A stretch of DNA of 64,000 nucleotides, taken from the NCBI RefSeq assembly GCF_001719125.1, contig NZ_CP017006.1, positions 806,001 to 870,000 on the forward strand, given 5' to 3'. The DNA is from Sulfolobus sp. A20 (GTDB lineage Archaea > Thermoproteota > Thermoprotei_A > Sulfolobales > Sulfolobaceae). The notes beneath the pieces are model-generated. The model was not told where the DNA came from and did no database searches. It worked only from the letters and a program-made list of their open reading frames with translations. The translations under genes and the position numbers were made by a program. Shown piece by piece: positions 1-64,000 of this stretch. The first letter of the stretch is position 1. Every line of letters starts with the position of its first letter.

Positions 1-138
1 AACTACAGTTATTTTAGAGCCGTACCTCATCCCAAAATCTATAGCTAAATCCAATGCCCTTAAACTATTCTCTGAGCCATCAATAGGAACTAGAATCTTT
101 CTCATCCAGAAACTAACGAAGTATGAAGGCTCACTCAT
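1..138 (-). CDS. Universal stress protein (UspA family), N-terminal part
   Basis: The first 46 codons of a gene that runs off the left edge. The protein reads [20 protein letters not shown], followed by GSENSLRALDLAIDFG. The stretch KILVPIDGS...ALDLAIDF is the first beta strand and helix of the UspA nucleotide-binding fold. Its ATG overlaps the gap stop codon (ATGA), so it is probably translationally coupled to gap and belongs to the pgk-gap operon. An internal ATG at 105 (MRKILVP) is an alternative start. The role is unknown beyond possible ATP binding in stress. Confidence 0.8.
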   Translation of the reverse strand, partial: MSEPSYFVSFWMRKILVPIDGSENSLRALDLAIDFGMRYGSKITVV

Positions 139-1160
139 AATATATACCCTCCTCTTATCCCTAACGTAGTATTTGTCATTTTGATTGATTCCTCTTTAGT
201 TACTAAATTAAGAGATGCCCTAATAGCATCTATATTCTCGGGAACTACAATAGATTCTTGATGCACCGCATACATTAACATTACCTCATCATCCTTAGTG
301 TAAACTGAATCCTCAAACACCATAACCTCTGGTATGTCATTCCTCTCAAGCCTCATATCTCTCGCTATTTCCACTATTTCAGCAGTAGAGCTAATCTCGT
401 ATTTAGAGGGGATTAGAACTATCCTAGGTGTATTAGCAAAAGTTTCTAAAACATCTTCTCTTTTAACCTTATCCTTAACCTTTATATCCAGGAAGTGCAT
501 ATGCATAAGCGTTGTAGGAGCAACAACGGCCATAGTTATAATATCCAAATTCTTAATTACAGTATTGACATCTTTCGCGTGATGACTTGGAATCTTTGCT
601 GGATCAGGGGTTAAAGAGTTGATTGGACCTCTTTTAACTTCCTTAGGATCAGCAGCTCTCCTAACTATAGTAGCCCTTACCCTATCTACTTTAGATAATT
701 TATTACTGATAGTACATATAACTCTAAGAAGAGCAGTAGTATTACATGAGACTACCCTAACATATTTCTTACTTACAGCCTCATCATAATTACATAAAGC
801 AGAAAAGGAAATATCAGCTACATCAGCCTTCTCTCCGCCTTGAAATATTGCATTTCTCTCAAATTTCTGGTACTCTTGCTTATATTGAGCCCCAACACCA
901 TTAGGAGTGGCATCAACGATAACGTCAGCCTCCTTAATTAGTTCAGATATAGTGCCAGCTGGAGTTATACCAACTTCTTTAAACTTACCTAAACTTTGCT
1001 CTGGCACATAAATCTGTATACCTCTACGGTAAGCTATTAAGGCTTCATAATTTGGGTTAGTCTTTGCCACGCCTATTAGCTTCATATCTGGCTGTCTGAT
1101 TATAGCATCGGCTACCCTCTTACCAATAGTACCATAACCATTAACTCCCACTTTTATCAT
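135..1160 (-). CDS. gap: Glyceraldehyde-3-phosphate dehydrogenase, archaeal type
   Basis: 341 aa, the usual length for the archaeal type II phosphorylating enzyme. It interconverts glyceraldehyde 3-phosphate and 1,3-bisphosphoglycerate with NAD(P); in Sulfolobales it is thought to work mainly in the gluconeogenic direction. The N-terminal Rossmann motif is [12 protein letters not shown] (residues 4-15). The catalytic cysteine is Cys139 in [11 protein letters not shown], and a histidine-rich [12 protein letters not shown] segment follows in the catalytic domain. The 5' end overlaps the pgk 3' end by 20 bases and the stop overlaps the next start, so this is an operon with pgk and a UspA protein. 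Confidence 0.97.
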
Positions 1161-2388
1161 GTCTCATCCCCACGGACATAGATAAAGCCTCTAATGCGGG
1201 TAACTTTTCTCCAGACAAGAATAAAAGTAAAGCTCCTCCTCCAGTGGAAATATGCACCTTGCCGGAATCAATATTAACGTCTTTATCTATAACGCTAATC
1301 ATATGTCCACCCCCTATAATAACGTATCCCTGCCCTTCCAAAGCTGATTTCAAAACAGATTTACTTCCTCCCTTAAATCTTTCATCTTCAATTACTCCCA
1401 TTGGACCTCTTAATACTACTACTTTAGCGTCTTTTATAAACGAGGAATATACTTCACTCGTGGTAGATCCTATATCCTTAATAACTCCAGTAACCTTATT
1501 CGCAGGTTCTTCCATCACGTTACCATTGTTTTCTACCTTATAATCAACCGGTATCTCTATCGGAGCTCCGCTTAGTAATATTTTCCTTGCTCTTGGAACT
1601 AAACTTAATATTCCTAATTTTTCTAAAACCTCAGCATTCTTTTGACCTATACTCATACCCTTGGCTATGGCGAAAAGTTCAGCAACTAATCCACCAGTCA
1701 ATATCCTATCAGCTATTCTCTTCTTAACCAAATTTTCAATTATCCTGATAGTATCATGAACCTTACCTCCACCTAATACAAAAACTTTTGGAGAATCCTC
1801 TGGATTAAAAATCTTAGCTAACGCAGATACTTCCTTCTCCATCACTCTTCCAGCTGCTGATGGTAAAGCTAAAGGAAAGCCTACGATACTAGGCTGACTT
1901 CTGTGAGCTGTAGCAAAAGCGTCATTAACATAAGCATCAAACAATGGAGCTAACCTTTTAACGATAAAACTTCTGATGTGCTGTTGCGGAGGGGCTTCAA
2001 TTAATTCCTCTGACATGAGTCTAACGTTATCTAGCAGTAGAACTTTACCTTTATCCAGTTTCTTTATCTCCTCTCTAGCATGTGGACCAATTACATCTTC
2101 CACAAAAGCTACTTCTTCCCCTAAGTGTTTCGAAAGTAATTTAGCGTGCTGTTCTAAACTAATGAAATCTTTATCACCCGGTCTTCCTTGATGAGAAATT
2201 AAAACTATACTATTTGACTTATCCATTAACTCTTTAATTGTAACTACATGGGCTCTTATTCTAGAGTCGTCTAAAATCTCACCATTCTCCCCTACCGGAG
2301 AATTAATATCTATCCTTAGTAAAATTTTTTTCGAGTGTAAATCTATATCATCTATTGTGGGGACATTAAGATCTCCTATCTTAATCAG
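1141..2388 (-). CDS. pgk: Phosphoglycerate kinase (non-canonical start, probably CUG)
   Basis: About 415 aa when begun at CTG 2388. It transfers phosphate between 1,3-bisphosphoglycerate and ADP. The first in-frame ATG (2226, [12 protein letters not shown]) would remove the first beta strand and the conserved substrate-binding segment [10 protein letters not shown], which is encoded in the same open frame upstream (2229-2376). No ATG, GTG or TTG occurs in frame above 2226 before the preceding gene. A GGGGAT motif lies five bases before CTG 2388 (protein [11 protein letters not shown]...); ATT 2385 and ATA 2379 are alternatives. Family motifs [16 protein letters not shown] and [13 protein letters not shown] are present. 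It overlaps gap. Confidence 0.93.
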
Positions 2389-2393
2389 ATTAA

Positions 2394-2399
2394 ATCCCC
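2394..2399 (-). promoter_or_regulatory. Shine-Dalgarno-like site before pgk CTG
   Basis: GGGGAT, one mismatch from the GGTGAT anti-16S motif used elsewhere in this window, sits five bases upstream of the CTG at 2388. The same five-base spacing is seen before infB and nadM. It is the main reason for choosing CTG over ATT or ATA. Confidence 0.45.
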
Positions 2400-2434
2400 G
2401 AGTTAAACTTAGGAAAATTTGGATAATAACTTTT

Positions 2435-3199
2435 TCAACAGCGCAACGAGTCGATAATAAAATGGTCCCAAATAAGAGGGATAAGAGCCTTAGTCTTAAG
2501 CTGATTCACAAAAATTTGTAATTCAATCTGTTTTGCGCTAACCCTGTTTGTCGATATTTTAGGTTCAGATAGACTAAAATATTCTAATGCCTTCTTTAAA
2601 GGTTCAACAGATTCTAAACCTTGATTAACCTTACATTCAGCAAGAAGCTTTAGCCTAGTTCCATCCCCCACTTCAATATCTCTTAAATTACAGTTTAACC
2701 CTAAATTTTTCTCTATAACATCCTTTAGAAGAGACTGGAACGTGTAAGGGACACTATATAAGTTAACTCCATAGGGAGGAAAAAGCACTTTAACATGACC
2801 TTTAGCTTCTGTTATGTTCTTTACAATTAAATCTATATAGAAGAATATGAAGAGAGAGCCACAAAGTCTAAACTTAAAAATCTTAATCTCACCTATAAAC
2901 CCATGATTATCAACGTTATTCTTAATAGCATTAGCTAATTCCAATTCCTTAAAGTTACCATTTGTAACTATCATTCCTTTCACGTTTATGAGATTCTTTA
3001 TCTTTTCATCCTCAGAATATTGAATTATGTACAATTCAAAATTTTTTAGTCCAATCTTTTTTATTGACTTTACAAGCAAATTATATACAAATAATAATAA
3101 TTTGTTATGAGATATTATTATCCATTCTCCAAATTCATCAGTATAAAACGGGTCTTTCACTTCACTGTCCTTATCCCTCTTAAATATATCAAAAATCAA
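2435..3199 (-). CDS. Hypothetical protein upstream of pgk
   Basis: 254 aa; I do not recognise the family. It begins [11 protein letters not shown] and is of mixed charge, with a hydrophobic stretch around residues 110-125 ([15 protein letters not shown]) that may be a buried strand or a membrane-associated segment. There are no cysteine clusters or nucleotide-binding motifs. The middle ([20 protein letters not shown]) and C-terminal part ([16 protein letters not shown]) look like ordinary globular sequence. It ends 46 bases before the proposed pgk start on the same strand, so it may share a transcript with glycolysis genes. Confidence 0.7.
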
Positions 3200-3319
3200 A
3201 CTCTAAGCCTCTATAAATATGATGCTATTGAGGTTTAAATCCTTAAATATAATAAAGATTGAGAAAACACAAGAATGGCAAAAGCAAAGATTTGATTAAC
3301 TATTTGAATAAAATGAAAG

Positions 3320-3394
3320 GGCTCGGGCCGGGAATTGAACCCGGGACCTCCGGGTCCACAGCCCGGCGCTCTCCCAGGCTGAGCTACCCGAGCC
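3320..3394 (-). tRNA. tRNA-His(GTG)
   Basis: The anticodon loop CTGTGGA gives GTG. The genomic sequence encodes the extra G(-1) at 3394, opposite C73 at 3320, the histidine identity pair. The acceptor stem is GCTCGGG/CCCGAGC. There is no intron and CCA is not encoded. The adjacent 3' sequence shows no integrase fragment. Confidence 0.96.
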
Positions 3395-3544
3395 ATGGGA
3401 GCCGTTTATTAATTTTAATTTAGGGCATTTTAAACTCTTTCTTCCTTTCACTATTAAAATTAAACTACTTTTGTTGGTTTGGATTGCAAGTCTAATTTGT
3501 AAGTTTTTCCATTCCCTTGGTGAATCCACTACTCCTTGGAACAC

Positions 3545-4083
3545 TCAAACCATTGTTATAGTCTTTACGCTCATACTATTAGTAGATTCAAGGCTAAATC
3601 TCTAAACTGCTTAGAGCACTAGATTTTCTCAATAGATCTCTACAATTCTTACTTTATCCCTAACTAACGTGATGATTTCAGATAAGAGATGTCCTTAACT
3701 TACTTCTCATCTTATCCTTATGACTGAACAAGTCCATGAATGATGAAGATTCGTTAAGCGTTAAAAATTCATGGAAAAACTCTAAAGCATTCGTAACACT
3801 CATTGCAATCAAAAACATAAGGGGATCTCAGTTAATAACAAGAATGAAAATACGTCCAAGAAGATTGAAAACCAAAAAAGGAAAAAGATAAAGAAGTGAA
3901 GGCTATAACTTACGGAAAATATACCGCAATATATCCAGTAACTAAGAAATATGCTCTTATAATTTCTTAGCCTCTTAATCCATGCCTCAATAACTATTAT
4001 ACGCTATGTTTTCCAAATATTTAATATAAATTATATAATTCTTTAAATATAGAAATAGAAGTTATAAATGAAAAAGAAAATCT
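3545..4083. other. Gene-poor stretch with eroded coding-like sequence
   Basis: No intact gene. Short plus-strand open stretches (for example SKAFVTLIAIKNIRGSQL at about 3782-3835, then ITYGKYTAIYP at about 3907-3939 in a different frame) look like an eroded protein, possibly a transposase. I cannot assign a family. The strip ends at an IS605-type right-end motif. Confidence 0.35.
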
Positions 4084-4088
4084 AGCCT

Positions 4089-4108
4089 TTTAAGGCGGGG
4101 AAATGTTT
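4089..4108 (+). repeat. Solitary IS200/IS605-type right-end motif
   Basis: The short palindrome CCTTTTAAGG followed by CGGGG resembles the sequence downstream of the broken tnpB at about 4848-4876 (CCCTTTAGGGCGGGG). It probably marks the right end of a lost element immediately upstream of the tnpB relic. It is short and diverged, so the call is tentative. Confidence 0.4.
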
Positions 4109-4213
4109 TAAACTCCTTTTTCCCACCTCTTCCTATGACACTCCATTCTGACTGACTTCAATACCATGAGGAGCGGGAGCCGATCATTACTCCCGCAATA
4201 CCAGGGCGTCCGT

Positions 4214-4859
4214 ACAATCGTTGTTAGAGTGTTACCTAGTGAGGCACAGCATAAAAGCTGAGGAAATTAGCAGACACGTCAGCTAAACTATGGAACGAGG
4301 TAAACTATGAGAGAAGACAACAGTTCTTCCAACAAAAGAAAGTAGACTTCAAGGGCATTTGGAATAAATTCTATGAGAAGTACAAAGAGGTGCCTGGGGT
4401 TAATGGATAAGCTATATTACAGAAGAATAATGAAGCGTGGTCTTCCTTTTTCTCATTACGGAAGAATAAAAACAGCTTACCGCAATTCGTCAAGTATATC
4501 TCACCACCGGGATATTTGAAAGAGAACGAGAAGAGGAAGTTAATCCTAGTAGTTAGGCAAGACCGCTATGAAGTTGATGAGGAAAGACAAAAGGTGTTTC
4601 TAGTTATGGAGTATAATATGTCTAAGCTTTGGGCTTTCCCTAACGTTGAAGTGAGTAGGAAGCTTAGGGGAGCCATTAACTGCCCTTTAGGTCGTAGACT
4701 TCACAGCCACGTTAATGGTGCTTTAAACATTATGAAGAGAACAATAAAGAAAATTGTTAAGATACTGAAAAACCTCTTTCCTTCCTCATAACGTCAAATG
4801 GAGTAACTCCCACAAAGGGGAGTAATGCTTTAGACCTCAGCGGAATCCTAGCCCTTTAG
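4214..4859 (+). pseudogene. Broken TnpB (IS200/IS605-family accessory nuclease)
   Basis: Reading across frames gives an N-terminal region typical of Sulfolobus TnpB (TIVVRVLPSEAQHK, then KLRKLADTSAKLWNEVNYER, QQFFQQKKVDFKGIWNKFYE, NSLPQFVKYISPPGYLKE, KRKLILVVRQDRYEVDEE). A frameshift occurs near 4252 and an in-frame TAA at 4408. A large internal deletion after residue motif MEYNMSKLW removes most of the RuvC-like domain. A remnant C-terminus NGALNIM lacks the usual aspartate before VNGAL (HVNGAL here). A second frameshift near 4788 leads to the conserved tail TSNGVTPTKGSNALDLSG. It is clearly non-functional as a nuclease. Confidence 0.85.
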
Positions 4860-4876
4860 GGCGGGGAGGAGGTCGG
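4848..4876 (+). repeat. Right end of the tnpB relic
   Basis: CCCTTTAGGG hairpin followed by CGGGGAGGAGGTC, directly after the tnpB stop. In active IS605-type elements this end carries the transposon hairpin and the 3' part of the guide (omega) RNA. Family knowledge is applied here; no RNA can be demonstrated from sequence alone. Confidence 0.6.
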
Positions 4877-4902
4877 AAGCCTCGTTTTGGTAAGGAGAAA
4901 AA

Positions 4903-4910
4903 CTTTAAAT
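4903..4910 (+). promoter_or_regulatory. TATA box of tRNA-Glu
   Basis: CTTTAAAT ends 27 bases before the first base of the mature tRNA, the expected archaeal TBP-site position. Confidence 0.6.
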
Positions 4911-4936
4911 TAGATCTTAGCTTATATATGGTAACT

Positions 4937-5033
4937 GCCGCGGTAGTATAGCCCGGTCAAGTGCAGGTTATGCATACCGAGAGTATGCGGGCCTTTCGAG
5001 CCCGTGACCCGGGTTCAAATCCCGGCCGCGGCA
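4937..5033 (+). tRNA. tRNA-Glu(TTC) with D-arm intron
   Basis: The acceptor is GCCGCGG/CCGCGGC with discriminator A, and the anticodon loop CTTTCGA gives TTC. An insert of 22 bases (about 4962-4983) interrupts the D arm, not the canonical anticodon-loop site. Removing it restores GTAT...GTAT pairing and a 75-base tRNA. An AGT repeat at both borders makes the exact splice points ambiguous by three bases. The 3' half doubles as an attachment site: the adjoining int(N) fragment reads across it. Confidence 0.93.
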
Positions 5034-5217
5034 CTGTGGGGGAATCTCCCCACCCCTCTTTCAATTTTATATAAGCCTCTACTACGTCAACTAAAGGACC
5101 AACATAAGTTTCCTTTATCTCAGCGTTTACCGTTTCCAATTCATAGACGTAATACCGCCCTTTAATCTCGCGCATAATATAATCGCCATATTTATAACAC
5201 ATCTTCTCTTTAGCCAT
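4957..5217 (-). pseudogene. int(N) fragment of an SSV-type integrase, fused to tRNA-Glu
   Basis: From ATG 5217 the frame reads [20 protein letters not shown], then [40 protein letters not shown], then PRPGFEPGS, which is the reverse complement of the tRNA T arm. This matches the N-terminal portion of SSV1-type tyrosine recombinases as I remember it ([36 protein letters not shown]). Those genes carry attP inside the coding region and are cut in two on integration. Only the N-terminal part is present and the catalytic R-H-R-Y part is absent. The frame itself has no stop before the tRNA. Confidence 0.88.
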
Positions 5218-5504
5218 TTTTACGCCATGTATCATGGCTACCAAAACGCGTTTATAAGCATTGGTAACCAACAAAAAGTTACGAGATCCCACGAGAGATT
5301 GAAGTTGGAGGTAAAGAACCTCAAAGATTGAAAAAACGAAATTGTTTCTGTCAGTCTGACTGGGGGATTGCCATTAGCTAACTCTAGTATCTTATTGTCC
5401 AACTTTGTTAAGCCCCATGTGAGTTTTTTCCGTTAAACTTTTCACTATACACTAAAACCCTTTTCCCACTAACTCTTTCAATATCGGAAACGTATGACTT
5501 ACTC

Positions 5505-5756
5505 TTAATTTGATAGATACATAATATCTTCTATTGTTGATAACGTAGTCTCTATTTTCTCTTCTTGACTCTTCATTACCAACTTCCTCTCTGCCTCTTT
5601 TATGTATTGCAGAAACTCCACATCTCTCTCTGTTAGACCTAGGGGGTCAAACAATATATCGTAACGGGACCCATTCATCACTACATTGAAGACTTCAATA
5701 TTAACAGTATCTTTTCCCAAGGTTATAGCATATACCTTCAAGATGTTTCTCAACAT
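5505..5756 (-). CDS. Small hypothetical protein next to int(N) relic
   Basis: 83 aa, MLRNILKVYAITLGKDTVNI..., acidic, with a helical C-terminal half (LTERDVEFLQYIKEAERKL). The family is not recognised. Immediately past its stop another frame of the same strand continues as SDIERVSGKRVLVYSEKFNG (about 5427-5487), so the gene may be a frameshifted remnant of a longer protein. Its position beside the int(N) fragment suggests it came with the lost element. Confidence 0.4.
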   Translation of the reverse strand: MLRNILKVYAITLGKDTVNIEVFNVVMNGSRYDILFDPLGLTERDVEFLQYIKEAERKLVMKSQEEKIETTLSTIEDIMYLSN

Positions 5757-7130
5757 TTCTGTGGCTCTGCTATAGATAACCCCGTATCAAGACTAATTTA
5801 CACGTTTGGAACTGTGTAGTTTTCTTTGTTTATTTTGCTTATGCAAAAACAGACCCCGTATGAGTAACTTTTACGCAGTTCCACACTCATAAATTATTGC
5901 CCTAATGTTTATAGTAAAATCATCATACTTTTTATTATCTTGGTGATGGTGTGGCGGAGAAGGTTATTTATAAGGTACCTAAATGTAATGTGCGTTATTA
6001 TTACAAAACAAAAGATGGAAGAGTGAGATTAGTGATAATACTCCCCAGTATTTTTGGAGAGTGAGTTTGTAGGGCATAGAATTTAGAACTAACGTAAAAG
6101 TTAGATGTTGCATTACGCTATTTTCCGCACAAGCTTCTAAGCTATTCTGACTATGGGATCTATAATAGAATTGAAAGTTAACGATAAAGATTCCTCGTTA
6201 GTGATACCATCCCTTAATTTCGTTAAAATCCAATTTTCTTCGGTAAACTGTGAAAGTTACAAGTGAGGAAAGCCTCGTCCTTTAGGGCGGAGGTCAGATC
6301 AAATCAATCCATTTCAAAGTATAAAACCATTTTTATCCTCTTTCAATAGTGTAAACATAGGCTGTTGTGAAGGTAAAATTTATTGACCCATTTAGTATTA
6401 CTTATGAACAAAAAGTGTAGGAAGAGGGTTTATAAGGATATACCAACTTTGTAATAGCCATCATGTAGTTAAGGTTAGTAAGCAGGAGCATAATAGGAAG
6501 TTCCTTGAGGTTACAAAGGATAGGTATCCTAAGGGGGCTAAGATAGCTTTAATGTGTTAATGGCAAGGGTTTTAAATAAGGGTAATGTCTCCACTTGGAT
6601 ATGGCAAGTATTAGTTGAACTGTAAGACCTCAAGGCAATATCAAAATTCATAGACTTGGACATACTTCAAAAAAGGACTATACAAGTAGATATTCACAAT
6701 AATAATCAGACAAGGGAATATACCTAGCATTCTCAGAAAAGATGGAAAAACATTCAAGGAAGCCAAAATACACTGCTCAGAGGTTGGATAAGAGACGATT
6801 ACAACATGCTACTTTGAGAAACCATACACCTAGTAAACTAGAGGACACACTAATCAATGAGGGAAAAGCTAGTTAAGAGAGAAACAAAAGCAGTAAAACA
6901 CTCAAGTATGCACTATACACATTTGAAATGGGATTATAATAGAATTTATAGCTTTATGACGCTATTATAATGCTTAACAGTAAAGTCAATCTTTTTCTCT
7001 CATATTTCGATTTAGTAACAGACTGCTTTATTAAAGCATGAAGATATACTGTTGCTAACAAAACATAGATATTGGTAAGAGTTGACTGGAAGCTCCTTAA
7101 GAGAAAGTTTCAACACCGCAAAAATAAATG
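5757..7130. other. Eroded accessory stretch between tRNA-Glu and tRNA-Asp
   Basis: No intact gene. A possible 37-codon GTG-started frame lies at 5951-6064 (AEKVIYKVPKCNVRYYYKTK), too short to call. A plus-strand fragment VVKVSKQEHNRKFLEVTKDR followed by YPKGAKIALM (about 6466-6557) looks like a transposase remnant, perhaps IS630-like, but this is a guess. The motif CCCCGTAT occurs twice (about 5780 and 5853). A solitary IS605-type right end lies at about 6262-6292. Confidence 0.4.
6262..6292 (+). repeat. Solitary IS200/IS605-type right-end motif
   Basis: CGTCCTTTAGGGCGGAGGTC closely matches the right end of the tnpB relic at 4848-4876, including the terminal GGAGGTC. No tnpB sequence is recognisable directly upstream, so it is an orphan end. 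Confidence 0.55.
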
Positions 7131-7203
7131 CGCCGCGGCCGGGATTTGAACCCGGGTCAGGGGCTCGACAGGCCCCCATCCTAGACCGCTAGACTACCGC
7201 GGC
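7131..7203 (-). tRNA. tRNA-Asp(GTC)
   Basis: The anticodon loop CTGTCGA gives GTC. The anticodon stem is GGGGC/GCCCC, the acceptor GCCGCGG/CCGCGGC and the discriminator G. There is no intron. The last 28 paired bases of the T arm and acceptor are identical to tRNA-Glu 2.1 kb away in inverted orientation. A TATA-like TTTATATA lies at 7233-7240. Confidence 0.95.
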
Positions 7204-7282
7204 ATCTTCAACATAATAAGTGAGAGAAGCGGTATATAAAGTTAGGGGATCTCGAATTTTTATCAAGCATGTAATTTTATGG

Positions 7283-7376
7283 TAGCGGGGCCTGGATTTG
7301 AACCAGGGACCTCGGGGTGTCTCACGTGTGAATGGGTTATGAGCCCCGCGGCCTTACCAGGCTAGCCCACCCCGCT
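7283..7376 (-). tRNA. Initiator tRNA-Met(CAT) with intron
   Basis: The anticodon loop CTCATAA is split by a 19-base intron at the canonical 37/38 position. A1:U72 and the three G:C pairs next to the anticodon loop mark it as the initiator. CCA is encoded in the genome at 7280-7282, unlike the other tRNAs here. Confidence 0.94.
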
Positions 7377-7383
7377 ATGCTAC

Positions 7384-7690
7384 CCCGCCACATAATATAT
7401 TGAAACTAATAGCCTTTAAAGTTATTTCCTAATCTTAAACCTCGTTGATGATATGTAATTATGGCTAAACTGACTTTTGATTTTAAATTAAAACTTATTT
7501 TTATAGGATGATAATAATTAACTGCTAAATAAATTCTTAGCATTTCAACCTTGTTTTGTAATGAAATATCATAACAATAAGTGAAGTTATTTAGGTATAT
7601 AGTAAGTTATACTTATTAAAATGTTAGTAAACTGTATATCAGTTCTGAATTTTTTCATGCATAACTGCACTACAAAGAATTTTAGTTAGT
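7384..7690. other. AT-rich gap between initiator tRNA-Met and coaBC
   Basis: About 300 bases, strongly AT-rich, with no open frame worth calling. The part near 7384-7420 holds the tRNA promoter (ATATATTA close to -22). Confidence 0.5.
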
Positions 7691-7693
7691 TGC

Positions 7694-8938
7694 TTAATTT
7701 GTTTTTACCTTATCTCTTATCACGTCCAATATTCTTCTCGCTACGATAGTCTTGTAAGCTTTCTCTACTTTTATTATGTTTTGACCTTTGTCTACCATTA
7801 TTACTTCATTATATTCAGAGGAGAACCCTATATCCTTTCTTTTAACGTTGTTAGCTACAATTAAATCAAAGTTGTGCCTTTGCATCTTTAACTTAGCTTT
7901 CTCTATTAATTCCTCATCGGAGTTCACGGTTTCAGCTGAAAAGCCAACTAGAAACGTGTCATATTTCCTCGCATAAGATGAGATTTTTGGAGTTTTCTCT
8001 AATTCTACTTTAGGAATTTCGACGTGACTATCAATTTTGCTGTCAAATTTATTTTTAAACTTATAGTCAGCTGGGGCTCCAGCTAGTATTACTACGTTAT
8101 ACTTCTCTTTTTCTAAACTGTTTATAACTTCGTTTAACATTTCCTCTGTTGACTCTACTGATACTTTATTTTTAACATAAGGTGAAAGTTTTGAGCTAAC
8201 TGGACCGTGAATTAACTTAACATCAGCTCCTCTGAAGAAGGCTTCATTAGCTATAGCTATTCCCATAGTTCCACTGCTAGGATTAGAGATAAACCTAACT
8301 CCGTCTAAATACTCTCTAGTAGGTCCAGCAGTAACTAGTATTTTTAGCTTAGATAGATCACGTCCTCTCAGCAAATAAGAGGATATTTTATCAGTTAGAT
8401 ATTCTACATCAGGATAATGAGCTAAATCATTCACTATCTCTGGCTCTACTATTTCAATTCCGACTTCTCTTAACTTGTTAATAGAATTGGTTATCTGAGG
8501 AGAAATGTACATTTGTAGGTGCATTGCTGGGACTATAATTACTGGTTTTTTCATTCCGATGAAATTTAATACAGTTGAAGTTATAGGCGTGTCCGCAATT
8601 CCATTAGCTATTTTAGCTATTGTATTAGCTGTAGCAGGTGCTATGATAAACGCGTCATTGTCCTCAGCTAAACTAACGTGCTCAATATCTCCAGTTAGTC
8701 TCGTGTAAACTTCATTACCAGTAGCCCACCTAAACATTTCTGGAGACACTAATTTGATTGCATCTCTGCTCATAATTACATTTACTTCAGCACCTATCCT
8801 CATTAGGTTTCTAGCTAAATCTAATGATTTATAAATCGATACACTTCCGGTAACGCCAAGAAGTACTTTTTTTCCCATTAGCTCTTGACTGACGCTTCCT
8901 ATAATTTTCTTAGAAGGATGTGTCATATTTATGGGCAT
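7694..8938 (-). CDS. coaBC: Bifunctional phosphopantothenoylcysteine decarboxylase / phosphopantothenate-cysteine ligase
   Basis: 414 aa, full length for archaeal CoaBC/Dfp, which makes 4'-phosphopantetheine from phosphopantothenate and cysteine for CoA. The N-terminal flavoprotein (CoaC) half begins KKVLLGVTGSVSIYKSLDLA and has the active-site HVSLAED plus PAMHLQMY. The CoaB half starts near residue 200 (KILVTAGPTREYLDGVRFIS, NPSSGTMGIAIA) with the nucleotide-binding NPSSG motif. The N-terminus is uncertain: MPINMTHPSKK has two close ATGs and a TATA-like TTAATATATA just upstream, so the mRNA is probably leaderless. Divergent from the acetyltransferase gene. Confidence 0.95.
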   Translation of the reverse strand: MPINMTHPSKKIIGSVSQELMGKKVLLGVTGSVSIYKSLDLARNLMRIGAEVNVIMSRDAIKLVSPEMFRWATGNEVYTRLTGDIEHVSLAEDNDAFIIAPATANTIAKIANGIADTPITSTVLNFIGMKKPVIIVPAMHLQMYISPQITNSINKLREVGIEIVEPEIVNDLAHYPDVEYLTDKISSYLLRGRDLSKLKILVTAGPTREYLDGVRFISNPSSGTMGIAIANEAFFRGADVKLIHGPVSSKLSPYVKNKVSVESTEEMLNEVINSLEKEKYNVVILAGAPADYKFKNKFDSKIDSHVEIPKVELEKTPKISSYARKYDTFLVGFSAETVNSDEELIEKAKLKMQRHNFDLIVANNVKRKDIGFSSEYNEVIMVDKGQNIIKVEKAYKTIVARRILDVIRDKVKTN

Positions 8939-8970
8939 ATATATTAACTTCTTAATATAAATCTATTTTC

Positions 8971-9474
8971 ATGGAGATCACTGAGAAAGAAAAGGGTAAG
9001 GATTTTTCTACAAGGAATGCTAGAATGGATGATATTGATGAAATTATAAAGATAAATAGATTAACTTTGCCAGAAAATTATCCTTATTACTTCTTTGTAG
9101 AGCACTTAAAGGAGTATAATTTAGCATTTTTTGTGGCAGTTGCAGATGGCAAAGTTGTTGGATATATTATGCCTAGGATCGAATGGGGCTTTAGTAATTT
9201 GAGACAGTTGCCAGTTTTGGTGAGAAAGGGGCATGTTGTATCAATTGCAGTATTAGAAGAGTATAGAAGAAGGGGAATTGCAACAGCTTTGTTAAATGCT
9301 TCAATGCAGAGTATGAAAAATGATTATAAGGCTGAGGAAGTTTATTTAGAGGTTAGAGTGAGTAATGATCCAGCGATAGCGCTATATGAAAAACTAGGAT
9401 TTAGTAAGGTGAAAGTTTTAAAAGCTTATTACGCAGATGGGGAAGATGCCTATCTGATGGCTAGACCTCTTTAA
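8971..9474 (+). CDS. N-terminal protein acetyltransferase, Ard1/RimI type
   Basis: 167 aa GNAT protein, the same length as the characterised S. solfataricus Ard1 homologue that acetylates protein N-termini (for example Alba). The acetyl-CoA-binding motif A is EEYRRRGIATALLNASMQSM, followed by EVRVSNDPAIALYEKLGFSK, the usual motif B. The start ATG at 8971 follows the promoter-like TTAATATAAAT closely, suggesting a leaderless mRNA. Its 3' end overlaps the convergent phosphoesterase gene by 14 bases. Confidence 0.93.
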   Translation: MEITEKEKGKDFSTRNARMDDIDEIIKINRLTLPENYPYYFFVEHLKEYNLAFFVAVADGKVVGYIMPRIEWGFSNLRQLPVLVRKGHVVSIAVLEEYRRRGIATALLNASMQSMKNDYKAEEVYLEVRVSNDPAIALYEKLGFSKVKVLKAYYADGEDAYLMARPL

Positions 9475-9961
9475 ATTCATATCTCATTTCATTAACGTAA
9501 TACTCTACGTAATGTCCGTTAATCAGGTTACCTATAGAAACAATTTTAGTTTTTCCTAATTCGAATTCACCTCGTATACTTGAATGTGCGTGGAATAGCA
9601 ATAAGGGTTGATGTTTTTTGACTTTATTCATTATATCTTCAGAACCAATCGTTACGCCAAATATTTTTCCAGTGATAGAGCCTTTAGGTGGATAGTGTGT
9701 AACTACTACTTCACTGGAGAAATCTGATGAAATGTTTGATAATTTGGTGAAATATTTATTATTTTTTCTTAAATATTTCAATACTGATACATCCTCCATT
9801 TCTCCTAATATTCCGTAGAATTCACTCTTAATGTACTGCGGACATTCTACATCTCCTAGTCCTATAATTAGATCAGCGTCTAGATTATTAACGTAGTTTA
9901 TAAGATCAATCGCACACGGAAAGCCTGCTATTAATGCTATTTTTCTTATTGTACCACTCAT
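9461..9961 (-). CDS. Calcineurin-like metallophosphoesterase, degenerate
   Basis: 166 aa. Several family motifs are visible in order: GLGDVE (motif II), GILGEMED (in place of GNHE), VVTHYPPKG (motif IV) and FHAHSSIRG (GHxH-like). The first motif, normally DxHG, is absent: the N-terminus reads IALIAGFPCAIDL. One metal site is therefore probably altered. Last gene of a tightly overlapping minus-strand operon with a CitG-like protein, a nucleotidyltransferase and DUF1464; it overlaps the CitG-like gene by 56 bases. Substrate unknown. Confidence 0.75.
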   Translation of the reverse strand: MSGTIRKIALIAGFPCAIDLINYVNNLDADLIIGLGDVECPQYIKSEFYGILGEMEDVSVLKYLRKNNKYFTKLSNISSDFSSEVVVTHYPPKGSITGKIFGVTIGSEDIMNKVKKHQPLLLFHAHSSIRGEFELGKTKIVSIGNLINGHYVEYYVNEMRYEFKEV

Positions 9962-10796
9962 CTAGATAATATATAGCTAAGGCTGATGCTATAAGATCTG
10001 CTGTTGCCCCTGGATTTAGGTTATTAGAGGTTAAGAATTGATTGAATCTTTTCAACTCATCATCTGTTGGACATTCAGAGATAGTTCTGGCATACTTAGA
10101 AACTTTTAGTGCTATTAATGCACCATATTTCTTGAAGATTAGAGTATCAGGGTAATACGACAATAGCTTAATAAATGCCCTTTGAATGTCTTTCTCTAAA
10201 CCACATAAGTTTTCTTTTATTATATTATATGCTTGGTAAGTTATTGAATAACCATTAAACATGTTATAAGCTACAATATCATAATCCTTTGAGATTTCTA
10301 ATAATTTGTAAAATTTTATATTGTTGATTTTTCTATAATCTATTTCAATCATTTTACCTAGGTAGGTTAGGTTTAACTTAGTTAGTACTTGAAGAAAATA
10401 TTTAGACTCGTTCTCTCCTAACTCCTTTATCATAATCATTAGTTGCTCTCTTAACTCTTTCACATTACTAACGCTAAGAGCTATATATGCTATTGGGGCT
10501 AAAAGTAAATAAGTGCCAAAAATTTGGTATTCAAATCCTAGTTTTCTAGCATCGTCAATTATTCTTGGTAAAGTATCATAGATTTCACTTCTTTTCCCTT
10601 CTTTTTTTCTAATACATAATTCTCTATAGTAATTTTCAGATAAGATTGAACTTTTAATTATATCTAAAAATTTTACATTCTTAATATCTTGAAATCTATT
10701 TGCATTACCCGGCTTAAATACATAAGCCTCCATTAGAGTGGATTGGCTTAAGATGAAGGCTATATCATTGCAAAGGCTTGACAAATCCTCTGACAT
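9906..10796 (-). CDS. CitG/MdcB-like triphosphoribosyl-dephospho-CoA synthase family protein
   Basis: 296 aa from ATG 10796, chosen because AGGTGAT lies four bases upstream; a GTG nine bases earlier is possible. Family signatures are KPGNANRFQD near the N-terminus and LNPGATADLIASALAIYY near the C-terminus. In bacteria this family condenses ATP with dephospho-CoA to make the citrate or malonate lyase prosthetic group. No such lyase is visible here, so the substrate may differ. It overlaps the nucleotidyltransferase upstream and the phosphoesterase downstream. Confidence 0.8.
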   Translation of the reverse strand: MSEDLSSLCNDIAFILSQSTLMEAYVFKPGNANRFQDIKNVKFLDIIKSSILSENYYRELCIRKKEGKRSEIYDTLPRIIDDARKLGFEYQIFGTYLLLAPIAYIALSVSNVKELREQLMIMIKELGENESKYFLQVLTKLNLTYLGKMIEIDYRKINNIKFYKLLEISKDYDIVAYNMFNGYSITYQAYNIIKENLCGLEKDIQRAFIKLLSYYPDTLIFKKYGALIALKVSKYARTISECPTDDELKRFNQFLTSNNLNPGATADLIASALAIYYLDEWYNKKNSINSRLSVCD

Positions 10797-11661
10797 CTCT
10801 ATCACCTATTATTACTATTTTTTCATCCTCACACTTCATTAACATGCCTTCTACTAATACTCTTCTTCTATTTCCATATAACACATTAGAAAACACTCCC
10901 TCATAACTTACTATTTTAGAAGCTAGACCACTTTCGACAGTAGCTACAGAGGGATAAAATAATGCTTCACACCCCCCCGAAATTATTGCACTAAATGTAA
11001 CCTTGCCTAATTTCTCACATACTTTTTCACAATACCTCCAAGGTTTGTCATCAGCAAAAAGTACTGAAATCCTTTTTCCTCTATAAATACCTCTCCTTTT
11101 ATTACTGTAGAGTAAATCAGCGAAATCTATATTGTAATTGTTATTAGCACTGATTATCCAGTCTTGATCTCTTTCAAAACCATTAAAATTTTCAATAAAA
11201 TCTAAAGATCTTTTACAGCCATAAATTATTATATCAATGTCAGAGTTCTCATGATAACTTCCTAAAAGTAGTGACCCGGTTATTCCCACGTTAGCGAGCC
11301 TTACATATCTTTCTATGAAATCTAATAAGGTGTATACTAAATCATCATTTATACTTCTTTTTATCAAGCGCCTTAGCTCCTCTTCGGGTTTTAGATGCTT
11401 ATCAACTTCTGATTTAAATATTACGGGAAAATAAGCATCATAACAACTTTCAAAGATGAACTTCTGTTTTAATTTAATTAAGTTATGTACTCCATATTCC
11501 TTTAATACCCTTTCATAACCCTTCCACAAACCTTTTCCGGTGTAAACGTATTTCAGATAAGCGAAAATGTATCCTGGAGGGTTATAATTAGTTAATACTG
11601 TATACACGTTATTTTGCTTATCGATTACAATGTCTCTATCCAAGAAGTAACTTCTTTCCAT
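10765..11661 (-). CDS. Predicted nucleotidyltransferase (COG1665-like)
   Basis: 298 aa. The polymerase-beta-type core is visible at about residues 125-150: GSLLLGSYHENSDIDIIIYG, where GS and the D-x-D pair bind metal and nucleotide. It is preceded by a helical domain and followed by a mixed segment rich in arginine. It overlaps DUF1464 upstream by 37 bases and the CitG-like gene downstream by 32. The association with a CitG-like protein suggests nucleotide or cofactor transfer, which is inference. A homopolymer CCCCCC at about 10971-10976 lies inside the gene but the frame is intact. Confidence 0.75.
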   Translation of the reverse strand: MERSYFLDRDIVIDKQNNVYTVLTNYNPPGYIFAYLKYVYTGKGLWKGYERVLKEYGVHNLIKLKQKFIFESCYDAYFPVIFKSEVDKHLKPEEELRRLIKRSINDDLVYTLLDFIERYVRLANVGITGSLLLGSYHENSDIDIIIYGCKRSLDFIENFNGFERDQDWIISANNNYNIDFADLLYSNKRRGIYRGKRISVLFADDKPWRYCEKVCEKLGKVTFSAIISGGCEALFYPSVATVESGLASKIVSYEGVFSNVLYGNRRRVLVEGMLMKCEDEKIVIIGDRDVRGFVKPLQ

Positions 11662-12521
11662 TCATCTAACCTCACATAAGATATTGGAGTTCCAGAGCTT
11701 TCTAGCATTCCCTCTTCAAGGTATTTATATAGGCTACCACCAAAATAAGCATTAGCTATATATGCTGAACCAATAGCAGATTCCTTAAATTTAAAGTCAT
11801 ACTTATTACCAATATCCATTACGTCTTTTGAGGAACCCGAAACAATAATTGGTATATTATATTTATTTGAATACCACTCGGCTATCATCTTTACTAAGGT
11901 CAAATTATTGCCTATATTATATACTGTTGATTTAGTTATGCTGGAATATTTGTGTAAAAGATAAGCTATTTCTCCGTCTAAGCTATTCAAATATGTGCCA
12001 CCATATCCATCAATTATTTTACCATTAAGTACTACGAGAACTGCACTAAATTTCCTGCCTAATTCTACTAGGACGAAGTCCTTAATTCTTAAGTATATCC
12101 TATAGAAGAATGCTGAAGCCACCTTATCAGCAGTCCCTTTATCTATAGCGTTTATCTTCTTCTCTAAAGGAATACTATTAAGTTCTATTGCTGAAGGTAT
12201 AGTAAATGCATTAAACGTAGACAAGAATTGTTTCGAGGACACTAAGAATTCCCTTAAGGGTCCACGTGTAAAAGGGTCTTTTAGCGTAAGTAAGAAAATT
12301 TGTTTGTCACCAATATCTCTTATTCTTAGAAAGGGTAATCCATGACCAGAGGGTAAAGCTATAGCTGAGGGTTTATAATTCGCTATCAATTTAGATATTC
12401 TGAATGCATCTTTTTCTATTAAATCAGTAGGTATCTCAAAATAATTGATAAGCTCTCCTAACTCATTTACTACAGCTATTGCGTATGTTATACTCCCCGG
12501 ATCAATTCCCACAAAGATCAT
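11625..12521 (-). CDS. DUF1464 family protein, ASKHA-like fold predicted
   Basis: 298 aa from ATG 12521 (MIFVGIDPGSITYAIAV); a TTG at 12551 would add ten residues. The N-terminal FVGIDPGS resembles the phosphate-1 loop of the sugar kinase/Hsp70 (ASKHA) superfamily. A second phosphate-like motif is VVLNGKIIDGYGGT, and VYNIGNNLTLVKMIAEW with IIVSGSS follows. DUF1464 proteins have been compared with butyrate/acetate kinases, but the function is unproven. First gene of the four-gene overlapping operon. Confidence 0.78.
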   Translation of the reverse strand: MIFVGIDPGSITYAIAVVNELGELINYFEIPTDLIEKDAFRISKLIANYKPSAIALPSGHGLPFLRIRDIGDKQIFLLTLKDPFTRGPLREFLVSSKQFLSTFNAFTIPSAIELNSIPLEKKINAIDKGTADKVASAFFYRIYLRIKDFVLVELGRKFSAVLVVLNGKIIDGYGGTYLNSLDGEIAYLLHKYSSITKSTVYNIGNNLTLVKMIAEWYSNKYNIPIIVSGSSKDVMDIGNKYDFKFKESAIGSAYIANAYFGGSLYKYLEEGMLESSGTPISYVRLDEWKEVTSWIETL

Positions 12522-12551
12522 CAGTGGCTGCCTCGCTATATCATTTTTCAA

Positions 12552-12903
12552 TACGGCTTTTCCTCATCATCAATAATTTAAGGCTAAAAACATCTTCTTA
12601 TCCAAGATTAATATTTTTAATGAGTCTCGAAATATAAGACTAACTTGCCTTCAAGTATCTTAAATGAGGCTTATAGTGAGCTTTGCCCTCTTCTGTATAA
12701 TGATTCTGACCATATTAGCGTTTACGAATATTAGTAGTATTTGAAGAAAACGATATTAGATTATCTGCAATTTAAATTAGTATTGAAGTTAAACTTGTTT
12801 TCCAGGCATTAACCAATCTTCTCTATCGATAGACACGTTTTCATGATTAGACTTAACGCGTTATTAAATGATTATAAACACTTTTTGTCAATTACTACCT
12901 GCG
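12552..12903. other. Intergenic stretch before the tRNA-Ser int(N) relic
   Basis: AT-rich with no open frame to call. It probably contains the DUF1464 operon promoter on its left side and decayed remnants of an integrated element on its right. Confidence 0.4.
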
Positions 12904-13099
12904 GCGAAAAATAGACACGTTATAAATATGGTAATTGTATTATACGTGAGATTAAAGGGTGATATTACGTCTATAAACTGGAAACGATAAACTATGATTT
13001 AAAGGAAACTTACGTTGGACCTTTAGTTGACGTGATTGAAACTTATATCAAATTGAAAAACGGGAAATGGAATTGTGTGAAAACCTCACAGCGCCGGGG
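12904..13099 (+). pseudogene. int(N) relic of an SSV-type integrase, fused to tRNA-Ser
   Basis: Plus-strand reading: EK(stop)TRYKYGNCIIREIKG(stop), then [40 protein letters not shown]. Two stop codons (TAG 12912-12914, TGA 12960-12962) show that it is dead. It is collinear with the int(N) at tRNA-Glu (YKYG, REIKG, YYVYx[18 protein letters not shown]). It runs into the 3' end of tRNA-Ser exactly as an integrase gene with internal attP would after integration. The catalytic C-terminal part is not in the window. Confidence 0.85.
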
Positions 13100-13175
13100 A
13101 CGGGATTTGAACCCGTGCGGGGAAACCCCCACTGGCTCTCCAGGCCAGCCCCTTAGTCCGCTCGGGCACCCCGGC
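13092..13175 (-). tRNA. tRNA-Ser(GGA)
   Basis: 84 bases including a long variable arm. The anticodon loop CTGGAGA gives GGA. The acceptor is GCCGGGG/CCCCGGC and the discriminator G. No intron. The 3' end is joined to an int(N) relic. Confidence 0.95.
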
Positions 13176-13197
13176 ATAATAGAATAAAGCAAAAGCG

Positions 13198-13205
13198 TAT
13201 AAAAA
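13198..13205 (-). promoter_or_regulatory. TATA box of tRNA-Ser
   Basis: TTTTTATA on the minus strand, 23 to 30 bases upstream of the mature 5' end. Confidence 0.6.
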
Positions 13206-13213
13206 GATTATTT

Positions 13214-13522
13214 TTATATTAATTGGATCTCTATGTATACATCTTCTGGTACTCTTACTCTCATTATCTGTCTCATTACTCTTTCGTCAGCTGCTATATC
13301 TATCAATCTTTTATGAACTCTCATTTCCCACTTTTCCCACTTTTTCTTACCTTCACCATGTGGTAGTCTCATTACTGGGACCGCCATTTTACTTACTGGC
13401 AATGGAATTGGTCCTCTCATCTCAATACCTGTCTTCTCGACTATACTTTTTATTTGATTTACCACAAAGTTTAAGTCATCAACATTCGTGCTCCAAAGCC
13501 TTATTCTTGCTTTAGTTGGCAT
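13214..13522 (-). CDS. rpsJ: Ribosomal protein uS10
   Basis: 102 aa from ATG 13522 ([11 protein letters not shown]), preferred over an in-frame GTG at 13531 because AGGTGA lies just upstream. Typical uS10 features include [19 protein letters not shown] and [20 protein letters not shown], the loop segment of the 30S head. Directly downstream of the EF-1A gene with about 30 bases between, the conserved archaeal order. Confidence 0.97.
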
Positions 13523-13552
13523 AAAATTCACCTATAATAAAAAAGTATTTTT

Positions 13553-14860
13553 TCACTTTATTTCCACTTTCGCAGGCTTTACCTCTGTAATTACTCCTAC
13601 ACCAACTGTTTTGCCCATGTCTCTTATTGCAAACCTTCCTAATGGTGGGAATTCATTGTATTTCTCAGCACATAGAGGCTTTATTGGTTTGAACTTAATT
13701 ATAGCTACGTCTCCTTGCTTCAAGAACTGTGGGTTCTTCTCTGTTTCTTGACCAGTTCTAGGATCTAATTTTGAGACTAGTTCGGTGACTCTGCATGCTA
13801 TACTGGCTGTGTGAATGTGAATTACTGGGGTATAACCGTTAGCTATAGCTGTTGGATGCCAGACTACTATTACTCTAGCTGTGAACTCGTCCACAACTGT
13901 TGGTGGGTTATTTGCATGACCTACTACATCTCCTCTCTTAATATCTTTCTTCTCTACACCTCTAACGTTAAATCCTATGTTATCACCTGGTTCAGCTTTT
14001 TCTAGCTTAGTATGATGAGTCTCTATCGATCTAACTTCACCAACCTTCCCAGCTGGCATGAATACTACTTTATCACCTACTTTTAATACACCACTCTCTA
14101 TCCTTCCTACTGGTACTGTACCTACCCCAGATATCGAATAAACGTCTTGTATTGGTATTCTTAACGGCTTGTCAACTGGCTTTGGCGGTATTTCTAGCTG
14201 ATCTAAATAATCTTCTAGAATTGGACCGTTATACCACTTCATATTTTCCGATCTGTGAGTAATGTTATCACCACTAGGTGCAACAACTGGAACAAATTTT
14301 ACTTTATTCATATTGAATCCATAGCTTCTCATAAATTTGGTTACTTGATCTACAATCTCTTTGTAACGTTTTTCGTCATAAGGCGGTTCTGTCAAATCCA
14401 TCTTATTTACTGCAACTATAATCTGATCTAGACCCATGGTTTTAGCTAAAATTATGTGTTCCCTTGTCTGTCCTTCTACACTCATACCTGCTTCATATTC
14501 ACCTTTCTTTGCTGATACTACTAATATCGCAGCATCTGCTTGACTAGCTCCAGTTATCATGTTCTTTACGAAGTCTCTGTGTCCAGGAGCATCGATAATC
14601 GTAAAGAAGAATTTCTTAGTCTCGAACCTCATGAAAGTTAAGTTTATCGTTACACCTCTTTCTCTCTCTTCCTTTAGTCTATCTAATAAGAACGCGTACT
14701 TTTCTGTTTCCTTGCCTAATTTTTTAGCTGCTTCCTCAGCTTCTTTAACAGTTTTCTCGTCTATGAATCCTCTATCCATTAAGAGTCTTCCTACTAATGT
14801 GCTCTTTCCGTGATCTACGTGACCTATTACTATTAAGTTAAGGTGTGGCTTTTGAGACAT
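13553..14860 (-). CDS. tuf: Translation elongation factor 1-alpha (aEF1A)
   Basis: 435 aa GTPase that delivers aminoacyl-tRNA to the ribosome. G motifs are GHVDHGKST (residues 13-21), DAPGH and NKMD, with the switch segment ERERGVTINLT. It is highly similar to the remembered S. solfataricus protein but with scattered substitutions, which is the main basis for calling a related but different species. It lies between rpsG and rpsJ. Confidence 0.98.
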   Translation of the reverse strand: MSQKPHLNLIVIGHVDHGKSTLVGRLLMDRGFIDEKTVKEAEEAAKKLGKETEKYAFLLDRLKEERERGVTINLTFMRFETKKFFFTIIDAPGHRDFVKNMITGASQADAAILVVSAKKGEYEAGMSVEGQTREHIILAKTMGLDQIIVAVNKMDLTEPPYDEKRYKEIVDQVTKFMRSYGFNMNKVKFVPVVAPSGDNITHRSENMKWYNGPILEDYLDQLEIPPKPVDKPLRIPIQDVYSISGVGTVPVGRIESGVLKVGDKVVFMPAGKVGEVRSIETHHTKLEKAEPGDNIGFNVRGVEKKDIKRGDVVGHANNPPTVVDEFTARVIVVWHPTAIANGYTPVIHIHTASIACRVTELVSKLDPRTGQETEKNPQFLKQGDVAIIKFKPIKPLCAEKYNEFPPLGRFAIRDMGKTVGVGVITEVKPAKVEIK

Positions 14861-14906
14861 CTACTAACACTCTCCTTATCGATATAGTAATAGAGTTAAT
14901 AAAAGT

Positions 14907-15488
14907 TTACCTTGAACTTAAGGCAATTCTCTCAATTTCTTCTTTCCTTCTAATAGCGAAACTCTTAGGATCATTATTTGCTGCCGCAATTATTTCCTCA
15001 GCTAAAGCTTCTTCAATAGGCTTAGGATTGTTAAACGATGCTTCTTTAGCGCCTAATGCTATGTGTCTTAGTGCTAAATCTATTCTTCTTTGCGGAGCTA
15101 CGTCTACCGCAACGTAATAAACTATACCACCGTACATTATTCGTGTAACTTCTTCCCTTGGGGCACTATTCTCTATCGCTTTTACAAGCACTTGTATTGG
15201 ATTTTGCTTAGTCTTTAGATAAATAATGTCAAATGCTAATTTTACAATATTATACGCTAGATGTTTCTTACCCTTATTTCTGCCAGGTCTCATAATTTGA
15301 TTTATTAACCTTTCTACGATAGGAACTCTCGCTTTACCAAACCTTCTATGTTCATGCCTGCCGCCAGTATGAGGTAAATAAACTGGCACTAATGATATAT
15401 ATTTCTTTAAACTAGGGTCCCTTATTTCGACTTTAGTATCCCACTTTCCAAATATCTTAATATCTAATCGTAAGTTATCCAATGACAT
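14907..15488 (-). CDS. rpsG: Ribosomal protein uS7
   Basis: 193 aa, archaeal-length uS7. Diagnostic segments are [40 protein letters not shown] and [16 protein letters not shown]. It starts a transcription unit (rpsG-tuf-rpsJ) separated from rpsL by the opposite-strand gene at 15567-16040, so it must have its own promoter in the 15489-15566 gap. Confidence 0.97.
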
Positions 15489-15566
15489 TTGTTATACCCT
15501 CTTATTGGTATCTATGATCTGGATATTTAAATTTATGAGTGTATCTATATTTTATAGTGTGTGACC

Positions 15567-16040
15567 ATGAGTTTATCAGCTAGAGATGAGGATTACATAA
15601 AGGTTAGTTCTATTGACGCATTCTTCATGCCGCTGCACGGCATTCCGACCATTGTATGCTATTTGGAGGATGGTAGACAGTTTTATCTCTTCAGTGTTCC
15701 TCCAGAGATAGTAATTGCAATAAATAAGAATAAGGGAAATAAAGAAGAGGAATTTGCTGACAAGAGAGAGAATATTTATGATATTATATCATTTATACCA
15801 GATATAATTGAAGACTTATCAAAACACGTAGAAAAAGTAACAATAGATGATATGATAAGAGAAACCGGAGTCTATGTAGCTACTGTAGAGCTAAAGTTTG
15901 ATGGAGTAGTCATTCAAAAGAGAATGATACCAAGCCACGCAATATTTTTAGCCACAATAACTAATAAACCGATTTTCGTGAAGAAAGGCCTAGTAGATGA
16001 GCAAGAAAAGGAAAGTAGAGAAGGACAACAAAAATTGTAA
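15567..16040 (+). CDS. Bifunctional nuclease-like (DUF151/BFN) domain protein
   Basis: 157 aa from ATG 15567; a GTG two codons earlier is possible. The pattern is that of DUF151: IDAFF, then a substrate-like VCYLEDGRQFYLFSVPPEIV, a helical middle, EKVTIDDMIRETGVYVATVE, and the C-terminal SHAIFLATITNKPIFV, corresponding to the family's SDAIALALRTxxPIFV. The acidic pair of that motif is replaced by His-Ala here. TTTTATAG just upstream suggests a leaderless mRNA. It lies on the opposite strand between rpsG and rpsL and ends one base from the rpsL stop. Confidence 0.75.
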   Translation: MSLSARDEDYIKVSSIDAFFMPLHGIPTIVCYLEDGRQFYLFSVPPEIVIAINKNKGNKEEEFADKRENIYDIISFIPDIIEDLSKHVEKVTIDDMIRETGVYVATVELKFDGVVIQKRMIPSHAIFLATITNKPIFVKKGLVDEQEKESREGQQKL

Positions 16041-16041
16041 A

Positions 16042-16485
16042 TTATCTTACTGGCTTCTGCTTCTTGCCCTTGTATAATGCATCCAACGAAACTCCATTAA
16101 CCATTATAACCTTATACCTAACGCCAGGTAAGTCACCCATAGACCTACCTAAAGTACCGCCTATACCAGCTATCATTACTTCATCATGCTCATCAATGAA
16201 GTTAACTCCACCGTCTCCTGGAACGAATGCCGTAACAACCCTACCATTCTTCACTAACTGTACTCTTACACATTTTCTTACTGCTGAATTAGGCTGTCTT
16301 GATTCTATACCCACTTTTTCTAATACTATCCCTCTAGCCATGGGAGCTCCTTCAAGTGGATTGTATTTTTCCTTTAAATTCAGTATTTTACTTCTATACT
16401 TTCTTTGACTTTTCTTAAACCTTAATCTCTTTAATCTCAGCTTCCTTGCTGAATATATACCCTTTGGAGACTTACTCTTACTCAA
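16042..16485 (-). CDS. rpsL: Ribosomal protein uS12
   Basis: 147 aa, archaeal/eukaryotic form. Decoding-centre segments are [20 protein letters not shown] and [20 protein letters not shown]. It is the last gene of the rpo5-rpo2-rpo1N-rpo1C-rpl30e-nusA-rpsL unit and lies 11 bases downstream of nusA. It is convergent with the DUF151 gene, with almost no space for a terminator. Confidence 0.97.
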
Positions 16486-16496
16486 CTTCCAATCAC

Positions 16497-16928
16497 CTAA
16501 ACTATAACTACATTATCAATATCCATATACCTCTTTAAAATTAGCTTTGCTCTAACAACGTTTCTACCATTTTTGCCTATGGCTAACCCCTTATCTTGAG
16601 GATCCACTGTTATATATACAGATTTTCTTGAGTTAGAATTAATTATTTTTATACTTTTAACCCTAGCTGGACTCATCAGATTTTTAACTAATTCCTCCAG
16701 ATTATCACTATAAGCCACGATTTCTATATCTTTTCCTATAATTTTCCTTAACTTTTTAACATTTACTCCTCCCTTTCCTATTGCCATTCCCATATCTTTA
16801 CCTTCTACAAGAAAAATGATCCTATTATTTTCATTATCTATAATGCAATCCCTAACTACAGCTTTCGTAACATCTTGAAATAAAGATATATATCTTATTT
16901 CTTCAGGTGTTAACTTTATTTCAGGCAA
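16497..16928 (-). CDS. nusA: Archaeal NusA-like KH-domain protein
   Basis: 143 aa with two KH domains and without the bacterial N-terminal and S1 domains, normal for archaea. The GxxG loops are [20 protein letters not shown] and [20 protein letters not shown]. It is presumed to bind RNA and act in transcription elongation or termination. Four bases separate it from rpl30e. Confidence 0.94.
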
Positions 16929-16932
16929 AAAA

Positions 16933-17250
16933 TCACCCCTTCTTTGAAAGCTCTAAAATTCTAGAGTCCCCCTCTTCAATTATACCTATAGCCGAAATCA
17001 TAAATGGTTTTCCACACACAGTGCCCAGATCCCATCCACTTCCGTTATACTCATATAATGGAATATTTGAAATTTTCGCATAATGCTTTATGTCTTCTTT
17101 TAAATCTCCTCTCAATGTAGAAGCTATTATAATCATCTTTAATTTGCCTATTTTAGTATATTTTAAAACTTTTCTAGACCCAAAGACTATTTTTCCTGTT
17201 TTTATTAAATTTTTAATTTCTCCTTCAAGGGTAACTTGTTGCTCTGACAC
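16933..17250 (-). CDS. rpl30e: Ribosomal protein eL30
   Basis: 105 aa with the L7Ae/L30e fold: [32 protein letters not shown] and [20 protein letters not shown]. Starts six bases after rpo1C ends, in the conserved archaeal rpo operon position. Confidence 0.95.
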
Positions 17251-17256
17251 TTTTTA

Positions 17257-24453
<7,197 letters not shown>

Positions 24454-24472
24454 TATTACTCCTCCTCTCAGC

Positions 24473-24730
24473 TTATCCACTAATTACATACCTATAAGAG
24501 ATGACTTCTCCGTAAATCGGACTTTTCTTAACTATCCTAATAATATCCCCTGGTCTAGCACCAATTGCTTTAACGACTGGATCAGAGGCTCTTATCCAAC
24601 TTAATTGCTCGGGCTTTACACCTAATTCCTTTAATATCTTATAAGCTTCTTCAACGCTAAGTATTTCATGCTTAGGCACTAGATAATGGATTCTGGGATC
24701 TATCTTCTTACTAGTAGATGAACCTCTCAT
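24473..24730 (-). CDS. rpoH: RNA polymerase subunit Rpo5 (H)
   Basis: 85 aa, typical of archaeal subunit H (homologous to the C-terminal domain of eukaryotic Rpb5): [40 protein letters not shown]. First gene of the rpo operon. Its end lies 20 bases from the chosen rpo2 start. Confidence 0.96.
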
Positions 24731-24937
24731 TATTAACCTATAATCACATACTGTTATAGCTATTAAGAGTTTTACTCTATATATTAAAAACCTTAAGACC
24801 TCGTATAATCACCGAAAAGACGTCATTTTTATAGATTAAGTATTTTATTCTTTATGACGCAATATACTGTTTTACCTTTACTCACTACACTATTCAAATC
24901 CAATAAACTAATTTACTTAGAAGTCTAAGCTGAGTAT

Positions 24938-24944
24938 AGGTGAT
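24938..24944 (+). promoter_or_regulatory. Shine-Dalgarno site before the infB ATT start
   Basis: AGGTGAT, a full match to the GGTGAT motif used by other genes in this window. It lies exactly five bases upstream of the ATT at 24950. No ATG, GTG or TTG is available in the infB frame between the upstream TGA and the G1 loop. Confidence 0.7.
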
Positions 24945-24949
24945 GCTTT

Positions 24950-26746
24950 ATTAGTAATACTAAAAAACTTAGGCAGCCAATAGTAGTAGTATTAGGGCAC
25001 GTAGACCATGGCAAAACAACTTTGCTTGACAAAATTAGAGGAACAGCAGTAGTAAAAAAAGAGCCAGGCGAGATGACACAAGAGGTAGGTGCTAGTTTCG
25101 TCCCTAGTTATATAATAGAGAAACTTGCTGAGCCACTTAAGAAAAAAATACCCATTAAGTTGCAAATACCCGGCTTATTATTTATAGATACGCCAGGACA
25201 CGAGTACTTCTCTAATTTAAGAAGAAGAGGCGGAAGCGTTGCGGATATAGCGATATTAGTAGTTGATATAGTAGAAGGTATACAGAAGCAAACAATAGAG
25301 TCTATACAGATACTTAGAGACAGAAAAGTTCCATTTTTAGTAGCTGCAAATAAGATAGATAGAATACCGGGTTGGAAAGCAAACTACGACTTACCTTTTC
25401 TTGAAACTATTGAGCTGCAGAGAGCTGATGTAAAGGCTTATTTAGATAATTTAGTTTACAACTTAGTTTCAAAACTAGGAGAATTAGGCTTTAATGCAGA
25501 CAGATATGACAGAATAAGAGATTTTACTAAAAATATTGCCATAGTACCGTTATCTGCAAAGACAGGTGAAGGAGTAGCTGACTTATTAGCGTTATTAGCT
25601 GGATTAACACAAAGGTATTTAGAGACTAAGTTAAGATTTGCTGAGGGACCAGCTAAGGGCGTTATTCTAGAGGTGAAAGAAGATCCGGGATTAGGACATA
25701 CGATCGATGTTATAATATACGATGGTGTACTCAAGAGAAATGATATAATAGTTTTAGGTGGGATAAACGGTCCTATAATCACAAAAGTAAGAGGTATTTT
25801 TGTACCTAAACCGCTACAAGATATGAAGCTCTCTAAATATGATCTTTATCCTATAGACGAAGTGTACGCTGCAGCAGGGGTAAAAATATCAGCACCAGAA
25901 CTTGATAACGCATTAGCTGGATCATCATTATATGTGGTAGAAAACCAGAATCAAATCGAGGAATATAAGAAACAGATCGAGGAAGAAATAAAAGAGATAA
26001 GGTTTTACAGCAGTGATACTGCAGGCATAGTTGTAAAAGCTGATAGTTTAGGTACGTTAGAAGCTATAATAAGTGCACTGAAACGAGAAGGTATACCAAT
26101 TAGATTAGCAGATATAGGTCCTATAACGAAAAAAGATCTCATAGAAGCTAACATAGTAATGAATCAGGCTAGAGAATACGGAATAATTGCTGCCTTCAGA
26201 GTTAAGACTTTACCCAATATAGAAACTGGTAACGTTAAAATTATCTATAGTGATATAATATATCAGCTGATAGAAGATGTAAAGAAATATATAACTGATG
26301 TTAAGGAATCTGAAAAAAGAAAAACACTCGAGAACTTAATTTTACCCGGTAAGATAAAAATACTTCCCGGTTACGTGTTTAGACGTAGTGATCCAATCAT
26401 TGTGGGAGTTGAAGTTTTAGGTGGGATAATTAAACCTAAATATCCTTTAATTAAAGAAGATGGAAAAAGAATAGGCGAAATTTTACAAATTCAGGATAAC
26501 AAGAAGAGTGTAGATAGAGCATCGAAAGGCATGGAAGTAGCCATATCGATTAAGAGTAATGCGATGATAGGAAGGCAAGTAAATGAAGGGGACATGTTAT
26601 ATACTGATGTCCCGAAAGAGGACTTAGAGATCCTAGTCACACGTTATTCCAGTACTATAACTGATGATATGAAAGAAGTTATCAAAGATTTGATAAGAAT
26701 AAAAAGAGCAGAGGATCCCCTATATGGGTTAGGTTTACAAATTTGA
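24950..26746 (+). CDS. infB: Translation initiation factor aIF5B (IF2-like), probable AUU start
   Basis: 598 aa if begun at ATT 24950. GTPase of subunit joining and initiator tRNA handling. The first in-frame ATG (25022) would delete the P-loop: [20 protein letters not shown] is encoded at 24974-25033. The frame is closed by TGA at 24941-24943 and contains no ATG, GTG or TTG between. AGGTGAT lies five bases before ATT. Other motifs are [22 protein letters not shown] and the C-terminal [20 protein letters not shown]. The 3' end overlaps the convergent ndk by 12 bases. Confidence 0.95.
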
Positions 26747-27151
26747 TGAGTCAAAGAATATTGAAATCTCTCTTTTAGCCTTCTCCGGAGAATCTGATGC
26801 GTGAATAACGTTTTCCGACTTTGATAACGCCAAATCACCTCTTATCGTTCCTGGTGGGGCTTCTTTAGGATCAGTGTTTCCAATCATTCTTCTTATCACT
26901 TGTACTACATCTTCACCTTCTATAACCATACATACAACCGGTCCAGATGTAATATAGTTTATAAGATCGTTAAAGAATCCTTTTCCTTTGTGTTCCTCAT
27001 ACAATACCTCTGCTGTTTTCACATCCATTTTTACCATCTTTAGTGCAACTATTTTTAATCCTCTCTTTTCGAATCTACTAATTATCTCTCCTATTAATCC
27101 CCTTTTGACTCCATCTGGCTTTATCATGACAAACGTTCTCTCAACTACCAC
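26735..27151 (-). CDS. ndk: Nucleoside diphosphate kinase
   Basis: 138 aa from GTG 27151 ([20 protein letters not shown]), chosen because AGGTGA lies 6-12 bases upstream and because this is the family length; an ATG at 27184 would add eleven residues and overlap rpl24e. The active-site histidine lies in [20 protein letters not shown]. Two bases separate it from the rpl24e stop. Confidence 0.95.
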
Positions 27152-27153
27152 TT

Positions 27154-27339
27154 TCACTTCACCTTGAGATATTTTGTAGTCCATTTGAATTTTTTGGGAT
27201 CTCTGTGATATTTTAACATAGATTTTCTACATTTACTTGAACAAAACCATAAAATTGTTCCGTCATTTTTTACAAACATTAATCCAGTGCCAGGTGGTAT
27301 CTCGTGTCCACAGAAACTACACTGCCTAACTGTTGGCAT
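27154..27339 (-). CDS. rpl24e: Ribosomal protein eL24
   Basis: 61 aa from ATG 27339, the normal archaeal length. Zinc-ribbon-like TRASH-type cysteines: [13 protein letters not shown]...[18 protein letters not shown] longer open frame upstream is not supported. Divergent from rps28e, with ndk directly downstream, as in other Sulfolobales. Confidence 0.94.
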
Positions 27340-27398
27340 CTTAAACCACAAAATAAAGAATATGGGTGAAGTATATAAGTGAATTGCTTTTATTATAA

Positions 27399-28322
<924 letters not shown>

Positions 28323-28327
28323 TAATT

Positions 28328-29758
28328 TTGGAAACTGAGGCAATAATAGGTTTAGAGGTTCACGTTCATATTACCTCACTTAAAACCAAATTATTTTGCT
28401 CATGTCCCTTAGACTACACAGATAGGGATCCGAATACCGTTACTTGCCCAGTTTGTCTAGGATTACCCGGAGCTATACCTGTAGTCAATGAAGAGGCATT
28501 AAGGTATGGAATTATGACCGCCTTAGCACTAAACTGTGAAATTGCTGATAAGCTAGTATTCAGCAGAAAGCATTATTTCTATCCAGATATGGCAAAAAAC
28601 TACCAAATTTCTCAGTATGATGGACCAGGTAGTATGGCAATAGCTAAGAACGGATTTTTAAAGTTAGGACCAAATAAAACTATTAGAATAAGGAGAATAA
28701 ACATAGAAGAGGACCCAGCAAAGATCGTTTATCCTACTGGCTCAATATTAACTAGTAGCTACTCTCTTCTAGATTATAATAGATCTGGCACACCATTACT
28801 AGAAATAGTTACAGAACCGGACTTAAGATCTAGTAAAGAAGCAAGAATGTTTTTGGAGAAATTAAGATCCGTACTTGAACACTTAGGAGTTACTGATGGT
28901 AATATAGAAGGTTCAATTAAAGCTGATGTTAACGTTTCCATTAAAGGTGGAGAGAGAGTGGAAGTGAAAAACGTTGGATCACCTAAAGATGTTGAAGACG
29001 CTATAGATTATGAGATTGCTAGACAAAGAGCATTATTAATACAAGGTAATGTTGTAAAGAGGGAGACAAGACACTGGGATTCGGATAGAAAGGTAACCGT
29101 CGCGTTAAGAACTAAAGAGACGGAAGAAGATTATAGATATTTTCCTGACCCAGATCTGCCTCCCTATTTGATCTCTAGAGAATTAATTCAAAAAATTAAG
29201 TCTGAGATGCCTGAATTACCAGATGATAGAGCAAAAAGATTGATAAATAATTACAAGATTACTGAATATCAAGCACAAGTATTAGTCGGTGAAAAAGCCC
29301 TAGCAGACCTCTTTGAGAATATAGCTACAAAATATAAGAATTATCCAAAAATTGCTAACCTTTTAATAAATGATTACATGAGATGGCTCAACCAAAATAA
29401 TATGCGCCCATCACAAAGTAAGGCTAAAGCTGAACACATTGTTAAATTATTCGAGTATATAGATTCTGGAACAATAACACTAAAGATAGCTAAGGAGTTT
29501 TTACCAGAGATGGTATTATATGGCAAAGATCCAGAACAATTAATTAAAGAGAGAGGAATGACATCAATAAAGGATGAGGAGTACCTATCAAAAGTCATAG
29601 AAGAGGTGCTAGTTGAAGAAAAGGAGGCTGCAGAGAAAGCCAAGAGAGATCCTAAGGTAGTTAACTATTTGGTAGGAAGTGTAATGAAGAGAACTAATAA
29701 GAGAGCTGATCCTAGCTTAACACTTGAGCTAATTAAGAGAAAATTAGGGATAAAATGA
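28328..29758 (+). CDS. gatB: Asp-tRNA(Asn)/Glu-tRNA(Gln) amidotransferase subunit B
   Basis: 476 aa from TTG 28328, preferred because GGTGAT lies five bases upstream; GTG 28319 would add three residues. Kinase-like module of GatCAB: EAIIGLEVHVHITSLKTKLF, zinc ligands CSCPLDY...CPVCLGLPG, KHYFYPDMAKNYQISQYD, and a C-terminal YqeY-like tail ending KRADPSLTLELIKRKLG. Confidence 0.96.
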   Translation: METEAIIGLEVHVHITSLKTKLFCSCPLDYTDRDPNTVTCPVCLGLPGAIPVVNEEALRYGIMTALALNCEIADKLVFSRKHYFYPDMAKNYQISQYDGPGSMAIAKNGFLKLGPNKTIRIRRINIEEDPAKIVYPTGSILTSSYSLLDYNRSGTPLLEIVTEPDLRSSKEARMFLEKLRSVLEHLGVTDGNIEGSIKADVNVSIKGGERVEVKNVGSPKDVEDAIDYEIARQRALLIQGNVVKRETRHWDSDRKVTVALRTKETEEDYRYFPDPDLPPYLISRELIQKIKSEMPELPDDRAKRLINNYKITEYQAQVLVGEKALADLFENIATKYKNYPKIANLLINDYMRWLNQNNMRPSQSKAKAEHIVKLFEYIDSGTITLKIAKEFLPEMVLYGKDPEQLIKERGMTSIKDEEYLSKVIEEVLVEEKEAAEKAKRDPKVVNYLVGSVMKRTNKRADPSLTLELIKRKLGIK

Positions 29759-29776
29759 GAAAGGGGCCAGGAGATT

Positions 29777-30508
29777 ATGATAGGAAAATTACAGCAAATG
29801 AAAGAAAAAGAATTAAGACTTAGATTATTTAGCGTCGATGTACTGAAGGAATTGAAGAACGTCTATACATATAAGGAACTATCTACCTTATTCAGCATTC
29901 AAGAAAGCCTAATATGCAGATATGTTAATGGTAGGACAATACCTAGCGAGAGACAAGCATTGGATATAGTCAACAAAGTAAAAAGTAAGGAATTTTTGTA
30001 CAATTTTTTTATTGATAAAATTAAGATTTATGAAGATGATTATCTAGATGTTTCCCAACTTCTATTCTACCCTAATTTATTAAGACTTCTATTAGAAATA
30101 TATTTAATGAGGAGTAGTATTATTCATAACGTTACTAAGGTTGTCGGTATTGCGTCTAATGGAATACCCTTTGCTACGCTGGTTTCATCAATTGTTGAAA
30201 AACCACTGGTCATCTCTAAAAAATATAAAGATTCTGTATCAATCCCTTATGTTGATGAAAGCATAAAGGAAGGTAATGGAATAGTTTCGAGCATCTATAT
30301 AAGAGAGGATTATATTAGCAAGAAGGATAAAATACTAATAGTAGATGATGTAATCAGAAGTGGAAAAACACTACAAGCATTATACAATCTTGCGAAAAAG
30401 GTTAATGCTAAAGTTAGTGGAGCATTAATTATCGCTACGAATACAGACGAGTGGAAAAGAAAATTCTCAGATAGCGATAATAATATCACTGTTATTTTTA
30501 GAATATGA
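29777..30508 (+). CDS. PRTase-type transcriptional regulator with HTH (GfcR-like)
   Basis: 243 aa. The N-terminal 60 residues form an HTH (YTYKELSTLFSIQESLICRY, NGRTIPSERQA). The C-terminal half is an orotate-phosphoribosyltransferase-like domain with GIASNGIPFATLVSSIV and the PRPP loop ILIVDDVIRSGKTLQA. This architecture is known from GfcR-type regulators. It heads a three-gene overlapping operon with a degenerate metallo-beta-lactamase-like protein and a Cys-rich protein. Its ligand in this organism is unknown. Confidence 0.8.
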   Translation: MIGKLQQMKEKELRLRLFSVDVLKELKNVYTYKELSTLFSIQESLICRYVNGRTIPSERQALDIVNKVKSKEFLYNFFIDKIKIYEDDYLDVSQLLFYPNLLRLLLEIYLMRSSIIHNVTKVVGIASNGIPFATLVSSIVEKPLVISKKYKDSVSIPYVDESIKEGNGIVSSIYIREDYISKKDKILIVDDVIRSGKTLQALYNLAKKVNAKVSGALIIATNTDEWKRKFSDSDNNITVIFRI

Positions 30509-31038
30509 GCATAGCTAAAGTATATAAAAATGTATATTTAATCGGGGGTAAACTTATCGATAAAAACGATACTAATGCTTATTTAATTTATAATGAAAAA
30601 GAAGATTATTATACACTTATAGATACGACTACTGGAAGTAATATAGAATATATAATAGAGACGCTACTTGAGATCATGAAAGGAGAGAAAAAGTTAAAAT
30701 TCATAATACTTACAAGTTGTAAGAAAGAGAATGCTGGGGGACTTAATACCCTATATAACTTATTTTATCCTATTACAATAGCCCATTTTCCAGATTCGTT
30801 AATGATAAGGCAGGGAGAATGCGAAAGGGAAAAAATTGTAAGTTCGCCTATATCGTTAGAGATAAAAGAGAGATATTTTGAGCTAAATGATATCAGAATA
30901 TTTCTGACCAGAACACTTACAAAAGGCAGTATAATAGTCCTTTATCAAAACATTCTATTCACAGGAAGTAATACAAGATTATCTACATATGATCCAAACA
31001 TAAAGTATATTTGTGATATTAACGAATGTAGGAAATGA
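30505..31038 (+). CDS. Metallo-beta-lactamase-fold protein lacking metal ligands
   Basis: 177 aa. The beginning KVYKNVYLIGGKLIDKNDTN, AYLIYNEKEDYYTLIDTTTG matches the MBL fold. In place of HxHxDH the segment reads ILTSCKKENAGGLNTLY, and later SIIVLYQNILFTGSN replaces the region of the third ligand. It is probably non-catalytic or repurposed. It overlaps both neighbours by four bases. Confidence 0.6.
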   Translation: MSIAKVYKNVYLIGGKLIDKNDTNAYLIYNEKEDYYTLIDTTTGSNIEYIIETLLEIMKGEKKLKFIILTSCKKENAGGLNTLYNLFYPITIAHFPDSLMIRQGECEREKIVSSPISLEIKERYFELNDIRIFLTRTLTKGSIIVLYQNILFTGSNTRLSTYDPNIKYICDINECRK

Positions 31039-31265
31039 GGTATAAAAATATGGTATTTGAGCTTGAATGTAATTCTTGTGGATTTTTTAGAGAAACTAAA
31101 TATTGTCAGATACTGAAAATGGACGTATGTTACGAATGTTGTACATTATGTAAAAAAAGGAATGAGTGTAACTTAAGGGTATGGTTTAAAAACATTATCC
31201 CTTATGATAAAAAAGGAGCTAAAAAAACGGTAACTGGTAGTACATTAGATAGTTTTTTAAAATAA
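31035..31265 (+). CDS. Small cysteine-rich protein, probable zinc binding
   Basis: 76 aa (68 if begun at ATG 31059, MVFELECNSCG). Eight cysteines occur in the first 55 residues: CNSC, YCQIL, VCYECCTLC and CNLR. This fits one or two metal sites. The family is not recognised. Translationally coupled to the MBL-fold gene. Confidence 0.6.
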   Translation: MRYKNMVFELECNSCGFFRETKYCQILKMDVCYECCTLCKKRNECNLRVWFKNIIPYDKKGAKKTVTGSTLDSFLK

Positions 31266-31271
31266 ATTATT

Positions 31272-33017
31272 TTATGTCACAAAACTCCTATATGTATTTG
31301 CATATATTTCAGACTGCTCTAATGTAGAAGCTACTCTTTTGTACTTTATCGCATCTCCTAACGAGTTCTCTCCATGCTCTTTAGTCCATTTTTCTAACGG
31401 TATTTGATACTCTTTTAAAACTTTGTCTCTATATAGGTCATTTAACACATTATAGGTACAGAATGGTATCACTCTACCATCTGGTACGACATAGTGAATA
31501 TCACATCTCATCACTCTTTGTACGTCATAATTGTATAAATCCATGAAGTGCATCGTTCCTAGGAATAGAGTTCTGTAGTGCCATTCACCTAAAGCCTCGT
31601 AATTATGATGAACTATTATATTATATAGCATTTTATAAACATCGAAATCTTTTGGTCCGTTTTCCTTATCTATAAACTTTCTTATACTATATAATAACTT
31701 ACTCGCAACCCATATCTTATTTGCGCCTTCTCTTAGCTCTTCTTCCTTCTCCTTAAGATATTCTAATAATCCCTCTAGATCGATAAATTTAGATATAGGT
31801 ATAAAGTGAGGTTCGTGATCTTTCCATTCTACATAGACATAAGTTCCTGCTCCACAAACAGGATGATTAGCCATCTCGAATTGATCCTTTCCAGTTAATG
31901 CTTCAACTAGCCTTGAAAATACTACAGAAGTGCCTATCGGATACCAACTATCTCTAGTTATTTCCCCATTAGTTTGTTCTTCTATATTCTTAATAACTTC
32001 TGGGATTGTTATCCTAAACTTCGCTCTCATATTTCTCTTCATCATACCAGTTAAACTGACCGGTTGGAAGTTTACTGATCTTACTACATCCATATTTCTA
32101 GCTGCAAATTTCACAATATTACCTAAATCACTGTCATTTACAGTCTTAATTACCGTAGGAACTAGAACTACACTAGTCAATCCAGCCCTCCTGAATACTT
32201 CTAACGTATATGGTATTTCCCAATGATTCTTTGGATTAGTTTTTCTAGTAGTTCCGTCAAAGCTCATATATACAGTGTTAACACCAGCTTCTCTTAGCGC
32301 TCTAGCATACCTTATAGCCTTATCGGGGTCCTCTAAGTAGAGTTTTGCAAAAGTACCTCCCCAAGTATTAAGCTGTACGTGTTTTACCCCATTCTCTCTT
32401 AATAGTTTAATGATTTCTATAATATCGTCTCTTAATGTTGGCTCTCCACCAGTTACTTGTATAACTAATGTAATGTCTTGCTTTTTGAGTTGATCTACCA
32501 TGAATTTTATTTGTTCTAAAGTTGGCTCGTACACATAACCTGCTTTTTCAGCATAGAAGAAACAATACCAGCAGGATAAATCACATCTATTGGTTATTAC
32601 TAGATTCACTAGCGCGGAGTGCTGATGATGCATTGGACACAATCCGCAGTTATATGGACATGGTGATTTCAAATCAACATATGGTACTTTAGGACCTTTT
32701 CCTTCATATTCCCAATAATCAAACTTGTAGTATAAGCTTGAATCCCCATAATATAAATCCTCAAACTCACCATGATCTGGGCAAATTTTCCTTATAAATA
32801 GTTTACCTTCTTTTTCAAATATTGTTGCCGGTAAAAGTCTATAACATGCTGGGCATAAAGAATGAGTAACTCTAACTAGTTTTTCATTTTCAGCTAATTG
32901 TGGTAATGGACCTCCTATCTTTATCTCTTTTTCACCAAACTTTACTGCTCCTTCATCAAACCTAGATGGAGCTGGTAAAAGTCTCGAGCGTGATTCTGTC
33001 TGTACTGCTTGTGTCAT
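31272..33017 (-). CDS. tes: Radical SAM protein, probable tetraether lipid synthase (Tes)
   Basis: 581 aa from ATG 33017 ([10 protein letters not shown]). Radical SAM cluster motif CDLSCWYC (CxxxCxxC), with additional cysteine groups [18 protein letters not shown] and [14 protein letters not shown] that would hold further Fe-S or metal sites. The SAM-binding motif is [10 protein letters not shown]. The long radical SAM protein with a CPAC/CPDHG N-terminus resembles the Tes family that joins archaeol chains into tetraethers; assignment is by pattern and the genus. TTTATATATTAA 30 bases upstream suggests a leaderless mRNA. Confidence 0.75.
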
Positions 33018-33078
33018 TGAATGAATGATAACTAAAGTTAATATATAAACATATTCTCTTCCACTAACATACATTCAG

Positions 33079-34020
33079 TTAATACCAACCTAGAAAATTA
33101 TCCCAACCAGTAATTTTTAAATTACTATCTCTATAAATTAATTTATCTCCAATAATTATCCTACCCATAATCGTAGGATTGTATCCTAGTAGTTTTAAAT
33201 CATTTAGAATAAGTTCTAAAGGAGAGTATTTATCCAAAATCAAAATAGGTATAAATTCCTCTCCGGAATACTTAATTATATCGCTCTCACTGATGTTATG
33301 GTTTCTTAAGACATTCATTACACTATCATCTATTGGAATGTCATTAATTTTTATGCCAAAATTAAAGTTTTCCACAATATTATATAATGATATAATTAAT
33401 CCATCACTTATATCCGTAGAATACTTTATATAGTTACAATATTTCTTAAAAAAGTAAAGTAACGCCTTATTAACTATAGGATGTTTTACTTTAATTATAG
33501 ATTTAGGTAAAATAGGGATCTTAAAATTATTTAAATATGAAAGAAATATATTAGTAGTGTACCCAATATAATCAGATAGTAAAACGTAATCTCCTTCACC
33601 GATCTCGTTCTTAATATTACACATAACTTTTCCTTCTACAAAAACATCAATCCAACCATCACACGTAGAATCATTAAGATCCCCCCCTACATACCTTCCT
33701 TCATAATAATGTATAGCGTCCGAAATACCTCTAATAATGTCCTCAGCTTGATTTATTTCATAGTTTTTATCTAATCCTATCGATACTAAATAGTTTGTGG
33801 GCTTAACAGCTTTACTAATCATGTCGCTCGTAGCAGCTATAATTGACTTCCAACCTAAGTCATAGCTAGACATAAAGTTAAACGCATAAGAAATCCTAAA
33901 GCCATCTAACTTGTATCCTACGTCTCCATCTATATAAACGTCATCTAACTTATTTAAATCAGTGTAATTTATTAGGTATTTTCTGATAAACGTGTGCTCA
34001 CCTAAATCCTTGAGCTTCAT
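33079..34020 (-). CDS. thiL: Thiamine-monophosphate kinase family protein
   Basis: 313 aa from ATG 34020 (MKLKDLGEHTFIRK); five residues longer if the upstream ATG is used. AIR-synthase-like fold: ATSDMISKAVKPTNYLVSIG, GRYVGGDLNDS (the metal/ATP site GGD), and STDISDGLIISLYNI. It phosphorylates thiamine monophosphate to the diphosphate cofactor. The sequence is rather diverged (DGDVGYKLDG in place of the usual DDxA), so the substrate is likely but not certain. Confidence 0.8.
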   Translation of the reverse strand: MKLKDLGEHTFIRKYLINYTDLNKLDDVYIDGDVGYKLDGFRISYAFNFMSSYDLGWKSIIAATSDMISKAVKPTNYLVSIGLDKNYEINQAEDIIRGISDAIHYYEGRYVGGDLNDSTCDGWIDVFVEGKVMCNIKNEIGEGDYVLLSDYIGYTTNIFLSYLNNFKIPILPKSIIKVKHPIVNKALLYFFKKYCNYIKYSTDISDGLIISLYNIVENFNFGIKINDIPIDDSVMNVLRNHNISESDIIKYSGEEFIPILILDKYSPLELILNDLKLLGYNPTIMGRIIIGDKLIYRDSNLKITGWDNFLGWY

Positions 34021-34051
34021 AATAAAATGGAACATAGGTCCAAAATTTAAA

Positions 34052-34137
<86 letters not shown>

Positions 34138-34139
34138 AT

Positions 34140-34477
34140 ATATTTTTAAGAGAATAACTGCATTAATATTTAACTTTCTTCAGATATAAGAGTTTTACAC
34201 CTAGCTATGATCTGTTAAATGCTTAAATTTTCCTAGTAGTGGTCTTTTAAGGTTTTATTGATTTGTAATTTTAGGACAATATTGAAAGGTTTATGTATAT
34301 TTCTATAAAAATAATTTACAAAATAATAAGACAGTTTTTAGTTATCGTTTTACTTCCTTTAGATGATAAGATTTATTAAGAAATCGTTTATATGAAAACA
34401 CTAAAATAATTACTATCCAAAATATATTATTAGTAAAGATAATCATTTAAAGCTTAATTTACAAATTAATTCAATAC
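34140..34477. other. AT-rich intergenic stretch
   Basis: About 340 bases with no open frame, no tRNA and no recognisable repeat. It contains the tRNA-Thr promoter on its left edge and the purB 3' end on its right. Confidence 0.5.
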
Positions 34478-35836
34478 CTATTTACTTTCAAATGTAGAAA
34501 TTACGCCTTTAGCATAATTTATTGCCCTGTCTATTAATTTATCATAACTACCAAGATATTTATAAACATCAAGAATGTTCTTTAATTCATCATTAGAGAA
34601 GTAACTACTAATTATCTGATCCTCTAAACAAACTTCTAATAAAGATTTTCCAGTTTGTTTTACCTTTTCCGTTAATTTACTTACATATCTATGTGCTTCA
34701 TGTCTATTCATACCCTTAAGCGTTAGATTAATCATTAAACTTTCTGCCATAATTTGTCCATTAGTTATACCTAAATTTCTTCTAATATTTTCTATATTTA
34801 TTTTTAATGAATTTAGAAGACTTAACATACTATCTAAGATCTCATCAACTATTAGGAACTGATGAGAAATGATAATTCTTTCAGATGAACTGTTTGTTAG
34901 ATCTCTTTCGTGCCATAGTGGTATATTTTCAAGTTCGGCCATCACGAAAGATCTAGCTACCTTAGCCAATCCACTTATCTTTTCTGATGTAACAGGATTT
35001 TCCTTCTGTGGCATAGTGCTACTTCCTACTCTTCCTTCTACGCCTTCTGCTAACTCATTTATTTCTGGTCTCATTAATTCTCTAACCTCTAGAGCAAATC
35101 TATCAGATTGAGAGGCTAGTATGGCTAAGACGCTTATTAACTCGGCAAATCCATCTCTAGGAGCTATTTGAGTGGAAATTTCATGGGGAGATAGTTTCAG
35201 ATATTCCATAACATACTTCTCTACTTCCAACCCCTTTTCTCCCCATGCTGCCATAGTCCCTACTGCGCCGGACATTTTACCTTTTATAACTCTTTTTCTA
35301 ACTTCAATTAGTCTCTCTAAGGATCTAGAGAATTCGTAAACATAGTTCCCGAATTTAAACCCTAATGTTATAGGAACAGCATGTTGTCCATGAGTTCTGC
35401 CTACCATTACTGTATCCTTATACTTCTTCGATAGTTCGATAAGTATTTCTATGATCTTTATCAGTTTTTTCTGTAAAATTTCTATTGCATCTCTGAATAT
35501 TAATGCGTATGCTGTGTCAACTATATCATAGCTTGTTGCTCCAAAATGTACAAATCTACCAGCATCACTACTTCTTTCAGCTAGTAATGTTACCATAGCC
35601 ATTACATCGTGTCCTATTTTATTCTCTAGGTCATCTACTTCTTCTGGTTTTATGGTATACGAAACCTCTTCCACCTTTTTTATATCATCTTCCTTAGCTA
35701 ATCCAATTTTGTTTAAAGCTTTCAACAAGGCTATTTCTACTAAGACCCTCTTTCTCAATACTCCTTCTTTTGAAAATAAGCTTCTCATCTCTTTGCTTCC
35801 ATATCTCCAGTCAAGTGGACATACAATGTCTTCCAT
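34478..35836 (-). CDS. purB: Adenylosuccinate lyase
   Basis: 452 aa fumarase-superfamily enzyme acting twice in purine synthesis (SAICAR to AICAR, adenylosuccinate to AMP). Signature [20 protein letters not shown], with [20 protein letters not shown] and [15 protein letters not shown]. Divergent from the purP pair across a short shared promoter region. Confidence 0.97.
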
Positions 35837-35892
35837 CTTGATATTAGAACAAAGTTTTAATGCTTATTAATCTATGGTAATATTTTCAAATA

Positions 35893-36906
35893 ATGATCAT
35901 ACAGACAATTGGTAGCCACTCGTCTTTACAAATACTTCACGGAGCGAAAAAAGAAGGATTTAAGACAGCTGTTGTTACAGACTATGTAAGGAAGAAATTT
36001 TATGAAAATTTTTACTTCATTGATAGTATATTAGGTTATGAAAATCTTGATAAAGCTATAACACAAATCAATAGTCTAGGTAGGGACAGTATATTAGTCC
36101 CTCACGGTAGCTTGGTAGAATATTTAGGTAAGGAAAGGGTAAGTAAGATAGATGTGAAAATTTTTGGAAACAAAAATATATTTGATTGGGAAGCTAATCA
36201 AAAAAAGAAGATGAAATTATTAGAAAAATCAAATATAAAAATTCCTCAAATTTTCGATAATCCAGAGGAGGTTGATAGGTTAGTTATTGTAAAACTCAAT
36301 GGTGCTAAAGGTGGTAAAGGTTACTTCTTAGCTAAAAATAAGAATGAAGTTAAAGATGGGATAAGAAAACTAAAGGAAAAGAAGATGATTAACGATGAAG
36401 AGAAAGATTTAATAATTCAAGAATATGTAGTAGGAGTTCCTATGTATTTTCAATTCTTCTATAGTCCAATTTTAAATAGAACTGAGGTATTTGGAATAGA
36501 CATAAGGTATGAGACCAATATCGATGGATTAAGAAGATTACCGCATTACTACTTAGGCGATAATCTTGAGCCTACTTTTGTGGTAGTAGGTAATATTCCA
36601 GCTGTGGCTAGAGAAAGCTTGCTACCTGTCGCCTTAGACTATGCCAATAATTTCGTTAACACTACTAAGGAGTTAGTTCCCCCGGGCATGATAGGACCAT
36701 TTTGCCTAGAATCAATAGTAACTGACAGTATGGATATAGTAGTTTTCGAGTTCTCTGGCAGAATAGTAGCTGGGACTAACTTATATGTGCATGGAAGTCC
36801 ATACAGTTGGCTCTACTGGGATGAACCTATGAGCATGGGAAGAAGGATAGCTAGAGAGGTAAAACTAGCAATAGATAAGGATAAATTAGAGTTGGTGACA
36901 ACATAA
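35893..36906 (+). CDS. purP: PurP family ATP-grasp ligase (FAICAR synthetase), copy 1
   Basis: 337 aa. PurP makes FAICAR from AICAR, formate and ATP in archaea lacking PurH. Family features are [23 protein letters not shown]-grasp segment [37 protein letters not shown], and [20 protein letters not shown]. The following gene is a paralogue that starts immediately after the stop. Confidence 0.92.
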
Positions 36907-37950
36907 ATGAAAATAGCAGCCTTAGCTAGTCATTCTGCCTTGGATGTTTTTGACGGAGCTAAAGATGAAGGTTTTGAAACTATAGCATTATGCAAAAAGG
37001 GGAGAGAAAGGCCTTATGTAGAATTTAAGGCAATAGTTGATAGGTATATTCTTTTGAATGATTTTAAGGAAATTACCTCAGATTCTGTTCAAGATGAGTT
37101 AACCAAAAATAATGTGATCTTAGTTCCAAACCGAAGTTTAGCGGTATATTTAGGGTATGATTCTCTGGAGAATATGAGAGTAAGATTTTTCGGAAATAGG
37201 CTAATGCTTAGATGGGAGGAGAGAACGGGAGAGAAGAATTACTATAAGTTGTTGGAAGCTGCGAAAATACCTTTCCCCAAATTGCTCAAGCCAAATGAAA
37301 TTGATAGACCAGTAATAGTTAAATTACCTGAAGCTAAACGTAAAGTTGAAAGAGGGTTCTTCTTTGCTGTAAGTAAAGATGATTTTGATAATAAAATTAA
37401 TAATCTTATTAAAAACGGAATTATTGATGATGAAGCATTAAAGAGTATGGTAGTTGAAGAGTTCATATTTGGAGCACACTTTAACTTAAATTATTTCTAT
37501 AGCCCAATTTTTAACAGATTAGAGTTAATTAGCATAGATAGGAGAATACAAAGTGATTGGGATGGATTATATAGATTACCTGCTGATATACAGCTTAAGT
37601 TAAATAAGATACCCAGGCTTATAGAAGTCGGACATGAACCGGTAACTATTAGGGAGAGCTTATTGGAAAAAGTTTTTGAAATAGGTTATAATTTCGTAGA
37701 AGCTAGTGCAAAGCTTCAACCTCCAGGGATAATAGGACCATTTACCTTACAAGTAATGGTTACACCAGATTTAGATTTAGTAGTATACGATGTAGCTCCA
37801 AGAATAGGGGGCGGGACTAACGTATACATGGGTATAGGAAGTCAATACTCTAAGTTCTATTTTGGAAAACCTATAAGTTTAGGAAGAAGAATAGCAATAG
37901 AAATTAAATACGCTATCATAAATAATGAATTAGCCAGAGTAACGAGTTAA
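36907..37950 (+). CDS. purP: PurP family ATP-grasp ligase, copy 2
   Basis: 347 aa, collinear with copy 1 ([80 protein letters not shown]). The glycine-rich ATP loop GAKGGKGY of copy 1 is replaced by [10 protein letters not shown], so the two copies probably differ in activity. Transcribed directly after copy 1 with no spacer. Confidence 0.88.
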
Positions 37951-38077
37951 TTATTATCATTATTTTTTAATAACAATAAAGCTTATAAGAAGGATGTAAA
38001 AGGGACAATTAGTAATGATAAATTATAGGTCATAATCTTTATATATGCCGGAATAGAGGTAGACAAAACGGTGTTTA

Positions 38078-39085
38078 ATGCTAACTCTGATAGTAGGAGG
38101 ATTTTTTGGAGACGAAGGTAAAGGAAAAATAGCTGGATACTTAGGTCTTAAAGATAAGCCAAAACTAAGTATAAGGACTGGATCAATAAATGCTGGACAT
38201 ACTGTCAATTATCAGAACAAAAATTGGAAATTAAGAATTATTCCATCTGCGTTTATAAATGATACAACAGAACTAGGTCTAGCACCTGGAGCTTTAACCT
38301 CATTAGAGGTACTTTTAAATGAAATACAACAGACCAACACATATAACCGATTATATATAGATCCTCATGTAGGAATTATAACTGAGGATGAGATACGAGA
38401 GGAGAGAAATGATGAATATCTAATGAAAGTAATAGGAAGTACTGGACAAGGTGTAGGGTACGGGGAAAGTAAGAGAATTCTTAGAAAATTAAAATTAGCT
38501 AGAGATTACACTCAACTTGAGAAATTCTTATGTAACGTTCCAGATAGAACTATTGAATACTTACAAAGAGGAGAAAAAATTTTAGTAGAAGGCACACAGG
38601 GACATTACTTAAGTTTATATCATGGAGAGTATCCTTATGTTACTAGCAGAAACACTACTGCATCAGGCATATTAAGTGAAGTGGGTATTGGACCTAAATA
38701 TGTAGACGAAATAATAATAGTTTTTAAAAGTTATGTGACAAGAGTTGGCGGAGGACCATTAGAAGGTGAAATTAGTCAAGAAGAAGCTAAGCGAATGGGT
38801 CTAGTAGAGTATGGAACTGTAACAGGAAGGATGAGAAGAGTAGCTAAATTCAATATAAAAATGGCTAAAGAGGCAATCAAAATAAATTCTGCTACACAAA
38901 TAGCTATAACTAAACTTGACGCGCTATATCCTGAAGCTCATAGAGTTAAAGAATATGAGAAATTGCCACTTGAAGCTAGAAGATGGCTAGATGAGATTCA
39001 AGAACAACTAAAAATTCCAATTACGCTTATCGGCACTGGAGAGGACGTAATGGATACGATAGATTTAAGAGGTGAGACTATATGA
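38078..39085 (+). CDS. purA: Adenylosuccinate synthetase
   Basis: 335 aa, the short archaeal version. GTP-binding P-loop [17 protein letters not shown], then AGHTVNYQ and [20 protein letters not shown]. Converts IMP to adenylosuccinate, the substrate of PurB encoded in the same neighbourhood. The stop overlaps the flavoprotein gene by four bases. Confidence 0.95.
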
Positions 39086-40494
39086 GTACGTATGACGTAG
39101 TAATTATTGGAGGTGGCCCTGCTGGATTATTTGCTGCTTATGAGCTTGCTAACCTTGCTGGAGATAAGGTTTCAAACTATAAAATATTATTGTTAGACAA
39201 GGGGGTAAGGGCTACTAAAAGATATTGTCCATTACTATCGCCCAAGGAAAAATGCACATTCTGTAACCCATGCCATATTATGTATGGTTTCGGTGGTGCA
39301 GGGACTTATAGTAGTGGTATAATTAACTTAAGGCCAGATATAGGCGGAGAGTTGCATGAATTAATAAGAAGTTGGGATAGAGCTCAACAATTGATAGATT
39401 ATGTAGATCAGATATTTTTAAAATTTGGTGCACCTAAAGATAGAATTTTTGAACCAAATATGGAAAAAGTAAGAGAGATTCAGAGAAGGTCAGCCAAGGT
39501 AGGAGCTGAATTTGTGCCTATTAGACAGAGGCACATGGGGACGGATAAAACGCCGATGATAATAGAAAATATAACCAATTATGTAGAGAAAAAGGGAGTA
39601 AAAATAGGAGAGCTTACTGAGGTCATCGAGATAGATAAAATTGGAAATCAGTTTATTCTTAAAACTAATAAACAGGAAGAGATAACTAGTAAAATAGTAT
39701 TGTTAGCCCCTGGTAGAGCTGGTGCAAGATGGTTTTATGAGCAGGCAAAGAAGCTAGGAGTAGATACCGTACCCGGACCATTGGATATAGGAGTAAGAGT
39801 AGAAGTTGAAGCATTTGTATTTGACGAACTAACCGAGGCTGTTTGGGATCCTAAGGTTATACTTTACTCCAAGAAGTATGATGATAAAGTTAGAACATTC
39901 TGCGTAAATCCTAGAGGGTATATAATGAAGGAGGTTTATGATGATGGAACTATAGGAGTCAATGGTGAGACCTACGTCGATAAAAAGAGTAGTAATACGA
40001 ATTTTGCATTCCTAACTACAATTAAGTTATCAGATCCATTAGAAGATACTATAGAATACGGGAAGAGTATAGCTAGGTTAATGACGAGGTTAGGCGGAGG
40101 AAGGCCTATATTGCAAAGATTATCAGATTTCGAGAAAGGAAGAAGAAGTACTTGGGATAGAATAAATAGGTCTACAGTAAAACCAACTTTAAGGGACGTT
40201 ACACCGGGTGATATAAGTATGGGATTGCCATACAGAGTTGTAGATAATTTGATAGATGGCTTAGAGAGATTAGATAATATAGCCCCGGGTATTTACTCCT
40301 CAAATACTCTTCTGTATGCTCCTGAAATAAAGTACTATAGTGTAAAAGCTGTTGTCGACAGTAACATGGAAACTGTCGTAGATAACTTATTCGTAGCTGG
40401 TGATGGTGCAGGGTTATCAAGGGGAATTAATGTGGCAGCAGCTACTGGAATATTAGCAGCTAGAGGGGTATCAATAAAACTAGGATTAGATTAA
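39082..40494 (+). CDS. FAD-dependent dehydrogenase of COG2509 type
   Basis: 470 aa. N-terminal Rossmann motif [20 protein letters not shown]-terminal FAD motif [21 protein letters not shown] cysteine cluster [20 protein letters not shown] after the first domain could bind an Fe-S cluster or metal. Widely conserved in archaea and bacteria but of unknown substrate. Translationally coupled to purA. Confidence 0.82.
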
Positions 40495-40527
40495 TATATT
40501 TTAGTTACCCTAAATATATTGATTAAA

Positions 40528-41502
40528 ATGAATCTCAGCCATACTGATAAACTAATTTTAATGGAACTTCAATATAATTTTCCGTTTGACTCTCAGCCAT
40601 TTAAGACTATAGCTGATAAATTTTCGATCAGCGAAGAGGAGCTACTGGAAAGAGTCAAGATTATGGTTGAAAATGGAATAATAAAAAGGGTAGGAATGTA
40701 TGTTAGTTTTAGAGCTAAGGGGATGGATGGAGCATTAATTGGAGCTAATGTACCGTTAGAAAACGTAGAGAAGTTTAGAAAAATTGCGTTAAGTATTAGG
40801 GAACTTACGCATAACTTTGTGAGAAATCATCCTAGGTATAATATATGGTTTGTGTTAAAGGCTGAAAATAGATCTACACTTAACGAGAAAATTAAAGATT
40901 TATTAAGTAAAGTTAATTCTGATGATTATGTAATATTATATTCTAAAAAAACATTAAAATTAAGTGTAAAATACGATATAATAAGAGGTGTTTCTTGGAG
41001 TGAGAATAGCATGAGAACTTTAATTGAAAACGTGCCAACAGCTGATGAACTAGGAGTAAATAAGGAGCTATTGAAGGATCTTTCATATCCCCTTAAGCTT
41101 ACTAACAGACCTTTCAAAGAAATAGGAGAAAAATATAACATGGGAGAAGATGAGATAGTTGACTTAATTAAAGAATTATATGAGAAAAATGTAATTAAAG
41201 ATTATGGAGCTACATTAAATGGGGAAAAGGTAGGAATAATAGAAAACGGTATGGTTTTACTTGATAATGACAATCCAGAAGATGCTTGCAAAAAAGTTGC
41301 TTTAAACGTTAGGGAAGCTACACATGTTGTTCTAAGAGAATCAGATAAAGAGAACTGGAGATTTCTGTGTTATAGTATGATACATGCTACTAACAAGAAT
41401 ATTATTAAAAATGTAGCAAAAGAAATAGTTAAGGAAACTAATTCGAAGAGTTATATGATATTGTTTAGCTTAGAGAATTTAAAGCCTGGTATAGTTATTT
41501 AG
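40528..41502 (+). CDS. Fused siroheme decarboxylase (AhbA-AhbB type), Lrp/AsnC-like
   Basis: 324 aa from ATG 40528. Two similar halves, each an HTH plus AsnC-type domain: residues about 1-155 ([40 protein letters not shown]) and 165-324 ([40 protein letters not shown]). QYNFPxxxxPFxxIA and VKR.G are features of AhbA/AhbB, which decarboxylate siroheme to didecarboxysiroheme on the alternative heme route. A regulatory role cannot be excluded. The 3' end overlaps pheA. Confidence 0.78.
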
Positions 41503-42300
41503 CTTATTGTAAGACCCCTTTATTTTAATTAGTTCAGTTACTTCTTTTAGCTTATTTAAAAACTGACTATCACCAAGCGATCCTTCATACTCTAAGTAGA
41601 AGTAATATTGCCATGGGATAGATTTTAGAGGTCTAGAGTATATCATCGTTATATTTATATTATACTCATAAAATACTTGAAGAACCCTATAAAGAGCTCC
41701 AGGCTTATGAGAAACTGTAAATAGTATCATGGATTTATTACCACTTATTCTCATCTCCTTCGATATCACTATAAACCTAGTATAGTTATTATCAGAACTT
41801 AGTGAATCTGCAAGCACGTTTAAATTGTATAAATTAGCAGCAAAAGGTGAACAAATTGAGGCAGAATTAGAGTCATTAGATGCAAGTAAAGCGGCTTTAG
41901 AAGTACTCTCAACTGGTATATAATCTTTAAATCCTAATGCTTCTAACTTATCCTTGACTTCATTAAAGGCATGAGGATGAGAGTATATCTTTTTAATTTT
42001 ATCTAAATTTTCCGCTTTAGAGGCTAACACTAATTTTATTTTTTTCTCTAATTCACCTATCACGTAGATATTATCATAATTAAATAAGTTATCTAATGTT
42101 TCATTTACTGGACCTTCTAAACTATTTTCTATTGGGACTACGCCTATTTTGTCATTACTTTGGCTAATTTTTTTAAAGATGTATGAAACTGATTGCTCAC
42201 TTATTAACTCTGCTTTTATTAGATTGGCAACTACACTCGCTGCCTCATGTGAAAAACTGCCTAATGGACCTAAATAATAAATTCCATTTGGATCTACCAA
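41479..42300 (-). CDS. pheA: Prephenate dehydratase with ACT domain
   Basis: 273 aa from TTG 42300, preceded by GAGGAG. Makes phenylpyruvate for phenylalanine synthesis. N-terminal [16 protein letters not shown], catalytic-type segment [20 protein letters not shown], then the regulatory ACT domain beginning [20 protein letters not shown] with the ESRP-like motif changed to [10 protein letters not shown]. Convergent with the siroheme decarboxylase gene (24-base overlap). Confidence 0.93.
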
Positions 42301-42327
42301 TATTATTCTCCTCGACCATTAAATAAA

Positions 42328-43545
42328 TTATTCTACTATTTTTACATCAATACCATCATTTATCAAATCATGTATAAATATACTAAGCGATTCCGATGAC
42401 TGAAGCTCAAACGTAATATAAATTTTGGTATATCCTGGCATAACGTCGCTACTATGCCTATCATGAACTATATCTATAATATTTCCTCTAATTTTTACCA
42501 CATGTGATAATACCTTATTCAGATACCCCGGCTTATCTGGTACAATAACTCTTACTTTTACCACCCTTTTTTCTTTATATAAGAATTTTTCAGTGATAGT
42601 CGATAGCAATGATAAATCGATATTACCACCGCTTATTAATGAAACCACTTTTTTATCTAATCCATTTATCTTAACCTTACCAGAAATCAATGATGCTAAT
42701 GAAGCTGCCCCAGCACCTTCTGCTACTGTTTTACTTCTCTCTAATAGAAAAACTATAGCCTCAGCGATTTCTTCGTCATCAACTAAAACTATATCATCAA
42801 CTAATTCATCAATTATCCCAAATGTAAGCTCTGAAGGAGACTTTACGACTATCCCATCCGCAATAGAATAACTGGGCTCTATCTCAGACAATCTACCAAG
42901 CTCCTTAGAAACTTTAGCCGATGGTGATGACGATGATTGAACGCCTATTATTTTAATATTTGGAAATCTCGATTTTAATGCAATGCTTATCCCAGAAATT
43001 AAGCCTCCTCCACCTATTGGAATTACTACAATATCAGGATTTAGTTCATATAGTTCTATACCTATTGTACCTTGACCTGCTATAATATCTAAATCATCGT
43101 ATGGATGTATAAAAACCATCTTAGAACTGCTTATCAATTCTTCTGCTTTCTTCATACATTCATGCAAATATTTACCATAAAGGATAACCTCTGATCCATA
43201 GGATTTAGTAGCTCTGTATTTAGATATTGGCGCAGTTTCTGGCATGATGATAACTGACTTTATATCTAAAGTAGATGCAGCATATGCAACCCCTTGAGCA
43301 TGATTGCCAGCTGAAACCGCTATAACCCCTCTCTTCCTTTCCTCATCTTTTAAAGATAATAACTTATTAAATGCTCCTCTAACCTTAAATGATCCCGTTT
43401 TTTGTAAATTTTCCAGCTTAAGATAAACTTTAGCATTAACAATCTTGGAGAAAGTTGTTGAATAATCAAGTGGTGTCTCATGAACATAACCGGATATCTT
43501 CTCTTTAGCGCCTTTTATTTTATCAATATATTCTAAACTCTTCAT
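42328..43545 (-). CDS. ilvA: Threonine ammonia-lyase (threonine dehydratase)
   Basis: 405 aa PLP enzyme making 2-oxobutyrate for isoleucine. PLP lysine in [20 protein letters not shown], glycine loop [10 protein letters not shown], and a C-terminal ACT domain [20 protein letters not shown] for allosteric control. Same strand as pheA, 27 bases apart. Confidence 0.95.
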
Positions 43546-43564
43546 CTGAAAAACCCTGCCCTCA

Positions 43565-44083
43565 TCACGATTCAGTGCTCGAGGACTTCTTCATAATCTC
43601 TTTAATACTACTACTTATCTTTTTAAATGTATCATCTAATGATTCTGGGATAACCTTGGTATTAGAAATTATTGGCATAAAATTAGAATCACCATTCCAT
43701 CTAGGGACTATATGCATATGTAAATGTGACTCTATTCCAGCACCAGCCACTCGACCGATGTTAAAACCTATGTTAAAACCATCCGGATTATAGGCGTTTC
43801 TTATGGCTTTAATCACAATATTCGCCAAATCGAACATATCTAAAGCTTCTTCTGAAACCATTAGCTCTATTGTAGAGATATGCCTGTACGGTGCTATCAT
43901 GACATGTGCAGTGTTATATGGAAAAGCATTTAGCATAACGAATGCATACTTTCCTCTATATACTACATAATTTCTTTCATCTTTATTCTCTTTATTAACC
44001 CTACAAAACAAACAATCTTCCTTGCTACCCTTGCTGGCTTCGGATACGTATTTCGACCTCCAAGGTGCCCATAAGACGTCCAT
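43565..44083 (-). CDS. HIT-family hydrolase
   Basis: 172 aa. Histidine triad [12 protein letters not shown] with the preceding [17 protein letters not shown]; an N-terminal zinc-type pair CLFC. The family hydrolyses dinucleoside polyphosphates or adenylylated compounds; the precise substrate is unknown. Ends 19 bases from the ilvA start. Confidence 0.92.
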
Positions 44084-44124
44084 ATGAATATGTATATATT
44101 ATTTAAGGATAAAACCTTATCTTC

Positions 44125-45099
44125 TTACTCTTCAGCATCCCTAATTCCTTCTTCAGTTAATGCAAATACAACTTCTCCTTCTGGTAAATGAGGTGCATCA
44201 ACTACTCTAGCTATTCTTCTGTTTCCTCTACTCTTCTTTAATTGTACTCTTATACCTGGCACATGATATAACGTATGGCCTCCGACTGCTACAGTAGGAT
44301 CACCATAGAACATATCTGGCCTAGCCATTACTTGGTTAGTAATAACTACTGCAATATCATATACTTCTGCCAGCCTAACTAGCTGATGAAGATGTTTGTT
44401 CATCTTTTGCTGCCTTACTGCTAAGTTTTCTCTACCAGGGTATTCTGCCCTAAAATGAGATGTAACAGAATCAACTATAATAAGCTTTATTGATGGCTCT
44501 TTGGTTACAAGCTCTTGTAAATCATCAACTATTGCGATTTGATGATCTGTATTTATTGCCCTTATGTAATATATATTGTTCATAACAGAATCTATATCTA
44601 AACCTAAAGCCTTAGCCATATTTTCTATTCTCTCCCATCTAAATGTTCCTTCAGTATCTATATATACTGCCTTACCAGAAAGACCACCTTTCTCTGGTGG
44701 AAGTTGCACATTAACACTTAATTGATGACATAACTGAGTTTTTCCAGAGCCAAATTCACCAAAGAACTCCGTCATAGTTCTAGTCTCAATGCCACCACCC
44801 AATAGACTATCTAAAGCTTGACTTCCAGTTGTAATCTTCCTTACCGTCATTCTTTCTTTCTTGACCTCTAAGGCTGTTTTAAATCTGATATCTAAAGCAT
44901 CCCTTGCTTCCTTAATAATCCTCTGAGCAGTGGATAACGGTATGCCAGCAGCAACACTTAGATCTTGAGGTGATGCCACAGCTAAGGCTTCGAGTGAAGA
45001 GTATCCTGCCTCCGTAAGCTTATTAATTATAGTTTGGCTTATTCCAGGTAGCTCTTCTATACTTTTTATTGGTTTTTTCTGCTGTACTTCGTTTGCCAT
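44125..45099 (-). CDS. radA: DNA repair and recombination protein RadA
   Basis: 324 aa from ATG 45099, preceded by AGGTGGT. The longer open frame adds 28 unsupported residues overlapping the upstream gene. Helix-hairpin-helix N-terminal domain ([20 protein letters not shown]), Walker [11 protein letters not shown], Walker [16 protein letters not shown]2-type loop [20 protein letters not shown]. Archaeal Rad51/RecA orthologue. Confidence 0.97.
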
Positions 45100-45158
45100 T
45101 ATACCACCTAATAATATTCTTGAGCTAAAACAATAAATCTGTACTCTATTTTTTATAT

Positions 45159-45701
45159 TTATCCACCCTTCCTTAAATACCATCCTATATCTTTTGTTGG
45201 TATTACCTCACTCTTTCCATTACTTAGTCTGACTACCTTAGAATATGCTATAAAATTGTCTAAATTATCAGAAATTATAGCATATCTATAGGGAAATCTT
45301 CTGTCAATTATCACACTTTTCCCATAAGTTATCTTATATAATATTCGTTCATCATTTATTATTATTTTATTTGAACATATATTAACTAGATATTTCCCAA
45401 AAGCTATCGTTGGACTTACCTTAGACTTATCACGATAAATGACTATAGGAACACCTATAGAATATGGGAAGAAACCTAAATTTGATAAATCATTTATGAA
45501 ATTCGATACTTTTTTAATATCATCTCTAATCATAAATACTTGATTAAACTTTTCCTTTAATACAAAAAAAGTTTTATTAACAACAAAATCATCCAAATGA
45601 TTCAAACAATTATACTTATCAAATATCTGAAATAATATCTGTCTAATATCCTCGTAATTTAAAATATCGAAACTAGTTTTTACTCTTTTTCCAGCAGACA
45701 T
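45159..45701 (-). CDS. Nip7-like pre-PUA/PUA protein
   Basis: 180 aa from ATG 45701 ([11 protein letters not shown]), overlapping the 3' end of the methyltransferase gene. The C-terminal ~75 residues look like a PUA domain ([20 protein letters not shown]...[15 protein letters not shown]). The N-terminal part resembles the alpha/beta pre-PUA domain of Nip7-type ribosome biogenesis factors. The assignment is from overall pattern and the RNA-methyltransferase neighbour. Confidence 0.6.
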
Positions 45702-46696
45702 ACAAAAAATCCCTCTGTTCCATGTATATGAGGGAAAAACCTCAGACAATGTTTTAAGCTCTCATTGAACTTAACATTACCATATTCTATGTAGCCGTTA
45801 GAAGCTGGAAAGTTAGTAATTTTAACTACCTTTAATCCTAACTGATCAACTGCGAAATTAACTATTAATTCATCTTCTTCAGGGGCCACACTACAAGTAG
45901 AGTACACCAGTCTTCCCTTTTCACCAAGTAAATCATAAGCAGTATTAATTAAGCCTAGCTGTAGAAGGGCAAACTCCTTCAGATCATCAACTTTAGTTTT
46001 AAACTTCCTGACTGGATCCTTTTGTATTAAACCCTCTCCGCTACAAGGAGCGTCTAATAAAATTTTGCTAAATCTTGTCTTCATTTTTACTAAATTCCTT
46101 ACATCCGTCCTGACTATTAATACATTTTCTGCCCCAAGTCTATTTATATTGCTTATCAATGATTTTACTCTATCCCTTCTTTTTTCTACAGCAACTATTA
46201 ACCCCTTATTATTCATTAGTTGTGACAGTTGAGTAGTTTTACCACCTGGTGCGGCTGCCATATCTAAAACAATGTCGCTCTCATTAGGATTTAAAACATA
46301 TGCCGGAACCATTGATGCTAAACCTTGAATATGATAAAAACCTAATAGATACTCCATAGTAGATCCTAGAGAGGGTTTTAATGGTGCCTTTAGTAACTTA
46401 TAGCCATGGTTTAACCAAGATATTTTTTCCATTACAAAGCCTTTGTTCTTCATTCTTTCCTCTAAATAATTACAATCCACTCTCAATGTATTGCATCTTA
46501 TACTTTTAATTAATGGGAAATTGCAATTATACAAATAATCTTCTACTTCTACCTTATCTCTAAACATTTTCAAATATCTTTCGACCATATAAGGGAGAAA
46601 ATCAAATCTATCGGCTAGTCTCCTAGCCTCCTCAGAAGGATTTATGATAAATACTCTCTCATATTGCTTTAAATATTCCATTTCACGATTCTTCAT
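45680..46696 (-). CDS. RNA (cytosine-C5) methyltransferase, NSUN/NOL1 family
   Basis: 338 aa. SAM-binding motif I DMAAAPGGKTTQLSQLM, motif IV DAPCSGEGLIQKDP with the first cysteine, and motif VI YSTCSVAPEEDE with the catalytic cysteine. It methylates tRNA or rRNA cytosines; the target cannot be told from sequence. Divergent from the CYTH gene, only nine bases apart, so promoters overlap the coding starts. Confidence 0.9.
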   Translation of the reverse strand: MKNREMEYLKQYERVFIINPSEEARRLADRFDFLPYMVERYLKMFRDKVEVEDYLYNCNFPLIKSIRCNTLRVDCNYLEERMKNKGFVMEKISWLNHGYKLLKAPLKPSLGSTMEYLLGFYHIQGLASMVPAYVLNPNESDIVLDMAAAPGGKTTQLSQLMNNKGLIVAVEKRRDRVKSLISNINRLGAENVLIVRTDVRNLVKMKTRFSKILLDAPCSGEGLIQKDPVRKFKTKVDDLKEFALLQLGLINTAYDLLGEKGRLVYSTCSVAPEEDELIVNFAVDQLGLKVVKITNFPASNGYIEYGNVKFNESLKHCLRFFPHIHGTEGFFVCLLEKE

Positions 46697-46705
46697 CAGA
46701 TAATA

Positions 46706-47251
46706 ATGATCGAGAAGGAAATTAAAATTGCGATTGAATTCCCTCCTCTTAATCAGTTAATGAAGCATCTATCTAAAGATTATAGCTTCTTAGGTATAGA
46801 AACACAAGAAGATATCTATTTTAACTTTATATATAGAAACTTTAAAATTACTGATGAAGCAGTCAGACTAAGAAAAATTAATGATAAAATCGAGTTAACT
46901 TATAAGGGACCTAAAATATCTTCGAGCATAAAAGCGCGTGAAGAAATAACAGTTAGGTTAGATAGTATTAATAATATAGTAGAATTCTTAAACAAATTGG
47001 GCTTATATCCAGTTATGACTGTAAAGAAAATTAGATATAACTATTCGGATGGGTCGTTCATAGTATCTTTAGATTATGTAGAAGAATTAGGCGAATTTGT
47101 GGAAATAGAGGCGAAAAACGAGGCTTTAGATGAGAGCAAAATACAGAACTATATATCCGAATTTATCAGAAAATATAACATAAAAGGAAAACCAACTACA
47201 AAATCTTACTTAGAATTGTTAATTGATAAGCATGAAAGTAATAAGACCTAG
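46706..47251 (+). CDS. CYTH-domain protein (CyaB-like)
   Basis: 181 aa. It opens with the EKEIKI signature of the CYTH tunnel fold and keeps the alternating charged strands [28 protein letters not shown] and [18 protein letters not shown]. The family includes class IV adenylate cyclases, thiamine triphosphatases and inorganic triphosphatases; a triphosphate substrate is likely. Confidence 0.85.
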
Positions 47252-48068
47252 AATAGCAATTTTAACCGATTTCGGAGTAGGAGATAATTATAACGGAGTA
47301 ATGGAAGGAGTAATAAAAAAGATAAATCCAGAAGTCGAGATCATATATATATCTGGCAACGTAAAAAGTTTCAGCATTTTTTCTGGAGCATATCTTCTAT
47401 ACACTTCTTACAATTATTTTCCGAAAAATACAATATTTTTAGTAGTAGTAGATCCTGGAGTTGGAACTGAAAGAAAACCTATTATTATTAAAACAAAGAA
47501 CTATATTTTCGTAGGACCCGATAACGGGGTCATGTATCCAGCTGCGATTAATGATGGAATAACTAAAATCATTCATATTACTAACAAGAAACTTTATCTG
47601 ACTTCTAAAATATCAAATACATTTCACGGCAGAGATATCTTCTCGCCCGTTGCAGCATTCATTTCAACAAACATAAGTATTGAAATATTTGGAAACGAAA
47701 TTAAATCTGATCAAATACAAAGAATGGATTTTAGCTATCAAATACGAGATAACAAAATTTGCGGAACTATACTGTATATAGATCACTTTGGAAATATTGC
47801 AACTAGTATACCCGGTGAGTTACTACTACAACACGCTAATCAAGGCCAGAAAATACTTACTTACGTGAAAGGGAAACAATACACTCCTAAGTTAGTCAAG
47901 TCGTTTGGTTATGGAGAAGAAGGAGAATTATTAATTTATTCTAATGGGTACTTCTTCACTGAGATAGGCATTAATAAAGGAAGTGCCATAGATAAAATGC
48001 AAGTGAAAGAAGGTGATGAAATCTGCTTAGAGGCCTATACCCAGGTAGATTCCAGCCATTCCATTTAG
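47232..48068 (+). CDS. SAM hydroxide adenosyltransferase (DUF62 family)
   Basis: 278 aa from ATG 47232 ([15 protein letters not shown]); it overlaps the CYTH gene by 20 bases. Family motifs: [57 protein letters not shown] and [12 protein letters not shown]. Members hydrolyse S-adenosylmethionine to adenosine and methionine and are related to fluorinase/chlorinase. The 3' end overlaps nadM by 46 bases in another frame. Confidence 0.9.
48011..48017 (+). promoter_or_regulatory. Shine-Dalgarno site before the nadM CTG start
   Basis: AGGTGAT inside the SAM-hydrolase gene, exactly five bases upstream of CTG 48023. The nadM frame is closed by TGA at 48017-48019, leaving only AAT and CTG before the conserved [10 protein letters not shown] region. 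Confidence 0.65.
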
Positions 48069-48544
48069 GACACTTAAGTGTAGTTAAATGGGGATTAGAA
48101 AAAGTAGATGAACTAATAATATTAGTGGGTAGCTCACAAGAAAGTCACACATTAGCTAATCCATTTACTGCTGGAGAAAGGATAGAAATGATACGAGATT
48201 CTTTAAGAGAATATGGTGTAGACTTGTCTAGAATATTTATAATACCAGTACCTGATATTCTTATGAATAGTGTATGGGCCCATCATGTTAGTGTTTATAC
48301 TCCTAAGTTTGAGATAGTATTCGCTAGAAATCCATTAGTAGTTAGAATCTTTAAAGAGGCAGGCTATCGAATTGAAATTCCTCCCTCATTTAATAGGGAA
48401 AAATATAACTCAACGTACATAAGAAGGCTTATAATACAAAACGTGAATAGTTGGTCTGAATTAGTACCTAAGTCAGTTTATACTTATATACTGAAGATTA
48501 AAGGGGACGAAAGATTAAGAGAAATTGTAGGTACAGATAAATAG
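48023..48544 (+). CDS. nadM: Nicotinamide-nucleotide adenylyltransferase, probable CUG start
   Basis: 173 aa if begun at CTG 48023 ([20 protein letters not shown]). It makes NAD from NMN and ATP. The HxGH nucleotidyltransferase motif FHLGH is encoded at 48059-48073, upstream of the first canonical in-frame start (GTG near 48125), which would leave an inactive protein. C-terminal NSTYIRRLI corresponds to the family's ISSTxIR motif. Overlap with the SAM-hydrolase gene suggests coupled translation. Confidence 0.92.
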
Positions 48545-48547
48545 TTT

Positions 48548-49111
48548 TTATGGGGGAAAGATATTATTTTTCTCTAAAAATTTTCCAACACTACTAGCTA
48601 TAATGTGAGAACTCTTCAATACTTCAGGTTTTTTTGAGTATATTTGATATTTCTCTATTATTGATCTGGCTTCATTGAGATTAAGTGAAGTATAAATGAA
48701 AACACTGCCTCTTTTTGTAGGTATTTCTTTAAGGTTATTTAAAACACCTAATATGGTATCTATTCTTTCTTTATCATTACCAAAATGCTTAATTAATGCT
48801 GTTTCTATTTCCTTAACATTAGGTTTAGATGAATAAAAAACAATAATATTATTAAAATGATTGGGTCTTATGTAATTAAAACCACCAAATATAATACCGT
48901 CTAAAATAATAACTTGCCCTTTTCTAAGTCTAGATAAAACAGAAGTCCCATCATCCCCATCAACTGTTATAAAACCTAGATCGAGATCTATTAAGTTACT
49001 ACCATCATAAGTAACAACTACTAAAGGAGCTTTTCCTCTCTTCCCTTTATACCTCAGAGGAAAATAGCCATCATCTACGCCAGAGATCTGCAAATCTGTT
49101 ATCACTCTCAC
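48548..49111 (-). CDS. DUF99 family protein (endonuclease V-like fold)
   Basis: 187 aa. Conserved [20 protein letters not shown] and [20 protein letters not shown] mark DUF99/COG1628, which has been compared with endonuclease V. No enzymatic role is established to my knowledge. It overlaps the 3' end of cdc6-1 by 41 bases on the same strand, so it is probably co-transcribed with the replication initiator. Confidence 0.8.
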
Positions 49112-50261
49112 TTAATGTCTTAATTACTATACTTTTATCTACAGCTAATTTTATTTCCTTAGTTTTCCCATACCTACCTCTATTAACTACCTTAACGTTA
49201 AGAATACCTACCATATCTAACTCATTTAAGATATCGCTTACTCTCCTTTGCGTTATCGCTTCTACACCCAATTCTTTGGACAATTCTAAATAAGTCTCAT
49301 AAACTGAACCAGTAGTTAACAAAGGCTCAGATTCCTTAAGTGCAACTGAAGCCAAAACTAATTTAGAGTGAAATGGCAATGTCAAAATTATATCATGAAC
49401 TCTGTCTCTCTCTATTTCAGATTGAGCTAAGTATACATAATCCTCCTTGACTTCATGATCTCTGTTCCTTTCAGCTATTTCACCAGCAACTCTTAAAAGA
49501 TCCAATGCTCTACGTGCATCTCCGTGATCCCTTGCAGCCAATGCTGCACATAACTTTATTACATTATCCGAAATTGAACCTTCTTTAAAAGCTAGTTTAG
49601 CCCTTCTTCGCAATATATCTTCTAATTCCTCTGCGTTATATGGAGGAAAAACTAATTCCTCTTCACCTAGACTACTCTTAACTCTTGGATCTAACGATTC
49701 CATAAACTTCACGTCGTTGGTAATACCAATTAAGGAAACCTTTCCCTTTTTAATTTCACTATTTATACGACTTAATCTGTATAATATATCATCATTATAC
49801 TTCTTCACAAAAGCATCTATCTCATCAAGAACAATAATAATAGGAATGTTCTCCTCACTTAAGATCCTATTTAACCTTCTATATAACTCGGCTATAGAGA
49901 GACCGGTAAAAGGGACTCTAACTCCCATAGCTTCTAAGAGATCAGCTAAGATTCTATATGGAGTATCACTCTGCCTGGCATTTATGTATATATATTTAAA
50001 TCTATCCGGAATTTTTTTATGAAAATTCGACAACACAAATTTAGTTACAGCTGTCTTACCTGTACCAGTCAAACCATATATGAAAATATTATTTGGTTTT
50101 TCACCCCTATACACTGGTGCTAAAATTGAAGCAATCTTTCTTACTTGATCCTCCCTATGTGGAAGTTCCTCTGGAATGTAATCTGGCGTAAGGTACTCTC
50201 TATTCTTAAAGATGTTAGACACTTTAAGTGTCGAAATGACCTCATCGATTATATCACTCAT
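49071..50261 (-). CDS. cdc6-1: Replication initiator Orc1/Cdc6-1
   Basis: 396 aa from ATG 50261 (TTG one codon earlier is possible). AAA+ ATPase: Walker [17 protein letters not shown], Walker [13 protein letters not shown], sensor 1 [20 protein letters not shown], sensor 2 [21 protein letters not shown]-terminal winged helix about 300-396. It matches Sulfolobus Cdc6-1, whose gene adjoins oriC1. The ORB sites that it should bind lie directly upstream. Confidence 0.95.
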
Positions 50262-50320
50262 CAACTTATATCATTCTTATCTAATACCTTTTAAGGAAAC
50301 TCTCATTTTACTGGGGAGTA

Positions 50321-50345
50321 AAAAACCCCTCTGTTTCCACTGGAG
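50321..50345 (-). promoter_or_regulatory. ORB element (origin recognition box)
   Basis: Minus strand reads CTCCAGTGGAAACAGAGGGG then a T run: the dyad half TCCAGTGGAAAC followed by the G-string typical of Sulfolobus ORBs. It is also close enough to cdc6-1 to permit autoregulation. Confidence 0.85.
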
Positions 50346-50361
50346 TCCTCTATGAAAATAT

Positions 50362-50382
50362 CCACCCCATAATTTCAACTGG
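50362..50382 (-). promoter_or_regulatory. ORB-like element
   Basis: Minus strand reads CCAGTTGAAATTATGGGGTG, with the core CAGTTGAAA and the GGGG string of a mini-ORB. A further CAGTTGGAAA on the plus strand at 50385-50394 makes a local inverted repeat around GGATAC. Confidence 0.75.
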
Positions 50383-50489
50383 ATACAGTTGGAAAAACTA
50401 AGTTCGTCTTACCGAACGAAAAAATGAGTAGTTTGTATAATTTAAGATTTTTTATCATTTGTATGTTTTAAGTTTTTGTCAGCTTCTTC

Positions 50490-50510
50490 TCCACAAGAAA
50501 TGGTGGGGTC
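50490..50510 (+). promoter_or_regulatory. ORB-like element, opposite orientation
   Basis: Plus strand reads TCCACAAGAAATGGTGGGGT: core CCACAAGAAAT then GGGG. It faces the two left-hand ORBs across the AT-rich segment. Confidence 0.75.
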
Positions 50511-50701
50511 CAAGTGCTATTAAGGCGATATGAGATTAGGAAAAAGGTACATAGTAACACCGTTTGTTAAACTTTGATTTATTTGTTGATATGGTCTAAT
50601 GTTTCTACCTCAATAATATCATGACGAAATATAGTAGCGTTATGAAGGCATAATTCAATGGATGAGATACGTTTATCTTAAACCTCTTTACAACCATAAC
50701 T

Positions 50702-50710
50702 CTTTTAAAA
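50702..50710 (+). promoter_or_regulatory. TATA box of tRNA-Ala
   Basis: CTTTTAAAA, ending 22 bases before the mature tRNA. Confidence 0.5.
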
Positions 50711-50732
50711 TTCTGCTAAAATGAGTAATAGT

Positions 50733-50960
<228 letters not shown>

Positions 50961-51119
50961 GAAAGTCCTATAACCCATATATTATTTAAGTATATCATAC
51001 TTTATTTCTTAACTTCATAATTGGTTTATAGACGTGCATTATATGTATATAATATTCTAGCTAATGAAAAAATGACGAAATAGTTATGTCCTGGAAAGTC
51101 TATAATTTAAAAAATTTTA

Positions 51120-52445
51120 TTAGTCGAGTATCCTAGCATTCTTTAAATTATTTAGAAGAAGCGGAAGATAGATTTTTTCAACTTTTTCACTGTCGTTTTT
51201 GATCTCTAGGAAAATCGGTCTAGTTAAATGCCTATAATATCGTGACTGATAAATACCTAAACTTATGTTTCTATCTATTCTTTTTATGACCTTTGAAATA
51301 TCATTGAGTTCATATTTACATTTCCTGCATCTATATCCCTTATTTTTACCTAAAGATTCCATTGAGTGGTTACATTTAGGACATTTAGGATTTTCGTATA
51401 TTATATCAATTAATTGAATTATCTCAATTTTTTCTAACTCTATTACTTTTCCAAATTTTACAGATGGCTTAATAGATCCATAAGCAATTATAACATCTCC
51501 CTTGGTCAATTGTTTTGTTGCTTCATTTAACTCCCCGGTTTCTTTAAATGCAATGAGCACATCTCCATTACTACCCGTAATCACTACATCTCCGCCTTCT
51601 AGAACTGATATGTTATCTATTTTGATTAGCTTTCTTACCCCCTGATAGTAATGATCTCCTGTTCTTATAAAGTGGAAATCAGTGCCTTGGTTAGTTTTGA
51701 ATAGCATCATAAAGTCAATGTCTTCATCAACCCCAATCATGTTAGTCGCCTCAAATAGAGGTTCTATCATTATTCCTCTTATGCCGTAAAGGATTGGATC
51801 ATATCCGTGTGAAATTATGAGGGGTTTTCTCTTGACATAGTCATAGTTAGCAAATACCTTGGGGAAAAAGGCTTCATCTACTTTCCTTATACTTTCCTTA
51901 TCAATTTTTCTTTTAGTGAACCAATTATCCTTCTTCCTGTAGGTTATTAGTTCATAAGTATAATTTCCATATACGCCGATAGAAGCTATACTACCTATTA
52001 TTCCTCTATTTCCTTGTATTTCAGCTTTAATTTTTTTTGAAAAAATTATTGCATATTCTAATGGAACTACATCCGTTACAGCCTTAACGTAAAAATTATG
52101 TATTAATCCCTTATGTTTTTCATAGTTATCATATTCGATTATGGCTATTCCAGGTCTCCTTCCATATTGATTAGCTAAGGATATGTGCTTAGTATATTTC
52201 TCTGAATAATATGAAATAAGTTCTAACAGTTCCTTTTTATTCCCGTTGAACTCAACTTCTAACCTTATGGCTGCATTTCCTCTAGTCTTCCAAGGTATGT
52301 TAGGATTTAGTCTCACTAAATATGGTAGTTCAAGAATTTTTATGTTATGATCATAAAATAAATGCGAAATTAAAATAGTGGAAAAATGTGTTGTACAACC
52401 TAATTTATACGAGTCGTGATCATCTATTCCTACTAAAAACTTCAT
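51120..52445 (-). CDS. tiaS: tRNA(Ile2) agmatinylcytidine synthetase TiaS
   Basis: 441 aa. The enzyme attaches agmatine to C34 of tRNA-Ile(CAU) so that it reads AUA. N-terminal GIDDHDSYKLGCTTHFSTIL corresponds to the family's GIDDTDS motif with His in place of Thr. A C-terminal zinc ribbon CPKC...CRKCKYEL follows an OB-fold-like segment. Overlaps the RAM-domain gene by four bases. Confidence 0.9.
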   Translation of the reverse strand: MKFLVGIDDHDSYKLGCTTHFSTILISHLFYDHNIKILELPYLVRLNPNIPWKTRGNAAIRLEVEFNGNKKELLELISYYSEKYTKHISLANQYGRRPGIAIIEYDNYEKHKGLIHNFYVKAVTDVVPLEYAIIFSKKIKAEIQGNRGIIGSIASIGVYGNYTYELITYRKKDNWFTKRKIDKESIRKVDEAFFPKVFANYDYVKRKPLIISHGYDPILYGIRGIMIEPLFEATNMIGVDEDIDFMMLFKTNQGTDFHFIRTGDHYYQGVRKLIKIDNISVLEGGDVVITGSNGDVLIAFKETGELNEATKQLTKGDVIIAYGSIKPSVKFGKVIELEKIEIIQLIDIIYENPKCPKCNHSMESLGKNKGYRCRKCKYELNDISKVIKRIDRNISLGIYQSRYYRHLTRPIFLEIKNDSEKVEKIYLPLLLNNLKNARILD

Positions 52446-52693
52446 TTCTTTACTACACTCTTTCCCTCCATTATGATCATTGTTAAGGTTGATCTAACTT
52501 TCGGAATTTTCCTAACAGAATTGCTTATAAAATTCTTTAATTTATCCATGTTATCAGTTTCTACTTTTATAACTATATCATACACACCATAAACTACATA
52601 AGCCTCCACTACTTCTTCCATACTTTTTAGTTTTTCGAAAACTTCCTCTTCTCCTCCTGCATCCGTATTTATGAGGACTATCGCACTAGCCAA
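52442..52693 (-). CDS. Stand-alone Lrp/AsnC ligand-binding (RAM) domain
   Basis: 83 aa containing only the C-terminal domain of Lrp/AsnC regulators (SAIVLINTDAGGEEEVFEKL, VVEAYVVYGVYDIVIKVETD) and no helix-turn-helix. Such proteins form amino-acid-binding oligomers. Overlap with tiaS indicates co-translation; why it sits with a tRNA-modification gene is unknown. Confidence 0.85.
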   Translation of the reverse strand: MASAIVLINTDAGGEEEVFEKLKSMEEVVEAYVVYGVYDIVIKVETDNMDKLKNFISNSVRKIPKVRSTLTMIIMEGKSVVKK

Positions 52694-52749
52694 TACTTTT
52701 AACCCACAAGTTTTTATTTTGACAAGATATAAGAATTTTGCGACAATTA

Positions 52750-53256
52750 ATGCGAATTTTTGTGATTGAATTTGAACAAGATGATCCTAAGAAATGTACT
52801 GCTAAGAAGATGATAAAGAAAGGAATAGCTAAACCAACTAGAAGTCCTATCGGTATAATATTAAATCCAGTTTCAGACGTTGTGTTATCAATTGAGGACA
52901 AAAAAATTATTGAAGAGAAAGGAATAACAGTGATAGATAGTTCTTGGAACAAGTCGAATAAATCGTTTTTTATGAAATTTAATACTAAGTTGAGTAGAAG
53001 ACTACCATTTTTACTAGCTGGAAATCCGATAAATTATGCCAAGCCTTTTAAGCTTTCTTCATTAGAGGCAATTGCGGCTAGTTTATTTATTATAGGCGAG
53101 TTTGACTTAGGCTTGAAACTACTATCCCTATATAAATGGGGTAAAACGTTTTATGATTTAAACAAACATTTATTAGATATATATTCTAAAAAGAGTAAAA
53201 GCGAAATAATAGAAATTGAGAAAATTGTAATTGATAATATTATGAGAGGCCCCTAG
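52750..53256 (+). CDS. tsr3: rRNA aminocarboxypropyltransferase Tsr3 family
   Basis: 168 aa from ATG 52750; a TTG four codons earlier is possible. Motifs: IEFEQDDPKKCTAKKMIKKG, IILNPVSD, DSSWNKSNK, RRLPFLLAGNPINYAKPFKL and SSLEAIAASLFIIGE. The family transfers the acp group from SAM to a small-subunit rRNA base. The final codons overlap the 3' end of the convergent RNase P RNA gene. Confidence 0.9.
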   Translation: MRIFVIEFEQDDPKKCTAKKMIKKGIAKPTRSPIGIILNPVSDVVLSIEDKKIIEEKGITVIDSSWNKSNKSFFMKFNTKLSRRLPFLLAGNPINYAKPFKLSSLEAIAASLFIIGEFDLGLKLLSLYKWGKTFYDLNKHLLDIYSKKSKSEIIEIEKIVIDNIMRGP

Positions 53257-53553
53257 CATAACCCGGCTTCTGTAATAGGGGGATTTGTCTTAGCGTCCAA
53301 GGGAGAGTTGACCCCCAGCTCATCCCCTCCCAACTTACTCCTAGGAGGTCTACCGTTTCAAGCTTTAAATCTCTCATTTTTCCCATACTGCTACTAGTTG
53401 CCTAGTAGCAGGTCTGGACATTAATCGAGATTTAAAGCTTACGTTTCTGTGTAGGAGCCGAGGAATCTCTCCTCACCCCGTCTAGGGGTTCCTACGGGGG
53501 TTGGAGGCCGGAGTTTCCTCAGATCCTATCCGTGACCCCCGCTAGGGGCCTCC
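53245..53553 (-). ncRNA. rnpB: RNase P RNA
   Basis: The two ends form a long P1 helix (GGAGGCCCCTAGC at the 5' end, GCTAGGGGCC at the 3' end). Conserved core pieces include GAGGAAACTCCGGCC near the 5' end and ACAGAAGCCGGGTTATGC near the 3' end. Length of about 309 bases suits an archaeal type A RNA. The 3' end overlaps the tsr3 coding end by about 12 bases. A TTTTAAAT box around 53575-53582 overlaps the sec61 beta stop. Confidence 0.93.
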
Positions 53554-53574
53554 ATGATAAGATTCTAAATTTAG

Positions 53575-53582
53575 ATTTAAAA
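53575..53582 (-). promoter_or_regulatory. TATA box of rnpB
   Basis: TTTTAAAT, about 21-28 bases upstream of the rnpB 5' end and embedded in the last codons of the secG gene. Confidence 0.5.
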
Positions 53583-53744
53583 TATTTTCGAAAGCACTAT
53601 TACAGCGACCGTGATTGCTATACTTGCAATAATAACTACCTTGGGGTCTACCTTTATTTTTTCATTCTCTTCTTCATAATATCTTATTAATCCTGCCATC
53701 GACATTAATGGGACCGTTTCTTTTTTCTTCTTGCTACTCGGCAT
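53577..53744 (-). CDS. secG: Protein translocase subunit Sec61 beta
   Basis: 55 aa: MPSSKKKKETVPLMSMAGLI, RYYEEENEKIKVDPKVVIIA, then SIAITVAVIVLSKIF. A lysine-rich cytosolic start, the conserved MSMAGLIRYYEEE segment with DP, and a single C-terminal transmembrane helix are typical of archaeal Sec61 beta. It lies 15 bases from the GGGP synthase gene upstream on the same strand, and rnpB follows it. Confidence 0.92.
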   Translation of the reverse strand: MPSSKKKKETVPLMSMAGLIRYYEEENEKIKVDPKVVIIASIAITVAVIVLSKIF

Positions 53745-53759
53745 ATTGTATTCCCTAAA

Positions 53760-54506
53760 TTAGATATTCTTTAAACCCTTTATTATTTCTATTGCTTTAT
53801 CAAGATTGCTCTCAATTATATTCCCAGTAACTATTATATCTGCACCCTCTCTTGCCATTTTCTGTGCTGTCTCAGCATTTTTTATTCCACCTCCAACTAT
53901 AATTGGAATCTCGGAAAATCTCTTTATGAAGGATATCATTTCCGGATTAACTGGAGATGGAGCTCCCGAACCAGCTTCAAGATAAACTAGGTTCATTCCG
54001 AGATATTCAGCAGCCAATGTATAAGCTAGGGCTAACTCGTAATTATCATATGGTATAATTCTTGCTCTTCCTACATGGGCTGCGGTTCCACCATGTCCAA
54101 CAATTATATATCCAGTAGGTATTGGCTCTATTTGGAGCATTTTTATGATAGGTGCAGCTACTATATGTGCTCCTATAACGTAGTATATATCGTCTGAGTT
54201 TAAAAGAGAGAGAAATAAAATTGCATCAGCCTTTTCTGAAATCAAATTTATATTACTTGGAAATATAATTTTTGGTATTTCGTAGTCCTCTAAGATTGAT
54301 AGTACAAAATCTAATTTGTCCTTAGAAACTCCCAGAGTTCCTCCTACAAGAAACGCATCAGTCCCAGCGTCATATAGACTTTTTGCGATTTTCTCTAATT
54401 CACTTTTAGATCCGATCTTATAGGGATCTAATAGTGAAAAATGTAGCTTTTTCTTATCGTTAATTTTTTCCAAAATGTATTTCTTCACTTTCCCCTTCAA
54501 TTTCAT
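53760..54506 (-). CDS. Geranylgeranylglyceryl phosphate synthase
   Basis: 248 aa TIM-barrel enzyme forming the first ether bond of archaeal lipids from glycerol-1-phosphate and GGPP. Motifs: [68 protein letters not shown]. Overlaps the elf1 gene by 47 bases. Confidence 0.95.
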
Positions 54507-54780
54507 TTTCTTCTTCGGTATTTTCTTTATCGCTCTCTTTTATTTCTAGCTTTCCTTCTAGATATAAATCTATGAACTTGCCGTAAGCATTAGCTGCATC
54601 GAAGATGGGCGGAACTTCAAATTCAGTTTGTAATCCGCAACTACCACAAGTTATTATAGCATTACCGTCTTTTATTTTTACATTTATTGAAACTTTTCCA
54701 CATCTAGGACATTCAAAGGTATTGGGAACTTTAGGTTTTACTCTTACTATTTTAGTTTTTCTACGTCTTCTTCCTCCCAT
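54460..54780 (-). CDS. Transcription elongation factor Elf1
   Basis: 106 aa from ATG 54780 ([20 protein letters not shown]). Basic N-terminus then a zinc ribbon [20 protein letters not shown]...CGSCGLQ, and an acidic tail rich in glutamate. The longer open frame overlaps another small gene and is not needed. Confidence 0.9.
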
Positions 54781-54931
54781 GTTGCTCACTTGTCTTTTTA
54801 CTTTTCTTCTTTTGAGAATAAATAGTCTTTGTACTTGGTGAATATATTGGAAATTCGACAAAGATAAGGTATATTACTATAAATATGACCATTAAGATTG
54901 CTCCTACGTAAACAAGTTGTACGTCATTCAT
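54761..54931 (-). CDS. Small single-pass membrane protein overlapping elf1
   Basis: 56 aa: MNDVQLVYVGAILMVIFIVI, YLIFVEFPIYSPSTKTIYSQ, ending in a lysine-rich tail [16 protein letters not shown]. One transmembrane helix at residues 5-25 followed by a basic cytosolic tail. The start overlaps the stop of the SWIM-domain gene (ATGAATGA) and the end overlaps the elf1 start by 20 bases, a compact arrangement favouring a real gene. Family not recognised. Confidence 0.6.
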   Translation of the reverse strand: MNDVQLVYVGAILMVIFIVIYLIFVEFPIYSPSTKTIYSQKKKSKKTSEQHGRKKT

Positions 54932-55289
54932 TCTTTATCATATCGTTAAGTATTTTCCTCAGTTTTAAAGATTTTCCATAGGAGTAGATTTCAGATAAAA
55001 CATCTTTAATCTCATTTAATGGCAGAGCTATCGTTAAAATTTGGTCTGATTCTAAGGCGTAATTTAAACCTATAATATGATAGCAGTACTCATTGGTTTT
55101 TCTATAAATACAATTGAATAAATAAGAACTGCAAGTACATGTTTCATTATCAAGGACATAGTCATGACTTCTCCCCATAAAGACGAATAAACCTAGAGTG
55201 TACTCCTTAGTCATTAGCCTAACATATCTTTTCTCCTTAGCTGCCCTTCTAGCTTTTAATTGAATTTTTGTCTTATAATCATTTATCAC
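54924..55289 (-). CDS. SWIM zinc-finger domain protein
   Basis: 121 aa. DNETCTCSSYLFNCIYRKTN followed by EYCYHIIGLNYAL fits the CxC...CxH pattern of SWIM domains, which bind DNA or proteins. The N-terminus is strongly basic (KARRAAKEKRYVRLMTKE). First gene of the run down to secG. Confidence 0.75.
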   Translation of the reverse strand: MINDYKTKIQLKARRAAKEKRYVRLMTKEYTLGLFVFMGRSHDYVLDNETCTCSSYLFNCIYRKTNEYCYHIIGLNYALESDQILTIALPLNEIKDVLSEIYSYGKSLKLRKILNDMIKNE

Positions 55290-55686
<397 letters not shown>

Positions 55687-55719
55687 ATAATATATAGGTT
55701 AAGGGTTCTTTTTAAAGTT

Positions 55720-56178
55720 TTATGACTTAACTAGGTTTAGGTATTTGCAAAGGAAAAAAGATGCTAGGCTTACTGGGCCAAGATCAGATGCATTATCCAG
55801 CATTTTTACATAATTTCCTAATGATTGGTCTATTTTGCTAAATCCATTATTATCTATTCCTGGGAAAACTACAAATATTTTGTCATAATTATAGATTTCA
55901 GTAAAATCGAGAGTTTTTTCAGCATTCTGAGAAATCAGTAATGTGGTATCAGGTTGTAGTAGATCTATAGCATCTTTTAAATCCGGTAAAACTATAACTG
56001 CCTTGTTTTGTCTAAAAGCAATTTTACTTACTTCCGGAATTCCAGATTGAGCCGCTGTTCCGCCTACTTTGGTTATTATTAAATATTTAATATGAGGTAT
56101 ACTAAATGCCAATCTAGAAAAATCTATTAAACGCTGAGTACTAGTTATATTATGAAGGCCTAAATATAGTTCTTTCAT
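55720..56178 (-). CDS. SPOUT-like/COG4080-type protein
   Basis: 152 aa: [40 protein letters not shown] and [21 protein letters not shown] associate this pattern with archaeal COG4080, annotated as SpoU-like methylases or RecB-like proteins; the activity is not established. It overlaps the methyltransferase gene by 29 bases on the same strand. Confidence 0.55.
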
Positions 56179-57127
56179 TTATTACACCTAATACTTCTTT
56201 TGCTATGACACTAGATAAGACTACTGGAACAGCTTCACCTATTTGGTTATACTGTTCGTCTCTGCTCCCTAAGAATATGTGATGATCAGGGAAACTCATT
56301 AATCTAGCTTGTTCTCTAACTGTTAAAAATCTATCGTGGAAAGGATGTACAAATCTTGAGTTACCTAGTACTGTTGGAGCTAGATCGTATGGGTTAAGTC
56401 TAGTATATAATGGTATGTTTCTATCAGCTGATCTATACATGGTTAGATAATCTCCATAACTTAGCTTAGATACTCGTAATAGTTTCTTTTCATTTAACTC
56501 ATATTTTTCATTATTTGGTATATCATTTCTCTCATCGAGATCAGAAATCGCCTCATATACGGTAACTCTCTTGCTTAATTTTTTAGGTTTTATTGGTATA
56601 TTTGATATAAACACCCTAGTTCGTCTAGACGGATTACCATAATCTTCGGCATGAAGTATGTTAAAGTAAACGTTTTCATATCCAGCTTTTTTAAATTCAT
56701 GGATTAAAGCTTCTCTAAGTGTTGATGTTTCTATTATTGAGGGCACGTTTTCCATTACAAAAATTTTGGGTCTTATCTCATCAATTATTCTAATATATTC
56801 GAGTGTTAAACTACCTCTATCATCTAAGTAAAGTCTATCTAAAGGATCTTTCATCCTTAACGGATTAGCTGAGGTAAACGCTTCACAAGGAGGACTCCCA
56901 ATCACAATATCGATATCATTTTTTTCTATTATTTTCAAGATTTCTCTTCCACTCAATCCCCTTATATCATCTTCCATGACTATTGTTTCTGGGAAATTGG
57001 TAGCATATGTCTTGGAAGCATTATGATTTACGTCTATAGCTAAGCTTATTTTCAATCCTATGTTTTTGAATCCTAAGGAAAAACCTCCTGCACCAGCAAA
57101 TAAATCAACTACTCTTATTTGCTCCAA
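56150..57127 (-). CDS. C5-cytosine methyltransferase (Dcm/Dnmt2-like)
   Basis: 325 aa. Motif [16 protein letters not shown], catalytic PCE in [24 protein letters not shown], motif VIII-like [12 protein letters not shown], motif [16 protein letters not shown]. All catalytic motifs look intact. No restriction endonuclease gene is adjacent, so it is an orphan DNA methyltransferase or an RNA enzyme. It overlaps the TFE gene by 23 bases, an odd but tight linkage. Confidence 0.9.
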
Positions 57128-57641
57128 GTTTAGTCTCCTTTTCTATCTCTTCCTCTATCTGCCTTATTTTCTGCTCTAAAAATGTTTTTATTTTATCTGA
57201 ATCATAATAGGATAATTGTGATCCACACTTTGGGCATTTGAACTCATTTTCAAAAGCTTCTTCAAAGGAATATCTTGCATTGTCTTGTGGACAAATAAAG
57301 AATGTGTTGTTTCGTTCGTACTCTAATCTTATCCTTAATTTATCTAGTATTAATCTCTTCCTACTAAGCAAAATTTCATTTATTTGTTCTATATTCGGTT
57401 TCCAGTAATATATATACCATCCACTATCTTTATCTCTGGTTTTTCTATAGCTTACAAACCCTTGTTCCTCTAAGAGATTTAACTTCTTCCTAACATCATT
57501 TACTTTAATATTTAACGTATTAGCTATTTCTTCATCAGTCATTTCAGTTCCCTTACGTAATAATACCTCAAGAACGTCTACTATATCATCACCGAGTAAA
57601 CTTTTGGCTAAATTTGTAAATAATTCCTCAACATTAACCAA
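57105..57641 (-). CDS. tfe: Transcription initiation factor TFE alpha
   Basis: 178 aa. N-terminal winged helix ([40 protein letters not shown]), zinc ribbon [20 protein letters not shown]...CPKCGSQL, C-terminal coiled coil. Stimulates open-complex formation. Confidence 0.94.
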
Positions 57642-58173
57642 TTTTTGTCACCTTTTTACCTGCCCTCTGTGGTAATATCTTTAATTTAGCGTCTCTAAAT
57701 TCCATATATAGTTCTCGTCCCTTATAAATTCTATCTAGAAAAATAGCTAACGCTGAAACTTCGGAATGTGGCTGGTTTCCTACCGCTATGTTATAGTGTG
57801 AGTTATGATAATACCAACCTTCTACTTTTTCTGATCCTACAACTATCAATAGCGGGAATTTTAACTCATTAATATCAAAATTTATTAGATTAATTCCATA
57901 CATAGTTAGGTGAACTACGCTTCCATACCCCTTACTTTTCCAGTCTTTAACTACTTCTTTTCCACTATTTACTTCTTTTATTATGAAGTAAGAACTTCCA
58001 CCCCAAGTATCTAGAACCTTTTGAATCGAATCTATTAATTTTTTATCGTTCCCTTCAATAAAAATACCTTTAGCTCCAAATGCTCTTGCAACTAAAGCGA
58101 CATGTGTAGTTATCCTCTTATCTCTCTCTGGTCTATGTCTTAACCTAAGGATATAAATTTCTTTTAAGTCAAT
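57634..58173 (-). CDS. trm56: tRNA (cytidine-56) 2'-O-methyltransferase, probable AUU start
   Basis: About 179 aa if begun at ATT 58173 ([20 protein letters not shown]). SPOUT enzyme methylating C56. The first canonical in-frame start is ATG 57903 ([10 protein letters not shown]), which would lose the first half, including [20 protein letters not shown]. The frame upstream is closed by TAG without any ATG, GTG or TTG. ATT 58173 overlaps the hflX stop region, suggesting coupling, but no Shine-Dalgarno motif is visible. Later segments: [37 protein letters not shown]. Confidence 0.88.
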
Positions 58174-59237
58174 TCCGTTATTAACTGATATACTCTATCC
58201 CTTAGTAAATCAATGTTTACTCTCTTTAAAGCTGATACTGGTATAGTGTCGTAGATTGGAGAGTAAAGTTCATTTGCTTTATTCTTTACTAATTCTATCT
58301 TTTGATCTAGATCTCCATCAAGCTTATCGATTTTATTTAACACAACTATGATAGGTTTACCTGACACTCCTATTTCTCTTAATATTTGAAAAGAGGAGGT
58401 CAAAGTTTCGATTATTAACTCTTTATTAAGTGTAGAGTCTAATAATAGTAATAATGCATCAGAATACTTTGCCTCAGAGAGAGTTACGAAGAAGGAGTCT
58501 ATTACTTGTGGAGGAATTCCTCTGATAAAGCCTACAGTGTCAACTAACATTATTTTCTTATCCTTTAAAGATATTGAGTACCTTTTCGGAGCCATTGTTG
58601 TAAACAATTTACTATCGACTTTCTGCGATAAGCTTGTAAGGGTATTAAATAATGATGTTTTGCCCGAATTAGTGTACCCTACAATTGCAATTGTGGGCGT
58701 ATACTCTGCTCTCTTATTAGCTTCAATACTCTTTTCCTTGAATTTTTTAATATTTTCTAATTCTTTACTTAATTTGTTAATTTTTCTTCTATAGAGTTTT
58801 ATGAGTGACTCAAATCCATATCCGCCAGAGCCTAGAAGTCCTTGTTGTTCACCTAACTTCAATTTAGTATATGCCTCCTTTATTATAGGCAATTCGTATT
58901 TTAACCTAGCTAATTCAATCTGCATCTTAGCCTCCTTAGAGCCAGCGTGAAGGGCAAAAATTTCTAATAATAATAATACTTTATCTATTATCTCTTTTTG
59001 TTTGAGTTCTCTTCTTAGATTTATGAAGTGTCTTGGTTTTAAAATATCGAATATTATTATCGCATCTATCAGATCATTCTCTTCAATTTTTCTCAATTTA
59101 TTCATTTGTATATAAAACTTAGGGTTAGGAGATTTTGGAAGTGGATAAATTTCTAATACTTTATATTCTGCACCTTCTGCTAAAGCAATTGCTTCTTCCT
59201 TAAAGTGGTCTGAAACGAAAAGTATAGCTTTTTTCAC
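58164..59237 (-). CDS. hflX: GTPase HflX
   Basis: 357 aa. Glycine-rich hinge LGSGGYGFESLIKLYRRKIN with coiled coil, then the G domain: G1 VGYTNSGKTSLF, G3 DTVGFIRGIPP, G4 LNKID. Ribosome-associated GTPase; the S. solfataricus homologue has been structurally studied. Overlaps the mbf1 end by four bases. Confidence 0.95.
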   Translation of the reverse strand: MKKAILFVSDHFKEEAIALAEGAEYKVLEIYPLPKSPNPKFYIQMNKLRKIEENDLIDAIIIFDILKPRHFINLRRELKQKEIIDKVLLLLEIFALHAGSKEAKMQIELARLKYELPIIKEAYTKLKLGEQQGLLGSGGYGFESLIKLYRRKINKLSKELENIKKFKEKSIEANKRAEYTPTIAIVGYTNSGKTSLFNTLTSLSQKVDSKLFTTMAPKRYSISLKDKKIMLVDTVGFIRGIPPQVIDSFFVTLSEAKYSDALLLLLDSTLNKELIIETLTSSFQILREIGVSGKPIIVVLNKIDKLDGDLDQKIELVKNKANELYSPIYDTIPVSALKRVNIDLLRDRVYQLITELT

Positions 59238-59728
59238 TTCTTTCCCTCTTTTATATTCACGACATCACCTAGAGTTAGTTCAAAGTTTTCTGAACTTTTT
59301 TCGCTTCCTTCTCCTTCAACTGGAACTACTAGTTTTATGCCTAATATTTTCTCTAATTGTCTAGCTTGTGATATTGTTGGTTTTAGTTTTCCACTTTCAA
59401 ATCTTTTTATTATATTTTCCGACACTTTTAATTTTTGCGCAAGTTGTTGTTGAGTCATGCCTAATTTCTCTCTAGAGCTTTTAATTAATTTGTAATAATC
59501 ATTTACTATTTCTAATTCTATATTCTCCAATTCCGTTTTAATTTTCAATGATTTTCTAGTATTTTGAGCTTTTTTCTTTTCCTCGTTTATTATCGTAGCA
59601 TGTTTTTTAACTTTATTGTAGCAAGAATTACAAATCGTAATAACAGAGCCTTCATACAGCACGGTTATACCTTTACCGCTAATCCTCGATCCGCATAATT
59701 CGCAGTATTCTCCAGCACTGTTTTGCAT
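59234..59728 (-). CDS. Multiprotein bridging factor MBF1 homologue
   Basis: 164 aa. N-terminal zinc ribbon CELCGSRISGKG...CNSC, then a Cro-type HTH SREKLGMTQQQLAQKLKVSE, NIIKRFESGKLKPTISQARQ, and an acidic C-terminus. In archaea it associates with the ribosome rather than clearly with transcription. Confidence 0.93.
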   Translation of the reverse strand: MQNSAGEYCELCGSRISGKGITVLYEGSVITICNSCYNKVKKHATIINEEKKKAQNTRKSLKIKTELENIELEIVNDYYKLIKSSREKLGMTQQQLAQKLKVSENIIKRFESGKLKPTISQARQLEKILGIKLVVPVEGEGSEKSSENFELTLGDVVNIKEGKK

Positions 59729-59799
59729 ATGATTACTTATTGTGAATACTACTATTAAACGTTTTTAGTCTAGTCGATTAATTATATATATGGGATAAA

Positions 59800-60964
<1,165 letters not shown>

Positions 60965-60981
<17 letters not shown>

Positions 60982-61498
60982 ATATAAAGATTTTTTTACA
61001 ATTGCGGCTAAGGCTAAGGAAGAGGAAATCTTGTATCTTAAGGAGATAGCGGAATATCAGTTTGATTATGATGTTGCTAACGCATTATTTTCAAGTGATA
61101 GTACGTTTTTAATTCAGAGATCAAAAAATACTGGAAAAATAAGGAATATTTTTGTAAATAATGAATCAAATCTCTATTTAGTTTTGAGAGCTCAAGACAT
61201 GCTTTTCTCACTTACTCCATTAAGTGCTAAGGTCATCATTAATAGCTCCGATTTTCCACGGCATAGGGTAGTTATTGATAGTTCTATTGAGAGTTTTATA
61301 AGGGAGGGTAGAAATGTATTTGCTAAACACGTTAAAATTGCTGATCCTAATATAAGGGGAGGTGATGAAGTCGTAGTTGTCAATCAAAATAATATACTAG
61401 TAGGAATAGGTAAAGCTAAAATATCCGGAGAAGAAATGATGGAATACAAAAGAGGAGTGGCTGTTCACGTAAAAAGAGGTGTTATGAGTAATGAATAA
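60965..61498 (+). CDS. C2/PUA-domain protein, probable detached half of archaeosine TGT
   Basis: 177 aa. The order of segments matches the C-terminal C2 and PUA (C3) domains of full-length archaeal tRNA-guanine transglycosylases: [71 protein letters not shown] and GVAVHVKRG. The convergent tgtA gene nearby lacks exactly this part. Lies between pan and the PAC2 gene with overlaps on both sides. Confidence 0.82.
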
Positions 61499-62213
61499 TG
61501 TTAAAATAATTGTTAAAAAAGATATAAATGAATTAAAGGGAGCTACATTCATAACTGGTTTTAGGACTATTGGTGAAGTTGGATATTTAGCTACGAGACA
61601 TCTTGTTTTAAAGAGAAAAATGCAAAGGATAGGGTATGTAATCACAAAATATTATAGGGATGTAACTTTTTTAGACGAATATGGTATTGCTACTCCTTTT
61701 GATATATTTTATGATCAAGAGAAACATGTTATTGTCTTACTAAATCATATATTGCCATTTCAACGAGAGTGGAACGAATTTGCATTAAACGTTATTAAAT
61801 GGGTTAAAAAGCTATCAGTTAGTAACGTCCTCTTAGTTGGCGCTTTAGATAAAAGATATAGGATGGGTAGTGAGAATCTAAAGTGGCTAAGCACTTCCAA
61901 ATGTAATATTTCTCTGAATTATCCACAATTAGACAAGCAATTATTGATGGTAGGTCCTCTAGCTTTATTCACATTACATTCAGAGATTGAGGAGCTGCCA
62001 GCTTTAGTCATATTACCATATGCTGAACGTGAGAGAACGGATCCCGCTGGTGCTGCAACTGCTATTGAAGTGATTAATACTATTCTTGGTATAAATGTTG
62101 GTGTGAATGAACTTTATGAAGAGGCTAAAAAAATAGAAGAGGACTTGCAAAGACAAATGGAGTTATTACAAAAGGAACTAAGTAGGGGAAGTGCTGATAG
62201 GGTTTATATGTAA
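61491..62213 (+). CDS. PAC2-family protein (proteasome assembly chaperone-like)
   Basis: 240 aa. [20 protein letters not shown] and LVGALDKRY... with the end [20 protein letters not shown] and a charged helical tail are typical of archaeal PAC2 homologues. Co-transcription with pan supports a proteasome-related role. The 3' end overlaps the convergent tgtA by 36 bases. Confidence 0.85.
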
Positions 62214-63677
62214 ATTAAGTTTCTTGCAATTAATAAATTCAACATTAGAATATTTATGATTAACTAGAAAGTTTATGATTTGGTTTTTCATATCTCTTAT
62301 TACTTCCTCATTAACCTCTATTGGTATTTCAGACTGGGAAAACGGGAATGTATCAGAAATTCTTAATGGTATTAATCCAAAAAATGGAACTGCAATAAAG
62401 ATATCTTGTGATATAATATTATTATAATATTCTTTTAGTATTTTCTCCTTAAAATCATAAAAAGTATCATTACCATCATAACAGATTATGGTTATTTTTT
62501 CAAATTTTTTCTTATATCTAGTTAAATACCTCTTATGTCTTAAGATTTCTGGTCTTGATAGAGAGTCTTCGTTAAATAAAAATATACCTTTAGTATCTCC
62601 CCTAATTCTAGGATCATATTTTTCTAAATATTCCTTATATTTAAGTAATCTTTTGAACGCGTTATAAGTCGCAGTGTGAGAAAATGCTTTTTCTTGTAAG
62701 TATTCGAATAATCTGCCCTCCTTTATAGCTTGTTTAGTCGCGTTTATTTCTTCCTTTATCACGTATAAGTTGTGTAATGCCAATAATCTAATTCTCTCCT
62801 TCTTGTCCATACTCATTAGCTCTCTAGGTGTATATCTTGAGCATATTGGACATGAGCAGGGAAAATAATCTAATTCTTCTAGTCTATGTACTCTAGATCT
62901 TGTCATATACCTTCCATCTCTTGCATAAATTATATACGAGGCAGAATCAAACATGTCAACACCTAAAGCTACAGCTAACGGAATAATATGAGGTAAACCT
63001 CCTCCAAATAAATGGAATGGAACATTTCTACTTATTGCTGATTTAGCAATATAAATCATATCAATTATTATATCGTATCTATATTTTTCTAATAAGACTG
63101 TAGGGCTGCCTAACGCCGTAACTTTATATATGTTTTCGAAATTATTTAGTTGTGACGCAGAATAATGTACCAGATCTAAGAATCTTCCACCTTGTATAGG
63201 ATAAACCCAAATGATATCACTATCTTTAATAAATTTTTCAGCTTCTTTGGCTCTCTCTATAGTCTCAATCACAGTAGTTTTCGCATTTTCATAGTTTTCA
63301 GTGTTTCCAGTAGGAAGATCTAGGATTACTGCTATATCTGGCTTTATTTTTAGTTCGTAATTAATTATCTCTTCGTTATTTATATTAATATCTCCGTATT
63401 CCAATATTTGATATGCACCAGAATCCGTCATTATTATCATGTCTTCTGCATTAAGTTCTCTATGGATATTATTTTGTAAAAGTTTGTTTTTATAGAGTAT
63501 AAAGGCATTAGTAATAAAATTGCTAAACCCAACCTTCTTTATATCCTCGATTTTTATCTCATCTTTTAATATGTTTATTACGGGAAAAAATGCGGGTGTC
63601 TCTAAGTTGCCATGTGGGGTTTGTATGATACCTATTCTGGCAGCAAGATCTTGATATCTTACTTCAAATATAGTCAT
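62178..63677 (-). CDS. tgtA: Archaeosine tRNA-guanine transglycosylase, catalytic subunit
   Basis: 499 aa. Inserts preQ0 at G15 of tRNA. Catalytic-domain motifs: [30 protein letters not shown] with the nucleophile-region aspartate, [38 protein letters not shown] and the zinc site CSCPICSRY. Full-length archaeal enzymes are about 80-100 residues longer and end in a PUA domain. Here the protein stops after the C1-like domain, and the missing part appears to be encoded at 60965-61498. Confidence 0.93.
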
Positions 63678-64000
63678 AGCCCTAATTCCTTTTTCTTTTT
63701 ATTTATATAATCATTGTATATGTCATATATTCTCTGAGCCATTGGTCCACTTCCTTCTACGCCATTCTGTGTTACCTTTATCTTGTCTAATATTGTTACT
63801 ACACCAGTTTCCTCATATACTTTTATATCACCTGGACGTAAGTTCAAGGATTTTTCTACAATTTCTGCAAATTCCCTAGGTTCAAATAGGGGAGGACTCT
63901 TAACTATTATTTCTGATATTAAATTTCCATTAATAATTAATTTATAGACAATATTATTGCTTTCATCTTTTGCATTAGTAAGACTAATTATAAATGGAGA
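63674..64000 (-). CDS. Hypothetical protein, C-terminal part
   Basis: 108 codons entering from the right edge, ending in a TGA that overlaps the tgtA ATG (ATGA). Visible sequence includes [40 protein letters not shown] and [20 protein letters not shown]. No family recognised. The overlap suggests an operon with tgtA. Confidence 0.65.

Follow-up and report, generated by a model that had tools for sequence, protein, structure and literature searches.

In Escherichia coli, infC begins at AUU (AUC in Streptomyces) and is autoregulated by IF3 (PMC5472188). Streptomyces sigR starts at GTC, a codon conserved throughout the genus, and is repressed by IF3, with experimental proof (PMC5472188). In S. 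solfataricus, aIF1 has been reported to favor discrimination against non-canonical starts (PMC8211752, PMC6237735). Non-canonical starts are a known kind of signal, and some of the genes concerned may already be on record. Our search of the open-access literature, where older papers are thinly represented, turned up no description of a Sulfolobus gene starting at CUG or AUU, though single cases may be known already, and none of family-wide conserved non-canonical starts at archaeal core genes.

The window analyzed here comprises 64,000 nucleotides (bases 806001 to 870000) of the Saccharolobus (Sulfolobus) sp. A20 genome (2,688,317 bp, one contig). An earlier note had proposed that nadM within this window starts at CUG, shortly after AGGTGAT and inside the upstream gene. 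The nadM reading frame (Table 1) scores 264.2 bits against TIGR01527 (curated cutoff, 181.2) over model positions 1 to 166 of 167, and in the alignment with MJ0541 (PDB 1f9a) residue 1 of that protein pairs with residue 2 of the predicted product, for which the codon following CTG stands. A GRFQPFHxGH motif lies in frame with CTG at residues 8 to 17. Compared with archaeal NadM (TIGR01527; MJ0541, PDB 1f9a), the A20 protein is alike in being a full-length member with HxGH, and the gene differs in its start codon only. Positions 48010 to 48034 read AAGGTGATGA AAT CTG CTT AGA GGC (the whole stretch being AAGGTGATGAAATCTGCTTAGAGGC), and the 16S tail GGCTGGATCACCTCA, which is complementary to AGGTGAT, is present in the same genome. 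Six bases separate the end of GGTGA from CTG (GGTGA-N6-CTG). Between the closing TGA and the conserved core of NadM there is no ATG, GTG or TTG, only AAT, CTG, CTT, AGA and GGC; the earlier note was right that this is the only room for a start and that HxGH precedes every canonical in-frame codon, the first of which is GTG at 48125. Its placement of the start within the upstream gene, which encodes a member of the SAM hydroxide adenosyltransferase (SAM-HAT) family, also stands: the two genes overlap by 46 nt, with the SAM-HAT stop ending at 48068 and the nadM stop codon at 48542 to 48544.

Table 1. Features of the nadM locus and other predicted near-cognate starts (window positions, or own-genome locus and position where a locus label is given)
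Feature	Position	Strand	Basis or remark
SAM-HAT gene, upstream and overlapping	47223..48068	+	PF01887/PF20257; reads ...GDE-I-C-L-E over the nadM start
Shine-Dalgarno GGTGAT	48012..48017	+	AGGTGAT from 48011; complementary to 16S 3' tail ...ATCACCTCA
In-frame TGA closing the nadM frame upstream	48017..48019	+	Sequence; TGA 2-3 codons upstream in 28/30 genomes
nadM start codon CTG (predicted)	48023..48025	+	Column conservation, Shine-Dalgarno spacing, C bias
nadM CDS, 173 aa plus stop	48023..48544	+	TIGR01527 264 bits, PF01467, PDB 1f9a
HxGH motif (HLGH) of nucleotidyltransferase	48062..48073	+	5' of every in-frame ATG/GTG/TTG
First canonical in-frame codon, GTG	48125..48127	+	Initiation there removes the active-site motif
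pgk start CTG (apparent)	2386..2388	-	GGGGA-N6-CTG; supporting case
infB (aIF5B) start ATT (apparent)	24950..24952	+	GGTGA-N6-ATT; supporting case
fen1 (FEN-1) start AUC (apparent)	L249:7965-7967	+	Orthologs L262-L290
TBP (TATA-binding protein) start AUC (apparent)	L370:11868-11870	+	PF00352; orthologs L386-L415
aTrm56 start ATA (tentative)	58189..58191	-	Gene 57634-58194 (-)

NadM was recovered from 30 of 31 Sulfolobaceae genomes, and the start column is NTG in all 30 (CTG in 19, TTG in 6 and ATG in 5). This constancy places the nadM CTG beyond chance; genomes within one family are non-independent samples. The overlap with SAM-HAT is 46 nt in 27 of the 30, and GGTGA is kept at the same place in most relatives. 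CTG is found in five of ten genera (6 of 7 genomes in the window genus, 6/6 in g6, 2/2 in g7, 4/4 in g11, and also g2), and on a four-protein tree of 29 genomes the start codon changes at least six times. The exception in the window genus is G016, with ATG in this column, and the ATG of some relatives shows that CUG is not indispensable for nadM. The comparison of close relatives that the earlier note had called for bears out its proposal of a CUG start behind AGGTGAT. Initiation of nadM at CUG is strongly supported, because no other codon is usable, ATG and TTG exchange with CTG in the same column, the Shine-Dalgarno motif is conserved at a fixed spacing, and C is in excess at a site that is synonymous in the upstream gene.

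Other origins of the NadM N terminus fit these data poorly. GTG at 48125 is the first codon acceptable to a standard gene finder and would yield NadM without its N terminus, but it would cost the protein an active-site motif that every relative retains, even where the start column holds ATG, and a family search of the A20 genome returned no second NadM; we regard such a start as extremely unlikely. Alternatively, the N terminus could arise by frameshifting, with ribosomes entering the nadM frame either from ATG at 48016 (ATG AAA TCT GCT TAG, in another frame) or out of the SAM-HAT (SAM-hydrolase) gene. The out-of-frame ATG does adjoin the Shine-Dalgarno motif, but it is missing in relatives that keep CTG, such as L013 (ggtgaggatatctg), while the distance from GGTGA to CTG suits a start and ATG or TTG stands in place of CTG in other genomes, which leaves frameshifting very improbable. 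Sequence error, raised in the earlier note, or gene decay has a negligible chance of explaining the codon, given CTG at nadM in 18 other genomes, a reported A20 coverage of 150x PacBio plus 700x Illumina (PMC5127849), and an intact 173-aa frame with a full-length TIGR01527 match. The GTG start, the frameshift from ATG at 48016 and sequence error were all rejected.

The overlap also bears on which NTG is retained. Read in the SAM-HAT frame, the first base of the nadM start falls at a synonymous third position, in a codon for Ile or Val, and the following TG opens a Cys codon. C occupies this position in 19 of 30 genomes (0.63), ranking first for C among the 28 SAM-HAT alignment columns with Ile or Val in at least 24 genomes; the next-highest column reaches 0.32 and the pooled rest 0.12. 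A is found in 5 of 30 genomes, compared to 0.55 in the pooled columns. Counted by genus, C is present in 5 of 10 (p=0.004). ATA and GTA would be synonymous in the SAM-HAT frame and would give AUG, so AUG appears to be disfavored in most lineages; a weak codon is retained at nadM where a synonymous AUG is available, and CUG looks to be selected over it. The Cys codon that supplies TG is unchanged in 30 of 30 genomes, TG also being under constraint from the SAM-HAT reading frame. The aligned residue differs in two PDB homologues (Arg in PH0463, Glu in MJ1651), and a Cys fixed in Sulfolobaceae alongside other residues in these homologues is what would be expected if the nadM start holds TG. The C excess could have another cause, such as RNA structure; folding at the nadM start is unremarkable (z = -1.6), and an Rfam search for an RNA element there gave no match of note.

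In Sulfolobaceae, nadM is not alone. The earlier note had described CUG starts as very rare and the spacing at nadM as identical to that at infB and pgk. The spacing is indeed shared (GGTGA-N6-ATT at infB, GGGGA-N6-CTG at pgk), with a weaker Shine-Dalgarno motif at pgk, and the claim of rarity needs correcting for this family: pgk also appears to start at CUG, as does a nusA-like gene in two relatives, and AUU, AUA, AUC and ACG are apparent starts elsewhere. The pgk start column (30 genomes, L133-L162) holds CTG in 16, ATG in 8, TTG in 4 and TTG GTG in two, apparently with no overlapping gene; CTG is carried by 6 of 7 genomes of the window genus, 6/6 of g6, 3/3 of g10, and g4. This case is less clean in part of the window genus, where a GTG or TTG precedes the column by four codons. 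At infB (orthologs L163-L191), ATT at GGTGA-N6 occurs in all seven window-genus genomes and two of g7, and others have ATG or TTG at an equal distance from GGTGA. The infB product, aIF5B, is itself an initiation factor, and its AUU start parallels bacterial infC.

Across 29 genomes, fen1 has AUA in 25, AUC in 3 and AUU in 1, and in none ATG, GTG or TTG. The near-cognate codon always stands right before a conserved Gly-Val, in most cases at GGTGA-N6, and AUA often shares bases with the upstream stop (ATAG); the TIGR03674 match to this frame begins at model position 1. The alignment of Sulfolobus FEN-1 (PDB 2izo, chain A) begins only at residue 7 of the proposed frame, consistent with an N terminus shortened by annotation. 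TBP has ATC, ATA or ATT with an in-frame stop no more than three codons upstream in 20 genomes. Judged by these alignments, pgk (CUG), infB (AUU), fen1 (AUA/AUC) and TBP (AUH) have apparent unusual starts, each of which is conserved across species. The nusA-like gene has CTG at GAGGTGA-N6 in G015 and G017 and TTG or GTG in others, and gatB has ACG in G015 with TTG and ATG in two relatives, all at N6. For aTrm56, the first ATG, GTG or TTG is at codon 97 and a conserved ATA or ATT follows AAGGGA-TAG/TAA in most relatives; overlap with its upstream gene clouds the inference. A candidate ATT start at truD is accompanied by GTG two codons later in relatives of the genus. In the window, pheA (prephenate dehydratase, 41479-42318, minus strand) has no Shine-Dalgarno motif and is possibly leaderless; several of its orthologs have no clear start, two having ATT ATT GAT and others no NTG near the core. 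Four further own-genome candidates at GGTGA-N6, all on the minus strand (L255:13673, L385:6803, L384:18018 and L374:9531), comprise two ABC transporter permeases (ACG, ATT), a CbiQ-type protein (ATC) and an unknown 112-aa ORF (ACG). Of 68 gene-like ORFs surveyed in the window, most carry an ordinary NTG at the position best suited to a start, so the method does not of itself produce CTG in start columns.

A homology-free survey points the same way. We sampled the window together with 40 spaced 20-kb stretches of the A20 genome, 864 kb in all or roughly one-third of its length, taking ORFs that span 80 codons or more and are preceded by GGTGA, and counting CTG, ATA, ATT, ATC and ACG as near-cognate. 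At spacings of 5 to 7, 64 ORFs had NTG. Among ORFs with no nearby NTG, a near-cognate codon stood at spacing 6 in 9 of 13, compared to 8 of 74 in a same-register control that pools spacings 9 to 24 and so counts the same ORFs at several offsets (Fisher p = 2e-5). The second 400 kb, added after the first result, gave 4/6 versus 4/33 on its own (p=0.01), and in 790 kb from relatives a near-cognate codon was found at GGTGA+6 in 20 of 23, nadM orthologs making up most of them. With nine near-cognate and 64 canonical starts, the share would be about one in eight of the strong Shine-Dalgarno class, from small numbers and with relatives confirming only part of the nine.

An alternative hypothesis accepts CUG as the nadM start but gives its C no regulatory meaning: the base would be kept by chance or by the SAM-HAT gene, and Sulfolobaceae would merely tolerate near-cognates after a strong Shine-Dalgarno motif. 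The variety of near-cognate codons at GGTGA-N6 speaks for this, as does the survival of relatives with ATG and TTG at nadM. In contrast, C is strongly in excess at nadM where A is both synonymous and commoner, pgk retains CTG in over half of the genomes, apparently with no gene overlapping its start, and canonical codons are absent from the fen1 start column throughout. We consider the neutral explanation a real possibility, if somewhat short of an even chance; the C excess is suggestive, and not proof, of regulation of the infC or sigR type.

We favor, with a probability of about 0.92 for the explanation as a whole, translation of nadM from CUG at 48023, placed by the Shine-Dalgarno motif, probably decoded by Met-tRNA and coupled to SAM-HAT, and most likely retained as a weak start. 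The position of this codon, its conservation, its exchange with other codons, the C bias and the absence of alternatives are established computationally. AGGUGAU would pair with the 16S tail and set CUG, six bases past GGUGA, in the P site, where the ordinary initiator Met-tRNA (CAU) probably takes it with a first-position mismatch, giving a product that would begin Met-Leu-Arg-Gly-Leu-Tyr-Pro-Gly-Arg. Three CAU tRNAs resemble the initiator, elongator Met and Ile2 species; the tRNA genes examined held one initiator, with anticodon CAU, and no extra one, and a second initiator tRNA reading CUG was rejected. Translational coupling of nadM and SAM-HAT is probable because nadM starts 46 nt before the end of SAM-HAT. 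CUG is most likely kept over AUG in most lineages since a weaker start fits NadM dosage or regulation, and the resulting low or regulated translation is perhaps read by aIF1. This factor is a natural candidate reader of near-cognate starts, given its reported discrimination against them and the example set by IF3 at infC and sigR. The same rule, a strong Shine-Dalgarno motif, N6 and a near-cognate codon, appears to apply at other Sulfolobaceae genes. Only tentatively, and with more doubt than confidence, we speculate that the whole family uses an enlarged start set (CUG, AUA, AUC, AUU and ACG besides AUG, GUG and UUG) at GGUGA-N6 in roughly one-eighth of strong Shine-Dalgarno genes, kept across genera at nadM, pgk, infB, fen1 and tbp and selected over AUG as low-output starts set by aIF1.

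Gene finders count on ATG, GTG and TTG, so Sulfolobaceae core proteins are likely to be shortened or shifted in annotation. From the sequence comparisons, nadM, almost certainly with a CUG start, appears to be one of several household genes of the family with unusual, easily misannotated starts. Provided that CUG and AUH starts are under selection, the family would offer a natural and genetically tractable set of weak starts. To our knowledge, IF3 is absent from Archaea, and such a set would let one ask how an archaeal ribosome without IF3 picks its starts and whether aIF1 regulates through them. Like infC of E. coli, nadM is a housekeeping gene whose non-canonical start is conserved, and Sulfolobaceae infB appears likewise to use AUU; unlike infC, the nadM start is CUG, and regulation of nadM is suggested by analogy. 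As with sigR of Streptomyces, the rare start is conserved, belongs to one of two coupled genes (at nadM, probably coupled) and is misannotated in databases, but the codon, the domain of life and the factor differ, and the start is proven experimentally for sigR and predicted from sequence for nadM.
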